A stretch of 64,000 nt of DNA. Origin: Lysobacter enzymogenes (lineage in GTDB: Bacteria; Pseudomonadota; Gammaproteobacteria; Xanthomonadales; Xanthomonadaceae). The translations under genes were made by a program, and so were the position numbers. The DNA lies in the NCBI RefSeq assembly GCF_900106525.1, contig NZ_FNOG01000008.1:286127-350126 (forward strand), read 5' to 3'. Within the stretch, counting starts at the first letter, position 1. Every line of letters begins with the position of its first letter. Shown here piece by piece: positions 1 through 64,000 of the stretch. The notes beneath the pieces are model-generated. The model was not told the origin of the DNA. It saw nothing but the letters and a program-made list of their open reading frames with translations, and did no database searches.

Positions 1-1
1 G

Positions 2-382
2 GGCATCGATGCGACCCCGACCAACCAGGTCCTCGGCGACCCGCTGCGCGCCCAGCCGTGGTTGTGGATGGGCTTCGCGGTGCTGATCGCGCCGGCCTAC
101 GAAGAGCTGCTGTTCCGCCGGGTGCTGTTCGGCCGGCTGTGGGCCGCGGGCCGGCCGTGGCTCGGGCTGGTGTTGAGTTCGATCGCCTTCGCCCTGGTCC
201 ACGAACCGCCCGGGCTCGGCGCCGGCCGCGGTTGGGGCGTGCTGGTGCTGTGGAGCGTGTACGCCACCATGGGCGCGATATTCGCCTGGATCTACCGCCG
301 CACCGGCAGCCTGTGGACGCCCTACCTGGCCCACGCCGGCAACAACCTCGTCGCCTGCCTGGCGCTGATGGCCGGGGTCTGA
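2..382 (+). CDS. CPBP family intramembrane metalloprotease, 3' part
   Basis: The frame is open from the first bases of the window, so the 5' end is missing. The visible part has the CPBP/Abi hallmark EELLFRR about 38 residues in, a hydrophobic stretch SSIAFALVHE with the second-motif histidine, and a late segment LAHAGNNLVA matching the third conserved motif (HxxxN). CPBP proteins are multi-pass membrane glutamic/metallo-proteases related to prenyl-protein CAAX endopeptidases. In bacteria they process or modify membrane proteins, but the substrate here cannot be deduced. The next gene starts 101 bp downstream on the same strand. Confidence 0.85.
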   Translation, partial: GIDATPTNQVLGDPLRAQPWLWMGFAVLIAPAYEELLFRRVLFGRLWAAGRPWLGLVLSSIAFALVHEPPGLGAGRGWGVLVLWSVYATMGAIFAWIYRRTGSLWTPYLAHAGNNLVACLALMAGV

Positions 383-483
383 GCCCACAGCCCGCGCCCA
401 CTGCGCGCAGCCCGCACCGCTATTGACGATCCGTTAATCCGGCCGGCGCTACAAAGCCGTTATCGCTTTGGGGACAACCGGCA

Positions 484-1287
484 ATGAAACGCATCCTGCT
501 TGGGCTCACGATCGCAGCCTTGGCCGCCGCCTGCGCCACCACCACGTCGCCGACCGGGCGCACCCAGCACGTCGGCGGGGTCTCCAAGGCCCAGCTCGAC
601 GAAATGGGCGCGCAGGCCTTCGCCGAGGCCAAGAAGAAAGAGCGCATCAGCACCGACCAGCGCCAGAACGCCTACGTGCGCTGCGTGGTGAACTCGATCA
701 CGCGCGAACTGCCGCCGGGTTGGCAGGCCAATTGGGAAGTGGCCGTGTTCGTCGATAGTTCCCCCAACGCCTTTGCCCTTCCTGGCGGAAAGGTTGGCGT
801 AAACACGGGGATTTTTACCGTCGCCAAGAACCAGGACCAACTTGCGGCGGTGATTTCGCACGAAATCGGCCACGTAGTTTCGCGTCACCACGACGAGCGC
901 ATCACCCGCCAGATGGGCAGCCAGGTCGCGCTCAACGTGCTCGGCAGCCTGGTCGGCGCGCGCTACGGCGACGGCGCTGCCGGCGCCACCAGCCAGCTCG
1001 GCGGCGCGGCCCTGCAGACCGCCTTCCTGCTGCCCGGTTCGCGCACTCAGGAGAGCGAGGCGGACGTGGTGGGTCAACGACTTATGGCACAGGCGGGCTA
1101 CGACCCGAGGCAGGCGGTGGACCTGTGGCAGAACATGATCGCGGCCAGCAGCACGCGCCCGCCGCAGTGGCTGTCGACCCACCCGGACCCGCAGGCCCGC
1201 ATCCACGAACTGGGCGCCCGGGCCGGTGCGCTGATCCCGGTCTACGAACAAGCGCGGGCGGCCGGCCGTACGCCCAAGTGTGGATGA
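484..1287 (+). CDS. M48 family metallopeptidase, lipoprotein (LoiP/BepA-like)
   Basis: The product has 267 residues. A lipoprotein signal with cysteine 17 in the lipobox (LAAACA) predicts anchoring to the outer or inner membrane on the periplasmic side. The M48 zinc motif HEIGH lies at residues 126-130, and the third zinc ligand is in the SEAD motif near residue 192. The length suits the single-domain LoiP/YggG-type peptidases, which act in outer-membrane protein quality control. It lacks the TPR tail of BepA, although the next gene encodes a separate TPR protein and the two could cooperate (inference). The ATG at 484 is chosen because it gives a clean signal peptide. Confidence 0.9.
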   Translation: MKRILLGLTIAALAAACATTTSPTGRTQHVGGVSKAQLDEMGAQAFAEAKKKERISTDQRQNAYVRCVVNSITRELPPGWQANWEVAVFVDSSPNAFALPGGKVGVNTGIFTVAKNQDQLAAVISHEIGHVVSRHHDERITRQMGSQVALNVLGSLVGARYGDGAAGATSQLGGAALQTAFLLPGSRTQESEADVVGQRLMAQAGYDPRQAVDLWQNMIAASSTRPPQWLSTHPDPQARIHELGARAGALIPVYEQARAAGRTPKCG

Positions 1288-1424
1288 TGGTTGCGTGAAA
1301 AAGGCGGCCCGAACCCGTATCGCGCAGCCCCAAGTTTCTGTTAGGTTGGCGGCCCCTTGGCCTTGCGCCGGTCCCGCCGCGAGGCCCCGGTCTGCGGCCG
1401 CTGAGCCCTTTGAAAGGTGAGTCC

Positions 1425-2633
1425 ATGAACAAGCAACCCACCCGTCGCAGCACCTTGCTCGCCGCCGCCATCGGTGCGGTGCTGGTGTTCGGTGCCGTGA
1501 CCCAGGTCAACGCCCAGACCGCCTCCGAGCGCAGCGCCCAGCGCCGCGCCGCGAAGGACAGCAAGCCGGCCAAGCAGGAAAACCAGTACCCGAACGCGAC
1601 CCGCACCGCGCCGGAAGCCAAGGCCTCGTCCAAGGGCGGCGCCAAGCTGCAGAAGATGATGGACGCGTTCGACAAGGAGAAGTTCCCGGAGGCCCGCGCC
1701 CAGGCCGACGCGATCATCGCCGACGCCGGTCTCAATCCGTACGAACGCTCCTTCGCCGCGCAGATCGGCTTCCAGGTCGCTTACGACGCCGACGACAACA
1801 AGGCGGCGATCGAGTACCTGAAGAAGGCCATCGAGATCAACGGCCTCGACAACAACGCCCACTTCGACCGCATGTTCGTCCTGGCCCAGCTGCAGCTGCA
1901 GGAAGAGCAGTACACCGAGTCGCTGGCGACCATGGACCGCTTCCTCAGCGAGTCCAAGAGCACCAAGCCCGAGCACCTGATCGTCAAGGGCAACGCGCTG
2001 TACCGCCTGGAGCGCTACCCGGACGCGGCCAAGATCATCAAGCAGGCCGTCGACGCCTCGCCCGATCCGAAGCAGGAATGGCTGCAGCTGCTGATGGCGT
2101 CGTACGTCGAGAACAACCAGGGCGCCGACGCGGCCAAGGTCGCCGAGTCGATCGCCGCCAAGAATCCGAACGACAAGCGCGCGCAGATGAACGTCGCCGC
2201 GGTCTACTCGCAGTCGGACATGCTCGACAAGGCCGCCGCGGTGCTGGAAAAGATGCGCGCCGCCGGCCAGTTCACCGAAGACAAGGATTATCGTCAGCTT
2301 TACGCCACCTACCTTAATCTCGACAAGAAAGAGAAGGAGGCGATCGGGGTCATCAACGAGGGTCTGCAGAAGGGCATCCTCAAGCCCGACTACCAGGCCT
2401 ACGTGGCGCTGGCCCAGGCCTACTATTACTCCGATCAGATCGGCCCTGCGGTCGATGCGTACAAGAAGGCGGCTCCGCTCGCGCCGGACGGTGAGACGTA
2501 CCTCAATCTCGCCCGTGTGCTGTGGCAGGAAGACCGCATTCCCGAGGCCAAGGAAGCCGCCAAGCAGGCGATCGCAAAGGGCGTGAAGAAGCCCGAGGAC
2601 GCCAACAAGATTCTCGCGCTGAAAGGCAAGTAA
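1425..2633 (+). CDS. Secreted tetratricopeptide-repeat protein
   Basis: The product has 402 residues. A signal peptide (LLAAAIGAVLVFGAV) is cleaved near VNAQ, so it is probably periplasmic. A charged linker is followed by repeated helical pairs of TPR type from about residue 75 to the C-terminus, such as NKAAIEYLKKAIEING and RYPDAAKIIKQAVDAS. A TTG 15 bases upstream is in frame, but the ATG at 1425 follows an AAGGTGAG ribosome-binding site and starts the signal peptide, so I use it. It sits directly upstream of tonB. TPR proteins at this position have been proposed to help TonB systems, but the sequence gives no direct link. Confidence 0.85.
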   Translation: MNKQPTRRSTLLAAAIGAVLVFGAVTQVNAQTASERSAQRRAAKDSKPAKQENQYPNATRTAPEAKASSKGGAKLQKMMDAFDKEKFPEARAQADAIIADAGLNPYERSFAAQIGFQVAYDADDNKAAIEYLKKAIEINGLDNNAHFDRMFVLAQLQLQEEQYTESLATMDRFLSESKSTKPEHLIVKGNALYRLERYPDAAKIIKQAVDASPDPKQEWLQLLMASYVENNQGADAAKVAESIAAKNPNDKRAQMNVAAVYSQSDMLDKAAAVLEKMRAAGQFTEDKDYRQLYATYLNLDKKEKEAIGVINEGLQKGILKPDYQAYVALAQAYYYSDQIGPAVDAYKKAAPLAPDGETYLNLARVLWQEDRIPEAKEAAKQAIAKGVKKPEDANKILALKGK

Positions 2634-2658
2634 TTTCAGCGTGTAGGGCCGGCCGCGC

Positions 2659-2688
2659 TTGTAAACCTGTGACGCGGTTTGGTATATG
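2659..2688 (+). promoter_or_regulatory. Possible sigma-70 promoter of the tonB operon
   Basis: TTGTAA at 2659-2664 and TATATG at 2683-2688 are separated by 18 bases, in an AT-rich patch just ahead of tonB. Both hexamers are only partial matches to the consensus. No recognisable Fur box was found by eye. Confidence 0.35.
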
Positions 2689-2731
2689 CTAGGAGGTTCC
2701 CGCAACTGGAAACGGTTGCAGGAACCGAACG

Positions 2732-3457
2732 ATGGCCCGAGGCGCCCAGGCGTCCGGTAACACCTCCCGAGCTGACGGCATGACGCAAGACCTCGAACTC
2801 CAAGTTAGGAAAGATGACGACCGCGAAGGCTTGAACTGGGCACGTATTGCCGGTATCACCTGCGCGATCGCCGTGCATGCTGCGGCGCTGCTGTTGTTGC
2901 TGGCCCCGATGACTCCGCCCGCCCAGCAGCAGGACAAGGAGGAGGTGACGATGGTCAACATCATCAAGCCGCCGCCGCCGCCCCCGCCGCCGCCGCCGCC
3001 GCCGCCGGAGCCGCCGAAGGAAATCAAGCAGCCGCCGAAGGAGCTGTCGCCGCCGCGTCCGACTCCGACGCCGCCGCCGCCGGACCAGCCGCCGATCGAG
3101 AACGTCGATCCGAGCCCGATCGATCCGCCCGCTCCGCCGCCGGCTCCGCCCGCGCCGCCGCAGGTGGCCAGCGATATCGGCTCGAGCGTGGATCCGTCCT
3201 CGCGTCGCCTGAACCCGCCGAAGTACCCGCCGACCGAAGCCCGTCAGGGCGTGGGCGGTACCGTAGTCCTCGTGATCAGCATCGACGGCCAGGGCAACGT
3301 GCTGGACGTGCAGGTCGAGAAGTCCAGCCGCAACCGCAACCTGGACCGAGCGGCCATGGATGCCGCGCGCAAGTGGCGCTTCAACCCCGAAATGAAAAAC
3401 GGTCAACCGGTCGCCAGCCGCGTCCGCGTCCCCGTCGATTTCGTCCCGCCGACCTGA
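2732..3457 (+). CDS. tonB: TonB energy-transducing protein
   Basis: TonB carries the proton motive force from ExbB/ExbD in the inner membrane to TonB-dependent outer-membrane receptors. The 241 residues show a cytoplasmic N-terminus, one membrane segment at about 38-59 that includes the conserved histidine (CAIAVHA, His49), a long proline-rich spacer at about 74-150 with an almost unbroken polyproline run, and a C-terminal TonB domain (YPPTEARQGVGGTV, RAAMDAARKWRFNP). The ATG at 2732 has AGGAA seven bases upstream. An internal ATG at 2780 (MTQDLELQV) is a possible alternative. It heads the tonB-exbB-exbD-exbD operon. Confidence 0.95.
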   Translation: MARGAQASGNTSRADGMTQDLELQVRKDDDREGLNWARIAGITCAIAVHAAALLLLLAPMTPPAQQQDKEEVTMVNIIKPPPPPPPPPPPPPEPPKEIKQPPKELSPPRPTPTPPPPDQPPIENVDPSPIDPPAPPPAPPAPPQVASDIGSSVDPSSRRLNPPKYPPTEARQGVGGTVVLVISIDGQGNVLDVQVEKSSRNRNLDRAAMDAARKWRFNPEMKNGQPVASRVRVPVDFVPPT

Positions 3458-3541
3458 TCGGGGTCGGTTGGACACGCTAGTTGTGTCGTTCGTTCCGCGT
3501 AAAACATTTCTTCCTTTCCACGACATTCAAAGGTAAGCGTC

Positions 3542-4291
3542 ATGCTGCAGCAAACCACCACCGCCGCCGCCGGAGGCTCCAACGCTGAAGCGCTCCAGCA
3601 GATGAGCTTTTCGCATCTGTTGCAGAACTTCGACCTCGTCGGCTGGATCGTGTTCATCACGCTCACGCTGATGTCGGTTCTGTCGGTCTACTGGATCGTC
3701 ATCAATTTCGTTAAGAACCTGCGCCTGCGCGGTTCCTCGGACCGCGTCGTCAGCACGTTCTGGGAAACCCCGAACGCGCAGGACGCGATCCGCTACATGG
3801 AAGAGCAGCCGCGCAGCGAGCCGTTCTCCAAGATCGCCCTGGACGCCGCTCAGGCCGCCGCTCACCACCAGCGCCATGAAGGTTCGCGCCTGGTCGAGTC
3901 GCTGAACCGTTCGGAGTTCGTCGATCGCGCCCTGCGTCAGGCCGTGACCCGCGAGAGCTCGCGTCTGGAAGCCGGTCTGACCGTGCTCGCCACCGTCGGT
4001 TCGACCGCGCCGTTCGTCGGCCTGCTCGGCACCGTGTGGGGCATCTACCACGCCCTGCTGCGCCTGGGCGCCTCGGGCGAGTCCTCGATCCAGGCCGTCG
4101 CCGGCCCGGTGGGCGAAGCGCTGATCATGACCGCGATCGGTCTGTTCGTCGCGATCCCGGCGGTGCTCGCGTACAACTTCTTCGTGCGCCTGAACCGCGT
4201 CACGAACAACAAGTTCGACACCTTCGCGCACGACCTGCACGACTTCTTCGCCACCGGCTCGCGCGTCGGCGAAGTGTCGAACAAGCGCTAA
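3542..4291 (+). CDS. exbB: ExbB/TolQ/MotA-family proton channel protein
   Basis: The product has 249 residues and is an inner-membrane partner of TonB and ExbD. It has three membrane segments: one near residues 38-60 (VGWIVFITLTLMSVLSVYW), and two in the C-terminal half around the family signature TAPFVGLLGTVWGIYHAL and the later IGLFVAIPAVLAYNFF. The large cytoplasmic loop lies between the first and second segments, as in ExbB. It follows tonB by 84 bp on the same strand and precedes exbD by 43 bp, so a single transcript is likely. Confidence 0.95.
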   Translation: MLQQTTTAAAGGSNAEALQQMSFSHLLQNFDLVGWIVFITLTLMSVLSVYWIVINFVKNLRLRGSSDRVVSTFWETPNAQDAIRYMEEQPRSEPFSKIALDAAQAAAHHQRHEGSRLVESLNRSEFVDRALRQAVTRESSRLEAGLTVLATVGSTAPFVGLLGTVWGIYHALLRLGASGESSIQAVAGPVGEALIMTAIGLFVAIPAVLAYNFFVRLNRVTNNKFDTFAHDLHDFFATGSRVGEVSNKR

Positions 4292-4334
4292 GCGCAACAC
4301 GTCTCCCATTTAGCGTAGCTCCTGGAGTTCGGAC

Positions 4335-4748
4335 ATGGCCTTTAGTTCAGGCGACACCGGCGGCCCGATGGCCACAATCAACGTCACGCCCCTCGTGGAC
4401 GTGATGCTGGTGCTGCTGATCATTTTCATGATCACGGCGCCGTTGATGACGCATAAGGTCGAAATCAAGCTGCCCGAGGCCACGCTGAAGAAGATCGACG
4501 AAGCGCCGAAGATCACGCCGATCACCTTGGCGATCCAAGAAGACGGTCACATCTACTGGAACGACGAGCCGATCACCGCCGACCAGCTCGAGAGCCGTCT
4601 TTCGGTCGAAGCGCAGAAAACCCCGCAGCCGCCGATCAACGTCCGCGGGGACCGCACGACCAAGTACCGCACGATCAACAACGTGGTGACCATCGCGCAG
4701 AAGCAAGGCATGCGTAAGGTCGGCTTCGTCGCGATCAAAGAACGCTAA
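4335..4748 (+). CDS. exbD: ExbD biopolymer transport protein, first copy
   Basis: The product has 137 residues. It has a short cytoplasmic N-terminus, one membrane helix starting at [15 protein letters not shown] with the essential protonatable aspartate (Asp22), and a periplasmic domain ending MRKVGFVAIKER. ExbD sits inside the ExbB pentamer and couples proton flow to TonB. The second copy begins 15 bp downstream. Two consecutive exbD genes after exbB are also known in Xanthomonas (exbD1, exbD2). Confidence 0.94.
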   Translation: MAFSSGDTGGPMATINVTPLVDVMLVLLIIFMITAPLMTHKVEIKLPEATLKKIDEAPKITPITLAIQEDGHIYWNDEPITADQLESRLSVEAQKTPQPPINVRGDRTTKYRTINNVVTIAQKQGMRKVGFVAIKER

Positions 4749-4763
4749 TCGGAGATCGGGAAC

Positions 4764-5180
4764 ATGGCTTTCAGCAACAACTCCTCCGATAGCGGCGCGA
4801 TTTCGGACATCAACGTCACCCCGCTGGTTGACGTGCTCCTGGTGCTGTTGATCATCTTCATGGTCACGGCGCCGACGGTGTCCTATCCGATCGACGTCAA
4901 TCTTCCGCAGCCGACGCTCAACCCGCCGCCGCAGACCTCCGAGCCGCCGCCGCCGATCGCCTTGCGCATCGACGCCACCGGCCAGGTGTTCTGGAACAAC
5001 AACCCCACGCCGCTCGCGGCGATCCCGGGGATGATGAACGAAACGGTGCAGCGCGATCCCACCAACCAACCTCTGCTAGAAATCGACACCAACGAAGACG
5101 CCGAATACGGCGTGCTCGCCAAGGTGCTGGCTTACGCCAAAAACGCAGACATGAAAAAGATCGGTTTCGTCCAGAAGTAA
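4764..5180 (+). CDS. exbD2: ExbD biopolymer transport protein, second copy
   Basis: The product has 138 residues and the same architecture as the preceding copy. [17 protein letters not shown] carries the conserved aspartate (Asp23), and the periplasmic domain ends MKKIGFVQK. It differs in having a proline-rich stretch after the membrane helix ([16 protein letters not shown]). In Xanthomonas campestris exbD2 is reported to be dispensable for iron uptake but needed for some plant interactions; that is family knowledge and cannot be read here. A strong terminator begins 30 bp downstream. Confidence 0.93.
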
Positions 5181-5210
5181 TTTCGTTCGGAACCGACGCT
5201 TACCGTCGTG

Positions 5211-5241
5211 AAACGCCGCCCAACCGGGCGGCGTTTTTTTT
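5211..5241 (+). terminator. Rho-independent terminator after exbD2
   Basis: A perfect 11-bp stem (5211-5221 with 5226-5236) around the loop AACC, followed by a T run through 5241. It closes the tonB-exbB-exbD-exbD2 transcript. Confidence 0.9.
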
Positions 5242-5393
5242 GGCTGTCCCGCCGCGGCGTGGGGGCCGGCGGGCATGGACAGTCGCAGCCTGGGGCGCCC
5301 CGCGGCGGGCGTCCGGACGCGCCTGCTTGCGCACCCGGGGGCGGCGGGATTAACGTCGAAGCGGGTATCCCGCCCCAAGGATGGAGGTAGCTC

Positions 5394-5798
5394 ATGGCCG
5401 TTTCCGCGTATTCCGCTGCTGGCCGTTTCCGCGACGAGACCGTCGCCGAGATCAATGTGACCCCGCTGGTCGACGTGATGCTGGTCCTGCTGATCATCTT
5501 CATGGTGACCGCGCCGGCGCTGACCGGGCAGCTCAAGGTCAGCCTGCCCATCACCACCCCGATCGATGTCGTGGACCCGCCGAAAGCCGAGTTGAGCGTG
5601 CAGCAGGACGGCAGCTTCGTGCTCGATGGCCGGGCGATGACGCGCGCGCAACTGTCGGCCGCGCTGTCAGCGCTCGCCGCCGAGCATCCCGACCTGGCGT
5701 TGAGCGTCGACACCAATGCCGATGCGGACTACCAGGCCTTCGCGCAGGCGTTGGCCACGGCGGACGCGGCCGGGATCCGTAATCTGTCGACGAGGTAA
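5394..5798 (+). CDS. ExbD-family protein, third copy, separate transcription unit
   Basis: The product has 134 residues. It contains [17 protein letters not shown] with the conserved aspartate (Asp27), then a periplasmic domain ending AAGIRNLSTR. It is cut off from the tonB operon by the terminator at 5211-5241 and a 150-bp gap, and has its own terminator downstream, so it is probably transcribed independently. Its C-terminus is closer to TolR-like ExbD proteins than to the two neighbouring copies. A GGAGG ribosome-binding site lies six bases before the ATG. It may serve a subset of TonB-dependent receptors (inference). Confidence 0.9.
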   Translation: MAVSAYSAAGRFRDETVAEINVTPLVDVMLVLLIIFMVTAPALTGQLKVSLPITTPIDVVDPPKAELSVQQDGSFVLDGRAMTRAQLSAALSALAAEHPDLALSVDTNADADYQAFAQALATADAAGIRNLSTR

Positions 5799-5836
5799 GG
5801 CCGCTGCGGGCGTTGCGCCTGCTGCTAAGCTGCGCC

Positions 5837-5870
5837 GAAAACGGCCGCCGGATGGGCGGCCGTTTTCTTT
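5837..5870 (+). terminator. Rho-independent terminator after the third exbD
   Basis: A 13-bp perfect inverted repeat (5837-5849 with 5855-5867) around a 5-base loop, ending in a T-rich tract. It marks the left edge of the DnaA-box array. Confidence 0.9.
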
Positions 5871-5887
5871 GGGGGCGAAGGCGTGGG

Positions 5888-7922
5888 TTGTCCACAGCGT
5901 TGCGATGGGCGATGTCGGCTTCGCATGTCGTGGCAGGTCCGGCGCGGCAGCGACGACATGGGCGCGACTGGCGGGACTTGTCCACAGCATCGTCGCTGTG
6001 GATCCACGCGAGAAGCGCGGAATGCCCGATCTACCCTTCCGACGCGATCGCGATTTGTCCACAAGCGGAGCTCCGCTGAAGTGGACGAGCGGGATATCCA
6101 CAGTCGTTCGGAGTGTGGACAGGTCTAGAGTCTGGACCTGCCCCGCTCAATTCGGCTGCGCTGTGCATAAGTGCGGCGTGCTCGCATGGAGGCAGTAGCT
6201 GGGCGCTCATGGCCGGAGAACTTTGTTGTCCACAGGCGCGATGTCGTAGCCCGATGCTGCAGCGAACAAACGGCATCGCGCCCAGGTGCGGCACCTGCCT
6301 TTGAAATGAAACGGCAAGGCAGCCGGCAACTGCGAGGTGTTGATAAGTCGTCGCGTTCCTGCTGCCGCAAACGCTCACACGCACCGCGCGCGCAAGAACG
6401 CATCGATGCGCGTTGTCCACAGAGGGCTACGCCGCCGTCGTTCGCGTCCGGCCTCGGGATACGCCACCGGACGGCCGCAACACAGCGTGTGCCTCGAACA
6501 GTTGTCCACACCGATGCCGGCCTCCTAGAAAAAGCGAGAAAAACGCCTGAATTTGGTGGGTTTTGTGATGCCCGCGCGAAGACTTATGACAAGACTTGTC
6601 CACAAGGCAGTACAGCGGCCGCAGCCGCGACGGGCCGGCGGATGCGGCACGTCGATGAGCAGTGCATCGCAGGATGTAGCGGACACTTGTCCGAATCTGT
6701 CGTGACGGCGATGGCGGCGGTTCTCGCGGCGCCGCGCGGTGGCTGGGGATTGTCCACAGCGTGGACGCGACCGCTGCGCACGCGCGCTGCCTTGTCAGTG
6801 GGCGCCGGCTGCGCGGCTGGCCTGGCTCGTTGGTCTATTTGTCCACAGAGGTATTGCATCGCCCCTGGTCGCTCGCTCGCGGGTCGGGCGTTGTCCACAG
6901 GTGCAACTACGAACGGGGCTGTGTCTTAGCGACGCTATCTTTCGGGCCGGCGATACCGCGCGGCAATCAGCGGATCTGCCGAAGCGCGCTTTATCCACAT
7001 GTCGCACAGAGCGGCGATGCCGCTGGCCTAGGCGACCGTACAAGTGGAGATTCGCGCGAGATCGCTTTGTGCAGCTACGCCTTTGCATCGTCAGCCGCGC
7101 TTATCCACAAATGCTGGTGGAAGCGTCGGCGCTGCGTGGCTGCTCAATGCTTCTGCATCATGTTCGAAACGGCGCGACACGATGATGCGAGCGAGTTCGT
7201 CGTTGTCCACAGGGATGATTCGAGCGCCGTCGAAATCCTATCCGACGTGGGTTGTCCACAAGTGCGTCTTCGGTGTTCGCAGGGTGCGGGTACGACTCGC
7301 AACGATGTTGCTGTAGAGACTTGTCCACAAGCGAATCGGTGCGACGCCCGCGCGAGCGAATCTTCTCGTCGCGGGCGCGATCGCCGAATCGAACGTGCGA
7401 GCGACGCGCGCAGTTTGTCCACAGATACCGCCTTACGCGCGTATCGCGTCCAAACGCTTGGTGCGCGCTGGTTGGCGAATTCGGCACACGTACTTGTCCA
7501 CAAGACATTCGCATGGTCGCCACCGCGTTGTTTGCGAATCTGTGTGCAATGCGGTTGTCCACAAGTCGTATCGCGGCACCTGTTTGTCCACAGCACTCGC
7601 GGAGCGTGTCGCGGGAGCGTTGCGGCATGTGCGCAGCGCCGATGGCGAGCAATCGTTTATCCACAGAACGTCGGCGATGCTACGGCCGCATGCGTAGTAG
7701 TGATGCGTGCGTCGTCGGCGGTGGACATCGCACCGAAGCGAGCTACCGATCACGCGCGACTGGCTTATCCACACGTGTCGAATCGAATCGCCCGTGACGG
7801 GCGCGGATACGCGAGAGGCAGCGTTGTCGAAAACCCGCTTGTCCACAGGCGCGCCGAGTCGAATACGTCGACACGCACGATTCCGCGCAGCGGCGAGTCG
7901 TCGCGCATACCAGTTGTCCACA
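5888..7922 (+). repeat. Array of 23 DnaA boxes, all in one orientation
   Basis: Exact TTRTCCACA occurs 23 times on the + strand. TTGTCCACA starts at 5888, 5978, 6055, 6226, 6413, 6502, 6596, 6750, 6839, 6891, 7203, 7252, 7321, 7415, 7494, 7555, 7584, 7839 and 7914. TTATCCACA starts at 6991, 7101, 7657 and 7765. I found no exact copy on the - strand here. Near matches are ATATCCACA at 6094 (+), CTGTCCACA at 6114-6122 (-), TTATGCACA at 6162-6170 (-) and TTATCCACT at 7990-7998 (-). Start-to-start spacing is 29-187 bases, average about 92. The region lies between convergent genes, has no credible CDS, and is lower in G+C than its flanks (two 60-base lines I counted were 57-58%). TTATCCACA is the classical DnaA box and TTGTCCACA a common variant. 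Several copies sit in CTTGTCCACAAG, an imperfect palindrome, so another DNA-binding protein remains possible. Confidence 0.85.
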
Positions 7923-8058
7923 AGCACCGCCGCCGTCGAAGCAAACATCGCGGCATCTCATCGGCGCGCACCACCATCGCCAGAGCGGCAGTGGATAACT
8001 CAGCGTCCATCGCCCCGCCGACGCGAGGCCTGCATGCTTCGAACGCCGCCGCCTTGCC

Positions 8059-8814
8059 TCAGCGACTGGCCGCCATCACCGCCAGATAGCCGCGCACCGT
8101 CGCATCGAGGCCGTCATACAGCGCCTCGCCGATCAGCGCATGGCCGATCGACACCTCCAGCACGTTCGGCACGGCGCGCAGGAACGCGCCGAGGTTGGCC
8201 TGGCTCAGGTCGTGCCCGGCGTTGACGCCGAGACCGACGGCCTGGGCGCGGCGGGCGGCGGCAGCGAATTCGGCCAGCGCGGTGCTGGCGTCGCCGGCGG
8301 CGAAGGCCTCGGCGAACGGGCCTGTGTACAACTCGACCCGCTGCGCGCCGAGCTCGGCCGCGCGCTCGATGCCGTCGCGGTCGGCGTCGGCGAACACGCT
8401 GACGCGGCAGCCGAGTTCGCGCAGTTCGGCGATGCGCGGCCGCAGCGCGGCGGCGTCGCGTTCGAAGTCGAAGCCGTGGTCGGAGGTGAGCTGGTCGTCG
8501 CCATCGGGCACCAGCGTCGCCTGCGCCGGGCGAGCGCGTCGGCACAACTCGAGCAGGCCGGGGTAGCCGGCGCGCGGCGGCGCGAACGGGTTGCCTTCGA
8601 TGTTGAACTCGACGCCGCGTGCGTGGGCGAGTTCGGCCAGCGCGTAGACGTCGTATTCGCGGATGTGGCGCGCGTCGGGGCGCGGGTGCACGGTGATGCC
8701 GTGGGCGCCGGCGTCGAGGCAGGCGCGCGCGGCGCGGACCACATCGGGTTCGGACCCACCGCGCGAATTGCGCAGCACCGCGATCTTGTTGACGTTGACG
8801 CTGAGGACGGTCAT
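8059..8814 (-). CDS. pdxJ: Pyridoxine 5'-phosphate synthase
   Basis: PdxJ condenses 1-deoxy-D-xylulose 5-phosphate with 3-amino-2-oxopropyl phosphate to make pyridoxine 5'-phosphate, the last ring-forming step of DXP-dependent vitamin B6 synthesis. The 251 residues begin [20 protein letters not shown], the phosphate- and substrate-binding start typical of the family. They continue with [44 protein letters not shown] and the closing [13 protein letters not shown] barrel motif. An in-frame TTG six bases upstream is ignored in favour of the ATG. It is convergent with the third exbD across the DnaA-box array. Confidence 0.97.
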
Positions 8815-8879
8815 GGCCAAAGCCTAGCGCGCACTGCGCGTAGCTGCGAGTGCGCAATCTGGCCGCCGTGGTCGCGGCC

Positions 8880-8888
8880 TGTGGACAA
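8880..8888 (-). promoter_or_regulatory. Isolated DnaA-box sequence, opposite orientation
   Basis: TGTGGACAA on the + strand, which is TTGTCCACA on the - strand. It lies just upstream of pdxJ, about 960 bases from the last box of the array, and points the other way. Confidence 0.5.
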
Positions 8889-8924
8889 ACGACGTGTGGC
8901 CGCGGGCGCGATGGCGCGCCGCGC

Positions 8925-9188
8925 TCAGCGCTGCGGCGGTTCGGACTGGCTGGCGGCGGCGAGCTTGCGCGCTTCGGCCTGCTCGCGCAGGCGGCGCAGT
9001 TCGGCCGGGTCGATCATCGACGACACGTCGCGGCTGTGGTTGTCCAGGCGCCGCGCCAGCAGGCCCATGACCCCGGCGATCAGCAGGCCGAGCGCGGCCA
9101 GCAGGCCGACGGCCATCAGCGCGGGCGAGGTGGTCTTCAGCGCCAGCCCGAAGGCGGCGAAGGCCAGCAGCAGGTAAACCCAAGGCAT
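8925..9188 (-). CDS. Small two-helix membrane protein of unknown function
   Basis: The product has 87 residues. Two hydrophobic segments (about 3-20 and 25-47) are followed by a charged cytoplasmic tail with PAELRRLREQAEARKL, probably helical. I do not recognise the family beyond conserved membrane protein. It is upstream of pdxJ on the same strand with a 110-bp gap. Confidence 0.7.
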   Translation of the reverse strand: MPWVYLLLAFAAFGLALKTTSPALMAVGLLAALGLLIAGVMGLLARRLDNHSRDVSSMIDPAELRRLREQAEARKLAAASQSEPPQR

Positions 9189-9434
9189 TGCGGCGTGCTC
9201 CCTGACGAAAACGGCGTATCCCCTGTCCGGGCCGGTCGCGACGGGCCGGCCGGGGGCCTCGGACGGGCCCGGGTCGAGTGTAGCGCGGGCCGGCGCAGGC
9301 TACAGCCGGGGCGGTGCGCGGCTGCGACCGCCGGCACATCGGGGCGGAGTGGCGGCTGGGGGAACGGGCTGAATGCGCGGGTGGTTGCGCGGACCGGTTG
9401 GAGCGATGCGCGGCGTGGCTGCGAGGTCTGGCTG

Positions 9435-9521
9435 TGTAGGAGCGGCGCGAGCCGCGACCGCGACTTCCGGCCTGCGGCGCGAGCTTGAAACCCCGCGGTC
9501 GCGGCTCGCGCCGCTCCTACA
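9435..9521. repeat. REP-like palindrome, paired copies
   Basis: Two inverted copies of the GTAGGAGCGGCGCRAGCC unit (9435-9462 and 9494-9521) face each other around a short spacer and can form a long hairpin. A near-duplicate follows at 9606. Together they fill much of the 536-base gap between the small membrane protein and the cardiolipin synthase. Confidence 0.85.
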
Positions 9522-9605
9522 GGGGGCGATCGTGGCTTCGCGGTGATCGGGCACGCTCGCTGCGGCTTGGGCGGATGCGGATGCGAGGTGGCTGCGAGGT
9601 CCGAC

Positions 9606-9692
9606 TGTAGGAGCGGCGCGAGCCGCGACCGCGACTTCCGGCCTGCGGCGCGAGCTTGGAACCCCGCGGTCGCGGCTTGCGCCGCTCCTACA
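9606..9692. repeat. REP-like palindrome, second paired copy
   Basis: Nearly identical to the element at 9435-9521, including the spacer (GACTTCCGGCCTGCGGCGCG), which points to a recent tandem duplication of the whole unit. It lies just beyond the 3' end of the cardiolipin synthase gene. Confidence 0.85.
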
Positions 9693-9724
9693 GGGGGCGG
9701 CCGCGGCAGCGCGGGCGGTGGCGG

Positions 9725-11173
9725 TTACAGCAGCGGCGAGACCAGCCGCGCCAGGGCTTCGGGCAGGCGCACGCGCCACAGCGAGCGGTTGCGGTCGTTG
9801 CGTACGCGCGGGGCGCGCGAGCATTCCTGTTCGATCAGTGCGGCCAAGCGGCCGCCGAGGTCGGCGTTGTAGAACATCACCGAGATCTCGAAGTTGAGCC
9901 GGAAGCTGCGGTGGTCGAAGTTGGCCGAGCCGATGATGACGCTCTCGTCGTCGCACAGCAGCGCCTTGGTGTGGAGCATGCGCGGGCCGTATTCGTGGAT
10001 TTTGACCCCGGCTTCGAGCAGTTCGTCGAAGTAGGAGCGCGCGGCATAGGTGACCAGGCGGCTGTCGCTGAGCTTGGGCACCAGCAGGCGCACGTCCAGG
10101 CCGCCGAGCGCGGCCGAGGTCAGGGCCATGCGCGCGGCTTCGCCCGGGACGAAGTACGGCGTCACCAGCCACACCCGGTGGCGGGCGGCGTGGATCGCGC
10201 CGACATGGACGCGATGGATCGCTTCCCAGTTCGAATCCGGGCCCGAGCTGACCACTTGCGCGGCGATCGTGCCCGGCTGCGGCGCCAGGTGCAGTTGCTT
10301 GAGCGGCGGTTGGCCGGTGGCATAGCACCAGTCCTCGATGAAGACCAGTTCCAGCTCGCGCACCACGTCGCCTTCCAGGCGCAGGTGCAGGTCGCGGTAA
10401 GCGTCCTTGCGCGCGCGCTCGTCCTCTTCGTCGGTGATGTTGATGCCGCCGGTGTAGCCGACGCGGCCGTCGATGACCACGATCTTGCGGTGGGTGCGCA
10501 GGTTGAGCCACGGCCGGTGCCAGAACCAGCGCAGCTTCATCGGATGGAACCAGGCCGCTTCGCCGCCGGCGTCGATCAACGGCTTCAGGAAGCGCTGCGA
10601 AGTGCTGCCCGAACCGACCGCATCGAGCAGCAGCCGCACCTTGACCCCGGCGCGGGCGCGCTCGACCAGCGCATCGCGCAGCGCGGTGCCGATGCCGTCG
10701 GGCTGGTAGATGTAGTACTCCAGGTGGATGTGCTCGCGCGCCTGGGCGATGTCGGCCAGCAGCGAGGCGTACTTGGCGCCGCCGTCGATCAGCAGGCGCG
10801 CCTCGGTGGCGGTGGTCGGCGGCAGGCCGGTGGTGGCCTGGCCCAGCCGCGACAGCTCGATCGCTTCCGGCGACGGCGTCAGCCCCGGCGGCGGCGCCGG
10901 CAGCGCGGCGCGCGCGCGCACCCGACGCAGGCGCTGGCGGTGGATGCGCTGCGGGCCGAAGAAGAAATAGATCAGAAAGCCGATGTAAGGCAGCAGGGCG
11001 AGGCTGAAGAGCCAGCTCAGGGTCGCCACCGGTTCGCGCTTCTGCAGCACGATCCAGGTGCTCAGCCAGACCAGATAGATCGCCCAGCCGGCGGTGAGGT
11101 AGAAACCGATGTGGGGAATGGCGACGAGGTCCTGCCACAGAGCGGTCAGCGAGTCGGGCACGGGAAGCTCCAT
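9725..11173 (-). CDS. cls: Cardiolipin synthase, phospholipase D family
   Basis: It joins two phosphatidylglycerol molecules, or PG with another phospholipid, to form cardiolipin at the inner membrane. The 482 residues contain two N-terminal membrane helices (about 22-44 and 50-70), the pattern RIHRQRLRR, and two HKD motifs: HRKIVVID starting at residue 228 and HTKALLCDD starting at residue 401, each followed by a GG/GSAN stretch. The size and two-helix N-terminus match ClsA-type enzymes. No gene overlaps it. It is flanked by REP elements at its 3' end. Confidence 0.95.
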   Translation of the reverse strand: MELPVPDSLTALWQDLVAIPHIGFYLTAGWAIYLVWLSTWIVLQKREPVATLSWLFSLALLPYIGFLIYFFFGPQRIHRQRLRRVRARAALPAPPPGLTPSPEAIELSRLGQATTGLPPTTATEARLLIDGGAKYASLLADIAQAREHIHLEYYIYQPDGIGTALRDALVERARAGVKVRLLLDAVGSGSTSQRFLKPLIDAGGEAAWFHPMKLRWFWHRPWLNLRTHRKIVVIDGRVGYTGGINITDEEDERARKDAYRDLHLRLEGDVVRELELVFIEDWCYATGQPPLKQLHLAPQPGTIAAQVVSSGPDSNWEAIHRVHVGAIHAARHRVWLVTPYFVPGEAARMALTSAALGGLDVRLLVPKLSDSRLVTYAARSYFDELLEAGVKIHEYGPRMLHTKALLCDDESVIIGSANFDHRSFRLNFEISVMFYNADLGGRLAALIEQECSRAPRVRNDRNRSLWRVRLPEALARLVSPLL

Positions 11174-11336
11174 CGGAGGGTGGCGCGGCCGTGGCCGGCG
11201 CCGGGCTAGGCTAGCCCGTGCGGGGGCGAGCGCAAAGCGCGCGGTCGGTCGTTTCGCATCGATCGCCTCGACCCCGCCGCCGCCCGCCGCGCGTTAGCCC
11301 TGCTCGTGCCGTCCCGGCCCGACTGGAGCAAACCTC

Positions 11337-12113
11337 ATGCCGCGTTTCGCCTGCTGGTGGTTGTTGTCCGCGCTGCTCGCCGCCGCGCCCTCCTCCGCCG
11401 CGCCGCGCTATCTGGCGCCCGGACCGGAGCCGCGCGCGATCAGCGTGTCCGGTTCGGCCGAGATCAAGGTGCCGCCGGACGAAGTGCTGCTGAGCGTCGG
11501 CGTGGAATCGCGCGCGATCGCGCTGGCCGACGCCAAGCGCGCCAACGACGCCGACGTGGCCAAGGCGCTGGCCTTCCTGCGCGCCAGCGGCGTGGCCGAC
11601 AAGGACGTGCAGACCGATTACGTCAACATCGAGCCGCATTACTCCTACGACACCGATACCGCCACCACGCGCTTGCGCCCGGAGTTCTACGTCGTGCGCA
11701 AGAGCATCGGCGTGCGCCTGACCCGGATCGGCGCCTACGAATCGGTGCTGGCCGGGCTGCTGAGCAACGGCGTGCAGCACGTGCACGGGATCGAGTTCCG
11801 CACCTCGCAGCTGCGCAAGCACCGCGACGCCGCGCGCGCGCTGGCGATCCGCGCCGCGCGGGAGAAGGCCGACGCCTTGGCCGGCGAACTGGGCGTGCGC
11901 CGCGGCGAGGTCCAGACGGTGTCGGAGTCCTACTCCGGCGGCTGGTGGCGCGGCAGCGGCTGGTGGGGCAACACCGGCGGCGGGCAGGCGATGCAGAACG
12001 TGGTCCAGCAGGCCGGCGGCGGTGGGGGCGGCGCCGGCGAGGACGGCGCGACCCTGGCGGTGGGGCAGATCAGCGTCAATGCGACGGTGAATGCGAGTTT
12101 CGCGATCGAGTAA
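11337..12113 (+). CDS. SIMPL domain (DUF541) protein, exported
   Basis: The product has 258 residues. A signal peptide (CWWLLSALLAAAPSSA) predicts a periplasmic location. The SIMPL signature follows: ISVSGSAEIKVPPDEVLLSVGVESRA near residue 30, the central IGVRLTRIGAYESVLAGLLSNGV, and RAAREKADALAGELGV. Homologues include the BP26 antigen of Brucella, which forms ring-like channels, and E. coli YggE, linked to oxidative-stress tolerance. A Gly/Trp-rich insertion (GGWWRGSGWWGNTGGGQ) and a polyglycine stretch near the C-terminus are unusual additions. Confidence 0.88.
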   Translation: MPRFACWWLLSALLAAAPSSAAPRYLAPGPEPRAISVSGSAEIKVPPDEVLLSVGVESRAIALADAKRANDADVAKALAFLRASGVADKDVQTDYVNIEPHYSYDTDTATTRLRPEFYVVRKSIGVRLTRIGAYESVLAGLLSNGVQHVHGIEFRTSQLRKHRDAARALAIRAAREKADALAGELGVRRGEVQTVSESYSGGWWRGSGWWGNTGGGQAMQNVVQQAGGGGGGAGEDGATLAVGQISVNATVNASFAIE

Positions 12114-12177
12114 CGGGTGCGGCGGTGGCGGCGATTGGTGCGGTCGCGGGGGCGAGCCGGCGTCGTTGTTGTGGGGT

Positions 12178-12205
12178 CGCGGTCGCGGCTTGCGCCGCTC
12201 CTACA
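12178..12205. repeat. REP-like half element
   Basis: A single copy of the REP unit (CTCCTACA end on the right) in the gap after the SIMPL gene. Confidence 0.8.
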
Positions 12206-12308
12206 GGGGCTTCGGCTGCGACCGCGGAGCCTCGATCTCGCGCCGCCGCCTCCGGTCTGATCCTGCCCGATCCGGCAAATCGCCTCACAAACAGAACGCC
12301 GACCGAGC

Positions 12309-12473
12309 TTGGGGATAAGTCGTGGGCAGCGCTGTGAACAAACCCGCGCAAACCGACCGCTGGCGCGGGTTTTCCTGAACGGGGACGGCTGGGGATAAGT
12401 GCTGTCGATAAGCGCCGGCTCGTTCATCTGCCTGACCGGTTGTCCACAGCCCCGCCGGCCGGGGTTATCCACC
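12309..12473. promoter_or_regulatory. Small cluster of DnaA-box-like sequences
   Basis: The gap before the radical SAM gene holds TGGGGATAA twice (12310 and 12390; TTATCCCCA on the - strand), TTGTTCACA (-, 12333-12341), an exact TTGTCCACA (+, 12440-12448) and TTATCCACC (+, 12465-12473). This five-site grouping in 165 bases resembles the mixed strong and weak boxes of replication-control regions. Its function is unknown. Confidence 0.5.
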
Positions 12474-12548
12474 GTCCGAGCGCTGCGGCGGCTCGACCCG
12501 GCCGCGGCGTCGCATCCGCTGCGACGGCGCCGGCCTACCCTGGGGCGC

Positions 12549-13652
12549 ATGGATTCGGCGCGCAAAACCCAGATCTCCATGCAGCCGGCGGCGATCAAAG
12601 GCCGCGGCGCGGCCAGCTTCGTCGACGGCCGCTTCGCCGTGCGCACCGCCCACGGCGAGGACGACGGTTGGGGCTCGGTCTACGAGGACGCCGAACTCGC
12701 CGCGCGTCCGGACACGGTGGTGACCGAGGAGACCGCGCGCAGCATCATCAGCCGCAACGACTCGCCCGACATCGCCTTCGGCCAGTCGGTGAACCCCTAC
12801 CGCGGTTGCGAGCACGGCTGCGTCTACTGCTTCGCCCGGCCCTCGCACGCCTACCTCGAACTGTCGCCGGGCCTGGACTTCGAAACCCGGCTGTTCGCCA
12901 AGACCAACGCCGCCGAGCGCCTGCAGAACGAACTCGCCCGCCCGGGCTACCAGTGCGCGCCGATCGCGCTGGGCATCAACACCGATTCCTACCAGCCGAT
13001 CGAGCGCCGTTTCCGCATCACCCGCGGTGTGATCGAGGTGCTCGACGCCTGCTCGCACCCTTTCAGCCTGATCACCAAGAACGCCTCGATCGTGCGCGAT
13101 GTCGAGGTGCTGGCGTCGATGGCGCAGCGCGGGTTGGTGTCGGTGTATTTCTCGGTGACCACGCTCGACAACCAGCTCTCGGCGCGGATGGAGCCGCGCG
13201 CCTCGGCGCCGCACTCGCGGCTCAAGGCGATGCGCACCTTGGCCGAAGCCGGGGTGCCGGTGGGCGTGATGGTCGCGCCGGTGATTCCGATGATCAACGA
13301 CGGCGAGATCGAACGCATTCTCGAGGCCGCGCACGAGGCCGGCGCGCGCGCCGCGGGCTATGTGCTGCTGCGGCTGCCGCACGAGCTCAAGCAGGTCTGG
13401 CGCGACTGGCTGCAGCTGCACTACCCCGACCGCGCCGCGCACGTGATGAGCCTGGTCCAGCAGATGAGCGGCGGCAAGGATTACGACGCGCGCTTCGGCC
13501 ACCGCATGCGCGGGCACGGGCCGTTCGCGCAACTGATCGGGCAGCGTTTCCAGAAGGCCTGGAAGCGGCACGGCTTCGGCCGCTTGCCGGCGCTGGATAC
13601 GAGCCGGTTCGTCGCGCCGCGCAAGCCGACGCCGCAGCTGGAGTTGTTTTGA
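12549..13652 (+). CDS. Radical SAM protein, PA0069/Rv2578c type
   Basis: The product has 367 residues. The iron-sulfur motif is CEHGCVYC (Cys87, Cys91, Cys94), followed by FARPSHAYLEL, which marks the PA0069-like subfamily. The body continues with GINTDSYQPIER and LITKNASIVRDVE, typical of spore-photoproduct-lyase-like radical SAM proteins. The C-terminus RKPTPQLELF is characteristic. The reaction is not established for this family. The frame is open 150 bases further upstream, but the ATG at 12549 precedes the family's conserved start region, and the upstream part contains the DnaA-box-like cluster. Confidence 0.9.
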   Translation: MDSARKTQISMQPAAIKGRGAASFVDGRFAVRTAHGEDDGWGSVYEDAELAARPDTVVTEETARSIISRNDSPDIAFGQSVNPYRGCEHGCVYCFARPSHAYLELSPGLDFETRLFAKTNAAERLQNELARPGYQCAPIALGINTDSYQPIERRFRITRGVIEVLDACSHPFSLITKNASIVRDVEVLASMAQRGLVSVYFSVTTLDNQLSARMEPRASAPHSRLKAMRTLAEAGVPVGVMVAPVIPMINDGEIERILEAAHEAGARAAGYVLLRLPHELKQVWRDWLQLHYPDRAAHVMSLVQQMSGGKDYDARFGHRMRGHGPFAQLIGQRFQKAWKRHGFGRLPALDTSRFVAPRKPTPQLELF

Positions 13653-13703
13653 GGGCGGCGGATAAGTCCGCGGATTCGGCCGTGTCGGTGGCGAGCGGTG
13701 TGG

Positions 13704-13712
13704 TTGTCCACA
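13704..13712 (+). promoter_or_regulatory. Isolated DnaA-box sequence
   Basis: An exact TTGTCCACA in the gap between the radical SAM gene and the next REP element. Confidence 0.45.
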
Positions 13713-13780
13713 GATGCGGGCGGCGATGCGGATTCGTTGTCGATACCTGCGGCTTCGGGATGGCGATGTAGACCGGTTTT

Positions 13781-13861
13781 CGCGGTCGCGGCTCGCGCCG
13801 CTCCTACAGTCGCTGCGTCGCGGCCGAAGCCCCTGTAGGAGTGGCGCAGGCCGCGACCGCG
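13781..13861. repeat. REP-like palindrome, paired copies
   Basis: Two inverted units point inwards to a short spacer (GTCGCTGCGTCGCGGCC) between the radical SAM gene and the MFS transporter, two convergent genes. It may serve as a bidirectional transcription stop. Confidence 0.85.
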
Positions 13862-13919
13862 CCACCGCAAACACGGCGACACTCTCTTCGCGCGGCGCCA
13901 GACGCCCGCACAGCCGCCT

Positions 13920-15503
13920 TCACCCCGCTGCGTCCTCGCACAACGCTTCGACCGCCAGCGGCGCCTGCCCCGCCACCTCCGCCGCCGGCCCCAGCAACGC
14001 ATACACCACCCACGCCACCGCCGCCGTCGCCGCGGCCAGCGCATACATCAGCCACGCGAACGCGCTGTCGTAGGCCGCGCGCAAGGCCGCCGGCGCGAAC
14101 TGCGGCAGCAGCGCCTGCGCGCGCGCCGCGTCGCCGGTGGCCAGTCGCTGCGCGGCCTGGTTCAAGGCCTCGCCCGCGGCCGCGCCGGCGTGGCCGAGCC
14201 GCCACTGCAACAGCCCGGCCAGCGCCGCGGCCACCACCGCCAGGGCGATGCCCTCGCCCGACACGCGGCTGGCGCCGAACACGCCGGCGGCCATGCCGGC
14301 GCGTTCCTTCGGCACCACGCTGATCGCCAGGCCGTCCATCAGCCCCCACGGAATCGCCGAGCCGGTGCCGATCAACAGCATCGGCGCGATCAGGCCGTAG
14401 ACCTCGCCGCGCCCGGCGGCCCAGCCCAGCCAGGCCAGGCCGGCCGCGGCCAGCAGCAGGCCGGCCGCGCACAAGGTCGAGGCGGCCACGCGATGGTTGA
14501 GCACCGCGGCGAGCATCGGCACCACCAGCATCGGCGCCGACAGCGCGATCATCATCAAGCCGGCGTCGAGCGTGCCCAGGCCGTGGATGCCGATCAGCCG
14601 CACCGGCAGCAGCACGATCAGCGCGAGGTAACACAGCCCGGTGCCGATCGGCAGCAACTGCGCGCCGACGAAGCGCGGATAGCGCAGCAGGCTCAGATCC
14701 AGCATCGGCCGCGTCGCGCCGGCGTTGGCGAGCGCGGTTTCGATCCGCACGAACCACCACAGCAACAACGCCGAACCGATCAGCGCCGCCAGCACCCACG
14801 GGTCGCCCCAGCCGCGCTCGGGCGCTTGCAGCACGCCGATGGTCAGCAGCGCCAGCATCGCGGTCGAACTCAGGCTGCCGCGCCAGTCCAGGCCGCCGGC
14901 GTCGGGATCGCGCGACTCGCGCATGCGCGGCACGCCGAACACCGTCGCCAGCACCGCGATGGCCAGACTCGACAGGAACACCGAACGCCAGCCCTGCACC
15001 TGCAGCAGCCAGCCGGCCAGGCTCGGCCCGAACGCCAGCCCCAGGCCGAACGCGGTGCCGAGCAGGCTGAAGGCGCGGATCCGCGCCGGGCCGTGGAATT
15101 CCTGCGACAGCGCGGCGTTGCCGCCGGCCAGCGCCAGCGCCGCGGCGATGCCTTGCAGCACCCGCAACGCATTGAGCGCGGCCAGACTCGGCGCCAGCGC
15201 CAGCAGCAGTGAGACCGCGGCGTAGGCCACGATGCCGATAGTGAACACGCGCTTGCGCCCGTAGGTGTCGGCGAGGGTGCCGGCGGCCATCAGGCAGCTG
15301 CCGAAGGCGAGCATGAAGGCGTTGGTCATCCAGTTCAGCGCCACTGGGCTGCCGCCGAGTTCGGCGGCGATGGCCGGGATCGCCACCGGCGGCGCGGTGA
15401 AGCTCAGCGGCAGCACCAGCCCGGCCAGGCACACGGCGCCGAGGATCCAGAAACGGTCGTGGCGGCCGGGCGCGGGCCCGGCGGGAGAGGGGGAAGCGGA
15501 CAT
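13920..15503 (-). CDS. MFS transporter, 14-helix drug/metabolite exporter type
   Basis: The product has 527 residues and many hydrophobic segments, consistent with the 14-helix DHA2 family of proton-coupled exporters. Family motifs are present: GSCLMAAGTLADTYGRKRVF (motif A, helices 2-3) and GIAAALALAGGNAALSQEF. The start at 15503 (MSASPSPAGP) is preferred to an upstream in-frame start because it lies directly before the first hydrophobic segment. It is divergent from the LysR regulator, with a 125-bp shared intergenic region carrying a LysR-type operator, so it is probably that regulator's target. Confidence 0.9.
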   Translation of the reverse strand: MSASPSPAGPAPGRHDRFWILGAVCLAGLVLPLSFTAPPVAIPAIAAELGGSPVALNWMTNAFMLAFGSCLMAAGTLADTYGRKRVFTIGIVAYAAVSLLLALAPSLAALNALRVLQGIAAALALAGGNAALSQEFHGPARIRAFSLLGTAFGLGLAFGPSLAGWLLQVQGWRSVFLSSLAIAVLATVFGVPRMRESRDPDAGGLDWRGSLSSTAMLALLTIGVLQAPERGWGDPWVLAALIGSALLLWWFVRIETALANAGATRPMLDLSLLRYPRFVGAQLLPIGTGLCYLALIVLLPVRLIGIHGLGTLDAGLMMIALSAPMLVVPMLAAVLNHRVAASTLCAAGLLLAAAGLAWLGWAAGRGEVYGLIAPMLLIGTGSAIPWGLMDGLAISVVPKERAGMAAGVFGASRVSGEGIALAVVAAALAGLLQWRLGHAGAAAGEALNQAAQRLATGDAARAQALLPQFAPAALRAAYDSAFAWLMYALAAATAAVAWVVYALLGPAAEVAGQAPLAVEALCEDAAG

Positions 15504-15579
15504 GCGGTCGGCCGTGGGGGGACGGTGCGCCAGCTTAGGAGTGCCGCAATCGGCGAAAAACACCGTGCCGGTTCATGCT

Positions 15580-15600
15580 TTATGGAGCAAATGGCCATAA
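15580..15600. promoter_or_regulatory. LysR-type operator candidate between the MFS and LysR genes
   Basis: TTATGG at 15580-15585 and CCATAA at 15595-15600 form a perfect 6-bp dyad with a 9-base spacer, matching the T-N11-A geometry of LysR-type sites. It is 29 bases upstream of the LysR start and 77 bases from the MFS start. Confidence 0.6.
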
Positions 15601-15628
15601 TGGCCGCCTCGCCCCCGAGGATCGCCGC

Positions 15629-16531
15629 ATGGACAAGCTCGGCAGCCTGCTCGCCTTCGTGCGCACCGCCCACGCCCGCAGCTTCGTCGCCGCCGCGCGC
15701 CAGCTCGGGGTCTCGTCCTCGGCGGTGGGCAAGAGCGTGGCGCGGCTGGAGCAGCAACTCGGCGTGCGCCTGCTCCAGCGCAACACCCGCAACGTCCAGC
15801 TGACCGAGGAAGGCCGCCAGTTCTACGAGCGCTGCAAGCCGCTGCTGGACGAACTGGAAGACGCCGAAGCCGCGCTGACCCAGGCCATGCAGGCGCCGCG
15901 CGGGCGCCTGCGCATCAGCCTGCCGACCGTGGGCTACCGCTTCCTGGTGCCGGTGCTGGGCGAGTTCCGCCAGTGTTATCCACAGGTCGAGCTGGAGCTG
16001 GACTTCAACGACCAGATCGTCGACGTCATCGACGGCGGTTTCGACGCCGCCATCCGCAGCGGCGACATGCCCGACTCGCGCCTGCGCGCGCGCCGGCTCG
16101 GGCCGTTCTGCTTCATGTTGTGCGCCGCGCCCGAGTACCTGGCGCGGCGCGGCGAGCCGCGCGCGCCGGCCGATCTGGCCGGGCACGACTGCATCCACTT
16201 CCGCTTCGCCAACAGCGGCAAGCTGCAGGAATGGTCGCTGCGGCTGGAGCCCGGCGAAGTCGCGCCGCACCTGCCGGCGGCATTGGTGTGCAACAACAGC
16301 GAAGCGGCGGTGGAGGCGGCGGTGCACGGCCTCGGCATCGTCTACTCAGTCGACTTCCTGGTGCGCGACCACCTCGCCGCCGGACGCCTGCAGCGCGTGC
16401 TGCCGGGATTCGAGACCCAGCGCGGCCAGTTCTGGGCGTTGTGGCCGGCGCACCGGCACGTGTCGCCGAAGCTGCGGGTGTTCCTGGATTTCATCGGCGA
16501 GCGTTTGTTCCGGCACAAGCCGATCACTTGA
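15629..16531 (+). CDS. LysR family transcriptional regulator
   Basis: The product has 300 residues. The winged-helix N-terminus (LLAFVRTAHARSFVAAARQ, then SAVGKSVARLEQQLGVRLLQRNTRNVQLTEEG) covers residues 1-60, followed by a periplasmic-binding-protein-like effector domain. It resembles the CrgA/YafC-like subgroup that usually controls a divergent transporter or oxidoreductase. The gene contains an exact TTATCCACA at 15976-15984, probably by chance. The start ATG at 15629 gives the standard LysR start (MDKLGSLLAFV). Confidence 0.94.
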   Translation: MDKLGSLLAFVRTAHARSFVAAARQLGVSSSAVGKSVARLEQQLGVRLLQRNTRNVQLTEEGRQFYERCKPLLDELEDAEAALTQAMQAPRGRLRISLPTVGYRFLVPVLGEFRQCYPQVELELDFNDQIVDVIDGGFDAAIRSGDMPDSRLRARRLGPFCFMLCAAPEYLARRGEPRAPADLAGHDCIHFRFANSGKLQEWSLRLEPGEVAPHLPAALVCNNSEAAVEAAVHGLGIVYSVDFLVRDHLAAGRLQRVLPGFETQRGQFWALWPAHRHVSPKLRVFLDFIGERLFRHKPIT

Positions 16532-16799
16532 GCGCCGCGCCGCATCGATCTGGCCGACTGTGGCCGCAGCGAGGCCGCGCTGGCACCGGCGCGCGGCGTG
16601 GCCGACAATGCGGCCAGCGCGCCGCGCTACCGGGCGCGCGGCTGTTTCGTTCGAATCGCCGGCGCCGCGTCGCCGGATCTTCCAGGACGCCGCCGCACGG
16701 ATGCTCACGCCCCCGCTGTCCCCCGCACGCTTGTCTTCGGCTTCGCGCCGCTGCGCGCGCTCTGCCGTGCGCGTCTCCCCCTTTCCGCAAGGACTCCGC

Positions 16800-17642
16800 A
16801 TGTTCCGATCCGTCCCGTTCCGCGCCTGCGCGGCGCTGGCCCTGCTCGCCGTCGCCGCGCTGAGCCAGGCCGCCGGCTTCGATTGCCGCCGCGCGCGCAC
16901 CCAGGTCGAGAAAACCATCTGCGCCGACGCCGAGCTGTCGCGTCTGGACAGCGAAATGAACGCGCTCTACAAACAGATCCGCGCCGAAACCCGCGGCGTC
17001 GACGGCGAGACCGGCTGGCAGGTCGATCCGGTCGCCGCCGAGAACGCGCGCTGGCTGGCCGGCCGCAACGAATGCCGCGACGCGGCCTGCATCCGCAGCG
17101 CCTACCAGCAGCGCATCGCGCAGCTGCGCCGCGACTGGGGCGAGGCGCTGACGCCGGCGCAGGCCGCGGCCGCTACGCCGGCCCAGGACAAGCTCGACTA
17201 CCGTTACGACCGCCACGGCGACTTCAAGGTCTTCATCGCCGACTTGCGCAAGGCGGTGGCCGCCGACGACCGCGTGGCGGTGGCGAAGATGACCGCGCGC
17301 CCGTTCGCCGATTTCAGCCACGGCAGCAGCTGCCTGCCCGGCAACGACCCCTGCGACGCGCAGCAGCGCAAGCAATCGGCCAGCGCGCGCGACCAGGCCG
17401 AGGTGGTCGCCAAGTACGACCGCATCGTCACCGCGGCGGTGCGCGCCGCGCTCAAGGCCAACCGGGTGCGCGCGTACTCGCGCAAGCTCGATTCGGGCGA
17501 GGACGAAAACGGCGAGGTGCAGGCGCCGGGCGCGATCGAGCCCGGCGAGTACTTGCTGGAAAACGACGATATCCACACCCAGCGCGTGTTCAAGCGCGTC
17601 GACGGCGTGTACAAGCTGCAGCGCATTCCGTTCTATTCCTGA
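16800..17642 (+). CDS. Exported LprI-like (DUF1311) protein
   Basis: The product has 280 residues. A signal peptide (CAALALLAVAALSQAAG) is followed immediately by a DUF1311/LprI-like domain (FDCRRARTQVEKTICADAEL, then the AALYKQI-type helix). Its cysteines (FDC, TIC, ECRDAAC) probably form disulfides. LprI of Mycobacterium inhibits lysozyme; that activity is not proven for most family members. The C-terminal 130 residues form an uncharacterised domain. It is 14 bp upstream of a second gene with the same cysteine motif, so the two are probably co-transcribed. The ATG is chosen for its signal peptide. Confidence 0.8.
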   Translation: MFRSVPFRACAALALLAVAALSQAAGFDCRRARTQVEKTICADAELSRLDSEMNALYKQIRAETRGVDGETGWQVDPVAAENARWLAGRNECRDAACIRSAYQQRIAQLRRDWGEALTPAQAAAATPAQDKLDYRYDRHGDFKVFIADLRKAVAADDRVAVAKMTARPFADFSHGSSCLPGNDPCDAQQRKQSASARDQAEVVAKYDRIVTAAVRAALKANRVRAYSRKLDSGEDENGEVQAPGAIEPGEYLLENDDIHTQRVFKRVDGVYKLQRIPFYS

Positions 17643-17656
17643 GCCAGGACGCTTTC

Positions 17657-18766
17657 ATGACGAACTCACTACGCCTCCTCGCCGCCGCGCTGCTGCTTGC
17701 TGCGCCCGCGTTCGCGCCGGCCTTCGCCCAGGCCGCGCCTGCGGCCTCTTTCGACGGCACCTGGCAGGCCTGCAAGCGCTACCAAGGCGAACTGTGGTGC
17801 CAGGGCCTGCAGCTGGAGCAGCGCGGTACGCAGATCCGCGGCGCGTGGAACTGGCGCGCCAGCAACACCGGCGGCATCAACCTGTTCAAGGGCCGGCTGG
17901 TCGGCGCGCGGGTCGAGTTCGATCCGGAAGGCTGCGTGATCGGCGCCGAGCGCTGCGAGCCGCGCACGCCGTCGCAGGCGCCGAACTATCTGCTGCGTTG
18001 CGGTGCGGAGCTGCACTGGGTCGGCGCCGACGTCACCAGCTGCCAGGGCAAGATCGACGAGGGCTCGCGCTACCGCCGGGTCGCGCGCGACAAGATCGAC
18101 GTGGTGGATTTTTCGGCGTATCCGTTCTTCGACGACGGCAAGGCGCACCCTTCGTTCGATTGCGCCAAGGCCAAGACGCCGGTGGAACGCGGCATCTGCG
18201 CCGATCCCGTCGCCGCGCGCACCGATTCGGCGATCGCCCACCGCTACGCCGAACTGCTGCAGCGCTTCGCCGGCGAGCCCGCGCAGGGCCTGCGCGAGGA
18301 CCAGCGCTACTTCATGACCATCCGCGACGCCGCCTATGAGAACGCCGCGCGCGGCGACCGCGCCAAGGTGCTGCGCGAGCAGCTCGACGGGCGGTTCAAG
18401 GAGCTCGATCGCATGCGCGAATACCCGAGCAAGGGCTTGGTCGGCGACTGGAACAACTTCGCCGGCGGCCTGGAGATCCGCCGCAACACCAAGGGCGAGT
18501 ACGCGGTGCGCGGCAACGCCGCCCATCCGCTCGACGGGCGCTGGGTGTGCGACGCCGAAGTGTCCGGCCGCGGCAGCGACGAGCGCGTGGTCGCGCGCGT
18601 CGAAGGCGACTACGAAGGCAGTGCGCTGGAGCTGACCCGCATCGGCCTCGCCGTGCGCGTGCGCGAACTCGACGCCAAGGGCGCGCCCAAGCCGATGTCG
18701 GAGTTCTGCGGCGTCAACGGCACGCTCGACGGCTGGTATTTCCAGTCGCCGCCGCCGAAGCCTTGA
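17657..18766 (+). CDS. Exported protein with a central LprI-like motif
   Basis: The product has 369 residues. It has a signal peptide (LLAAALLLAAPAFAPAFAQ), then a beta-rich region with paired cysteines (FDGTWQACKRYQGELWCQG), a central FDCAKAKTPVERGICADP that copies the LprI/DUF1311 motif of the preceding gene, and a beta-rich C-terminal region (GRWVCDAEVSGRG). It was probably formed by duplication of the domain in the neighbouring gene followed by fusion to other parts. It is likely periplasmic. Function unknown; lysozyme inhibition is a guess from the shared domain only. Confidence 0.75.
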   Translation: MTNSLRLLAAALLLAAPAFAPAFAQAAPAASFDGTWQACKRYQGELWCQGLQLEQRGTQIRGAWNWRASNTGGINLFKGRLVGARVEFDPEGCVIGAERCEPRTPSQAPNYLLRCGAELHWVGADVTSCQGKIDEGSRYRRVARDKIDVVDFSAYPFFDDGKAHPSFDCAKAKTPVERGICADPVAARTDSAIAHRYAELLQRFAGEPAQGLREDQRYFMTIRDAAYENAARGDRAKVLREQLDGRFKELDRMREYPSKGLVGDWNNFAGGLEIRRNTKGEYAVRGNAAHPLDGRWVCDAEVSGRGSDERVVARVEGDYEGSALELTRIGLAVRVRELDAKGAPKPMSEFCGVNGTLDGWYFQSPPPKP

Positions 18767-18819
18767 GCGTGGGTCGCTGCGACCGACCAGATTTCAGGTT
18801 CGCGTCGTAAGCCGACTTT

Positions 18820-18913
18820 CGCGGTCGCGGCTTGCGCCGCTCCTGCAGTCGCTGCGCCGCGCCTCGCGCTGCAGCCGAAAGCCCCTGTAGGAGCGGCGCA
18901 AGCCGCGACCGCG
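18820..18913. repeat. REP-like palindrome, paired copies
   Basis: Two inverted REP units around a 36-base spacer in the 323-base gap between the LprI-like gene and the convergent M4 protease. A decayed third unit lies at about 18948-18973. Confidence 0.8.
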
Positions 18914-18992
18914 GGGCATCGGACTCGCGTCGCAATCCACGATCCGCAGTCGCCGCTCGCGCCGTTCCTACAGTCGCTATGCCGCACTAACG

Positions 18993-19025
18993 AAAAAAGC
19001 GCCGGGACCGAAGTCCCGGCGCTTT
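18993..19025 (-). terminator. Rho-independent terminator of the M4 protease gene
   Basis: A 13-bp perfect stem (18996-19008 with 19013-19025) around CGAA. On the - strand it is followed by a U tract, the complement of the A run at 18993-18998. Confidence 0.88.
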
Positions 19026-19089
19026 GCATTACGTATCGACAATGCCGAACGCGAAGCGCCGCAGCCGCAAGGCCCCGGCGCCGCCGCGA

Positions 19090-20997
19090 TCACTTCTTGC
19101 AGCGCGCCGCGTCCGAGCCTTCCGGCAAGCCCACGTTCACCGCTTCCCACGCGCAGGCCACGGTCTTGACCGCGCTGGCCTTGAGCAGGCCGCGGTCGAC
19201 CAGGTCCTGGGCCGCGGTCTGGGTCGCCACGCGCGCGTCCGGGTAGCTCGCCTGCGAGGTCAGGTACAGGGTGTTGGCGCGGTACCAGATCTGCCCGGCG
19301 ACCACTGGCGTCAGGCCCTTCAGGCCGGTCGCGCCGTTGCACACCAGATCGGACGGCAACAGGCTCTTGCGGTGCGACTTGGGCACCTTCTGGCCTTCGG
19401 CGAGCAGGTAGAAGAAGTGGTTGCCGATGCCGGAGGTGTAGTGCGGATCCTCATCGACGAAGCCGGCCGCCGGATAGCAGTCGAACGAGCCGTTGCCGTC
19501 GGCGTCCTTGTCCAGGCTCGGCTTGAACATGTAGCGCAGCGGCGTGCCGTCGAGGTTGACGTTCTCGCCGATCAGATAATCCGGCGGATCCTTCGGGCTG
19601 TTGTCGAAGAACTCGACCAAGGTGCCGTGGATGTCGGAAGTGGCTTCGTTGAGGCCGCCGGCGTCGCCGGAATACAGCAGGCCCGAAGTCGCCTGGGTCA
19701 CGCCGTGCGACATCTCGTGGCCGGCCACGTCGATGGCCACCACCGGGTTGGACACGCCGTAGTCGCCGTTGCCGTAGACCATGCGCTTGGCGTCGCCGTC
19801 CCAGAACGCGTTGGTGCCGCCGATGTCGAAGAAGAAGTAGCTAAAGGTGACGTTGACGAAGCTCTGCACGCCGACGCCGTCGCCGAAGATGCCCAGGCGG
19901 TCGTAGAACTTCTTGTAGTAGTCCCAGGTGCGGGCCACGCCGTAGTGGGCTTCCACGCCGGTGCGCGCGACGTTGCTCATCTGCTCGTCGCCCCAGACGT
20001 TGTCGGCGTCGAACATCGCCGGGGCGCTGAAGTCGCCGCCGCCGAAGATCAGGTCGACCACGGTGCCGCCGGTGTTGTGGGTGGTGCCGCCGCCGCGCTT
20101 GTCGTCGCGCAGCAGGTAGCCCGGGCCGCGGCCGTCGCTTTCCTCGGCGCCGACCTTGGCGGTGGTGATGTTCACCTTGCCGCGGGTGATGGTGTAGCCG
20201 CTGGTTTCGGTGCTTTCGGCGCTGTAGATGCGGCTGTCGCGGCCGAGCAGGCCGCCGTTGTCGGCGTCGACGTAGATCAGGTCGTGGACCGGGCGCTGCG
20301 CCTTGTTGAGGCCGCGGAAGGTGACTTCATAGGCCAGCTTGGGCTGGTTGTCCTTGGCGAAGTAGACCATGCGCGACTTGGGCTGCTCGAGGAAGCGCCC
20401 GGCGAAGTGCACGCCGGCGTCGGCGATGGCCTGCGCGGAGGAAAGCTTGGCGTTCGGCGCGGCGCCGTTGTTGCCGAGCGCGAGGTCGAGGGTCTTGCTG
20501 ATCGAGCTCAGCAGGCCGTTCTTCGCATGGGTGACCAGGTCGCCGCCGATCACCGGCAGGCCCTGGTAATCGCGCTGGAAGCGCACGTGCTCGCTGCCGT
20601 CGGCTTCGACGATCACGTCGCGCGGCTGATAGCTTTCCGCGGCCAGCGCGGCGTCGGCGTTCGCGCCGGACAGGCCGTGCGCGGCGGCGCTGCGGGCCTT
20701 GTCGGCCTGCAGCAGTTCGCGCGCGCGCTGCACCGCCGGGTGGTTATCCAGCTGCGCCTGCGGCGTCGCGCCCGAGCGCGCCGAGGCATCGGCGAAGGGT
20801 TGCTGCAGCGTGGCGTGCGCGGCCGGCGCGTGCGCGTTGCGCTGCGCGGCGGCGTTCGCGGTTTGCGCGCCGGCGCTGCGCGCGGCGTTGCCCGCGTCGG
20901 CGCCGGTATCGCGCTGCGCGATGATCAGCGTAGTGGCAGTGGTGCCGGTGATGGCCAGCAGGATCGATGCGGTGAGCACCTTGTGCTTGATCGACAT
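19090..20997 (-). CDS. M4 family metallopeptidase (thermolysin-like), secreted
   Basis: A zinc endopeptidase made as a prepropeptide. The 635 residues show a signal segment (VLTASILLAITGTTATTLI), an FTP/PepSY propeptide (RFQRDYQGLPVIGGDLVTHA; AYEVTF), then the catalytic domain with HEMSH at 427-431, the third zinc ligand in GGLNEATSD (Glu451), and DPHYTSGIGNHFFY carrying the active-site histidine near 519. The protein ends soon after the catalytic domain, without the C-terminal PPC or P domains common in Lysobacter proteases. The start at 20997 (MSIKHK) is preferred to earlier in-frame codons because it gives the signal sequence. It is likely a nutritional or predatory protease. Confidence 0.95.
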   Translation of the reverse strand: MSIKHKVLTASILLAITGTTATTLIIAQRDTGADAGNAARSAGAQTANAAAQRNAHAPAAHATLQQPFADASARSGATPQAQLDNHPAVQRARELLQADKARSAAAHGLSGANADAALAAESYQPRDVIVEADGSEHVRFQRDYQGLPVIGGDLVTHAKNGLLSSISKTLDLALGNNGAAPNAKLSSAQAIADAGVHFAGRFLEQPKSRMVYFAKDNQPKLAYEVTFRGLNKAQRPVHDLIYVDADNGGLLGRDSRIYSAESTETSGYTITRGKVNITTAKVGAEESDGRGPGYLLRDDKRGGGTTHNTGGTVVDLIFGGGDFSAPAMFDADNVWGDEQMSNVARTGVEAHYGVARTWDYYKKFYDRLGIFGDGVGVQSFVNVTFSYFFFDIGGTNAFWDGDAKRMVYGNGDYGVSNPVVAIDVAGHEMSHGVTQATSGLLYSGDAGGLNEATSDIHGTLVEFFDNSPKDPPDYLIGENVNLDGTPLRYMFKPSLDKDADGNGSFDCYPAAGFVDEDPHYTSGIGNHFFYLLAEGQKVPKSHRKSLLPSDLVCNGATGLKGLTPVVAGQIWYRANTLYLTSQASYPDARVATQTAAQDLVDRGLLKASAVKTVACAWEAVNVGLPEGSDAARCKK

Positions 20998-21294
20998 AAT
21001 CTTGGGTCTCCGAGTCATGCAAAGCGAAAAGAGAAAAGAACGCAAAATCGCCGCCGCGCTTTGATGCGCGGTTACGGCGGTACTGCACAACGGCAGGGAG
21101 TCGGTGCAACCGCAGCGATGCGTCTTACGACGAGTGAAGGCGCAGGCGCTGCAGCGTTTCCCCATAGCTGCGAACGCGGCGCCATGCGCATCCCCCCACC
21201 TTGTCGATGCGAAAGGCGCGCGCGGAATGGAAGAAGTGAGATGCGCGTCTAAGAGCGCGCCGCTTGATTGGCGACGCAAGTTTCGCGCTCGCCC

Positions 21295-21392
21295 TGTAGG
21301 AGCGGCGCGAGCCGCGACTGCGGCATCGCAGCTACTGCGAAGGTTTCGTCGCGAACGGAAACTTCGCTGTCGCGGCTCGCGCCGCTCCTACA
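21295..21392. repeat. REP-like palindrome, paired copies
   Basis: Two inverted REP units with a roughly 40-base spacer, upstream of the M4 protease and next to the 3' end of a small hypothetical gene. The rest of the 414-base gap shows no gene and no clear promoter. Confidence 0.85.
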
Positions 21393-21411
21393 GCGGCTTC
21401 GGACGCAACGC

Positions 21412-21630
21412 TCAGCGCGTCGGCGCGGGCATGATGTGCGACAGATAGATGCGGCTGTCTTCGAAGATGCGGATCGCCACCGCCACGCGCAGCTGCATCG
21501 ACAGATCGAAGGCTTCGGCCTTGGCCGCGGCCGATGCCGAGGCGGCATCGTCGAAGCGCGTGTCGGCCACGTCGCAGGACAAGGTGCGGCCGTGATAAGT
21601 GGATTCGTTGAGTTGCACCGTGAAGACCAT
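21412..21630 (-). CDS. Small hypothetical protein
   Basis: The product has 72 residues, is acidic and soluble, with AFDLSMQLRVAVAIRIFEDSRIYLSHIM near the C-terminus. I do not recognise it. It is listed because the frame has codon composition like real genes of this window and sits cleanly between a REP element and an empty region. A 532-base region upstream (21631-22162) shows nothing convincing. Confidence 0.4.
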   Translation of the reverse strand: MVFTVQLNESTYHGRTLSCDVADTRFDDAASASAAAKAEAFDLSMQLRVAVAIRIFEDSRIYLSHIMPAPTR

Positions 21631-22162
21631 GACGCCCCGCGTGGATGGCGAACGATGAGGCCCCGATCCGACTCGCCGTTGGCGCGAAACGGCGGCCCGT
21701 TCTGGGTTCCCTGGCCGGTCGGCCTGCGGTGCCGGTGGTTCGGGCGCGCGTCCGGGGCGCGGCTAAGTTGACCCAAGTCGCAGTCTTTCGCCCTCGGAAG
21801 ACTCGCGGCTGCGCTGTAGGAAATGTCTGATCGGGCCGTCGGCCATCGCCCCGCGGCGCCGTCGCCAACGACTGAACGCCGCCTGTAACCGCCGGCGGCT
21901 CCGAGACTTTCGGCGGATCAACCGTGACCGCGGCCGTCTTACCTTGACCGCTCCCGCGTCGCCGCGGCCGTTAAGGACCGACCATGCCCGCCCTCGCCAG
22001 GACCACGGCCAAGCAGCACGCACGCCCTCGCCCGCGCTGGCGTTCGCGCCGCCGCGCATGGCTGGGCTTTGCGCTGCTGCTGGCGTGGGCGGTCGCGCCG
22101 GCGGCGCCTGGCGCAGGTACGGTCAGCCTGGTCGCCGGCGAACTCGAGGCGCAGGCGCTGCC

Positions 22163-23959
22163 TCAGCCGCCCGGCCAGAACGGGCCGCCGAGCCAGAGCC
22201 AGCGCGCCATCCAGGCGCTGACCAAGGCGATGAGCACGGTCAAGGGCAAGCCGATGCGCAGGAAGTCGCTGAAGCGGTATTGGCCCGGGCCGAGGATGAG
22301 AAGGTTGCCGTGGTGACCGATCGGGGTCAGGAACGCGACCACCGCGCCGAGCGCGGTGCACACCACGAACGGCGTCGCCGGCTGGCCCAGCGACTGCGCC
22401 AGCGAAATCGCGATCGGCCCCAGCAACACCGTCGTCGCCGCGTCCGACAGGATCTGGGTCAGCAGCGCCGCCACCGTGAACATCACCAGCAAGATCGCCA
22501 GCGGCGGCCAGCCGGCGATCACGTGCAACATGCCCTGGGCCAGCAATTGCGCCGTGCCGGTCTGCTCCATCGCCACGCCCAGCGGGATCACGCCGGCGAT
22601 CATCACGAAGATGCGCACGTCGATCTCGCGATACGCCTGTTCGACATCGACGCAGCGCGTGGCCACCATCGCCACCGCGCCGAGCAGGAACGCCAGCGGC
22701 GCCGGCAACCATTCGGTCGCCGCCGCGAGCACGGTCGCGGCCAGGATCGCCAGCGCGATCGGCGCGCGCACGCGCCGCCGCGCTTCGCCGGCGAACGGCA
22801 CCAGCATCAGGAAGCCGTGGTGCGCGGCCAGTTCGGCGAAGCGCGCCGGCCGGCCCCACAGCACCAGCAGGTCGCCTTCGCGCAGGCGCGCGTCGGCCAG
22901 GCGCGGCGCGACCGCGCCCTGGCGCCGCCACAAGCCGGCGATGACCGCGTTGAACTGGCGCGCGAAGTCGAGCTCGCGCACGCTGCGGCCGATGAACTCC
23001 GAACCCGGCGCGACCAGGGCCTGCACCAGTTGCGCTTCGCCGTCGCCCTGCGCGTGCTCGCCGAAGCGCGCGACTGCATTGAGATCGAGGCCAGGATCGT
23101 CGTGCAGCGAGGCCAGCGCGTCGGCCGAGGCTTCCACCAGCAGGATGTCGCCGCTGATCAGCGGGCTGCTCGGGCCGAGGTCTTGCCGGCGCACGCCGTC
23201 GCGCAGCCAGCCGGTCAGCACGAAGCGGTCGCCCAGCGCTTTTTGCAGTTCCGCCAGCGGCCGCGTGCTCCAGCGCGAGCCTTCCACCACCAGCAGTTCG
23301 GTGCGGTAGCGGTCCAGGCGCAGATAGCCGTCGTCGCCGTGCTCGCCGCTGCGCTTGGGCAGGATCCAGCGCGCGGCCAGCATGTACAGCACGCCGACCA
23401 CGACCAGCGCCAAACCGATCGGGGTGATCGAGAAGATGCCCAGGCCCGGCGCGCCGGTGCGTTCGATCAGGTTGTCGGCGAGCAGGAAGGCCGGCGCGCT
23501 GACCAGCGTGAGCGTGGTGCCCAGCGAGGCGGCGAACGACATCGGCATCAGCAGGCGCGAGGCCGACAGGCCGCGCGACTTCGCGAACCGGGTCAGGATC
23601 GGCAGCATCATCGCCGTGACCATGACGTGGTGGGTGAACGAGGACAGCGCCGCCACCGCCGGCATGGTCACCGCGATCGCGCGGCCCTCGCTGCGGCCGG
23701 CGGCGCGGCCGATCCACTGGCCCAGGCGCTCGGTGATGCCGGTCGCGGCCAGGCCGCCGGAAATCACGAACACCGCCGCGACGATGATCGCCGGTTCGCT
23801 GGCGAAGCCCGACAGCGCCTGCTTGGCGTCGAGCACCCCGGTCAGCACCAGCGCCAGCAGGGTCAGCATGGCGGTGACATCGACCCGCAGCCGTTCGCTG
23901 ACGAACAGGTACAAAGCGCCGGCCAGGATCAGGAGGAACGCGATCTGGGAAAAGTCCAT
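22163..23959 (-). CDS. SLC13/DASS-family permease with RCK_C (TrkA-C) domains
   Basis: The product has 598 residues. Hydrophobic helices at both ends flank a soluble middle. The N-terminal half has LALVLTGVLDAKQALSGFASEPAIIV, typical of citrate/sulfate/di-acid permeases. The centre has two TrkA-C-type segments (LVVEGSRWSTRPLAELQKAL and FIGRSVRELDFARQFNAVIAGL). The C-terminal half repeats the membrane fold (SDAATTVLLGPIAISLAQ, LTPIGHHGNLLILGPGQYRFSDFLRIG). Transporters of this layout carry sulfate or dicarboxylates by sodium symport; the substrate is not determined here. The start at 23959 (MDFSQIAFLL) is the usual family start. Confidence 0.9.
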   Translation of the reverse strand: MDFSQIAFLLILAGALYLFVSERLRVDVTAMLTLLALVLTGVLDAKQALSGFASEPAIIVAAVFVISGGLAATGITERLGQWIGRAAGRSEGRAIAVTMPAVAALSSFTHHVMVTAMMLPILTRFAKSRGLSASRLLMPMSFAASLGTTLTLVSAPAFLLADNLIERTGAPGLGIFSITPIGLALVVVGVLYMLAARWILPKRSGEHGDDGYLRLDRYRTELLVVEGSRWSTRPLAELQKALGDRFVLTGWLRDGVRRQDLGPSSPLISGDILLVEASADALASLHDDPGLDLNAVARFGEHAQGDGEAQLVQALVAPGSEFIGRSVRELDFARQFNAVIAGLWRRQGAVAPRLADARLREGDLLVLWGRPARFAELAAHHGFLMLVPFAGEARRRVRAPIALAILAATVLAAATEWLPAPLAFLLGAVAMVATRCVDVEQAYREIDVRIFVMIAGVIPLGVAMEQTGTAQLLAQGMLHVIAGWPPLAILLVMFTVAALLTQILSDAATTVLLGPIAISLAQSLGQPATPFVVCTALGAVVAFLTPIGHHGNLLILGPGQYRFSDFLRIGLPLTVLIALVSAWMARWLWLGGPFWPGG

Positions 23960-24095
23960 GCGCACGATTGTGCGGGACTTGGCCGTGTCCATGCCGTGTG
24001 CGCCGTCCACCCTGCCGTCACGGATGCATTGGCTACACTTTCCGGCCAATTCGCCGCCGATGGCCGACGCTGCGCTCCGATCCGACCCTAATCCG

Positions 24096-25277
24096 ATGAC
24101 CTTGCCGCACCCCCTGCCGACCGCTGCGCAGGCCGGAAACGACCCGGCGCAGGATGATCGTTTCCGTCTGGCGATGACGGCGTCGAACATCGGCATGGCC
24201 ATCGTGTCGCTCGACGGGGTCTGGCTGGAGGTCAATCCGGCGCTGTGCGCGATGCTGGGCTACCGCGAGGAGCAGTTGCGCGGGCACCACTACAGCGAAG
24301 TCACCCACCGCGACGATCTGGCGATCAGCCAGAACCTGGTCGCGGCCCTGGTCAGCGGCGAGCTGGCCTCGGTCGACGAGCACAAGCGCTACGTCCACGC
24401 CGACGGTTCGGACGTGTGGGTGCAGCTCAACGTGGCGGTGATGCGCGCCGACGACGGCGCGCCGCAGTATTTCATCTCGCACATGCGCGACATCCGCGGC
24501 GAGCGCGAGGCCGGCATCGCGCTGAGCGCGCGCGTGGCCGAGCACGGCGCCGCGCTGGACGCCTCGCACCGGCAATTGCAGCTGTTCGCCGACGCGGTCG
24601 CGCACGACCTGCGCGCGCCGCTGCGTTCGATCGAAAGCTTTTCCGCGCTGCTGGCCGACCGCGCCGGCGAGCGCCTGAACGAAACCGACCGCGACTATCT
24701 GACCCGGATCCGCGCCGCCGCCACCCGCATGACCGGGCTGCTGGCGATGCTGACCGAGCTGTCGCACGTGACCCGCGCGGAGATGCGGATCGGGCCGGTG
24801 GACCTGAGCCTGCTCGCCGACTGGGTCGGCGCCGAGCTGCAGGACGCCGATCCGTCGCGCCGCGGCGAGGTCCGGGTGCAGCCGGGGTTGCAGGTCGAAG
24901 GCGACGAGCGCCTGCTCAAGCTGATGCTGACCCAGCTCATGCACAACGCCTGGAAGTTCTCGGCGCTGGCGGCCGAGGCGGACGCGCCGGTGCGGATCGA
25001 GGTCGGCGGCGAAACCCGCGACGGGGCGCTGGCGCTGAGCGTGCGCGACCACGGGAGCGGTTTCGACATGCGCTATGCTCACAAGCTGTTCGAGCCCTTC
25101 CAGCGCCTGCACGGGCCGGACCAGGGCGGCGGCCACGGCCTGGGGCTGGCGATCGCGCGGCGGGTGGCCGAGCGCCATCGCGGCCGTCTGCGCGCCCACG
25201 CCGGGCCTGGCGCGGGCAGCACGTTCACAGTCGAGTTGCCGCTCGTATCGAGGGGCGAGGAAAACGTTGATGCATAA
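24096..25277 (+). CDS. PAS-domain sensor histidine kinase
   Basis: The product has 393 residues and no membrane segment. An N-terminal PAS domain (FRLAMTASNIGMAIVSLDG, LEVNPALCAMLGYREEQLRG) is followed by a PAC motif and a HisKA domain with the phospho-accepting His170 in VAHDLRAPLRSIESF. The ATPase domain has N (LMHNAWKFSA), G1 (VRDHGSGFDM) and G2 (GGHGLGLAIARRV) boxes. This layout matches soluble phytochrome-type or PAS kinases. The start is uncertain; ATG codons at 24024 and 24060 are also in frame. It overlaps the next gene by 8 bases, so the two are translationally coupled. Confidence 0.9.
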   Translation: MTLPHPLPTAAQAGNDPAQDDRFRLAMTASNIGMAIVSLDGVWLEVNPALCAMLGYREEQLRGHHYSEVTHRDDLAISQNLVAALVSGELASVDEHKRYVHADGSDVWVQLNVAVMRADDGAPQYFISHMRDIRGEREAGIALSARVAEHGAALDASHRQLQLFADAVAHDLRAPLRSIESFSALLADRAGERLNETDRDYLTRIRAAATRMTGLLAMLTELSHVTRAEMRIGPVDLSLLADWVGAELQDADPSRRGEVRVQPGLQVEGDERLLKLMLTQLMHNAWKFSALAAEADAPVRIEVGGETRDGALALSVRDHGSGFDMRYAHKLFEPFQRLHGPDQGGGHGLGLAIARRVAERHRGRLRAHAGPGAGSTFTVELPLVSRGEENVDA

Positions 25278-25704
25278 GGAAATCCTGCTGGTCGAGGACA
25301 ATCCCGACGACGTCGAGCTGACCCGGCTCGCCTTCGACGAGGCCAAGATCGCCAACAGGCTGGTGGTGATGGGCGACGGCGCCGAGGCGCTGGATTACCT
25401 GTTCGCCCGTGGCCGCTATTCGGACCGCGACCCCAACGACCTGCCGTCGATCGTGCTGCTGGACCTGAACCTGCCCAAGGTCGACGGCCGCGAGGTGTTG
25501 CAGGCGATCCGCGCCCACGAACCCACCCGCACCCTGCCGGTGGTGGTGCTGACCACCAGCACCGAGCCGTTCGACGTCGAAGCCAGCTATGCGCTCGGGG
25601 TCAACAGCTACATCCAGAAGCCGGTGGATTTCGAGCAGTTCGTCTGGGCGGTCAAGCAGGTCGGGCTGTACTGGCTGGTGCTGAACCACCCGCGCAATCC
25701 CTGA
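25270..25704 (+). CDS. Rcp-type single-domain response regulator
   Basis: The product has 144 residues and is a single receiver domain with no output domain. The acidic pair is VEDNPDD, the phosphoacceptor is Asp65 in LLDLNLPKVDG, and the switch residues are TTS and the lysine in IQKPVDF. The insert AEALDYLFARGRYSDRD is typical of the Rcp1 family, which partners phytochrome-like kinases. The ATG overlaps the kinase stop codon region, so this receiver is the likely phosphate acceptor of that kinase. An output step is missing from this locus. Confidence 0.93.
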   Translation: MHKEILLVEDNPDDVELTRLAFDEAKIANRLVVMGDGAEALDYLFARGRYSDRDPNDLPSIVLLDLNLPKVDGREVLQAIRAHEPTRTLPVVVLTTSTEPFDVEASYALGVNSYIQKPVDFEQFVWAVKQVGLYWLVLNHPRNP

Positions 25705-25870
25705 TCGGGGCGCCGCGTTCGCGGCGTGGCCGCGGCTGGTGGACCGAAGCCTTCGCGCCGGCGTCGCCGAATAGGGTCTCGTCGCGGTTTTCGCGGGTCG
25801 CGCTTTTGCCGCGCGGCTGGCCGTAGTCCCGGCGGTTTTCGCCCGGCCTAGTGCCAATCACTCATCCAAG

Positions 25871-25904
25871 AACCGCCTCGGGGCTGCCCGCCAGGCGGTT
25901 TTTT
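25871..25904 (+). terminator. Probable terminator after the kinase-receiver pair
   Basis: An 8-bp stem (AACCGCCT at 25871-25878 with AGGCGGTT at 25893-25900) is followed by a T run to 25904. It stands 167 bp downstream of the receiver gene. The rest of the 405-base gap before the permease shows no gene. Confidence 0.7.
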
Positions 25905-26109
25905 CGTGCCTTGGGCATGGCAATAGCACGCCGTCGAGCACAGCTCCTGCAGCCAGCATGTCCGCGCGGGCACATCCACGTTCGATAGGCGTATTGCGTC
26001 CACATCGGTGCTGCGGCCGGTGACGGCCTGCCCGCCGCGCGGCGGCGCGGCCGGACGCCTCCAGCCCGCCGGTGCGCGGCGGGCCCGCCACGAAGGGATG
26101 CCCGCATTG

Positions 26110-27531
26110 ATGCGTGATACTCCGGAGCAACGCTTGAAAGCCGGTTCGGTCGGTTGGCTGCAGATCCTGGCCTTGGTGCTCGCCACCACCGGGCCGTTGA
26201 TCGGCCTGGTCGGCGCGGTGCCGGTGGCGCTGACCCAGGGCAACGGCATCGGCATGGCCGGCTGTTTCCTGCTTGCCGGTCTGATCTATCTGGTTTTCGG
26301 CGCCGGCTTCGCGGCCTTGACCCGGCAGGTGGTGGACGCCGGCGCGTTCTATGCCTGCGTCGCGCGCGGCCTGTCGCGCCCGGCCGGATTGATCGCGGCC
26401 GGGCTGGCGACTACGGCGTACATGGCCTTGCAACTGTGCTGCTACGGCTTGATCGGCTTCTTCATGACCCAGCTCAGCCAGGGCGTGTGGGGCGAAGGCC
26501 TGCCGTGGTGGTTCAACGCCTTGCTGGTCAACGCCGTGGTGCCGTTTTGCGCGCAGCGCAATCTGACCTTCGCCGCGCGCCTGCTCGGCGTCCTGGTTCT
26601 GGCCGAATTCGCGGTGTTGGCCGCGTTCGCTGCGTCGGTGCTGTGGCACGGCGGCGGGCCGGAAGGCCTGAGCGCGCAGCCGTTCGCGCCGGCGCAGGTG
26701 TTCTCGGCCGGTTTCGGCGCGGCGATGGTGTTCGCCGTGGCCGCCTTCGCCGGCTTCGAGACCGCGGCGGTCTACGGCGAGGAAGCGCGCGCGCCGCAGC
26801 GCACCGTGTCGCGCGTGTTGTTGGTGGCGATCCTCGCCGTCACCGCGACCTTGGCCGGATCGGCCTGGGCGCTGATCGCGGCCTACGGCCCCGGCGAAGT
26901 CGTCGACGCGGCCGCGCGCGATCCCGGCGCGTTGTGGTTCTCGGCGGTGTCGCGGTTCTTGTCGCCGGACTTGAGCACGGCGATGGCGGTGCTGCTGATG
27001 ACCAGCCTGTTCGCCGCCATCATCGGCCTGCAGAACGCGGTCTCGCGCTATCTCTATGCGCTGGGCCGCGATGGCGCGATCTGGCCGGTGCTGGCGCAGA
27101 TGCATCCGCAGCACGAGACGCCCTACATCGCCAATCTGGCCCAGGCGTCGGTGTCGATCCTGGCGTTGGCCGGGTTGGGACTGGTCGAAAGCGATCCGCT
27201 GCGCATCGCCTTGGGTTCGGCGTCGGCGCTGGCGGTGATCGCGCTGCTGAGCGCGCAGATTCTGGTCAGCGCCGCGGTGATCGGTTTCTTCCGCGGCCGC
27301 GACGGCGGCGTGTGGAGCACCCGGATCGCGCCGGCGGCGAGCGCGCTGGCGTTGGCGGCGCTGCTGTGCACGGTCTTGCTCAACCTGCGTTCGCTGACCG
27401 GCGGCAGCGCGGCCGCGGCCTGGACGATCGCGATCGCGCTGCTGGCGCTGGCGGGCGCCTGCGCGTTGCGCGCCTGGGCGATGAAGCGGCGCGATCCGGC
27501 CGCCTACGCGCGGCTCGGCGGCGCGCGCTGA
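26110..27531 (+). CDS. APC family amino-acid permease
   Basis: The product has 473 residues and about 12 membrane helices. The first helix carries LVLATTGPLIGLVGAVPVAL, the APC-type start where a broken first helix binds the amino-acid backbone. Later FAVAAFAGFETAAVYGEEARAPQRTVSR is the conserved helix 6 region of APC permeases (GFExxA..EE...P). The substrate cannot be told. Start choice: ATG at 26110; an in-frame ATG at 26098 is also possible. Confidence 0.9.
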   Translation: MRDTPEQRLKAGSVGWLQILALVLATTGPLIGLVGAVPVALTQGNGIGMAGCFLLAGLIYLVFGAGFAALTRQVVDAGAFYACVARGLSRPAGLIAAGLATTAYMALQLCCYGLIGFFMTQLSQGVWGEGLPWWFNALLVNAVVPFCAQRNLTFAARLLGVLVLAEFAVLAAFAASVLWHGGGPEGLSAQPFAPAQVFSAGFGAAMVFAVAAFAGFETAAVYGEEARAPQRTVSRVLLVAILAVTATLAGSAWALIAAYGPGEVVDAAARDPGALWFSAVSRFLSPDLSTAMAVLLMTSLFAAIIGLQNAVSRYLYALGRDGAIWPVLAQMHPQHETPYIANLAQASVSILALAGLGLVESDPLRIALGSASALAVIALLSAQILVSAAVIGFFRGRDGGVWSTRIAPAASALALAALLCTVLLNLRSLTGGSAAAAWTIAIALLALAGACALRAWAMKRRDPAAYARLGGAR

Positions 27532-27549
27532 CGCCCGCGGCGAGCCGCG

Positions 27550-28302
27550 TCAGCCGGCCGCGAACAAGCGCTCGGCGCGCTGGAACAGGATCCAGCTGGT
27601 GGCGATGTACTTGTCGCCGCCCTTGGGCCGGTTGCCGCGGTGGGTGTGGGTGAACGCCGCCGGCGCGATCAACAGGTCGCCGGCGCGCGGAACGATCTTG
27701 CGGCGTTGATAGAGGAACTCGGTTTCGCCTTCGCCGAAGCCGTCGTTGAGATAGATCGTCCACAGCACGTGGCGGTGCAGGGTGTCGGCATGGGCGTCGC
27801 GCGGGTACAGCTCGCAATGCCAATACGGATAGCCGCCGCGGCCGTCGGTGTAGCGCTGCAGGTTGATCGCGCCGGGGCGGAACACGGTCTGCGCGACCGG
27901 CGCGAGCTGGGCGTCGTCCATCTGCGCCATGCGCTCGGCGGTGAGGCGGTGGCGCTTGCCGTCGGCGTCGGGCGCTTCCAGCATCAGCGGCGCGATCATC
28001 ATGTGCGGATAGCGGCGCAGGTATTGCAGCAGGCCGCGGAACACCGCCAGGTTCAGCGCGACTTCGATGTCCTTCCAGCCCTCGCGCCCGGTGATGGTGA
28101 GGTCGCGGCTGTCCTTGAGGTCGGGCATCACCCCGCCGCCGACGCGGCCGGGTTCGCTCTCGCGGCTGGCGTCGAAGCGCCGGACCAGGTCGGCGCATTG
28201 CTCGCGGCTCAGCACCTGCGGATAGACCTCGATGAAATCGTCGCCGCCGGTGGCGGCAGCGGGCAGGGCGTCGCGAGCGGCGTCGGGTGCGTGCGAAGAC
28301 AT
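27550..28302 (-). CDS. 2-oxoglutarate/Fe(II)-dependent oxygenase family protein
   Basis: The product has 250 residues. A double-stranded beta-helix core shows an HxE metal pair (WHCELYP, His162 and Glu164), a following ETEFLY strand, and a late FTHTHRGNRPKGGDKY with the distal histidine (219 or 221) and a basic 2-oxoglutarate anchor. The N-terminus (FIEVYPQVLSREQCADLVRRF) is the usual helical cap of the prolyl-4-hydroxylase-like group. Substrate unknown. It converges with the permease gene across an 18-base gap and is divergent from the amyloid operon. Confidence 0.85.
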   Translation of the reverse strand: MSSHAPDAARDALPAAATGGDDFIEVYPQVLSREQCADLVRRFDASRESEPGRVGGGVMPDLKDSRDLTITGREGWKDIEVALNLAVFRGLLQYLRRYPHMMIAPLMLEAPDADGKRHRLTAERMAQMDDAQLAPVAQTVFRPGAINLQRYTDGRGGYPYWHCELYPRDAHADTLHRHVLWTIYLNDGFGEGETEFLYQRRKIVPRAGDLLIAPAAFTHTHRGNRPKGGDKYIATSWILFQRAERLFAAG

Positions 28303-28610
28303 GGAACCAACCTGAAGGGACGGGACGGATAAGACACAAACGCGCGACGGCGGCGTCGCCCCATCCTCGCATGCGCGATGCAGTTGCGAAAACGCAACGC
28401 GGCGGCGGCGCGTCTGCGCGGCCGCGCGCGATCGACTGCAAAGGCAGGCGCAGCGCACATGCGCGTCGGCGCCGGCGCCAAGCTGAGTGGGGACGCGGCG
28501 TCGCCGACATCGCCACGGTGCGTTGCGGGCGAGCAACGTTTTCTCGCGCCGGCACCGGCCAGGCGCCGGCGTCGGCGGCGAAACCGCTTTGGGATCAATG
28601 GCTTGAAAAG

Positions 28611-28626
28611 TTGGCACGGGACTAGC
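28611..28626 (+). promoter_or_regulatory. Sigma-54-type promoter of the Fap amyloid operon
   Basis: TTGGCACGGGACTAGC keeps the obligatory GG-N10-GC geometry. The -24 element TTGGCACG is a perfect consensus, and the -12 element TAGC has one mismatch to TTGC. The expected start of transcription is about 12 bases further on, giving an untranslated leader of roughly 55 bases before the ATG at 28695. A dyad CGTTGC-N6-GCAACG at 28521-28538 lies about 75 bases upstream, where an activator could bind. Confidence 0.7.
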
Positions 28627-28694
28627 GTGGGAACTCCCACCGGCCGCTCGCCCCGCCCTCGGCGCGTCGAGCTTCCCCCGCCCCGGAGTCCGCC

Positions 28695-29237
28695 ATGTCC
28701 CCCGCCACCGTCCGTGTCGTCCCGCTCTCCCGCCGCTGCGCATCGACGTTCGCCGCGCTGACGCTCGCCGTCGCCGTCGTGCCTGCGGTGCAGGCGGCCG
28801 AGCCCGGCACCAACACCCATACCGACCCGAGCGTGATCGTCGCCCGCACCGTCTACCCGCGCATCGCTTATCGCGCGCTGCCGGCGCAGGACAATCCGGT
28901 GCGCACCGCGGCCACTACCTTTCCCGCCCAGGTCTTCCACACCACTCTAGATCGTTCGCTGGCGCCGCTGCTCGACGATGCCGCGCTCGGCCAGCACGGT
29001 TCCGGCGGCGTCGGCATCGGCGCCGCGACCGGCGCGTTGACCGGCCTGCTGGTGCCGGGCGCCGGCCCCGGCGCGGGCAATGCGTTCGGCGGGCCGGCGA
29101 CAACGGCACCGCTGGGCGCCAGCGCCAGCGTCGGCGGCGCGGTGATCGGCGCCACTGCCGGCCTGGGCGACACCATCACCGGCGCGGTGATGCAAGCGGT
29201 GATGCCGGCCGCCGCAGCGCCCGGGAGCGGGCGGTGA
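28695..29237 (+). CDS. Exported head gene of the amyloid operon, unassigned
   Basis: The product has 180 residues. A signal peptide (STFAALTLAVAVVPAVQAA) is followed by a short polar region and a Gly/Ala-rich C-terminal half with glycine-zipper-like segments (GVGIGAATGALTGLLVPGAG and VGGAVIGATAGLGDTITG). I cannot assign it to a known Fap component; the Pseudomonas operon starts with fapA. Its stop codon overlaps the GTG start of the next gene (GTGA), so it belongs to the operon. The zipper segments suggest membrane or fibre association (inference). Confidence 0.7.
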   Translation: MSPATVRVVPLSRRCASTFAALTLAVAVVPAVQAAEPGTNTHTDPSVIVARTVYPRIAYRALPAQDNPVRTAATTFPAQVFHTTLDRSLAPLLDDAALGQHGSGGVGIGAATGALTGLLVPGAGPGAGNAFGGPATTAPLGASASVGGAVIGATAGLGDTITGAVMQAVMPAAAAPGSGR

Positions 29238-29860
29238 ACGCCCGCGCCCGCCCGCTGCGGCATGCGCCGCTGTGGCTGATCGCTTGCCTGCTGGCGACCG
29301 CGGTGGTCGCCGACGGCCGCGCCCAGACGCCGCTCGACAGCGCCCGCATCGGCGCCGCCGGGCGCGGCCTCGACGGCCGCGCCGCGATCAACCAGGCCGC
29401 CGGGCAGGGCAACGCCCAGGCCAACCAGGCCGCGCTGTCGCTGTCGTCCGACGGCATCGCGTCGGCCGCCGCCAACGCGCGTCAGCAGCTCGATCCTGTC
29501 GCCGCCGCCGCCCTCGCCCGCCGCGCCCAGGCGCGCATCGACGCCGGCGCCTTCGCCGACGCGCGCGGCCTGCTGCAACTCAACCAAAGCGCCGGCGCGG
29601 GCAATGCCCAGCTCAACCAGTTCGCGCTCGCGCGCGGTGGCGACGGCAGCAGCGCGCTCGACGACGCCGCGCTGGCGCAAGTCGCCGGCCCCGCGGCCGC
29701 GCCGCTGGAAACCCGCCACGCGCCGGGCCTGCGCGAAGCCGCCATCGCCGACGACGCCTTCCGCGGCGGCCAGGGCGTGCTGCAACTCAATCAGACGGCG
29801 GGGACCGGCAACGCGTCGGTCAACGCCATCGTGCTCCGACTGCCGGGGAGTGCTCCATAA
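29234..29860 (+). CDS. fapA: FapA-like exported protein with Asn/Gln-Ala-Gly-Asn repeats
   Basis: The product has 208 residues, starts with GTG, and has a signal peptide (LWLIACLLATAVVADGRAQ). Three copies of a short repeat, AINQAAGQGNAQANQAALS, LLQLNQSAGAGNAQLNQFAL and VLQLNQTAGTGNASVNAIVL, follow a strict NQxAGxGNxxxN pattern. This matches the repeat style of Fap proteins and the position of fapA, whose product in Pseudomonas modulates fibre composition, perhaps as a chaperone. The assignment rests on position and repeat pattern, so it is moderately sure. Confidence 0.65.
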   Translation: MNARARPLRHAPLWLIACLLATAVVADGRAQTPLDSARIGAAGRGLDGRAAINQAAGQGNAQANQAALSLSSDGIASAAANARQQLDPVAAAALARRAQARIDAGAFADARGLLQLNQSAGAGNAQLNQFALARGGDGSSALDDAALAQVAGPAAAPLETRHAPGLREAAIADDAFRGGQGVLQLNQTAGTGNASVNAIVLRLPGSAP

Positions 29861-29915
29861 AAACCACAACGGCGGAATGCAGTCGCGACACCCATCATCC
29901 TTCAGGAGAGAGACC

Positions 29916-30677
29916 ATGAAAGCGCAACTGACCCTGCTCGCCCTCGCTTTGGCCATCGCCGCACCCGCTTACGCCGAAGGCGACGACGCGCGCATCCACA
30001 GCGACACCTCGGTGAGCAACCGCATCCACGTCGGCGGCCATGTCAGCGTCAAGGGCAAGATCCGCGTGGCTTCCGAATCCGCCGCGACCGTCGACCAGGA
30101 CCAGAACACCCTGGCCAACAGCTCGCTCGGCGACGGCGACCACGATGCGCATCTGGGCGGCAGCGCCCTGTCCAACGCTCAGGGCAACATGGGCGTCAAC
30201 GTCGCCGCCGGCGTCGGCAACGCGCAGAGCAACGACACCGCGCTGTCGGCGGTGGACGGCGAGAAGGTGTTCGCCTCGGCGATGACCTTCAACGACCAGA
30301 AGACCGGCTTCAACTACGCCTATTCCAGCCAGCAGGACACCTACTACAGCGCCACGCTCGACGGCAGCGCGCTGTCCAACGCCAAAGGCAACATCGGCGT
30401 GAACGTCGGCGCCGGCGTCGGCAACGCGCAGAGCAACGGCATGGCCGCCTCGGTCAACAGCTCCGGCACCATCGCCAAGGCCGCGTCCGACAGCGAGCAG
30501 CACGGCTGGCTCAACGAACTGGCCGCAGCCTGCGACCTGGACACCTTCGCCACCCTCGGCGGCAGCGCGCTGTCGGGCGCGCAGGGCAACATCGGCGCCA
30601 ACGTCGCCGCCGGCGTGGGCAACCTGCAACACAACGGCCTGTCGATCGCCACCGCCTCGTGCGGCAGCTGCCAATGA
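29916..30677 (+). CDS. fapB: Fap-type amyloid subunit 1 (FapB/FapC-like)
   Basis: An exported fibre subunit of 253 residues with a signal peptide (LLALALAIAAPAYA). Three imperfect amyloid repeats at about 82-109, 150-177 and 216-243 share ALSNAQGNMGVNVAAGVGNA, a GN-x-G-x-N-x-AAGVGN-x-Q-x-N pattern. They are joined by two linkers and the protein ends in a CxxC (Cys249, Cys252), the exact plan of FapB and FapC (R1-L1-R2-L2-R3-CxxC). A strong AGGAGA site precedes the ATG. Which of the two subunits is the nucleator (FapB) and which the main fibre (FapC) is assumed from gene order only. Confidence 0.85.
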   Translation: MKAQLTLLALALAIAAPAYAEGDDARIHSDTSVSNRIHVGGHVSVKGKIRVASESAATVDQDQNTLANSSLGDGDHDAHLGGSALSNAQGNMGVNVAAGVGNAQSNDTALSAVDGEKVFASAMTFNDQKTGFNYAYSSQQDTYYSATLDGSALSNAKGNIGVNVGAGVGNAQSNGMAASVNSSGTIAKAASDSEQHGWLNELAAACDLDTFATLGGSALSGAQGNIGANVAAGVGNLQHNGLSIATASCGSCQ

Positions 30678-30684
30678 CGCGCGC

Positions 30685-30711
30685 GCGGCCGCGGCGCACC
30701 GCCGCGGCCGC
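30685..30711 (+). other. 12-bp hairpin between the two amyloid subunit genes
   Basis: A perfect 12-bp GC stem (30685-30696 with 30700-30711) with a 3-base loop, starting 8 bases after the stop of subunit 1 and without a T run. It could stabilise the upstream mRNA end or attenuate transcription (inference). Confidence 0.7.
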
Positions 30712-30733
30712 TCCCGCCTGACGGAGAACCACG

Positions 30734-31549
30734 ATGAAACTTCTTCCGCACTCCCTGCTGGCGATCGCGCTGGCGGCGCTGGCCCTGCCGGCCTTCGCCG
30801 AAGGCGACGACGCGCGCATCCGCAGCGACACGTCGGTGAGCAATCGCATCCACGTCGGCGGCCACGTCAACGTGAAAGGCAAGATCCGCGTCGCTTCCGA
30901 ATCGGCCGCCACGGTCGACCAGGACCAGGCCACCGACAGCAACGCCTCGCTCGGCGACGGCGACCACAGCGCGCATCTGGGCGACAACGCCCTGTCGAAC
31001 GCGCAAGGCAACATCGGCGCCAACGTCGCCGCCGGCGTCGGCAACGCGCAGAGCAACGACACCGCGCTGTCGGCGGTGGACGGCGAGAAAGTATTCGCCT
31101 CGGCGATGGTGTTCGGCCGTCAGTCCGCGCTGGCCAATTTCGCCACCACCAACACCGACCAGACCTTCTACCGCGCTACCCTCGACGGCAACGCGCTGTC
31201 GAACGCGAAGGGCAACATCGGCGTCAACGTCGCCGCGGGCGTCGGCAACGTCCAGGGCAACGGCATGGCCGCTTCGGTCAACAGTTCCGGCACCGTGGCG
31301 CTGGCGACCTCCGACAGCGAGCAGTGGGCCTCGTCGAACCTGCTCGACAGCGACGGCCGCCGCATCAGCCTGGACCTGTACGCATCGCTCGGCGGCAACG
31401 CGCTGTCCGGTGCGCAGGGCAACATCGGCGTCAACGTAGCGTCCGGCGTGGGCAACCTGCAGCACAACGGTTTGGCCATCGCCACCGCCTCGTGCGGCGC
31501 CTGCGCACCGCCGCCTCCGCCTCCCACCTGCAGTCAATGCGGCGACTGA
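30734..31549 (+). CDS. fapC: Fap-type amyloid subunit 2 (FapC-like)
   Basis: The product has 271 residues and is a close paralogue of subunit 1. The N-terminal mature 40 residues are nearly identical (EGDDARI-SDTSVSNRIHVGG). It has three repeats at about 84-111, 152-179 and 220-247, linkers that differ from subunit 1, and CxxC at 254-257. After the CxxC it has a short extra tail, a run of six prolines and a second CxxC (266-269), absent from subunit 1. A CGGAGA site lies before the ATG. Subunits of this type polymerise on the cell surface and stabilise biofilms. Confidence 0.87.
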   Translation: MKLLPHSLLAIALAALALPAFAEGDDARIRSDTSVSNRIHVGGHVNVKGKIRVASESAATVDQDQATDSNASLGDGDHSAHLGDNALSNAQGNIGANVAAGVGNAQSNDTALSAVDGEKVFASAMVFGRQSALANFATTNTDQTFYRATLDGNALSNAKGNIGVNVAAGVGNVQGNGMAASVNSSGTVALATSDSEQWASSNLLDSDGRRISLDLYASLGGNALSGAQGNIGVNVASGVGNLQHNGLAIATASCGACAPPPPPPTCSQCGD

Positions 31550-31567
31550 CCTCCCCCCGTCGTCGCA

Positions 31568-31596
31568 CCGCGATGGCCGCGCGTCGGCCATCGCGG
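31568..31596 (+). other. 12-bp hairpin after the second amyloid subunit gene
   Basis: A perfect 12-bp stem (31568-31579 with 31585-31596) around CGCGT, between subunit 2 and the C39 peptidase gene, with no T run. It parallels the hairpin at 30685-30711. Confidence 0.7.
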
Positions 31597-31622
31597 CCTT
31601 GCCCCCCGCTGAGGCCGCCGTC

Positions 31623-32360
31623 ATGTCCGCGCATCGCTGCTGTCTGTGTTTCCTCGCGCTCGCCCTCGCCGCCTGCGGCGCTGCGCACGCGCAAAGCGCG
31701 GGCGCGCCCGGCGAGCGCTACAGCGCGGTCGACCTGACCCGCCTCACCGGCGCGACCTCTACGCCCGTGGTCAAGCCGATGCGGACCCTGCGCGACCTGC
31801 GTTATCGCGAACTGCTGCGCCAGCGCTACGACTTCAGCTGCGGCTCGGCCGCCTTGGCCAGCCTGCTGCACTACGGCTACGGCCTGGACGTCGACGAACC
31901 GGCGCTGATCGAAAAGATGATGGTCGGCGTGGACCCGCGCGAAGTCGTGCGCAACGGTTTCTCGATGCTGGACATGAAACGTTACGTCGAAAGCATCGGC
32001 CTGCGCGCGCACGGCTTCCGCATCGACGCCGACGCGCTGTACCGCTTGCAGATGCCGGTGATCGCGCTGCTCGATCTGCGCGGCTATCGCCACTTCGTCG
32101 TGGTCAAGGGCGCCGCCGGCGGACGCGTGTTCGTCGCCGATCCGGCGCTGGGCCACCGGGTGATGCCGGAAGCCGAGTTCGTGCGCGGCTGGAACGGCAT
32201 CGTCCTGGCCGTGGTCGGCGACCGGCCGATGCGCGCGGATTCCTATCTGGTCGGCGACCGCAGCTCGCCGGCGCTGCAACGCCGCGGCGATGCGCTCGAA
32301 CGCGCCACCGCGGCGCCGCGCGCGGTCGAGTACACGCTGTCGCTGTCCGATCTGTTCTAG
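31623..32360 (+). CDS. fapD: C39-type cysteine peptidase (FapD-like)
   Basis: The product has 245 residues. An N-terminal signal with a possible lipobox (ALAACGA, Cys18) is followed by a C39 peptidase domain: FSCGSAALASLLHYGYG with the catalytic Cys73, GYRHFVVVKG with His157, and the aspartate in ADPALGH (Asp173). In Pseudomonas, FapD is a periplasmic C39 peptidase required for fibre secretion. The ATG at 31623 is chosen over an in-frame TTG 24 bases upstream. Confidence 0.88.
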   Translation: MSAHRCCLCFLALALAACGAAHAQSAGAPGERYSAVDLTRLTGATSTPVVKPMRTLRDLRYRELLRQRYDFSCGSAALASLLHYGYGLDVDEPALIEKMMVGVDPREVVRNGFSMLDMKRYVESIGLRAHGFRIDADALYRLQMPVIALLDLRGYRHFVVVKGAAGGRVFVADPALGHRVMPEAEFVRGWNGIVLAVVGDRPMRADSYLVGDRSSPALQRRGDALERATAAPRAVEYTLSLSDLF

Positions 32361-32430
32361 CGCCGATCCGTTCCAACGCCGCTCCATTCCGATCCTGGCG
32401 ACCGATTTGAGATCGCCGACGAGGTGCCCG

Positions 32431-33171
32431 ATGAACCGCCGATCCCTCATGTGCGTTCTGCTTGCGGCCACCGCCGTTACAGCGCAACCCGCTGCCGCGC
32501 TGCCGCCGCTTCGCGCGCAGCTCGTCGACGACGCCACCCTGGCCACGCTCAGCGGCCGCTATTACGACGCGCAGATGCTGGTCGGCCTGCGCGTGGACCT
32601 GATTTCCAGCGTGGCCACGCCGCAGCAGGGCGCGGCCGCGGCCAGCGGCTCGCTGCTGGTCCTGCGCGACGGCAACGGCTTCAGCGTGCGCAGCGATGCG
32701 CGCAGCAGCGCGTCCGGCGGCGGCGATGCATCCGCGTCCGCACTGACGTCCGGCGCCGAATCGGTCCGCATGCAGGGCATCGGCCAGATCGCGCAGATCG
32801 CCGGCGACGGCAATCGTTTGTCGAACCTGGCCGCGATCGAGTTCGTCGACCCGGCCCGCGCCAACCGCGACGCCGCCGGCTTCAACGGCCAGACCCGCAG
32901 CGACAGCGCCGCCGGCGCGATGCATGCGCAGGTGACCTTCCTCGACGGCGGCGTCCAGGTCGGCGTGCAGGCGCCGGGCGTGTCGCTGCAACAGCGCGTC
33001 GACGCCGGCGGGCTCGGCGGCATCGCCCAGAGCGGCCGCATCGCCGGCGACGGCGTGGTCGCCGGCAACCGCCTGCAGTTGCAGATCGTCAGCGCGGCGA
33101 TGACGCCGCAGATGAGCCGCGAGCTCGGCCTGCAGCAGGCGCTCGAAGGCCTGCGCGCGCTGCCGCGCTGA
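32431..33171 (+). CDS. fapE: FapE-like exported protein
   Basis: The product has 246 residues with a signal peptide (CVLLAATAVTAQPAAA). The region LPPLRAQLVDDATLATLSGRY is followed by LVGLRVDLISSV and a Gly/Ser-rich stretch. The C-terminal half has IAQIAGDGNRLSNLAAIEFVD and LQLQIVSAAMTPQMSRELGL. The size and place between fapD and fapF match FapE, which in Pseudomonas is exported with the fibre. The identification relies on synteny more than on motifs. Its stop codon overlaps an upstream in-frame start of the next gene (TGATG). Confidence 0.75.
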   Translation: MNRRSLMCVLLAATAVTAQPAAALPPLRAQLVDDATLATLSGRYYDAQMLVGLRVDLISSVATPQQGAAAASGSLLVLRDGNGFSVRSDARSSASGGGDASASALTSGAESVRMQGIGQIAQIAGDGNRLSNLAAIEFVDPARANRDAAGFNGQTRSDSAAGAMHAQVTFLDGGVQVGVQAPGVSLQQRVDAGGLGGIAQSGRIAGDGVVAGNRLQLQIVSAAMTPQMSRELGLQQALEGLRALPR

Positions 33172-33203
33172 TGTCCACCGTTCCCAGGCAAACAGGCACG
33201 ATC

Positions 33204-34556
33204 ATGCGCGTCGCTCCCACTGCGTTGTCCCTCGCTCTGGCGCTGGCGTTGAGCGCGCCGGCCTACGCCGCCGATGCGGACGCGCCGGCGCAGGAAGTCC
33301 GCTCGCTGCACCAGCGCATGCTCGACATGAGCCGCGAACTCGATGCGCAGCGCGCGCAGATCGAACGCCTGCGCGACGAAGTCGACCGGCTCGAACTGGC
33401 CCAGCGCGGCCGCGGCCTGAGCGCACCGCCCACCGACACGGCCGCCGCCGCGCCCGACGGCGCCCAGCAAGGCGTGCCGCGCGACGCGCGCGAACTGGCC
33501 GAAGACGCGCGGCGCAAGGCCGGCACCGAGACCGACGGCGAGCGCAGCGCGAACACGCCGCCGCAGGTCGGCCAGGCCCAGCGCGAAGAGGACGCGCAGC
33601 GGCGCGAGCAGGAAAAAGCCCTGGTGGTGCGCGAGCACGCGCCGCTGTTCGAGCGCAAGTTCACCCTCGACGCCGGTTTCAGCTACAGCTATTACGACCG
33701 CCGCCAGCTCGCGCTCAGCGGCTTCCTGGCGCTGGACGCGATCTTCCTGGGCAGCATCAACCTCGACCAGACCAAGGCCAGCGTCGGCACCTTCGAACTC
33801 AGCGGCCGCTACGGCCTCAGCGACCGCCTCAGCGTCGAAGCCTCGCTGCCCTACGTCTACCGCGACTCGCGCTTCGTCAGCGGCGGCGCCGGCGGCGCGT
33901 CCAGCGTGGTCAGCGAAGTGCGCATGCGCTCGCAAGGCGTGGGCGATGCGAGCGTGGCGGCGTACTACCAGTGGGTGAAGGAATCGCAGCGCTGGCCCGA
34001 CATCGTCACCAGCCTGCGCGTGCGCGCGCCGACCGGGCGCGACCCGTTCGGGCTCAAGCTGATCCAGCCCGACGGCGACAACAACAACCTCAACATCCCC
34101 GAAGCCCTGCCGACCGGCTCGGGCGTGTGGGCGGCGACCTTCAACGTCTCGGCGCTGCGCACCTACGACCCGGTCATCCTGTTCGGCAACATCGGCTACA
34201 CCTACAACCGGCCGGAGAACTTCGGCGACATCTCGCCGGTGGCCGAACAGGTCTCGCCGGCGCGAGTGGCGCTGGGCAACACCGTGCAGCTCAGCGGCGG
34301 CCTGGCGATCGCGCTCAACGACCGTTCGGCGGTGAGCTTCAGCGTCGCCACCGCCGCCACCGGCGCCACCCACACCACAGCGCCGGGCGCGCCGAAGCGG
34401 CGCGTGGCCGGCAGCTCCAGCAATTCCACCACGCTCAACATCGGCGCCAGCTACGTGCTGCCCTCGGGCTGGACCTTCAACGGCCAACTCGCCGCGGGGC
34501 TGACCCCGGACGCGCCGAACTTCGTGTTTTCGCTGCGCGGCTCGCGTTCGTTCTGA
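33204..34556 (+). CDS. fapF: FapF-like outer-membrane amyloid secretion channel
   Basis: The product has 450 residues. A signal peptide (LSLALALALSAPAYA) leads to an N-terminal coiled coil (about residues 25-70, QRMLDMSRELDAQRAQIERL), a low-complexity linker, and a beta-barrel from about residue 150 (FTLDAGFSYSYYDRRQLAL) to the terminal aromatic FSLRGSRSF. This is the FapF plan: a trimeric barrel gated by N-terminal helices. An alternative start at 33171 overlaps the fapE stop, but the ATG at 33204 gives the signal peptide. Confidence 0.88.
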   Translation: MRVAPTALSLALALALSAPAYAADADAPAQEVRSLHQRMLDMSRELDAQRAQIERLRDEVDRLELAQRGRGLSAPPTDTAAAAPDGAQQGVPRDARELAEDARRKAGTETDGERSANTPPQVGQAQREEDAQRREQEKALVVREHAPLFERKFTLDAGFSYSYYDRRQLALSGFLALDAIFLGSINLDQTKASVGTFELSGRYGLSDRLSVEASLPYVYRDSRFVSGGAGGASSVVSEVRMRSQGVGDASVAAYYQWVKESQRWPDIVTSLRVRAPTGRDPFGLKLIQPDGDNNNLNIPEALPTGSGVWAATFNVSALRTYDPVILFGNIGYTYNRPENFGDISPVAEQVSPARVALGNTVQLSGGLAIALNDRSAVSFSVATAATGATHTTAPGAPKRRVAGSSSNSTTLNIGASYVLPSGWTFNGQLAAGLTPDAPNFVFSLRGSRSF

Positions 34557-34608
34557 GCGCGGGGCGCGGCACCGCTTGCGGGCGATAGCGTCGCGCTGTG
34601 CCCGGGGA

Positions 34609-34638
34609 CGGGGTGGACGCATTGTCCACCCCGGTTTT
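34609..34638 (+). terminator. Terminator of the Fap operon
   Basis: A 10-bp stem (34609-34618 with 34624-34633) around GCATT, followed by TTTT, 53 bp after fapF. It lies just before the 3' end of a convergent gene. Confidence 0.82.
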
Positions 34639-34644
34639 CTGCGC

Positions 34645-35313
34645 TCACAGCTTTTCCCAGCGATCCTTGATCTCTTCGCAAGCGGCGGCCAGATCGCCCA
34701 GCCGGCGCTTTCTGGCCCTGGGCGCGGTGTGGATCCTGCGGGTCGCGATATCCACCACATAACAGCGCGAAGAAAGCACCAGGCCGGGCGCGGACAGGTT
34801 GCGTTCCAGATGGGTCTGCATCGCGGTGGCGACGTAATTCCCGCCTTTCTCGTCCAGCGGCTGGCTCTTGGAAAAATGCAGCTTGACGCAGCCGACCACG
34901 GCGAGCGAGCGCGGATCCAGCAGCAGCGCATCCGGACGCGCGACCACGCGCACGCCGGCCATCTCGACCGCGTCGGAACACCGCGCATCGGCCGAGACCG
35001 CGATCAGATCGTCGATCTTCATCGCGCCGCGGATTTCGACGAAGGTGTCGATGGCCGCGGCGGAGTGGGCCCGGTCCTGCATCGCGAAATCCGACCCGCC
35101 CGGGTCTCGCCGCAAGCCCTCGGCGAAGTCGCGCGCCCGCGCTTCGCCGGCCGTGCCAGACGCGATGAGGGACGAAATGGCGTCGCGCGCGTCCCGATAG
35201 CGGGCGGCCTTGAACACGGGTCTGTTCTTCTGGTCCTTGACGATCTGCCGCCGCCGGGCCGGCGTGGCCGTCATGTACTCGCCGAGCTTGTTGACCGAAA
35301 TGCGAGGATCCAT
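34645..35313 (-). CDS. Orphan protein of unknown function
   Basis: The product has 222 residues, is basic and soluble. The N-terminal part is helical (KLGEYMTATPARRRQIVKDQ, ARYRDARDAISSLIASG). The centre holds ARPDALLLDPRSLAVVGCVKLHFSK, whose D...VxK spacing is loosely like a PD-(D/E)XK nuclease core. The match is too weak to name. Its codon use is less GC-biased than its neighbours. It is divergent from another orphan gene at 35476; the two split the Fap operon from the sigma-54 activator. Confidence 0.6.
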   Translation of the reverse strand: MDPRISVNKLGEYMTATPARRRQIVKDQKNRPVFKAARYRDARDAISSLIASGTAGEARARDFAEGLRRDPGGSDFAMQDRAHSAAAIDTFVEIRGAMKIDDLIAVSADARCSDAVEMAGVRVVARPDALLLDPRSLAVVGCVKLHFSKSQPLDEKGGNYVATAMQTHLERNLSAPGLVLSSRCYVVDIATRRIHTAPRARKRRLGDLAAACEEIKDRWEKL

Positions 35314-35475
35314 CCTGTCTTGTCTCCCTGTATCGGTGACTGCACCGTGTCAGGTTACTCGTTAGGCGTCTCTGCGCTTGCGACTGGCTCTTGGCCGCGA
35401 GGCCGTCCCAGGCGCGCCTTCAGGGCGCAACGCAATTACCGATAAGATGAGGCTCTTCGGCTCAAGGACGACGAG

Positions 35476-36210
35476 ATGGCTACTCACTTCGATGCGGAAA
35501 CGGCTCGGTTCGCTTTCGAATTCGAATGCATGCGGATGCGCAGCTTTGCGTCGAAAACCGGCGATTTCGAATCGTGGTTCGGGCATGCGTTGGAATCGGC
35601 CGACTTGCCGATGGTCGCGGAATTCAGGACGCGTCTCCTGGAAGCGTTGCTGTCCGGATTGGACGTCGCCAGACCCGAATGGTACGAGTGCCGGAGAGTG
35701 GAAAGATTCTCTCCGACCCCGCGCGATTTTCCGATAATGGAACTGATCGTAATGCGCGATCGCGATCCATTGGGCGCGATTCATCGGGTAACGCCATCGA
35801 AGGCGACGTTCAACCCTCTCGGCGTGGCCGCCATAGGGATGGGCATCATCGACAGGATCCAGAACATCCCCCATCCGACCTTGACCATGGCGGTGCTGGC
35901 GGCCGGCGCGCTGTCGTTTTTCTACGAGCGGCTCGACCCGGTCCTCGACGACGCGTGCAAGCTGGCGTTGATCGCGATGATCAAACTCGGAATCGAGCAC
36001 GGGCGCGACTATTTCAGCGACGAAGAAGTGCACACGGCGGCGAGCGCGATCGCGGCGACCGATTCCAGATATGTGCCGCAGTCGCGGGAGAAGATCGCCG
36101 AGTCGTTACGCAAGTTGGCGGCGCGCACTATCGTCGCTGAGCGTCGTCCGCGGGAAGTCGGGGGCGGCGATCGCGCCTGGCGCATGCGCGATCGGGTAAA
36201 GCTGTTCTGA
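35476..36210 (+). CDS. Orphan protein with a possible membrane-associated centre
   Basis: The product has 244 residues. It has a charged N-terminus (FDAETARFAFEFECMRMRSFA), a basic strand-rich region, and a central hydrophobic stretch (TLTMAVLAAGALSFFYERL) that could be a membrane or buried helix, preceded by NPLGVAAIGMGIIDRIQNI. The C-terminus is helical and very basic. I do not recognise it. Codon use is less GC-biased than the neighbours. It ends 9 bp from the convergent activator gene. Confidence 0.6.
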   Translation: MATHFDAETARFAFEFECMRMRSFASKTGDFESWFGHALESADLPMVAEFRTRLLEALLSGLDVARPEWYECRRVERFSPTPRDFPIMELIVMRDRDPLGAIHRVTPSKATFNPLGVAAIGMGIIDRIQNIPHPTLTMAVLAAGALSFFYERLDPVLDDACKLALIAMIKLGIEHGRDYFSDEEVHTAASAIAATDSRYVPQSREKIAESLRKLAARTIVAERRPREVGGGDRAWRMRDRVKLF

Positions 36211-36219
36211 CCGGAAAGC

Positions 36220-37692
<1,473 letters not shown>

Positions 37693-37998
37693 GATTTTTT
37701 ATCCCCGCGCGCGCAGAAAAGAATGCGCAAATGCTCCCTGTTATTACTCCAACGCAGTGCCCGGCGGAAGCCGGCCACCGACGGCCGGTCGTGCCATCCG
37801 AATGCGTTTTTAGTGACTCTTTGGTAGTCGATGCGCGCAGGGGCCACATCTTGTGGCCGGCGCGCGGCGCGGGCGCATTGGATCGTGCCAACCGGCGTCG
37901 GCCGGCGCCGATCCGCGCCGGGTCGCCGCCGCCGGCGCGCGCGGGCGCGCCGGCCGGGAGCGCGGCAGCGAAGGTAGGCTGCCGCGCGTTTGCGCGGG

Positions 37999-39042
37999 TT
38001 ACGGCTGCTCGGCGTCGAACTCGTGGTGGTAGCGCACCGCGGTTTCGACCTCGTGCTTGCTGCCCAGGAACACCGGCACGCGCTGGTGCAGGCCGGTGGG
38101 CTGCACTTCCAGCATGCGCTGGCGGCCGGTGCTGGCGGCGCCGCCGGCCTGCTCGACCAGCATCGCCATCGGATTGGCTTCGTACATCAGGCGCAGCTTG
38201 CCGCCCTTGTCGGCGCATTTGGCGTCGAGCGGATAGCTGAAGATGCCGCCGCGGGTCAGGATGCGGTGTACGTCGGCGACCATCGAGGCCACCCAGCGCA
38301 TGTTGAAGTCCTTGCCGCGCGGGCCTTCCTGGCCGGCCAGCAGGTCGGCGACGTAGCGCTGCATCGGCGGCTGCCAATGGCGCTGGTTGGACATGTTGAC
38401 CGCGAATTCCTTGGTGTCGTCGGGAATGCGCATGTCGCGCGTGGTCAGCACGAAGCTGCCGACTTCGCGGTCCAGGGTGAAGGCGTGGGTGCCGTGGCCG
38501 ATGGTCAGCACCAGCATGGTGCTGGGGCCGTAGGTGGTGTAGCCGGCGCAGACCTGTTCGGTGCCCGCCTGCAGGAAGTCCTTGTCCTCGGCGCGGCTCA
38601 CTCCGTCGGGCGCGCGCAGCACCGAGAAGATGGTGCCGACCGAGATGTTGACGTCGATGTTGGACGAGCCGTCGAGGGGATCGAACAGCAGCAGGTAGTT
38701 GCCGCGCGGGTAGACGTCGGGGATCGGGTGCGAGGTGTCCATTTCCTCCGAGGCCAGGCCGGCGAGGTGGCCGCCCCAGGCGTTGGCTTCGAGCAGGATC
38801 TCGTTGCTGAGCACATCGAGCTTCTTCTGCGCTTCGCCCTGGATGTTGCCGGTGCCGGCATCGCCGAGCACGCCGCCGAGGGCGCCCTTGCCCACCGCGA
38901 TGGAGATCGACTTGCAGGCGCGCGCGACCACTTCGATCAGCAGGCGCAGGTCGGCGTTGATGCGGCCGGCGCGCTGTTCTTCGATCAGGTAGCGGGTCAG
39001 GGAGATGGCGGAGCTGGGCGTGGGCGTGAGAACGGCGGACAT
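37999..39042 (-). CDS. fbp: Fructose-1,6-bisphosphatase class 1
   Basis: It hydrolyses fructose 1,6-bisphosphate to fructose 6-phosphate in gluconeogenesis. The 347 residues include the metal-site signature [20 protein letters not shown], the earlier [17 protein letters not shown] region and GLASEEMD, plus the C-terminal [10 protein letters not shown] and [20 protein letters not shown]. The length is slightly above the usual 330-335 because of the N-terminal [19 protein letters not shown]. The 306-base gap between it and the activator gene shows no feature. Confidence 0.97.
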
Positions 39043-39121
39043 GGGCTCGGGCGCTGGCGCAGAGGGGGCGCCATTGTCGCCGATGTCGGCGCCGCGCCGG
39101 CGTGCGCGGGCGCCGGCGCGT

Positions 39122-39445
39122 TCAGTTTGGGTCGGGCGCGGCGGGGGCGTCGAGGCGGCGCACGTCGACGAAATAAAAGCAGGCGTTGTACCAATCCTGG
39201 AAGCGGCCCAGGTACGCGCCGGCCTGCGGATGCGGCCCGGCCACGCCGATCCAGTACCACAGCCCCGGGCGGGGAAATTTACCGAAGCCGTCGACGAAGA
39301 CCGTGGCCCGGCCGCGGTCTTGCTCGAAGTCGAAGTCGGCGGCCAGCAGCAGCGCCCGCGGGCCGTCCGGGCCGCCCAGGCGTACCGTCACCGGCCGCGG
39401 GGGCAGGTCCGGTCCGGCTGCGGCGCTGGCCGGCGCCGCCATCAT
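39122..39445 (-). CDS. Small protein of unknown function, coupled to a Mor-like regulator
   Basis: The product has 107 residues with an aromatic-rich centre ([36 protein letters not shown]). I do not recognise it. The ATG overlaps the stop codon of the upstream gene by 4 bases (ATGA type), so the two are coupled. The fold looks beta-rich; its aromatic density may indicate a peptide- or sugar-binding surface (inference). Confidence 0.6.
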
Positions 39446-39963
39446 TGCCGCGATTCGGGCGTCGCCGCATCGCCGCCACGCACCTGCAGCGAATCGACTT
39501 CGCGGCGCAGATGGCGTTCGGTCACGCCGAAGGCATGGGCGATCTCGCGTTGGTCGCAGCCGGCGCGCAGCGCGGCGCGGATCGCGACCCGGCGCAGGGC
39601 CACGAACACGCCCCAGGCCGAGGGCACCTCGATGGTGCCGGCGGCGCTGGCGCGGTCGAGCAGGCGCCGGTGCGCGGCGGCGTCCAGCTCCAGGCCCAGC
39701 CGCGCGGCGCAGGCGTTGCGGCCGCGCGGCAGGTAGACGCGGCGGCCGCCGTGGCGGTGCGCCAGCCGCAGCATCGCGGCGAAGCCGCAGGACTGGGCGA
39801 CCTCCGCCGCGACCCACGGCAATGCCGCCAGGGCCTCGATGCGGTGCGTCTCGCAGAACGCGCTCAAGGTCTCGAAGTCGTCGCTGTCCGGCGCCGGCAG
39901 GCCGGCGAAACAGGGCGGGGCCGCCGCAGCGGCAGAGGGAACGGGCGAGGCATGCAGGTTCAT
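39442..39963 (-). CDS. Mor/C-like transcription factor
   Basis: The product has 173 residues. GGRRVYLPRGRNACA is the beta-strand signature of the Mor (phage Mu middle-gene activator) family, and RAALRAGCDQREIAHAFGVTERHLRREVDSL is its C-terminal helix-turn-helix. An N-terminal 70-residue part is unlike Mor (SAFCETHRIEALAALPWVAA). Such chromosomal Mor-like proteins are often prophage remnants or regulators of small accessory loci. It is divergent from the pair of CheD-like genes at 40124 and 40923, so it may control them. Confidence 0.7.
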   Translation of the reverse strand: MNLHASPVPSAAAAAPPCFAGLPAPDSDDFETLSAFCETHRIEALAALPWVAAEVAQSCGFAAMLRLAHRHGGRRVYLPRGRNACAARLGLELDAAAHRRLLDRASAAGTIEVPSAWGVFVALRRVAIRAALRAGCDQREIAHAFGVTERHLRREVDSLQVRGGDAATPESRQ

Positions 39964-40123
39964 GTCCGCGATGAACGCGCCGGCGGCCAGGACGTGAAGC
40001 GGACCGGCGCGGCCGGCGCGCGCGCCGCGGCGGCCCTGCGGACCGGCTCCGCCATGGCGCCGCGCGCCGCCGCGCACTAGGTTCGCTGCGCGGCAATCCG
40101 CCGCGGATTTCCGGAGCGCAGCC

Positions 40124-40567
40124 ATGCCGTACACCATCGAGTTCAGCAACTCTCCGCTGGCGATCCCCGAGCGCACCTGGGCTCAGGCCGAGAACGTGCC
40201 GCCGGTGGACGGCGACACCCAGCCGAGCGTGCAGTTCACCGCGTTCACCTCCTGCATCGGCATCTGCGCGCGCAACGACGCCGGCTCGCGGGTGATCGGC
40301 ATCCACCTCAGCGTCGCCGACGACCAGGGCAACGTGTTCGCGGTCAACAACGTGCCGCAGGTCAGCGAGATCCTGCAAAGCTGGGGCTACGACCCGGCCA
40401 CCGTGTTCGTGATCGGCCAGGTCGCGGTGTGGCAGGAGAGCGTCCCGCAGGCCTACGAGGCGTTGCTGATCACGCTCGGCAATCCGCCGGTGTACAGCTA
40501 CGGCGACGGCCAATACGGCGGTGGGCTCAACCTCGCCGGCGCACTGGTGCCGACCTACGTGGATTGA
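40124..40567 (+). CDS. Possible CheD/CNF-fold deamidase-like protein, copy A
   Basis: The product has 147 residues, without a signal peptide. The stretch FTAFTSCIGICARND...VIGIHLSVAD carries Cys44 and His61, spaced 17 residues apart, as the catalytic cysteine and histidine of CheD are. Thr39, five residues before the cysteine, could be the third residue. CheD and the toxin CNF1 share this deamidase fold. No database search supports this, so treat it as a fold guess. A paralogue follows 355 bp downstream. Confidence 0.55.
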   Translation: MPYTIEFSNSPLAIPERTWAQAENVPPVDGDTQPSVQFTAFTSCIGICARNDAGSRVIGIHLSVADDQGNVFAVNNVPQVSEILQSWGYDPATVFVIGQVAVWQESVPQAYEALLITLGNPPVYSYGDGQYGGGLNLAGALVPTYVD

Positions 40568-40922
40568 CTACGGCGGCGGTGCGAGCGGACGGGCTGCCTT
40601 GCGCGCATCGCTCGCGCCCCGCCGCTCCCGCCGCCGCCCGTGTCCGCGGCTGCGCGCAAAGTCCCGCAGGTCGCATGCGGCGTTCCCTGTGCCGCTGCCG
40701 CCGCGCGCCGACCTGCGTTCGCCCGGGCCGCCTCGACGCGGTGCGAACGCCACCCCACGCCGCGCCGCGGGCGAAGACGGCCGCTGCGCGGTGCGTCATG
40801 CGTTCATCCAGCGAGCGAGGCAGCGGCGTGGACCCGTCCGCCGCCCCTGCACGCGGCGGCGCAACGGATGCAGGGTTGCACCGCTCCCGAACCGCCGAAC
40901 GCCGCAACCACGCGAGGTACTC

Positions 40923-41354
40923 GTGCCTGCTCTCTTTACCCCGACCGCCCATCCCTTGGCCATCGCACCGAACCAGTACGCCTCGGCCAACAAGGTGCCC
41001 CGACGCGACGACCGGATCCCGCCCACGGTCCGGTTCACTCCTTCCCACTCCTCCATCTGTATCGTCGCTCCAGACGTCCATTACGAGAGGGCGATCGGTA
41101 TCCATATTCCGATGATGGTCGACGACTACAATTTTTTCAGTATCGCCGACGTGCCGACAGTGAAAGCGCTGTTGAACGGTATGAGCGAGGAGCGCTTCAT
41201 CCTCGGTGCGGTCAAGCTGTGGAAAGCCAATCTCCCTGAAGCTTATGCAGCGCTGGCAAGTGCGCTGGACTATCCGCAGACCTACGACCACGGCCCGGGC
41301 GTCTACGCCGCCGGTTACGGCTCCGCCGGGCTGGAAGTGCTTTACTCCCACTGA
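40923..41354 (+). CDS. Paralogue of the CheD/CNF-like protein, copy B (catalytic Cys replaced)
   Basis: The product has 143 residues, starts with GTG and aligns without gaps to copy A in the N-terminal half. At the position of copy A Cys44 it has a serine (FTPSHSSICIVAPD), with a cysteine two residues later, while His61 is kept (AIGIHIPM). If the active-site model for copy A is right, this copy would be inactive or altered, perhaps a partner or an immunity-like decoy (inference). The 355-base gap between the two copies contains no credible gene. Confidence 0.55.
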   Translation: MPALFTPTAHPLAIAPNQYASANKVPRRDDRIPPTVRFTPSHSSICIVAPDVHYERAIGIHIPMMVDDYNFFSIADVPTVKALLNGMSEERFILGAVKLWKANLPEAYAALASALDYPQTYDHGPGVYAAGYGSAGLEVLYSH

Positions 41355-41484
41355 CACGACGAGGACGCGGACGGCCCACCCTGGCGCTGAGGGCCCAGGT
41401 TCCGCGGCATGTTTTGCCGCATGCGGCCGCGGCGCGCGCAGGCCGGCGTTACCATGCGCGCACCTTCCCCGCATTCGCCGTTGC

Positions 41485-42642
41485 GTGCCCGAGTCCGCAT
41501 CCCGCCGCAAGATCCTGCACGTCGACATGGACGCGTTCTACGCGTCGGTCGAACAGCGCGACGATCCTTCCCTGCGCGGCCGCCCGGTGGTGGTGGCCTG
41601 GCGCGGCGCGCGTTCGGTGGTGTGCGCGGCCAGCTACGAGGCGCGGGTGTTCGGCGTGCGCTCGGCGATGCCGGCGGTGCGCGCCGAGCGGCTGTGCCCG
41701 CAGGCGGTGTTCGTGCCGCCGGACTTCGTGCGCTACAAGGCGGTCTCGCGCCAGGTGCGCGAGATCTTCGCCCGTCACACCGACCTGATCGAACCCTTGT
41801 CGCTGGACGAGGCCTACCTCGACGTCACCCAGACCAAGACCGGCCTGCCCTCGGCCACCGCCACCGCGCAGGCGATCCGTGAGCAGATCCGCGAAGAGAC
41901 CCAACTGACCGCCTCGGCCGGCGTGGCGCCGAACAAGTTCCTGGCCAAGATCGCTTCGGACTGGAACAAGCCCGACGGCCTGTTCGTGATCAAGCCGCAT
42001 CAGGTCGAGGCCTTCCTCGCGCCGCTGCCGGTCGGGCGCCTGCCGGGCGTGGGCAAGGTGATGGAGGGCAAGCTGTCCGAACTGGGCGTGGCCACCGTCG
42101 CCGACCTGCGCGGGTTGGGCGCGCAGGCGCTGGAGCAGCGCTTCGGCCGCTGGGGCCGGCGCCTGCACGAACTGGCCTACGGCATCGATGCGCATCCGGT
42201 CGAACCCGAGCGGCCGACGCTGCAGATTTCTTCGGAAGACACTTTCGCGCGCGACGTGCCGCTGGAGCGCACCGAGGATGAGATCCGCGCTTTGGCCGGC
42301 AAGACCTGGGCGGGCTATCGGCGCGAGTTGCAGCGCCATCCCGGGCGCATCGCCCGCACCGTGGTGCTCAAGCTCAAGACCTCCGACTTCCGCATCCTCA
42401 CCCGCAGCCTGACCCCGCCGCAGCCGCCGGGCAGCGAGCGCGAGCTGGCCGACATCGCCTGCGCCCTGCGCGCGCGGGTGGAGTTGCCGGCGCAGACCTT
42501 GTATCGCCTGGTCGGGGTCGGGTTGTCGGGATTCGCTGAGGAGGGCGAGGTGTTGGCGCAGTCGGATCTGTTCGCTGCGTCGTTCGAACTCGATGTGCAG
42601 GGGGAGTGGGACGGCGACGCTGAGGTTGGGGCGGAGGATTGA
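41485..42642 (+). CDS. dinB: DNA polymerase IV (Y family)
   Basis: A translesion polymerase without proofreading, usually SOS-induced. The 385 residues start with a GTG and show the Y-family catalytic residues: Asp14 in LHVDMDAFYASVE, and Asp108/Glu109 in SLDEAYLDV. The ASAGVAPNKFLAKIASD palm segment, the GRLPGVGKVMEGKL helix-hairpin-helix and a little-finger domain (SSEDTFARDVPLERTEDEI) follow. The length is slightly above the usual 350-360 because of a C-terminal acidic tail. I see no LexA box upstream. Confidence 0.95.
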   Translation: MPESASRRKILHVDMDAFYASVEQRDDPSLRGRPVVVAWRGARSVVCAASYEARVFGVRSAMPAVRAERLCPQAVFVPPDFVRYKAVSRQVREIFARHTDLIEPLSLDEAYLDVTQTKTGLPSATATAQAIREQIREETQLTASAGVAPNKFLAKIASDWNKPDGLFVIKPHQVEAFLAPLPVGRLPGVGKVMEGKLSELGVATVADLRGLGAQALEQRFGRWGRRLHELAYGIDAHPVEPERPTLQISSEDTFARDVPLERTEDEIRALAGKTWAGYRRELQRHPGRIARTVVLKLKTSDFRILTRSLTPPQPPGSERELADIACALRARVELPAQTLYRLVGVGLSGFAEEGEVLAQSDLFAASFELDVQGEWDGDAEVGAED

Positions 42643-42730
42643 GGTTGTTGCGTCGGTTGGCAGTCAGGCCGATGGCGAACCGAAGCGGTGCAGTTCCGAC
42701 GAAGTCGCTCGGAGTTCCGCAACCTCCCGT

Positions 42731-43237
42731 CCGTCATTCCGGCGAGAGCCGGAACCCATTTTGATCTTGCCGTTGGCCGTTGGCCGTTGCCGTAGCTATT
42801 GCCGTTGCTCTTCGCTCCCCCCGCCGCTCCGAACTCGCCACAGGCAAATAGAGACCCGAAGGGCGGCGCGCAGGACGCGCGCCGTGCGCCACCCAGGCCA
42901 TGGATGGCCTGTGTGGCGCATCCCCGCGCGCGCACCGAACCCTAGTGGCTCTTGATTCGAAAACAGGAAAAAGCACTTTCTTTGTCTTGCCAAAGAAAGT
43001 AACCAAAGAAAGGCGCTTTCCTTGTTTTCGAATCAAGAGCCACTATGGGGCGGTGCTTGCGCGGGGATGCGCCACACAGGCCATCCATGGCCTGGGTGGC
43101 GCACGGCGCGCGTCCTGCGCGCCGCCCTTCGGGTCTACGGTTGCCTGTGGCGAGTTCGGGGCGGCGGGGGGAGCGAAGAGCAGCGGCAACAGCAACGGCA
43201 AGATCAAAATGGATTCCGGCTTTCGCCGGAATGACGG
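42731..43237. repeat. 507-bp palindromic repeat element
   Basis: An imperfect inverted repeat of about 250 bases per arm, centred near 42984. The outer ends are CCGTCATTCC and the reverse GGAATGACGG. Both arms contain the motif GCTCTTCGCTCCCCCCGCCG and, nearer the middle, GATTCGAAAACAGG (partner CCTTGTTTTCGAATC). The core is CAAAGAAAGTAACCAAAGAAAG. The left arm recurs at 63832-64000, so this is a dispersed element. Open frames across it are not conserved genes. It has no transposase and is probably moved or spread by other means. Confidence 0.85.
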
Positions 43238-43296
43238 AGTCGTGGTGCGTTGTTGTGTTGGCGCAGTCAGTCGGATCCGAAACCCGCCGAAGCCCC

Positions 43297-43324
43297 TGTA
43301 GGAGCGGCGCAAGCCGCGACCGCG
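43297..43324. repeat. REP-like single unit
   Basis: One copy of the REP unit just after the long palindromic element, before the acetyltransferase. Confidence 0.8.
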
Positions 43325-43456
43325 ACACCACAGACACGACGAAACTTCGGCCACCAGCGCCCGCACCGATCACTACGACAACCCACAGCCGCAACACCGC
43401 AGCCAGGCAGCCAGGCCCGCACCGGGGGAGGAGGTGCGAACCCGGCCGCGCAGCGC

Positions 43457-43990
43457 TTACGCCGGCGCCACCTCGTCCTCCATCCGCACCACATACCGCA
43501 CCGCCTCCACCCGCACCGCGCGCAGCGGCGCTTCCAGCTCGCGCGCGGCCTGGCTCCATTGCGGCGACTGGCATTGCAGGTTGAGGCAGCCGAAGCGGCG
43601 CGCCGCGTCCAGCGCGTGGCGCAGCAACTCGATCTCCACGCCGCGCTCCTGCCACGGCTCGCGCACGTAGGGATCGTCGAGCTGCAGGCAATAGGCGCGC
43701 TCGAGCATGGAGAAGCCCGCGGTCGCGCTGGCGTAGCCGACCACCTCGCCGTCGGCTTCGGCCAGCCAGGCCCAGGCGCCGAACGGCGGTTCGAACAGCA
43801 CTTCCATCAGCTCCAGCGCGTCCGCGCGCGGCGGGCCGTAAGGACGGCGCTCCAGAGCGCGGCGGTCGCTGTGCTCCTGGCACAGCGCGATCAGGGTCGG
43901 GGCGTCGGCGCGGGTCACCGCGCGCACGTTCAGGCCGGCGGTGGCGACGGGGGCGGGATCGGAACGGGTCACGGCGAGCTGGGGGTTCAT
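43457..43990 (-). CDS. GNAT family N-acetyltransferase
   Basis: The product has 177 residues. Beta-strand and acetyl-CoA-binding features of GNAT proteins are present: LNVRAVTRADAPTLIALCQEH at the N-terminus, AWAWLAEADGEVVGYASATA in the centre, CLQLDDPYVREPWQERGVEIELL, where the family's Q/RxxGxG/A loop has the variant QERGVE, and RFGCLNLQCQSPQWSQAARE. The substrate is unknown. The start at 43990 (MNPQLAVTRS) is chosen because the longer upstream frame has no conserved part. Confidence 0.82.
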   Translation of the reverse strand: MNPQLAVTRSDPAPVATAGLNVRAVTRADAPTLIALCQEHSDRRALERRPYGPPRADALELMEVLFEPPFGAWAWLAEADGEVVGYASATAGFSMLERAYCLQLDDPYVREPWQERGVEIELLRHALDAARRFGCLNLQCQSPQWSQAARELEAPLRAVRVEAVRYVVRMEDEVAPA

Positions 43991-44186
43991 CGCGGGTTTC
44001 CGGTGGACGGCAGGTAGGGGACGCGGCGACGCGGTAGCATCGGCGCCGGAGACCGCGGACGCGGCGGGCTCCGGCGAAGGCGGGGCCATCGTGCGCGCCG
44101 GCCTTTAAGAACTTTTTAATCGTGCCCGCGCACAGTGGGTGCGGACGATGCGGCCAAACGCCGCAAGACGAAGACGCGACCGGGCA

Positions 44187-44852
44187 ATGAACATCCTGCT
44201 GGTGGAAGACGACGCGATGCTGGCCGAGGCCGTGCGCACCGGCCTGGTCCACGACGGCTGGCGGGTGGACTGGGCGGCCGATGCGCCGCTGGCCAAGACC
44301 GCGTTGGTCGATCACGACTTCGACGCGGTGGTGCTCGACCTCGGCCTGCCCGGCGGCTCCGGCCTGGGCGTGCTCAGCGCGCTGCGCAACCGCTACGACG
44401 CCACCCCGGTGCTGATCGTGACCGCGCGCGACAAGCTCAGCGAGCGCATCGCCGGGCTCGACGCCGGCGCCGACGACTACATCGTCAAACCCTTCCAGCT
44501 CGACGAACTGTGCGCGCGCCTGCGCGCGGTGATGCGGCGCAGCCAGGGCCGGGTTTCGCCGGTGCTCAGCTGCGGCAACGTCGTGCTCGACCCGGCGCGG
44601 CGCCTGGTCACCCGCGACGGCGAGCCGGTCACGCTCAGCGGCCACGAGTTCCGCACCCTGACGCTGCTGCTCGAACGCCAGGGCCGCGTGGTCACGCGCG
44701 AGCAGTTGGAGGAATCGGTGTACGGCAGCTCCGGCACCATCGAAAGCAACACCATCGCGGTGTACGTGCACCAGTTGCGGCGCAAGCTCGGCGAGCAGTT
44801 GATCGTGACCGTGCACGGCTACGGTTACCGCATCGGCGGCGGGCCCAATTGA
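44187..44852 (+). CDS. OmpR/PhoB family response regulator
   Basis: The product has 221 residues. The receiver has VEDDAMLAEAVRTGL, phosphoacceptor Asp51 in VVLDLGLPGGSG, and conserved T/K (VTARD, VKPFQ). A winged helix-turn-helix output domain follows (LSGHEFRTLTLLLERQGRVV, ending TVHGYGYRIGGG). It resembles the QseB/PmrA/TctD group. The kinase gene follows 31 bp downstream, so the pair forms one two-component system. Confidence 0.95.
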   Translation: MNILLVEDDAMLAEAVRTGLVHDGWRVDWAADAPLAKTALVDHDFDAVVLDLGLPGGSGLGVLSALRNRYDATPVLIVTARDKLSERIAGLDAGADDYIVKPFQLDELCARLRAVMRRSQGRVSPVLSCGNVVLDPARRLVTRDGEPVTLSGHEFRTLTLLLERQGRVVTREQLEESVYGSSGTIESNTIAVYVHQLRRKLGEQLIVTVHGYGYRIGGGPN

Positions 44853-44883
44853 ACGCGCGCGGCTCGAACGCGGGCGTGCGGCG

Positions 44884-46353
44884 ATGAGCGCGATCGGCGA
44901 CGAGGCCGGCGAGCGGCCCGCCGCGCGCGACACCGAGCGCGTGGGCTGGCGCGAACGCTGCCGGCGCTCGCGCGAGTTCCCGGCCGGCCGCTCGCTGCGC
45001 TGGAAACTCACCTGGGTGCTGTTCAAGACCGTGCTGCTGGCCTGGTTCGTGTGGCTGAGCTGCCAGATCTGGCAACTCGGCCGCGAACACACCGGCATGC
45101 TCGACCACTCCCTGCGCGAGATCGCCGAACAAGTGCTCGCCTCGATGCCCGAAGGCCTGGAGCGGCTGCCCTCGCGCGATCCCGGCCGGGCCGTCGCGCC
45201 GGTGCGGGCCGACCGCAAGATGAGCTTCCAGGTGTGGGCGCGCGGGCGCAATGTGGTGTATTCGGCGGCCGCGCCGATGCAGCCGCTGAATCCCGACTTC
45301 AAGGACGGCTTCGCCCGCCGCGTCATCGCCGGCGAGCGCTGGCAGGTCTACAGCCTCAGCGATCCCAAGCGCGGGCTGGTGGTGCAGGTGGGCCGGACCA
45401 AGCGCATGGCGATCGAGGAACTGCAGGGCTGGATCGTCGGCAGCCTGCTCGCCGCGGCGCTGATCCTGGTGGTGTTCGCGCTCGCCACCTGGCTGGTGAT
45501 CGGGCGCTCGCTGCGGCCGATCACCGCGCTGCGCCGCACCTTGCAGCAGCGCCAGCCGCTGGACCTGACCCCGCTGCCGACCCATCCGCTGCCGTCGGAA
45601 TTCCATCCGCTGGTGGAGGCCTTCAACGGCCAGCTCGAACGCGTCGACGCCGCCGTGCAGCACGAGCGCCGCTTCATTTCCGACGCCGCGCACGAGCTGC
45701 GCACGCCGCTGGCGGTGCTCAGCACCCACGCCGAACTGGCGCTGCGCGCGAGCACGCTGGAAGAGAAGAACGAAGCGCTGCGCAAGCTCAGCGCCGGCGT
45801 GCGCCGCAGCGCGCGCTTGTCGGAGCAGTTGCTCGACCTGGCCCGGCTCGATGCCGGCGAGGAGAGCGTGCGGCTGGCGCCGCTGGACCTGTCGGACCTG
45901 GTGGTGCTGGTGATCCGCGATTTCGAAACCCTGGCGCGCGAACGCCGCCAGCGCATCAGCCTGCGCGCCGAACCGACCCGGCTGCTCGGCGATGTCGACC
46001 AGCTCGGCATCCTGCTGCGCAATTTGATCGACAACGCCGTGCGCCATGCCGGCGCCGACGGCCAGGTCGCGGTGAGCTGTTCGGCCGAAGCCGGCGGCGC
46101 GGTGCTGCGCGTGGCCGACAACGGCCCGGGCGTGGCGCAGCAGGATTGCGAGCGCATCTTCGACCGCTTCTACCGCGCGCCCGGCAGCCCCGACGGCGGC
46201 AGCGGCATCGGCCTGTCGCTGGTGGCGCGCATCGCCCAGACCCACGGCGCCAAGATCGAATGCGGCCCGGGCCTGGAGCGCGGCGCCGACGACCCGCGCG
46301 GCCCCGGCCGCGGCTTCGAAGTCTGCGTCTGGTTCCCGCCCGTCGCGCCGTAA
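44884..46353 (+). CDS. Sensor histidine kinase, partner of the upstream regulator
   Basis: The product has 489 residues. A first membrane helix at about 43-62 (WVLFKTVLLAWFVWLSCQIW), a periplasmic domain of about 130 residues, a second helix (GSLLAAALILVVFALATWLV), HAMP-like linker, HisKA with His270 (ISDAAHELRTPLAVL), and an ATPase domain with NLIDNAVRHA, VADNGPGV and GSGIGLSLVARI. The plan matches QseC/PmrB-type kinases. The signal is not deducible. Confidence 0.94.
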   Translation: MSAIGDEAGERPAARDTERVGWRERCRRSREFPAGRSLRWKLTWVLFKTVLLAWFVWLSCQIWQLGREHTGMLDHSLREIAEQVLASMPEGLERLPSRDPGRAVAPVRADRKMSFQVWARGRNVVYSAAAPMQPLNPDFKDGFARRVIAGERWQVYSLSDPKRGLVVQVGRTKRMAIEELQGWIVGSLLAAALILVVFALATWLVIGRSLRPITALRRTLQQRQPLDLTPLPTHPLPSEFHPLVEAFNGQLERVDAAVQHERRFISDAAHELRTPLAVLSTHAELALRASTLEEKNEALRKLSAGVRRSARLSEQLLDLARLDAGEESVRLAPLDLSDLVVLVIRDFETLARERRQRISLRAEPTRLLGDVDQLGILLRNLIDNAVRHAGADGQVAVSCSAEAGGAVLRVADNGPGVAQQDCERIFDRFYRAPGSPDGGSGIGLSLVARIAQTHGAKIECGPGLERGADDPRGPGRGFEVCVWFPPVAP

Positions 46354-46368
46354 ACCGCCTGAGCTCCC

Positions 46369-46480
46369 TGTACGAGCGACGCAAGTCGCGACCGCGAATC
46401 CGCAACTACGACGCCGATCGCCCGCGGGCGAGTGACGCCGGCCGTCGAGGGGCGCGGTCGCGACTTGCGTCGCTCCTACA
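46369..46480. repeat. REP-like palindrome, divergent variant
   Basis: Two inverted units of a variant sequence (GAGCGACGCAAGTCGCGACCG) around a 50-base spacer. Relative to the main family GGCG is replaced by GACG, and the change is compensated on the other arm, so the stem is preserved. Confidence 0.75.
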
Positions 46481-46601
46481 GGGAGCCCAGGTCGCTTATG
46501 CCGTAGTTGCGGATTCGCCTCCGGACTGTCCCTGCTGACAACGCGCTGGCAGCAGCCCCCGCCGATCCTGTGCCCCTGCCACCGGACGCGAGGGGAACGC
46601 G

Positions 46602-47198
46602 ATGGACGACACCGCAGATACCGCTGCAATCGACGCGCTGCGACGACGCATGCTGCAACTCGGCGCCAGCGCGCCGCTGGCCGCGCTGGCCGGCCTCGGC
46701 CCCGCCGCTGCGGCCGCGCCGGCGCTCGATGCGCGCGACGGCCGCCACGACTTCGACTTCTACTTCGGCCGCTGGAAAGTCGAGAACCGCCGCCTGGCCA
46801 AGCGCCTGGCCGGCAGCGACGACTGGATCGAGTTCGAGGCCACCGACGAATGCCGGCCGATCCTCGCCGGCCTGGGCAGCGTCGACCGCTACCGCACCGA
46901 CTGGAACGGCGGCATCGAAGGCTTCGCCTTGCGCCTGTACCGCCCGCACAACCGGCAATGGCACGTGTATTGGGCCAGCGACCGCGACGGCGCGCTGGAG
47001 CCGGCGCTGATCGGCGGCTTCCGCGACGGCATCGGCGTGTTCGAAGGCCAGGAGGCGCACGAAGGCCGGATGCTGCCCTCGCGCGCGATCTGGTCGGACA
47101 TCCGCGCCGACAGCGTGCGCTGGGAACAGGCGCTGTCGCCCGACGGCGGCCGCAGCTGGGAGACCAACTGGGTCATGCGCATGACCCGACTGGCTTGA
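46602..47198 (+). CDS. Exported DUF1579-like protein, possible Tat substrate
   Basis: The product has 198 residues. The N-terminus LRRRMLQLGASAPLAALAGLG resembles a Tat signal (double arginine followed by a hydrophobic stretch). The domain RHDFDFYFGRWKVENRRLAKRL begins right after and continues to GRSWETNWVMRMTRL, as in DUF1579-like lipocalin-fold proteins. A GAGGGGAA site precedes the ATG. It is homologous to the N-terminal half of the next gene, so the two arose by duplication. Confidence 0.75.
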   Translation: MDDTADTAAIDALRRRMLQLGASAPLAALAGLGPAAAAAPALDARDGRHDFDFYFGRWKVENRRLAKRLAGSDDWIEFEATDECRPILAGLGSVDRYRTDWNGGIEGFALRLYRPHNRQWHVYWASDRDGALEPALIGGFRDGIGVFEGQEAHEGRMLPSRAIWSDIRADSVRWEQALSPDGGRSWETNWVMRMTRLA

Positions 47199-47228
47199 AC
47201 GAGCCGGCTCGAACGAGAGATTTCGACG

Positions 47229-48461
47229 ATGAGCGACAAGCATGAGGCCGCCGACGGCCGCCACGATTTCGACTTCCTGCACGGCCGCTGGCAGGTGCGC
47301 AACGAGCGCCTGCGCCAGCGCCTGGCCGGCAGCGAGGACTGGGAAATCTTCCACGCCACCCAGACCTGCGAGCCGGTGCTCGGTGGGCTCGGCAACGTCG
47401 ATGCCTTCCTCAGCGATTGGCGGCGGCCCGGCCAGGACGAGGACTTCCAGGGCATGACCCTGCGCCTGTTCGACCTGCCGCGGCGGCGCTGGAACATCTG
47501 GTGGGCCGGCAGCCACGACGGCGTGCTGGAGCCGCCGGTCGGCGGCGGCTTCGCCGATGGCGTGGGCGTGTTCGAAGGCGAACTCGAACACGAGGGCCGG
47601 CCGGTGCGCGCGCGCTTCGTCTGGAGCGGAATCGGCGCGAACACCGCGCACTGGCATCAGCAATTCTCGGTCGACGGCGGCGCCACTTGGGAAACCAACT
47701 GGCATATGTGGCTGCGCCGGCGCGACGAGGACGGCCGCTTGCCGCACGAGGACGCGGTGATCGAGTTGCGCCGCTACACGCTAAAACCCGGGCGCCGCGA
47801 CGAACTCATCGAGCTGTTTGAGCGCGAATTCGTCGAATCGCAGGAAGCCGTGGGCATGCACCTGATCGGCCAGTTCCGCGAGCTCGACGATCCCGACCGC
47901 TACACCTGGGTGCGCGGCTTCCCCAGCCACGCGCTGCGCGCCGAATCCTTGCAGGGCTTCTACGGCGGCCCGACCTGGAAGCGCCACCGCGACGCCGCCA
48001 ACGCGACCATGATCGACAGCGACGACGTGCGCCTGCTCAAGCCGGCGCGGGCGCACACCGCGCTGCCCGCGGCCGCGCGCGAACGCACGCCGCTCGGCGG
48101 CGGCGGCGAGGACGGCGGCACGATCTGCATCGGCGTGTGCGAATTGCACGCGCCGGCGCAGGACGGTTTCCTCGAACGCTTCGAGCGCGAATTCGCGCCG
48201 CTGCTATCCGCGGCCGGCCTGGAACTGCTCGGCGTGTACGTCAGCGACGACACGCCGAACCGATTCCCGCGCCTGCCGGTGCGCGAAGGCGAGCCGGCGC
48301 TGGTGTGGTTCGCGCGCTGCGCCGATGCCGGAGCGTCGCCGCGGCTGGCCGCGCAGCCGCAGTGGCGCGCGGCGGTCGCCGACGCCCTGCTGGCCGAGCT
48401 CAAGGCCGCGCCGCAGCTGCTGCGGCTGGCGCCGACCGCGCGCTCGGAGCTGCGCGGGTGA
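47229..48461 (+). CDS. Fusion of DUF1579-like and NIPSNAP-type domains
   Basis: The product has 410 residues and no signal peptide. Residues 1-160 repeat the domain of the upstream gene (RHDFDFLHGRWQVRNERLRQRL, WETNWHMWLRR). Residues 165-270 are a NIPSNAP-like dimeric alpha/beta barrel (VIELRRYTLKPGRRDELIELFEREF, FRELDDPDRYTWVRGF), and a second, diverged copy of the same fold covers about 295-400 (CIGVCELHAPAQDGFLERFE). NIPSNAP proteins are poorly understood. It follows its shorter cytoplasmically or periplasmically targeted homologue by 30 bp. Confidence 0.82.
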   Translation: MSDKHEAADGRHDFDFLHGRWQVRNERLRQRLAGSEDWEIFHATQTCEPVLGGLGNVDAFLSDWRRPGQDEDFQGMTLRLFDLPRRRWNIWWAGSHDGVLEPPVGGGFADGVGVFEGELEHEGRPVRARFVWSGIGANTAHWHQQFSVDGGATWETNWHMWLRRRDEDGRLPHEDAVIELRRYTLKPGRRDELIELFEREFVESQEAVGMHLIGQFRELDDPDRYTWVRGFPSHALRAESLQGFYGGPTWKRHRDAANATMIDSDDVRLLKPARAHTALPAAARERTPLGGGGEDGGTICIGVCELHAPAQDGFLERFEREFAPLLSAAGLELLGVYVSDDTPNRFPRLPVREGEPALVWFARCADAGASPRLAAQPQWRAAVADALLAELKAAPQLLRLAPTARSELRG

Positions 48462-48543
48462 GCCCGCGTGTGAGCCCGCCCGCGCGCCGCCGCATCGCCG
48501 CGCCCGCGCTTGAGCGCGCCGGCGTGGCGCGGGATCATGCGGC

Positions 48544-49242
48544 ATGCGCCGCGCCGACCGCCTGTTCCTGTTGATCCATGCCCTGCGCGGCCGCCGCCGG
48601 GCCATCACCGCGCAGCAGCTGGCGCAGACGCTGGAGGTGTCGCTGCGCACGGTCTATCGCGACGTCGCCGACCTGCAGCGCTCGGGCGTGCCGATCGAAG
48701 GCGAGGCCGGGGTCGGCTACGTGTTGCGCAAGGGCGCGGACATTCCGCCGCTGATGTTCGGTCCCGACGAGCTCGAAGCCCTGGTGGTCGGCAGCCGCTT
48801 CGTGCGCGCCTTCGGCGGCGAGCGCCTGGGCCGCGGCGCCACCGCGGCGCTGTTGAAGATCGAAGCGGTGCTGCCGCCGGAGCTGCGCGAGCGCGCCGCG
48901 CGCACCCGCATCTTCGCGCCCGCGCTGGACAACCGGCTCGAGGCCAGCGGCGTCATCGACGCGCTCTACGCCGCGGTCCAGCAGCGCCGGGTGCTGCGGC
49001 TGACCTATCGCGACGGCGAGGCGCGCGCCAGCGAGCGCGAGGTCGAGCCGCTGTGCCTGTCGTTCTGGGGCGGCAGCTGGACCTTGGGCGCGTGGTGCCG
49101 GCTGCGCGCGGACTTCCGCAGCTTCCGCCCGGACCGGATCGCGGCCCAGGCCGCGACCGGCGAGACCTTCGCCGCGGACGAGCAGCGCGGGCTCGATGCC
49201 TATCTGCGTTCGGTCGGCTCGTCCTTGTCCGATCATCTGTAG
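48544..49242 (+). CDS. HTH-WYL transcriptional regulator (YafY/DeoR type)
   Basis: The product has 232 residues. The HTH_11 N-terminus is RLFLLIHALRGRRRAITAQQ with LEVSLRTVYRDVADLQRSGV. A WYL domain follows: RVLRLTYRDGE, then the conserved EREVEPLCLSFWGGSWTLGAWCRLR. WYL domains sense small ligands, often nucleotides, and regulators of this group control small operons or stress genes. No obvious target is adjacent; the gene downstream is convergent. Confidence 0.9.
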   Translation: MRRADRLFLLIHALRGRRRAITAQQLAQTLEVSLRTVYRDVADLQRSGVPIEGEAGVGYVLRKGADIPPLMFGPDELEALVVGSRFVRAFGGERLGRGATAALLKIEAVLPPELRERAARTRIFAPALDNRLEASGVIDALYAAVQQRRVLRLTYRDGEARASEREVEPLCLSFWGGSWTLGAWCRLRADFRSFRPDRIAAQAATGETFAADEQRGLDAYLRSVGSSLSDHL

Positions 49243-49273
49243 ATCGCCGGGCGGCCGGGCGGCCGCCGCCCGA

Positions 49274-50170
49274 TCACTGGATCCGCACCGCCTGCAACCG
49301 CGCCAGCTTGTCGGGATTGCGCATGATGTAGATGTCGCGCAGCGCGCCGTCCTCTTCGTAGCCGAAGCTGATCGCCGCTTCGATCCGGCCTTCGCGCTCC
49401 AGGATCACGCCGCGCGAGCCGTTGAGGTCGACGAAGGTCCAACGGTCTTCGCGGCAAGCCGGGTGCAGCACCGATGCGATGAAGTCCAGCACCGCTTGCG
49501 CGCCCTCGATCGCCTGCGCCGCCGCAGTGGCCTTGCCGCCGCCGTCGGCGCGCAGGGCGATCTGCTGCGACAGCAGCGCCGCCAGCGGCGCGGTATGGCC
49601 CTGCACGATCGCGGTCTCGAACGCGGCCAGTAGCCGGTCCTGCTGCTCGGCCGGGGTGACGTGGCGGACCCGCGCCAGCTCGATGTTGCCGCGCGCGCGC
49701 TGCACCAGCTTGCGGCAGGCGGCTTCCTCGATCTCCAGGATCTTCGCCACCTCGGCATGCGGCTGATCGAAGATCTCGTGCAGCAGATAGGCCGCGCGCT
49801 CCTTCGGCGTCAGCCGCTCCAGCAGCAGCAAGAACGCGGTCGACAGCGACGAGGCCAGGCTCCACTGCGCTTCCGGCTCGCTGCCGGCGTCGGCCAGTTC
49901 GGCCTGGATCGGCTCGGGCAGCCACGAGCCGACGTAGTCCACGCGGGTGCGATGGGCGGCGCGCAGCAGGTCGATGCAGCGGCGGGTGCAGGCGGTGGTC
50001 AGCCACGCGGCCGGGTTGTCGATGCCGCCGCGCTGCGCATCGAGCCACTTGAGGTAGGTGTCCTGGACCGCGTCTTCGGCGTCGGCGCGCGAGCCGAGGA
50101 TGCGGTAGGCCAGGCCGGTCAGCATCGGCGCGTGCTGGGCGAACAGGAGGTCGTCGGGGGAGGCGGTCAT
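49274..50170 (-). CDS. ECF sigma factor of the ECF41 (SigJ) type
   Basis: The product has 298 residues. The sigma-70 region 2 is at the start (LTGLAYRILGSRADAEDAVQDTYLKW) and region 4 follows near residue 120 (LTPKERAAYLLHEIFDQPHAEVAKILEIEEAACRKLVQRA). A roughly 110-residue C-terminal SnoaL-like domain (HTAPLAALLSQQIALRADGGGK) then carries the ECF41 regulatory tail. These factors have no anti-sigma partner; the SnoaL tail controls activity. They often sit beside a COE-type oxidoreductase gene, which is absent here; the convergent WYL gene is the neighbour. Confidence 0.93.
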   Translation of the reverse strand: MTASPDDLLFAQHAPMLTGLAYRILGSRADAEDAVQDTYLKWLDAQRGGIDNPAAWLTTACTRRCIDLLRAAHRTRVDYVGSWLPEPIQAELADAGSEPEAQWSLASSLSTAFLLLLERLTPKERAAYLLHEIFDQPHAEVAKILEIEEAACRKLVQRARGNIELARVRHVTPAEQQDRLLAAFETAIVQGHTAPLAALLSQQIALRADGGGKATAAAQAIEGAQAVLDFIASVLHPACREDRWTFVDLNGSRGVILEREGRIEAAISFGYEEDGALRDIYIMRNPDKLARLQAVRIQ

Positions 50171-50294
50171 GGGCGGATCAGGCGGGAAGACGAAGGGTTC
50201 CGGGTTCGACGATCCGGGGCGCGCGAGCGTGACATGGACCGCGCGGGAAGTGGCGGGTGAGTTCGCAACCGGATACGCAACCGGCCGCAGCCCC

Positions 50295-50322
50295 TGCAGG
50301 AGCGGCGCAAGCCGCGACCGCG
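50295..50322. repeat. REP-like single unit
   Basis: One REP copy with TGCAGG in place of TGTAGG, between the ECF41 gene and the response regulator gene. Confidence 0.75.
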
Positions 50323-50344
50323 ACCCCGCAACGCCCGGCGCGAC

Positions 50345-50983
50345 TCAAATCACCCGCAACGTAATCGCCTTCAACACCGCCCGGGTGCGATCGCGGGTAT
50401 CGAGCTTCTCCAGAATCACCGACACATAGTTCTTGACCGTGCCCTCGGCCAGGAACATCGCCTTGGCGATCTCGCGGTTCGAATAGCCGCCGGCCATCAG
50501 CCGCAGCACCCCGACCTCGCGCTCGGTGAACAGGGCGCGCGGCGCGTCGTCGGCGTGGTAGCGGTAGCGCGCGCGCACCGGCTCGGTGCTGACCGGCTGC
50601 AGCAGGGTTTCGCCGGCCGCTACGCGCGCGATCGCCTCGCGCAGGTCGTCCGGCGCGGCGTCCTTGAGCAGGAAGCCCTGCGCGCCGGCTTCGGCGGCGC
50701 GCAGCAGCAGCTCGCTGTCGTCGAAGGTGGTCAGCAGCAGCACCGGGGTGCGGTCGCCGCGTTCGCGCAGCGCTTGCAGCGCGTCGATGCCGTCCAGGCC
50801 GGGCATGCGGATGTCGCTGAGCACCACGTCGACCGGCGTGCCGGCGAGCTGGTCGAGCAAGGCCTGGCCGTCGTCGGCCTCGAACGCGATGACCAGGCCC
50901 AGGCGTTCGAGCAAGGCGCGTAGGCCGGCGCGGACCAGGGCCTGGTCGTCGGCCAGGGCGATGCGGATCGGCGCGGCGCTCAT
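50345..50983 (-). CDS. NarL/LuxR family response regulator
   Basis: The product has 212 residues. The receiver has ADDQALVRAGL, phosphoacceptor Asp57 (VVLSDIRMPGLDG) and KDAAPDDL; the LuxR-type helix-turn-helix is LFTEREVGVLRLMAGGYSNREIAKAMFLAEGTVK. The gene starts 4 bases before the kinase stop (ATGA overlap), so the two form an operon, kinase first. Similar pairs (DesR/LiaR type) respond to membrane or envelope stress. Confidence 0.95.
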   Translation of the reverse strand: MSAAPIRIALADDQALVRAGLRALLERLGLVIAFEADDGQALLDQLAGTPVDVVLSDIRMPGLDGIDALQALRERGDRTPVLLLTTFDDSELLLRAAEAGAQGFLLKDAAPDDLREAIARVAAGETLLQPVSTEPVRARYRYHADDAPRALFTEREVGVLRLMAGGYSNREIAKAMFLAEGTVKNYVSVILEKLDTRDRTRAVLKAITLRVI

Positions 50984-52119
50984 GCCGGCCTCGCGGCGGC
51001 GGACGACGGGTGCAGCGGAAAACGGGCGTGGATGCGCATGGAGCCTTCGGGACTGAGGGAGAAATCGACTTCGCCGCCGGCCGCGGCGACGCGTTCGCGC
51101 ATGCCCGACAGGCCGTTGCCTTCGCGCAGCGGCGCGTGCGCGCGGCCGTCGTCGTCGATGCGCAGGTCCAGCGCGCCGGCGTCGCGGCGCAGCGTCACCC
51201 GCAACTGCGCGGCGTCGGCGTGGCGCGCGGCGTTGGTCAGCGCTTCCTGGACCACGCGCAGCAAGGTTTCGGCCAGGGCCGGGTCGGTCAGGTGCAGGCG
51301 TTCGTCCAGCGCCAGGGTCAGCGCCGGCCGCGGCAGCGGCGCGGCCAGCGCGCGCAGCGCGGTCGCCAGGTCCAGCCCGCGCGCGTCGCGCAGCGCCTGG
51401 ACCACGGCGCGGATGTCGCCGAGCAATTCGCCGGCCAGCTGCTGCGCCACTTGCACTTCGTGGCGTTGCGCCAGGTCGGGTTCGGCCGCCAGCGCGCGCA
51501 GGTTGAGCATCATCGCGGTGAGCTTGTGCCCGGCCACGTCGTGCAGCTCGCGCGCCATGCGCAGGCGCTCGGCGTCGCGCGCGCTGTCGGCGAGCAGGGC
51601 GCGGGTGGCGAGCAGGTCGGCGTTGACCAGAGCCAGGCGGTCGCGCGCCTGCTCGGCGCTGCGCGCGTAGTGCGCGACCAGCATGGCGAAGCCCTGGAAG
51701 CCGACGAAACACAGGGTGATGATCAGCGCGCCGCGGTGGCCGCTGTCGAGCAGGATCAGGTACAGGGCCAGATCCAGCAGCGCGGTCAGCGCGATCGTCA
51801 GGCGCAGCGGGTAATGCATCGCCAGCTGCGCGACCAGGATCACCAGCAGCGCCGGCGCGGCGCCGCCGCGCGAGGCCAGGTAGCAGATGCCCAGCGCCGC
51901 CACCGCCTGCAGCCAGAACCACGCGCCGCGCCGCGCGCGCTGCACGCCGAACAGCTCGTCGCCGAGAAAGCCGATCAGGAACGCGCCCATCACCGCCCAC
52001 ACCAGCGGCTGCGGGGTGCCGCTGTCGTAAGGCAGCGACAGGCCCACGCCCAGCCAGCTCAGCACGGCCGGCAGGTTGAGCGGTTGCAGCATGGCGCGCA
52101 GCGGCGAGGACGGACTCAT
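50980..52119 (-). CDS. Membrane sensor histidine kinase, HisKA_3 type
   Basis: The product has 379 residues. About five to six membrane helices fill the first 150 residues (LSWLGVGLSLPYDSG, LVWAVMGAFLIGFLG, LVILVAQLAMHYPLRLTIALTALLDLALYLILL). A HisKA_3 domain has His193 (ARELHDVAGHKLTAMMLNL), and a HATPase domain has VVQEALTNAARHADA. This is the DesK-like architecture, where membrane state is sensed through the helices. It is co-transcribed with the NarL-type regulator. Confidence 0.94.
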   Translation of the reverse strand: MSPSSPLRAMLQPLNLPAVLSWLGVGLSLPYDSGTPQPLVWAVMGAFLIGFLGDELFGVQRARRGAWFWLQAVAALGICYLASRGGAAPALLVILVAQLAMHYPLRLTIALTALLDLALYLILLDSGHRGALIITLCFVGFQGFAMLVAHYARSAEQARDRLALVNADLLATRALLADSARDAERLRMARELHDVAGHKLTAMMLNLRALAAEPDLAQRHEVQVAQQLAGELLGDIRAVVQALRDARGLDLATALRALAAPLPRPALTLALDERLHLTDPALAETLLRVVQEALTNAARHADAAQLRVTLRRDAGALDLRIDDDGRAHAPLREGNGLSGMRERVAAAGGEVDFSLSPEGSMRIHARFPLHPSSAAARPA

Positions 52120-52367
52120 GCGGCCATGCTGCGCGGCGCCCGCGGCGCTGGCAACGGGGCGGCGGCAGAAAATGACTTCCGGCAGGCCGTATCGATGCGC
52201 GCGGGCGCCCGCGGCGGAAAAGAAAATGAATCGGCGCCGCGGCGCGAACCACATCGCCGCGCAAAAAGAAAGTGCACAGCGTTGAGGCCGCGATCGCGCT
52301 GCGCGACGCAACCGCGCCGGCGCAGCGCGCATCACAAGCAACGACCTCCCTCCTTCACGGCCATCCG

Positions 52368-53738
52368 ATGAACCTGTTCCTGCCCCGCATCGCCGCACTG
52401 ACCGCCGCGCTGTTCGCCGCCGCCGCCGTCCATGCCGCCGACACCCGCAGCGCGCCCAAAGCCGCGGCCGGCAAAGGCGCGGACCTGTCCTGCCACGTCG
52501 GCGCTTACCGCCTGGACGACGGCCGCGCGCTCGCGCTGGGCCGCATCGACGATCCCGCGGCGCTGCGCTGGCGCCTGCTCGACGGCCGCACCGGCAAGCT
52601 CGCCAACAAGGACGGAGCGCTGGTCAGCACCCTGGGCTGGAGCGACCGCGCCGACGGGGTCAAGGTCCAGCTGGGCCAGTGCGGCGAAGGCATCGTGTTC
52701 GACGGCCATCGCGGCGAGCGGCTCAAGTTCGACATCGTCGACACCACCTTCGAAGGCGCCGGGGTCAAACTGCGCGGCCGCCTGGTGCTGCCGGCCGGCC
52801 AGGACAAGGTGCCGGTGGTGGTGATGGTGCACGGTTCGGAGAACTACTCCGGCGTCGACCTGTATTACCAGCAGCATCTGTTCCCGACCGAAGGCGTGGG
52901 CGTGTTCGTCTACGACAAGCGCGGCACCGGCGGCTCCAGCGGCAAGTACACGCAGAACTTCCACGAGCTCTCCGACGACGCCGGCGCGGCGCTGCGCGAG
53001 GCGCTGCGCGTGGGCGGCGCGCGGGTCGGCAGGATCGGCTACCTCGGCGGCAGCCAGGGCGGCTGGGTCGCGCCGCTGGCGGCGAGCAAGACGCCGCAGG
53101 CGCAGTTCGTCGAAGTCGGTTTCGGCCTGGCCGACGGCGTGCTGGCCGAAGACCGCGATCAGGTCGTGCTGGATCTGCGCGCGGCCGGCTTCGGCGATGC
53201 GCCGACGCTGCGCAAGGCGCGCGAGCTCACCGACGCCACCGGGCTGATCGCCTCGACCAACGGCAAGCGCGGCTGGAAGGAACTCGACGCGGCGCGCGCG
53301 AAGTATTCCAAGCAGCCGTGGTGGAAGGCGGTCAAGGGCGAGTACAGCGGCATGATCGCCAACCACACCCCGGCCGAGATCGCGGCCGAGTTCGCCAAGT
53401 ACGATTTCGAAGTCAGCTGGGACTACGACCCGATGCCGGTGCTGCGCACGCTCAAGACCCCGCAGCTGTGGATGCTCGGCGGCGACGACATCGAAGCGCC
53501 GTCGGAAGAAACCCAAAAGCGCCTGACCGCGCTCGGCCGCGCCGGCCGTCCGATCACCAGCGTGGTGTTCCCGCAGGCCGACCACGGCATCCTGGAGTTC
53601 GAGAAGGACGCCAAGGGCGAGCGCCAGCACACCCGCACCGCCGAAGGGTATGTGCGCATGCAGCTGGACTGGATCAAGCGCGGCACGCTGGACGGCTGGC
53701 CGTACGGCACGGCCAAGCAGCTGGCCGGGCCGAAGTGA
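52368..53738 (+). CDS. Exported alpha/beta hydrolase
   Basis: The product has 456 residues with a signal peptide (AALTAALFAAAAVHA). The alpha/beta hydrolase core starts near residue 125 (VVVMVHGSENYSGVDLYYQQ), with the nucleophile elbow GYLGGSQGGWVA, and a late LWMLGGDDIEAPSEETQ plus HGILEFE, giving a Ser-Asp-His triad. The N-terminal 110 residues are a beta-rich domain (LDDGRALALGRIDDPAALRW). Close relatives are secreted serine esterases or peptidases. It is divergent from the kinase operon. Confidence 0.88.
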   Translation: MNLFLPRIAALTAALFAAAAVHAADTRSAPKAAAGKGADLSCHVGAYRLDDGRALALGRIDDPAALRWRLLDGRTGKLANKDGALVSTLGWSDRADGVKVQLGQCGEGIVFDGHRGERLKFDIVDTTFEGAGVKLRGRLVLPAGQDKVPVVVMVHGSENYSGVDLYYQQHLFPTEGVGVFVYDKRGTGGSSGKYTQNFHELSDDAGAALREALRVGGARVGRIGYLGGSQGGWVAPLAASKTPQAQFVEVGFGLADGVLAEDRDQVVLDLRAAGFGDAPTLRKARELTDATGLIASTNGKRGWKELDAARAKYSKQPWWKAVKGEYSGMIANHTPAEIAAEFAKYDFEVSWDYDPMPVLRTLKTPQLWMLGGDDIEAPSEETQKRLTALGRAGRPITSVVFPQADHGILEFEKDAKGERQHTRTAEGYVRMQLDWIKRGTLDGWPYGTAKQLAGPK

Positions 53739-53864
53739 CCGGGGCGCGCCGGACGCCGCGTTCTGAGCGATGATCGGGCCGGCGCGAACGCGCGACGCGC
53801 GAGCGACATCCGCGCGGCCCGTAACGCACGCCGCGCCCGGATCGAAAATCACCGCGTTCGGGCC

Positions 53865-53916
53865 GAAGGCCCTCCCCCGCGACGGCTACGGTGGCCGGCG
53901 CGGCGGGAGGGCCTTC
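53865..53916. repeat. GAAGGCCCTCCC palindrome, second repeat family
   Basis: A 12-bp perfect inverted repeat (53865-53876 with 53905-53916) with a 28-base loop, in the 401-base gap after the hydrolase. A related element is at 61338-61416. It could act as a bidirectional terminator. Confidence 0.75.
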
Positions 53917-54139
53917 GTGCACGAGGTTTTTCCGCGCGATCGCGGGAATTGCGCGGCGACGAAATCCAAACGGCGGCCCATCGCGCCGTTTTTCAGTTCT
54001 GCGACAAGCGTGATGGCGAATCGTCATGACGACCTTCCGCATCGTGCGCGCCGCTTTACGAAGCGGTAACCGCCGCTTTACATCCCGCTGCGCGCAATCC
54101 ACTAGAACGACTGCTCCCATCCTCGGCAGGAGCAGCCCC

Positions 54140-55522
54140 ATGCGCATCACCCTCATCGGCGCGGGTTTCAGCGGCAGCGCAGCGGCAGGCGAACTGGCGC
54201 GCCGCGCCGGCCCCGGCGTGGAGCTGTGCCTGGTCGGCCAGCCCGAGAGCTACGGCCGCGGCGTGGCCTACGGCGAGGCGCGGCCGGAGCATCTGCTCAA
54301 CGTGCGCGCCAGCGATCTGGGCGCCACGCCCGAGGCGCCGGGCGGCTTCGCCGACTGGCTCAACCTGACCGACCGCGCGCGCGGCAGCTACCTGCCGCGG
54401 CTGTTGTTCGGCGAATACCTGCACGCGCAGTTGCAGGCCGCGGTGGCCGGCAGCACCGCGGCCTTCAGCCAGATCCGCCACGAAGCCATCGCGGTCGAGC
54501 GCGCCTCGGCCGGCTTTCGCGTGCATCTGGCCGACGGCAGCGATTTCCTCACCGACAAGGTCGTGCTCGCGGTCGGCGCGCTGCCGCCGCAGCCGCTGGC
54601 CGGGGTCGGGCCGCGGCTGGCGGTGCATCCCAGCTACATCGGCTGGCCGTGGCAGGACGGCGCCATCGACGCGATCGCGCCGGACGCGCGTTTGTTGATC
54701 GTCGGCACCGGCCTGACCATGGCCGACACGGTGGCGACCTTGCACAAGCGCGGCCATCGCGGCCCGATCGTGGCGCTGTCGCGGCACGGCCTGCTGCCGC
54801 GCGCGCACGGCGAAAGCGCGCCGGTGCCGGTGGCGCTGCCGCCGGCGGTGCTGCACGCGCTCGACAGCCACGCCCCGCGCGAACTGCTGCGCGCGCTGCG
54901 CAACCTGGCGCCGGTGGTGGACGACTGGCGCAGCCTGGTCGACGCGCTGCGGCCTTACCTGCAAGCGTTCTGGGCCGGCATGCCGGCGCCGCAGCGCGGC
55001 GCGTTCGTGCGCCATCTGCGTTCGTACTGGGAAGCGCTGCGCCATCGCATCGCGCCGCAGCTGGCCGAGGAGCTGCAGGCCTTGCAGGAATCCGGGCAGT
55101 TGCAGGTCCGCGCCGGCCGCCTGTTGCGCGCGCGCCGCGGCGACGACGCGGTGGAAGCGCTGATCCGCGAGCGCGGCGGCCAGCGCCTGCACACCGAACG
55201 CTTCGACGTGCTGATCCGCGCGACCGGCCTGGACACCGACGTGGAGCGCACCACCCACCCGTTGATCGCGCACCTGCGCGAATCGGGCCTGGTGACCGCC
55301 GATCCGCTCGGCCTGGGCCTGCGCACGTCGCCGCAGTTCGAAGCGCTCGACCGCAAGGGCGCGGCGGTGCGCGGCCTGTACGCGATCGGACCGTTGCTGC
55401 GCGCGCAGTGGTGGGAGATCACCGCGGTGCCGGAGCTGCGCGTAGCGGCGCGCGATCTGGCCGAGCGATTGCTGGCGACGGCCGCGGCGCCGCGCAAGCC
55501 CGCAGCGGTCGCGCTCGCCTGA
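54140..55522 (+). CDS. FAD/NAD(P)-binding protein (HcpA/NAD_binding_9 type)
   Basis: The product has 460 residues. The N-terminal Rossmann motif is ITLIGAGFSGSAAAGELARR, followed by SYGRGVAYGEARPEHLLNVRASDLG, the conserved GxAY region of this family. Later features are FGEYLHAQLQAAV, a second nucleotide motif LLIVGTGLTMADTVATL, and RATGLDTDVERTTHPLIAHLRE. Proteins of this kind are soluble oxidoreductase-like flavoproteins whose substrate is unknown; some act in the cell-envelope or siderophore pathways. An AGGAG ribosome-binding site is nine bases before the ATG. An in-frame start further upstream lacks conserved sequence. Confidence 0.9.
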   Translation: MRITLIGAGFSGSAAAGELARRAGPGVELCLVGQPESYGRGVAYGEARPEHLLNVRASDLGATPEAPGGFADWLNLTDRARGSYLPRLLFGEYLHAQLQAAVAGSTAAFSQIRHEAIAVERASAGFRVHLADGSDFLTDKVVLAVGALPPQPLAGVGPRLAVHPSYIGWPWQDGAIDAIAPDARLLIVGTGLTMADTVATLHKRGHRGPIVALSRHGLLPRAHGESAPVPVALPPAVLHALDSHAPRELLRALRNLAPVVDDWRSLVDALRPYLQAFWAGMPAPQRGAFVRHLRSYWEALRHRIAPQLAEELQALQESGQLQVRAGRLLRARRGDDAVEALIRERGGQRLHTERFDVLIRATGLDTDVERTTHPLIAHLRESGLVTADPLGLGLRTSPQFEALDRKGAAVRGLYAIGPLLRAQWWEITAVPELRVAARDLAERLLATAAAPRKPAAVALA

Positions 55523-55543
55523 GCGAATCCGGCCGAAGCTACC

Positions 55544-55642
55544 TGTAGGAGCGGCGCAAGCCGCGACCGCGGGCTTTCACGCTCGCGCCGAAGCTTGCGC
55601 CGCACGCCGTGTTTCGCGGTCGCGGCTTGCGCCGCTCCTACA
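55544..55642. repeat. REP-like palindrome, paired copies
   Basis: Two inverted REP units around a spacer, between the convergent flavoprotein and the outer-membrane barrel genes. Confidence 0.85.
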
Positions 55643-55680
55643 GGGGCTGCGGCCGGTTTGTAGGGGCGGGTACGGCCGCA

Positions 55681-57660
55681 TCAACGCGGCCGGGTCGCGC
55701 CGATTTCGATGCGGGTGGTTTCGCGCACCGACACGCGCACCGTCGTCGGCGCGTCGCTCAGCGACCACGGCAGTGGCAGGTTGTCGGCGACGGTTTGCAG
55801 GCGGTGCTCGCCGACGCCGACGCGGGCGAAGGCGAAGGCGCCGTTGCTGTCGGTGCGCGCGATCCAGCGGCCGTCCAGCACCACGGTGACGTTGGCGGCC
55901 GGGCGCTCGGAGGCGGCGCGCACGCCGTCGCCGTTCTCGTCCAGGTACAGCGTGCCGGCGATGTCGCCGCTGGCCGCGTTCGGCGCGGCGCCGAGCACCG
56001 CCTGCGGGCGGCCGGCCTGCCAGTCGTAGCGCAGGGTCAGCAGGGCCGAGCGTTCGCGCGGCAGGCGCTGGAACGGCGAATCCAGGGCCAAGGGATCGAG
56101 CAGGAACGGCGAGCGCTGCGAGCCGCGGCTTTGGTACAGCGCCGCGCTCAGCGTCCAGCCGCGCGCCAGCGCGCCGCTGAGGCCGAGGTTGATGTCGCTG
56201 CCGCGGGTCGCCGACGGGCCGTCGCCGCGGGTCCAGCGCGCGTTGCCGTCGAGGTTCCAGCGCTGGCCCAGGCGCAGGCCGCCGTACAGCGACACGCTGG
56301 CGCTGCGGGTCGCCTCAAGCCCGCGCTGGCCGAGTTCGGCATAGGCCAGCGACAGCGACAGGTGCTGGCCTTCCGGCAGCGGCAGCGCCTGATCGACGCT
56401 GGCCTGCCAGCTGCGCTCGCCGCCGCCGGCGTCGGCGCGGTCGAGCTGCAGGCGGGTCTGGCCCCAGTCGCTGCGGTAGTCGGCGAAGCCTTGCACCGAA
56501 TACGCGTCGCCGCCGCCGTCGGCGTGGCGCAGGCTGGCGCTGGCGCCGTAACCCAGGCGGGTGCTGGCCTGATAGCGCGCGAACGCGGTGGCGTAGCGGC
56601 CGTCGAAGCCGCGGCCGCTGATGGAGCGGATTTCATCGAGGCCGGCGTTCCACAGCCAGCGCCCGTATTGATAGCCCAGGCGGTAATAGCCGCCGCGCGC
56701 GTCCTGGTTGACCGGCAACGCGCCCCAGGCCATGCCCGGGTCGAGCGAGAACACGCCGGCGTCGTGGCGGAAGCGGCCGCGGCGCGCGCTGGCGTCGATC
56801 CAGCCGCCGCTGGCGTTGCCGTCGCGGCTGTGGCTGTTGAGCAGGTTGAACTGGACCGAGTCGGCGCCCGAGCTCCAGCGCGCGGCCCAATGCCCGGCCT
56901 GGGTCGCGCCCGGCGTCAGCGCGACCCCGCGCGAATCCGCGGCGATGCGGCCGTCGTTGCTCAGCAGCGCCGCCGAGGCGGTCCAGTTCGGCGCCGGCCG
57001 CCACTGCGCGCCGAGCGCGGCGACTTCGCCGTCGCCGAGTTCGAAGCCGACCGTGCGGGTGCCGTCGAACACGCCGGCGCGGCCGAACGCGGCGTACACC
57101 GTGCGGCCGTCGGCGTCGCGGCTCCACTGGCTGCTGGCGCCGGCCATCGCCACGGTCGGCAGGAAGAAGCGGTATTGATTGCGCTGCAGCTCCGGCGCCG
57201 GCGTGGCCAGCACGCCCAGGCCGTTGTCGCCGCGCCAGCCGCCGTCGACGTACACGCCGCGCTGCCACAGCGTGGCCGCGCCGCTCCATTCGCGCGCGCC
57301 GTCGCGGCGGTCGCCGCCGCGGCGCAGCGCGGTGGCGTCGAGCGAGACGCTGCCCCAGTTCGCGGTTTCCCAATAGCCGCCGAGGCTGAGCCCGCGTTCG
57401 TCGTAGCGCTCGTCGCCGCGTTCGTTGCGGGCGTAGTCCAGGCCGATGCGCAGCGAGCGCGGCAGGCCGCTGTCGTCGCGGTCGTCTTCCGGGTCCGGCG
57501 GCAGCGGCGCCAGCGCCTGCGGCGCGATGATGCGGTCGCGGTATTCGTCGTCGGATGCGGGCGCGTCCTGCGCCGCCGCCGTGCCGGCGCACGCGGCCAG
57601 GATCAGCGTCAGCGCTGCGGCGAGGCGGTGGCGCAGCGGCGGACGGGCGAGAGCGGTCAC
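55681..57660 (-). CDS. Usher-like outer-membrane barrel with SdrD/CNA-B-like C-terminal domain
   Basis: The product has 659 residues with a signal peptide (LTLILAACAGTAAAQ). A long series of alternating beta-strands follows (SLGGYWETANWGSVSLDATALRRGG onward), typical of an outer-membrane barrel. It is shorter than the 800-residue classical ushers and lacks their visible plug and terminal domains. Residues 560-650 form an SdrD/CNA-B-like domain (GTLYLDENGDGVRAASERPA, then VVLDGRWIARTDSNGAFAF), a Ca-binding beta-sandwich normally seen in surface adhesins. It is 10 bp after the chaperone gene. I infer export or anchoring of the fibre subunits encoded upstream. Confidence 0.7.
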   Translation of the reverse strand: MTALARPPLRHRLAAALTLILAACAGTAAAQDAPASDDEYRDRIIAPQALAPLPPDPEDDRDDSGLPRSLRIGLDYARNERGDERYDERGLSLGGYWETANWGSVSLDATALRRGGDRRDGAREWSGAATLWQRGVYVDGGWRGDNGLGVLATPAPELQRNQYRFFLPTVAMAGASSQWSRDADGRTVYAAFGRAGVFDGTRTVGFELGDGEVAALGAQWRPAPNWTASAALLSNDGRIAADSRGVALTPGATQAGHWAARWSSGADSVQFNLLNSHSRDGNASGGWIDASARRGRFRHDAGVFSLDPGMAWGALPVNQDARGGYYRLGYQYGRWLWNAGLDEIRSISGRGFDGRYATAFARYQASTRLGYGASASLRHADGGGDAYSVQGFADYRSDWGQTRLQLDRADAGGGERSWQASVDQALPLPEGQHLSLSLAYAELGQRGLEATRSASVSLYGGLRLGQRWNLDGNARWTRGDGPSATRGSDINLGLSGALARGWTLSAALYQSRGSQRSPFLLDPLALDSPFQRLPRERSALLTLRYDWQAGRPQAVLGAAPNAASGDIAGTLYLDENGDGVRAASERPAANVTVVLDGRWIARTDSNGAFAFARVGVGEHRLQTVADNLPLPWSLSDAPTTVRVSVRETTRIEIGATRPR

Positions 57661-57670
57661 CGCGCGCGGC

Positions 57671-58471
57671 TCACGGCGCCAGGCGCTGGTCGAGCGGCAA
57701 CGTCTGCCGGTCCCATTCCAGCGCGCCCTTGAGCTGCAGCGGATAGGCCAGGGTCGGCGCTGCGGCGTCGGCGCTGTCGCCTTGCGGCGTCAGCGTCACG
57801 GTGCGGGTTTCGCCGGCCAGGATCGGCAGGCTCGACGGCTGCAGGCCGTAGCGGCGGCCGCCGGCGTCGACCGCATCGACCAACCCTTCCAGCCGGGTGT
57901 GGGCATTGCCTTCGTTGCGCACGCGCAGCACCGGCACGCGCTTGCCGTCGACCTGTGCGGTGCCGGTGTCGAGCAGCCGCAGCTTCGCCGCCGCGTCGCC
58001 GACGGCGAGGTAGACGATGATGCCGATGCGCCCGGCCACCGGCAGCGCGAGCGCGCCGCCGACCGATTCGGGCTCGCCTTCCAGCAGGATCGCGAAGCGG
58101 CATTCGCCGGCCGGCGCGTCCTTCGGCACCGCCACTTCGAAGCGGTAGCGGCGCTTGCCGTTGCCGGCGACGTCGATCTGCGCGGCCTCCAGCCCCACCC
58201 ACGGCCGGCAGCTGCCCGGCGCCAGCGCGGTGTCGAAGGCGACCGCGCCGTTGCCGTCGATGCTCCAGTCGGCGGTCTTGAGCGTGTAGCGCGCCGCGCG
58301 CGCGGAGACGTTGGTGATCTCCACCACGTTGCGGTAGACCTCGCCCGGGCGGGTGCGGTCTTCGAAGCGCGGCGGCGAGACCAGCGCGGAAAAACCTTGC
58401 GCGGCGGCCGCCGCGGGCAGCAGGCCGGCGAGCAGGCACAGCGCGGCGAGAGGGCGCGTGGGAAGGCGCAT
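57671..58471 (-). CDS. Pilus-type periplasmic chaperone
   Basis: The product has 266 residues with a signal peptide (ALCLLAGLLPAAAAAQG). It contains SALVSPPRFEDRTRPGEVYRN and VVEITNVSARAARYTLKTADW, the first Ig-like domain as in PapD-type chaperones, and a second part FEVAVPKDAPAGECRFAILLEGE with late LRVRNEGNAHTRLEGLVDAVD. It probably holds the fibre subunits in the periplasm. The ATG overlaps the stop of the preceding adaptor gene. Confidence 0.75.
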   Translation of the reverse strand: MRLPTRPLAALCLLAGLLPAAAAAQGFSALVSPPRFEDRTRPGEVYRNVVEITNVSARAARYTLKTADWSIDGNGAVAFDTALAPGSCRPWVGLEAAQIDVAGNGKRRYRFEVAVPKDAPAGECRFAILLEGEPESVGGALALPVAGRIGIIVYLAVGDAAAKLRLLDTGTAQVDGKRVPVLRVRNEGNAHTRLEGLVDAVDAGGRRYGLQPSSLPILAGETRTVTLTPQGDSADAAAPTLAYPLQLKGALEWDRQTLPLDQRLAP

Positions 58472-58935
58472 CAGGGTTCGTCCAGGTCGATTTCGAAGGA
58501 GAAATTCACGGTTTCGGCGCGTTCCATGCGTTGCGCGTCGGCCTGCACGGTCAGGCGCAGGCGGTCGCGCAGGACGTCCTGGGCGATCGGGCCGGCGTAG
58601 ATCAGCGCGCGCTCGCCGGCGACCAAACGCCCGGGCAGCAGCGCGCCCTGGGTGGTCCAGCTGACCTGCAACGGGCCGGACGGCGAGGCCGGCAGAGTCA
58701 TGTAGAGACGGCCGCTGCGGCCGCGCCAGGCGGCCACGTCCAGGCGCAGGGCGACGTCGAGCGCGCCGCTGAGGCCGCGGCCCGGCGCGCCGGGGGCGCT
58801 CGCGTCCCAGCGCATCTGCACGTTCGGGTTCATCACCTGGGTGCCGCTGTCTTCGACGCGATGGGTCGCAGCGCCAGCGGCGCCGGCGACGCAGATCAGG
58901 AGCGACGCGGCCGCGCCGCGCAGGCCGCGGCTCAC
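58471..58935 (-). CDS. Small exported adaptor of the fibre operon
   Basis: The product has 154 residues, starts with GTG and has a signal peptide (AAASLLICVAGAAGAA). A beta-rich mature part follows (MNPNVQMRWDASAPGAPGRG, LPASPSGPLQVSWTTQG, LTVQADAQRMERAETVNFSF). It shows no match to a named family. It overlaps its neighbours on both sides: the GTG overlaps the upstream stop (GTGA) and its own stop shares bases with the chaperone start. Probably a minor pilin or adaptor (inference). Confidence 0.65.
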   Translation of the reverse strand: MSRGLRGAAASLLICVAGAAGAATHRVEDSGTQVMNPNVQMRWDASAPGAPGRGLSGALDVALRLDVAAWRGRSGRLYMTLPASPSGPLQVSWTTQGALLPGRLVAGERALIYAGPIAQDVLRDRLRLTVQADAQRMERAETVNFSFEIDLDEP

Positions 58936-59561
58936 GGCGCGCTCAGGGTGTAGGTCACCCTGCCGGTGTAGGTGCCGGCGCCGACCACGGCGTCGTTGGC
59001 GTAGCGGAAGGTGTGGCAGCTCTCGCGCCAGGTGTTGATCGGGAAACTGGCCAGCACCTGATTGCCGGGCTGGAAGGTGCCGGCCGGGATCGGCTGCGCG
59101 CCGGTGTCGCCGTTGCCGCTGCTGGTCCAGGCAATCTGCGAGAAGGCGATGGTTTCGCCCTGGGCATTGGTGAGCCCCGCGGGCACGGTCGCGGTCAGCG
59201 TGGCGGCGCCGCCGCTGCCGGTGCGGCGGTAGAACCCGCCGACGTAGATCTGCGCCGGCACGTTGCAGAACGCGTAGCTGTCGTAATTGCTCACGCCCGA
59301 AGAAGCGGTGGTGGTCATGACCTGATCGACGCCGTTGCCGACCGCCGCGGCCGGCACCGTCACCGACACCACGTCGATGCCGCCGCCGTTGCCGGGCGTG
59401 CCGTTGCCGGTGTAGCTGCCGGTGTAGACGCCGTCGCCGACGCGCAGGTAGATCGCGCGCGTGCCGGGATTCAAGTTGGCGGTGAACGCATCGGCGGCCG
59501 GCGCGAACGCGGCCAGCGCCAGGCACGCACACAGGGACAGGCCGCGCAAAGCTGCGGTCAT
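58932..59561 (-). CDS. Exported fibre subunit, second
   Basis: The product has 209 residues with a signal peptide (LSLCACLALAAFAPAADAF). The mature part is beta-rich with ANLNPGTRAIYLRVGDGVYTG, VSVTVPAAAVGNGVDQVM, and the ending VVGAGTYTGRVTYTLSAP. The last motif (GTYTGRVTYTxSxP) is shared with the first subunit and is typical of CS1/alpha-type or related pilins. One cysteine pair (YAFCNVPAQ, RESCHTFRY) probably forms a disulfide. It ends by overlapping the adaptor gene. Confidence 0.72.
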   Translation of the reverse strand: MTAALRGLSLCACLALAAFAPAADAFTANLNPGTRAIYLRVGDGVYTGSYTGNGTPGNGGGIDVVSVTVPAAAVGNGVDQVMTTTASSGVSNYDSYAFCNVPAQIYVGGFYRRTGSGGAATLTATVPAGLTNAQGETIAFSQIAWTSSGNGDTGAQPIPAGTFQPGNQVLASFPINTWRESCHTFRYANDAVVGAGTYTGRVTYTLSAP

Positions 59562-59645
59562 GACGAGTCTCCGGGGAAGGCGCCGCCGCGGTGGCGGCGG
59601 CGCCGGGATCCCGCGCTGGGCGCGGGCTGCGTCGCGACGCGTCGG

Positions 59646-60272
59646 TTACGGCATCGACGCGGTGTAGGTGACGCGGCTGTTGTTGGCGTTGACGCCGCCG
59701 TAGGTGCCCGGCGCGACCACCGCGCCGTTGAGGTAGGCGTAGGTCCACTTGGCGTCGAGGTTGACGACCTTGCTGCCGGCGCCCGGGGCGACGGTGGTGC
59801 TGGTCACCGCGCCGTCGGCCAGCGCCGGCGCGTTGAGCGCGGTGGCGGTGGTGTTGGTGGCGGTGGTGGTCTGGATCTGGCTGTAGGAAATGCTGTCGCC
59901 CGAACCGTTGCCGAGCGCGCCGACCGTCGAGGACGACAGGGTGATGGTGCCGTTGTTGCCGACCAGCTTGGCGGTGACCGCGCCGTTGCCCAGGTCGCCG
60001 GAGGCGGCGGTGGCCGCGACGGCGGCGCCGTTGCCGACGTTGGCGGCGGGCACGGCGAACGAGATCTGGTTGATCGTGGCGGTGTTGGTGTAGTCCGCGC
60101 CGGCGCCTACGCGCAGGAACAGGATCTTCGGCACGGTGATCTGGAAATCGAGGCGGGCGGTGGCGGTGATCGGCGACGCGGTACCGGTGGTGTACTGCGA
60201 CTCGGCCTGGGCGAGCAGCGGCAGGCCGGCCAGCAACGCGGCGGCCAGGAGAGCGGTCGGAAGCTTGCGCAT
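59646..60272 (-). CDS. Exported fibre subunit, first
   Basis: The product has 208 residues with a signal peptide (LAAALLAGLPLLAQA). The mature protein begins ESQYTTGTASPITATARLDF with ITVPKILFLRVGAG, a start shared by the second subunit's ANLNPGTRAIYLRVGDG. Its body is Thr/Ala/Gly-rich and it ends NNSRVTYTASMP. It has no cysteine in the mature part. It is the promoter-proximal gene of the operon and so probably the major fibre subunit. A sigma-54-type promoter lies 56 bases upstream. Confidence 0.72.
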   Translation of the reverse strand: MRKLPTALLAAALLAGLPLLAQAESQYTTGTASPITATARLDFQITVPKILFLRVGAGADYTNTATINQISFAVPAANVGNGAAVAATAASGDLGNGAVTAKLVGNNGTITLSSSTVGALGNGSGDSISYSQIQTTTATNTTATALNAPALADGAVTSTTVAPGAGSKVVNLDAKWTYAYLNGAVVAPGTYGGVNANNSRVTYTASMP

Positions 60273-60327
60273 GGAAGGTGTCCGAAGGGAGTCGGCGCCG
60301 GGGAATCCGGCGCTCCGGCCAGATCAC

Positions 60328-60342
60328 GCACAATCCGTGCCA
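60328..60342 (-). promoter_or_regulatory. Sigma-54-type promoter of the fibre operon
   Basis: On the - strand, TGGCACGGATTGTGC keeps the GG-N10-GC spacing. The -24 element TGGCACG is perfect and the -12 element GTGC has one mismatch to TTGC. Transcription would start about 12 bases further on, giving a leader of about 44 bases before the ATG at 60272. Confidence 0.7.
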
Positions 60343-60344
60343 CA

Positions 60345-60393
60345 ACGTGATTTAAGTCGCATATTGAATTGTTAGCGCGACGTGATTTGAAGT
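60345..60393. promoter_or_regulatory. Two direct repeats upstream of the fibre promoter
   Basis: ACGTGATTTAAGT at 60345-60357 and ACGTGATTTGAAGT at 60380-60393 repeat with a 35-base offset, immediately upstream of the -24 element, in an AT-rich patch. They could be binding sites for an activator. The rest of the 476-base gap to 60748 shows no gene. Confidence 0.55.
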
Positions 60394-60748
60394 TAAGAAA
60401 TGTGAACAAGATCATAAAAAATTCCGCTCCGCCCGGCTGGGCGGGAAGCGCCCAGCCGCGTCATCCGGGGCACGGGGAAAGTGACGCAATACGTCAAATC
60501 GAACGTCTAAAAAAAGCAAAAACTTCTTCCCGCGCGTCGATCCCGTCCTCGCCGGCCAAGTAGAGCCCTCGCGCAGGCCGCGCCTGGCGGCGGCGTCCGC
60601 CCTGCCCGACCCACGCGATGACTTCCGGCAGGCCGCATCGATGACCGCCGGGACTGCGGCCGGCGCCGGCCGCGGCGGAGCATGAGCGCCACGCCGGAAC
60701 GATTCCGCGCCGCCGCCCCGCCCTCTTCCCGACTCCGAGGCCACCGCC

Positions 60749-61261
60749 ATGCCGATCTCCCACCTGCTCCAGGGCACCCCCGTCTGGGTCTACGCGATCT
60801 TCGCCGTGCTGCTCTACCTGGGCCTGCGCCGCCTGCGCACCGGCGTGCAGTCGCTGGCGCGGGTGTGGGCGGTGCCGGCGGTGTTCATCGTCTGGGGCCT
60901 GATCGGGCTGGCCGGGCACGCCGGCGCGCCGCTGGAAACGCTCGGCCGCTGGTTCCTCGGCGCGGCGATCGGCGGCCTGCTCGGCGTGTGGTCGCTGAAC
61001 CCGGCGACGCTGGCCTTCGACCACCAGCGTCGCCTGGTGCGCCAGCCCGGCAGCGCGCTGCCGCTGCTGCGCAACCTGGGCATCTTCGGCGCCCACTACG
61101 CGCTGCAGGTCGCGGCCGCGGTCTCGCCGCAGCTGCACGACAGCGCGCTGGGCTGGGATCTGGTGGTGTCGGGCTTCAGCGCCGGCTACTTCGCCGGTTG
61201 GGCGGCGCGGTTCCTGGCCGGGCAGCGGCGCGCGCCGCAGGTCGATCTGGCGATGGCTTGA
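60749..61261 (+). CDS. Membrane protein, DUF6622-like
   Basis: The product has 170 residues with about four to five hydrophobic segments (VWVYAIFAVLLYLGLRRL, VPAVFIVWGLIGLAG, WFLGAAIGGLLGVWSL, LRNLGIFGAHYALQVAAAV, GFSAGYFAGWAARF). LYLGLRRLRTGVQSLARV is typical of the small DUF6622-type family. No function is known. Confidence 0.8.
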   Translation: MPISHLLQGTPVWVYAIFAVLLYLGLRRLRTGVQSLARVWAVPAVFIVWGLIGLAGHAGAPLETLGRWFLGAAIGGLLGVWSLNPATLAFDHQRRLVRQPGSALPLLRNLGIFGAHYALQVAAAVSPQLHDSALGWDLVVSGFSAGYFAGWAARFLAGQRRAPQVDLAMA

Positions 61262-61337
61262 TCTGGCGCTGCTTTGAGCGCCGGCGGCTGGGCCTGCAGG
61301 CCCAGCCGTCGTTTCAAGCCGCCGCTGCGGGTGTTGT

Positions 61338-61416
61338 GGGAGGGCCTTTAGGCCCGACGCTTTCGGCTCAGGTCGCTGTGCCCGGACCGAAAAGCGTCGG
61401 ACCTGAAGGCCCTCCC
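61338..61416. repeat. GGGAGGGCCTT palindrome, second repeat family
   Basis: An inverted repeat whose arms contain GGGAGGGCCTTTAGGCCCGAC and its partner GTCGGACCTGAAGGCCCTCCC (a few mismatches). The element lies between convergent genes and resembles that at 53865-53916. Confidence 0.75.
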
Positions 61417-61442
61417 GCATCGAGGTTCCAGCAAGCCAGCGA

Positions 61443-62084
61443 TCAGACTTCGGTCTGCGGCAGATACGGTCGCTCGATCGGCAACAGCGCCGCCGCCTCG
61501 TCCAGCCGCTCCGCCTGCACCAAGCCGTGCACGCGATGCGCCAGCGGCGTCACCTCTTCGATCCGCTGCGTCCATTCGTCGATGTAGCGCGGCACCGCTT
61601 CGCCGCCCAAGCCGATCTGGATCGAGCGATGGTCGAGCGGCCCCAGCCGCAGGCTGCGCTCGGGATCCCACTGGATCCGCACCGGCGTGGCGTCGCGATG
61701 CCGCTGCCACTGCTGCGGCGTCATCGCCGGATCTGGATGCGAGGGACAGCTGTTTGCCAGCGCCCATTCGAAGCCGTCGCGGCGGATATCGATGGCGAGG
61801 ATGCGGCGCTGGTTGTCGTCTTTGTAGCCCCAGCCGGCGCGATACATCATCCAGCGGAACGAAGGCTTGATCCAGGTCATGCGCGAGCGCGAGAACGGCG
61901 CGACGAAGCGGCCGGCGGCGAGCGCGGCGTCGGCGATCTGGTCGTTGAAGGCCTGGTAGACGCGGATCGTGGCGTCGTCGTAGACGGCGCGGATCTGGCG
62001 GTAAGGAAGGCCGCTGGCGGTCTGCGCCGCGGCGGCGTGGCCCGCACCCATGTGCGGGGTATTGCTCTGGTTTTCGTCGTTCAT
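61443..62084 (-). CDS. DUF4291 protein
   Basis: The product has 213 residues with the family start YRQIRAVYDDATIRVYQAFN, then VAPFSRSRMTWIKPSFRWMMYRAGWGYKDDNQRRILAIDI and later RIQWDPERSLRLGPLDHRSIQIGLGGEAVPRY. The function is unknown, but members are soluble and widespread in bacteria and fungi. The upstream ATG is chosen because the frame begins there with a reasonable N-terminal tail. Confidence 0.9.
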   Translation of the reverse strand: MNDENQSNTPHMGAGHAAAAQTASGLPYRQIRAVYDDATIRVYQAFNDQIADAALAAGRFVAPFSRSRMTWIKPSFRWMMYRAGWGYKDDNQRRILAIDIRRDGFEWALANSCPSHPDPAMTPQQWQRHRDATPVRIQWDPERSLRLGPLDHRSIQIGLGGEAVPRYIDEWTQRIEEVTPLAHRVHGLVQAERLDEAAALLPIERPYLPQTEV

Positions 62085-62186
62085 CGGCTGCGAGTGTAGC
62101 GCGGCGAAGCGCTGACGCCGCGGCGCGCCGTTCGTGGTGGACGAACGGCGCGGGCCGGTGGAGTTGCGTCGTGGGCGCGGTGGCGT

Positions 62187-62211
62187 TGTCGCGGCTCGCG
62201 CCGCTCCTACA
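62187..62211. repeat. REP-like single unit
   Basis: A partial REP unit just beyond the 3' end of phhA. Confidence 0.7.
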
Positions 62212-62232
62212 GGCAGATACGCGGCAACGCGA

Positions 62233-63123
62233 TCAGACGTCGCCGTCGGTCAGCCAACCTTCGCCGGTGCCGCGGGTGAACACCGCATCATCCGCGAGCA
62301 CATCGCCGGCCGGGACCGAATCCTGCTGCGCCAGGCGCTGGTAGATCGGGGTGAAATCCGGCTCGGTCGCGCGCATCAACTGCTCGAAGCTGTCGATGAC
62401 GAAGTAGGTCTTCTGGAAGGTGTCGATGCGGTAGCGCGTGCGCATCACCCGCTCCAGGTCGAAGCCGATGCGGTTGGGCGCGGCGGACTCCAGGCTGTAG
62501 ATCGACTCGCTCTTGGACGAGACGATGCCGCTGCCGTAGATGCGCAGGCCGTCGGCCTGCTTGATCAGGCCGAATTCCACCGTGTACCAGTACAGCCGGG
62601 TCAGGTGCACCAGCGCGTCGGGGTCGATGCCGTGCGCCTTCACCCCGCCCTTGCCGTAGGCCTGCATGTAGTCGGCGAACACCGGGTTCATCAGCAACGG
62701 CACGTGGCCGAACAGGTCGTGGAACAGGTCCGGCTCGGACAGGTAGTCGATCTGCTCGGGCTTGCGGATCCACCAGGTCACCGGGAAGCGACGGTTGGCC
62801 AGGTGATCGAAGAAGGTCAGCTCCGGCAGCAGCCCTTCCACCCCGATCAGCTCCCAGCCGGTGTGCGCGCGCAGGGTGCGGTTGAGCTCGTCGAACTTGG
62901 GGATGCGGTCGGGCGTCATGTGCATGGCGCGCTGGGCGAGCAGGAACTCGTCGCTGGCGCGGCCCACCAGCACTTTTTGCTGGCGTTCGAACAACTGCGC
63001 CCACACCGCGTGGTCGTCGGCCGAATACGCGCTCCACGGCTGCTCGACCACGGCGGTGGTGTACACCGGCACGTAGCCCTTGTCGGTGAGCTGATGTTCG
63101 ACGCGCTGCGGGGTGGTGTTCAT
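62233..63123 (-). CDS. phhA: Phenylalanine 4-monooxygenase
   Basis: It hydroxylates phenylalanine to tyrosine with tetrahydropterin and O2, starting phenylalanine catabolism. The 296 residues include the catalytic LSEPDLFHDLFGHVPLL (His135 and His140 as iron ligands), Glu183 in TVEFGLIKQADGLRIYG as the third iron ligand, and KSESIYSLESAAPNRIGFDL. It is divergent from an Lrp-type regulator, with a palindromic operator between them. Substrate induction is likely. Confidence 0.97.
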   Translation of the reverse strand: MNTTPQRVEHQLTDKGYVPVYTTAVVEQPWSAYSADDHAVWAQLFERQQKVLVGRASDEFLLAQRAMHMTPDRIPKFDELNRTLRAHTGWELIGVEGLLPELTFFDHLANRRFPVTWWIRKPEQIDYLSEPDLFHDLFGHVPLLMNPVFADYMQAYGKGGVKAHGIDPDALVHLTRLYWYTVEFGLIKQADGLRIYGSGIVSSKSESIYSLESAAPNRIGFDLERVMRTRYRIDTFQKTYFVIDSFEQLMRATEPDFTPIYQRLAQQDSVPAGDVLADDAVFTRGTGEGWLTDGDV

Positions 63124-63230
63124 ACCGTCTCGCTCCTGGCCGGCCCCGGATCGGGCCGGCTCGCTCTTGGCTGGCCCGGAACGGGCCGACAAGACGACTT
63201 TAGCCGCGCTACGGCGCAATAGGCTTGCGT

Positions 63231-63261
63231 TGTTGCGCCAGAAACCCGGTTTGGCGCAACA
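63231..63261. promoter_or_regulatory. Probable operator between phhA and the Lrp regulator
   Basis: TGTTGCGCCA at 63231-63240 and TGGCGCAACA at 63252-63261 are a perfect 10-bp inverted repeat with an 11-base spacer, in the 170-base gap between the divergent genes. It is the only strong dyad there and fits an Lrp/AsnC-type site. Confidence 0.7.
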
Positions 63262-63293
63262 TCCTTGCGTGAATTGCCCCGGAGCCGCCGAAA

Positions 63294-63770
63294 ATGGCCA
63301 CCATCGAATTGGACCGCACCGACATCGTCCTGCTCGCCGAACTGCAGCGCGACGGCCGTCTGACCAACGCCGAGCTGGCCGAGCGCGTGCACCTGTCGGC
63401 CTCGGCCTGCCTGCGCCGGGTGCAGCGGCTGGAGCGCGAGGGGGTGATCCGCGGCTACCGCGCCGAAGTCGACGCGGCGCGGCTGGGCCTGGGCCTGCAG
63501 GCCTTCGTGCGGGTGCGCCTGGGCCGCCACGACAGCGAGGCGGTGGCGGCGTTCGCCGAGTTCGTCGGGGCCTGGGACGAGGTGGTGGCCTGTTATGCGC
63601 TGACCGGCGATATGGACTATCTGCTGCAGATCGTGGTGCGCGATCTGGAGCATCTCTCGCGCTTTTTGCTCGATCGTCTGCTCAATCAGGCGGGCGGTGC
63701 GGACATCAATTCCAGTTTGGTGTTGCGCACGGTGAAGGAGTTCAAGGCGTTGCCGTTGCCGGGGAAGTGA
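63294..63770 (+). CDS. Lrp/AsnC family transcriptional regulator
   Basis: The product has 158 residues. The N-terminal helix-turn-helix is DIVLLAELQRDGRLTNAELAERV with LSASACLRRVQRLEREGVI, then the RAM (ACT-like) effector domain (LGLGLQAFVRVRLGRHD, VACYALTGDMDYLLQIVVRDL). These regulators bind amino acids. The divergent phhA gene is the likely target, with an aromatic amino acid as the expected effector. Confidence 0.95.
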   Translation: MATIELDRTDIVLLAELQRDGRLTNAELAERVHLSASACLRRVQRLEREGVIRGYRAEVDAARLGLGLQAFVRVRLGRHDSEAVAAFAEFVGAWDEVVACYALTGDMDYLLQIVVRDLEHLSRFLLDRLLNQAGGADINSSLVLRTVKEFKALPLPGK

Positions 63771-63831
63771 TGGGGCGAGAGACGTTGTTTCGGTGATGCT
63801 GCGAAGCTCCGACGCCGCTTAAGTCCCAAGG

Positions 63832-64000
63832 CCGTCATTCCGGCGAACGCCGGAATCCATTTTGATCTTGTTGTTGCCGTTGCCGTTGCCGTTGCTATTG
63901 CTGTTGCTCTTCGCTCCCCCCGCCGCCCCGAACTCGCCACAGGCAAATAGAGACCCGAAGGGCGGCGCGCAGGACGCGCGCCGTGCGCCACCCAGGCCAT
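63832..64000. repeat. Left arm of the palindromic repeat element, second copy, cut by the window end
   Basis: CCGTCATTCCGGCGAACGCC is followed by a TTG/CCGTTG-rich stretch and then the shared GCTCTTCGCTCCCCCCGCCG block, matching the left arm of the element at 42731-43237. The element continues beyond the window. Confidence 0.85.

Follow-up and report, generated by a model that had tools for sequence, protein, structure and literature searches.

A compact one-directional array of DnaA-box sequences near the predicted replication origin in one Lysobacter clade

Titration of DnaA by chromosomal boxes is a decades-old proposal that long stood without experimental evidence, according to the account in PMC12371093, which also reports recent support for chromosomal titration in E. 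coli. DnaA boxes in E. coli are denser near oriC, a distribution that the same article interprets as favouring titration; the enrichment it describes is broad, spanning several centisomes, and relaxed boxes there number 902 +/- 77 per genome. In Bacillus subtilis, removal of six DnaA-box clusters was followed by early initiation, an effect described as strong only when all six were gone (Okumura 2012, as reviewed in PMC5295017), and a statement in PMC5295017 says in addition that no B. subtilis clusters with significant roles have been identified. Clusters in Streptomyces coelicolor are said to repress untimely initiation (Smulczyk-Krawczyszyn 2006, as reviewed in PMC5742627). The datA locus, as summarised in PMC5742627 and PMC5295017, lies at 94.7 min versus 84.6 min for oriC and comprises about five boxes in ~1 kb together with an essential IHF site.

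The locus described here lies in a window of 64 kb, the whole stretch of Lysobacter enzymogenes DNA that was analysed (C3:286127-350126 of the 6.26-Mb genome G000). The window contains 27 exact TTRTCCACA sequences, 23 of which fall at 5888-7922, all on the + strand, whereas dinucleotide shuffles predict 0.16 for the entire 64 kb and yielded a maximum of 2 in 100 shuffles. A first-pass annotation had reported 23 same-strand boxes, none opposite, at one per 92 bases, and the count confirms this. The other exact boxes are in the first 16 kb (8880 -, 12440 +, 13704 + and 15976 +), and the last 48 kb holds none. Within the array, 19 of the 23 boxes read TTGTCCACA and 4 of the 23 read TTATCCACA. Steps between boxes average 92 bp (range 29-187 bp) and are evener than random placement would give (CV 0.41 vs 0.95; as low in 0 of 20,000 simulations); helical phasing, tested for the window array only, was absent. 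The - strand of the array has no exact TTRTCCACA but is enriched in weaker sites, with 4 at one mismatch where 0.17 would be expected and 12 at two mismatches where 2.9 would be expected; one of the former, TTATGCACA at 6162, fits the E. coli consensus. The features of the locus, in window coordinates, are as follows.

5394..5798, + strand: exbD3, third ExbD/TolR-family gene, upstream border
5838..5870, + strand: GC-rich inverted repeat and T-rich run before box 1, read by eye
5888..7922, + strand: DnaA-box array, 23 same-direction TTRTCCACA, by sequence count
5888..5896, + strand: box 1, TTGTCCACA, exact match
5978..5986, + strand: box 2, TTGTCCACA, exact match
6055..6063, + strand: box 3, TTGTCCACA, exact match
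6226..6234, + strand: box 4, TTGTCCACA, exact match
6413..6421, + strand: box 5, TTGTCCACA, exact match
6502..6510, + strand: box 6, TTGTCCACA, exact match; first core box
6525..6604, + strand: conserved core, with the lowest-GC 40 bp (from 6525), CTTATGACAAGA (6583-6594) and box 7
6596..6604, + strand: box 7, TTGTCCACA, common to 5/5 carriers, preceded by CTTATGACAAGA and one base
6681..6714, + strand: second conserved block, with palindrome GGACACTTGTCC at its start
6750..6758, + strand: box 8, TTGTCCACA, exact match
6839..6847, + strand: box 9, TTGTCCACA, exact match
6891..6899, + strand: box 10, TTGTCCACA, exact match
6991..6999, + strand: box 11, TTATCCACA, exact match
7101..7109, + strand: box 12, TTATCCACA, exact match
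7203..7211, + strand: box 13, TTGTCCACA, exact match
7252..7260, + strand: box 14, TTGTCCACA, exact match
7321..7329, + strand: box 15, TTGTCCACA, exact match
7415..7423, + strand: box 16, TTGTCCACA, exact match
7494..7502, + strand: box 17, TTGTCCACA, exact match
7555..7563, + strand: box 18, TTGTCCACA, exact match
7584..7592, + strand: box 19, TTGTCCACA, exact match
7657..7665, + strand: box 20, TTATCCACA, exact match
7765..7773, + strand: box 21, TTATCCACA, exact match
7839..7847, + strand: box 22, TTGTCCACA, exact match
7914..7922, + strand: box 23, TTGTCCACA, exact match
8059..8820, - strand: pdxJ, convergent downstream border

An origin-side cluster of DnaA boxes is a known kind of element, while the number and density of the boxes, their single direction and the gain in a single clade appear new to us. 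Titles and abstract openings on DnaA boxes or origins in Lysobacter and Xanthomonas, a scope outside which most subscription journals fall, contain no such array. Like datA as described in PMC5742627, the array is a non-coding cluster of DnaA boxes that lies on the origin side of the chromosome but outside oriC, with boxes in one direction; it differs in having 23 exact boxes in 2 kb, in lying ~13 kb from the likely oriC and in lacking an IHF consensus. The last difference bears on whether the array works as a datA-type site, at which head-to-tail DnaA-ATP complexes on the boxes would stimulate ATP hydrolysis and so inactivate DnaA. The gene-poor, origin-side position would suit such a role, as would the common direction, which the essential datA boxes are also reported to share (PMC5742627). 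However, datA requires an IHF site between its boxes, and the strict IHF consensus has zero matches in the 64-kb window; one-mismatch IHF sites are at chance level in all five Lysobacter arrays discussed below (1 vs 0.7 in the window's gap), and without an IHF site there is no obvious bend to join distant boxes. Because the IHF consensus is missing, we do not count the array as a member of the datA type, and we regard a datA-like mechanism as unlikely.

The B. subtilis clusters (DBCs) are likewise dense and near, yet outside, oriC (a predicted oriC in the present case; PMC5295017), but they form six separate clusters, whereas the locus here is one large, evenly spaced, one-direction array. For S. 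coelicolor the likeness is that TTGTCCACA is listed as its high-affinity box (PMC4285127); it belongs to a distant phylum, and the comparison concerns box sequence and reported role rather than cluster layout. Boxes also crowd near oriC in E. coli (PMC12371093), where they are scattered, while the Lysobacter array is a compact, removable 2-kb block with 23/64 of the genome's strict, canonical boxes. Within the array the smallest step is 29 bp. DARS is characterised by a fixed layout of three boxes lying close together and by regulatory IHF/Fis sites. As for satellite or tandem repeats, a unit longer than the box is not found in the window but is found in part of the array of another carrier, G003.

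The first-pass annotation placed the array in a convergent exbD3/pdxJ gap without a credible gene. Both borders are confirmed, and a coding-sequence reading was rejected because a Pfam search at E 0.01 with nine of the ORFs within or overlapping the gap returned nothing. A mobile origin, plasmid or phage, was rejected as well, since blastn against plasmid and phage collections returned zero matches. The inverted repeat and T-run at 5838-5870 have a similar counterpart in 5/5 carriers and, read by eye, form a putative exbD3 terminator.

On the chromosome, dnaA occupies C3:277064-278506 and the array C3:292014-294048, the array starting 13.5 kb past the end of dnaA. In the dnaA-dnaN region (dnaN was identified by eye), TTATCCACA occurs three times and dnaN is preceded by an AT-rich stretch (GC 0.275 over 40 bp); this region, on the basis of these boxes and this stretch, is the likely oriC. 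An earlier guess of about 10-20 kb between array and oriC agrees with the mapped distance to dnaA, oriC itself being predicted. A parS site at C3:281868 lies about 10 kb from the array. Exact TTRTCCACA sequences number 64 in the 6.26 Mb, compared with 19 for a reversed-pattern control, and 38 of the 64, including the 23 of the array, fall within C3:250-310 kb. In the related genome G008, the 400 kb surrounding dnaA contain 32 boxes, every one of them within -8.5 to +25.8 kb.

This position raises the question of whether the array with its AT-rich core might itself be a replication start, or might serve a bipartite oriC as its second module. The cumulative GC-skew curve has its minimum near the array both in 350 kb of C3 (-2914 at 290 kb, though nearly as low, -2909, at 320 kb) and in a 400-kb stretch of G008 (at 15 kb), and in 3/5 carriers (window, G008 and G003) no other patch of the gap has a GC content as low as that of the conserved core. 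Yet a skew minimum 14-15 kb past dnaA, coinciding with a switch in gene direction, is also present in the array-free G001, G006 and G022 (first 19-20 kb examined), and the minimum loses force as a sign of an origin because these three species have one too. In addition, the lowest 40-bp GC in the gap is only 0.40 (from 6525) vs 0.275 in the dnaA-dnaN region, a search of the array gap found no strongly AT-rich element, and the boxes are widely separated. Replication licensing in the sense of an origin, one of the functions proposed by the first-pass annotation, is therefore disfavoured, and we consider a replication start here highly improbable.

Twenty genomes of the genus were examined at the pdxJ locus. 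Forward/reverse box counts in the exbD3-pdxJ gap are 23/0 in the window, 13/0 in G008, 12/0 in G003, 12/3 in G023 and 13/1 in G027, or 73 forward vs 4 reverse boxes over the five arrays. The gap is without any box in 13/20 genomes, among them G010, where it spans 2.3 kb; a single box is present in the gap of G002, and the G021 contig breaks off close to pdxJ. In a tree of pdxJ alone, drawn midpoint-rooted, the five carriers make up one side of a branch with support 98/98. Absence from close relatives, which had been named beforehand as evidence against the annotation's reading, is thus found in part: 13 of 20 genomes have no box and one has a single box, but the carriers form one clade, which indicates a lineage-specific gain rather than noise. 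Whole-genome box totals (reversed control in brackets) are 64 (19) in G000, 56 (20) in G008, 56 (26) in G023 and 58 (57) in G027 among carriers, and 25 (38) in G001, 23 (37) in G006, 21 (44) in G022 and 19 (30) in G004 among genomes without the array. G027 is distinguished from its control by the position of its boxes, not by their total.

Beyond the genus, samples of the family and of the class were scanned. Box pairs with a 60-90 bp spacer occur in 8 of 247 family genomes, a sample that includes G000 and G023 and leaves out G003, G008 and G027. G000 and G023 match through the exbD3-pdxJ array, G021 and G074 through another repeat, and G099, G103, G125 and G152 through one pair each, the G103 pair resembling the G021/G074 repeat. 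Box triples occur in 2 of the 369 class genomes sampled, with seven in G000 and one in G374 (85% complete). When the core was searched by homology in 149 family genomes, 23 of them had matches, which outside G000 are just 22-51 bases long.

Conservation was assessed with masked alignments, in which the boxes were hidden so as not to steer the alignment, and with unmasked ones. In the masked comparison of G008 (13 boxes) with G003 (12), the most closely related pair, 8 boxes coincide exactly at 65% flank identity, against a null mean of 0.08 and a neutral box survival of ~3%. Flank identity in the other nine carrier pairs is 47-53%, which barely permits alignment, and the number of coinciding boxes ranges from 0 to 4. 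Seven of these pairs lie above their null (P 0.005 or less), G008-G023 reaches P 0.066, and G008-G027 has no coinciding box. In unmasked alignments, box columns are better conserved than other columns in 9/10 pairs (P 0.0105 or less), including 0.92 vs 0.65 for the flanks between G008 and G003; in the window-G008 pair the boxes are no better conserved than their surroundings (0.52 vs 0.48, P 0.17). With so few coinciding boxes outside G008/G003, it is the number rather than each box that seems to have been retained, and distant arrays appear to conserve box number, direction and core rather than individual boxes. The evenness of box spacing is pronounced in the window and less so in G008 (P 0.024), and in G003 it does not reach significance (P 0.13).

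Two core blocks are common to the five carriers. The first ends in CTTATGACAAGA-(C/G)-TTGTCCACA, and the 24-mer from 6583 is identical in 3/5 carriers and one base different in G008 and in G027. The second lies around GGACACTTGTCCGAATC, and across 6681-6714 the other four carriers match 29 to 33 of 34 bases. Each block also contains a palindrome, GACAAGACTTGTC (6588-6600, overlapping box 7) and CGGACACTTGTCCG (6680-6693), and the two resemble operator half-sites. The sole repeated element of the window array is the 9-mer with a purine preference at -2 and +1; the box flanks in the window resemble one another no more than random DNA would (identity 0.28 vs 0.27 by chance). Across the arrays, position 3 on the + strand is A in 20, G in 53, T in 2 and C in 0 cases (A/G 73/75), while one-mismatch variants at positions other than 3 number 0 to 3 per position. 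Purines are favoured at -2 (60/73) and at +1 (59/73); they lengthen the site, as expected of a protein site.

That protein need not be DnaA, and the motif could be recognised by another factor, for example a nucleoid-organising protein near parS, or act as RNA in read-through transcripts. The confinement of exact boxes to one strand, the two core palindromes, which are unlike plain DnaA boxes, and the parS site ~10 kb away would all be compatible with this, whereas the A/G alternation at position 3 is the difference between known DnaA boxes as listed in PMC4285127. The RNA form is further opposed by the terminator-like repeat (by eye) that precedes box 1, by Rfam, where no family reaches the gathering score in the array region, and by an unfavourable covariation term (+0.5; 7/58 pairs with both bases replaced in at least one sequence) in an alignment that comprised every carrier except G023. 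Given the Rfam and covariation results, a structured RNA was rejected, and recognition by another factor or as RNA is in our view very unlikely.

Probable traces of how such arrays arise are preserved in G003. Its array starts with a 55-bp unit, present in 4.1 copies, that combines the terminator-like sequence of exbD3 with the first box; its exbD2-exbD3 gap (L036:14142-14838) contains eight opposite-facing boxes at steps of ~100 bp, within which lies a 102-bp tandem unit in 2.6 copies. TTATCCCCAGC or a close variant follows 5/8 of these boxes. The exbD2-exbD3 gap of G008 has three reverse boxes, and in the exbD3-pdxJ gap of G023 one adjacent box pair has above-chance flank similarity (0.54). 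The window array has no box-bearing tandem repeat; its self-matches are partial ones centred on boxes, together with a small number of short pairs. Since the opposite-facing G003 array lies one gene upstream, arrays on the same replication arm can differ in direction, and replication-fork polarity is disfavoured as the cause of the single direction. Birth through tandem duplication would explain one direction without fork polarity, and the direction of the boxes is likely a relic of it.

The same duplications could instead have produced a near-neutral, functionless repeat, one box having spread through a gene-free gap. The fresh tandem copies in G003 (55-bp x 4.1, 102-bp x 2.6) and the confinement of the gain to one clade are what this would predict. 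Against it, the window flanks retain no residual similarity, yet the 23 boxes are letter-perfect, and the boxes of G008 and G003 are far better conserved than their flanks (0.92 vs 0.65). A repeat of this kind is accordingly quite improbable as an account of the array.

DnaA itself is present, and its DNA-binding domain aligns over its full length with E. coli domain IV (1j1v). Eight species, five carriers and three without the array, share the same last 95 residues, and altered DnaA specificity was rejected because domain IV is identical in all eight species examined. The E. coli DnaA-box consensus TTWTNCACA excludes G at position 3. With G at this position in 19/23 boxes and an E. coli-like domain IV, affinity is perhaps moderate, and most array boxes may be weaker than oriC boxes. 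TTATCCACA is given as the high-affinity box for E. coli, and TTGTCCACA as that for Streptomyces and Mycobacterium (PMC4285127 Table 1).

We favour, with somewhat better than even confidence, the reading of the array as an origin-proximal DnaA sink acting by titration, with binding and effect both predicted from the sequence. Titration had been among the roles suggested at the outset, and it stands as the best reading of the boxes, their position and their clade, though the DnaA binding and its effect are themselves inferred. Each box is predicted to bind one DnaA independently. The boxes are 20-178 bp apart edge to edge, which we judge too distant for an oligomer of the oriC type, and the array would hold DnaA without assembling an initiation complex. 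Being near oriC, it would be duplicated soon after each initiation; once it is doubled, free DnaA would fall and re-initiation would be delayed. Weighing against a sink, 13/20 genus genomes lack the array, and weak - strand sites are in excess. A second DnaA-like ATPase at C12:436211, perhaps Hda, may make titration less important.

More tentatively, and a little short of an even chance, the array may be an IHF-free, titration-only sponge, an evenly spaced, one-direction block with more than a third of the canonical DnaA boxes of the genome, built once by tandem duplication beside oriC and selected for box number as the intervening DNA drifted and the DNA-binding domain of DnaA stayed unchanged. 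If this is true, sister species that share this domain, with and without the array, would offer the initiator-titration model a natural experiment. The existence of relatives in which this domain is the same but the array is missing would allow the titration model to be tested directly. The array also suggests that replication-regulatory sites can arise within a genus.

Other box clusters were seen in these genomes. Five TTATCCACA lie within 172 bp at C3:268486-268657 (L013:8487-8658), ~9 kb upstream of dnaA and beside an AT-rich patch, in the order two forward, two reverse, one forward. The layout is repeated in G008 (-8.5 kb), at G023:C1:3950169-3950334 and in G027 (L033:2025-2196), and was not seen in the G003 stretch examined or in the box lists of G001, G004, G006 and G022. 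A separate intergenic repeat with a unit of ~200 bp occurs at G000:C12:149921-150774 and C12:209130-209715 (L029, L030), and also in G021 (L039) and at G074:C17:49037-49378, in another genus, with a unit of ~119 bp. It often reads TGTCCGCA-3 bp-TTGTCCACA-5 bp-TGTGGA, its units being separated by GGACAAAAAA or the complement of that sequence. Finally, an inverted pair, TTATCCACA-5 bp-TGTGGATAA, is present at G000:C4:131799-131821 as a single copy per genome, and occurs once each in G001, G004, G006, G022 and G023, and in G027 among the matches listed; found with or without the array, it is perhaps a DnaA-controlled promoter.
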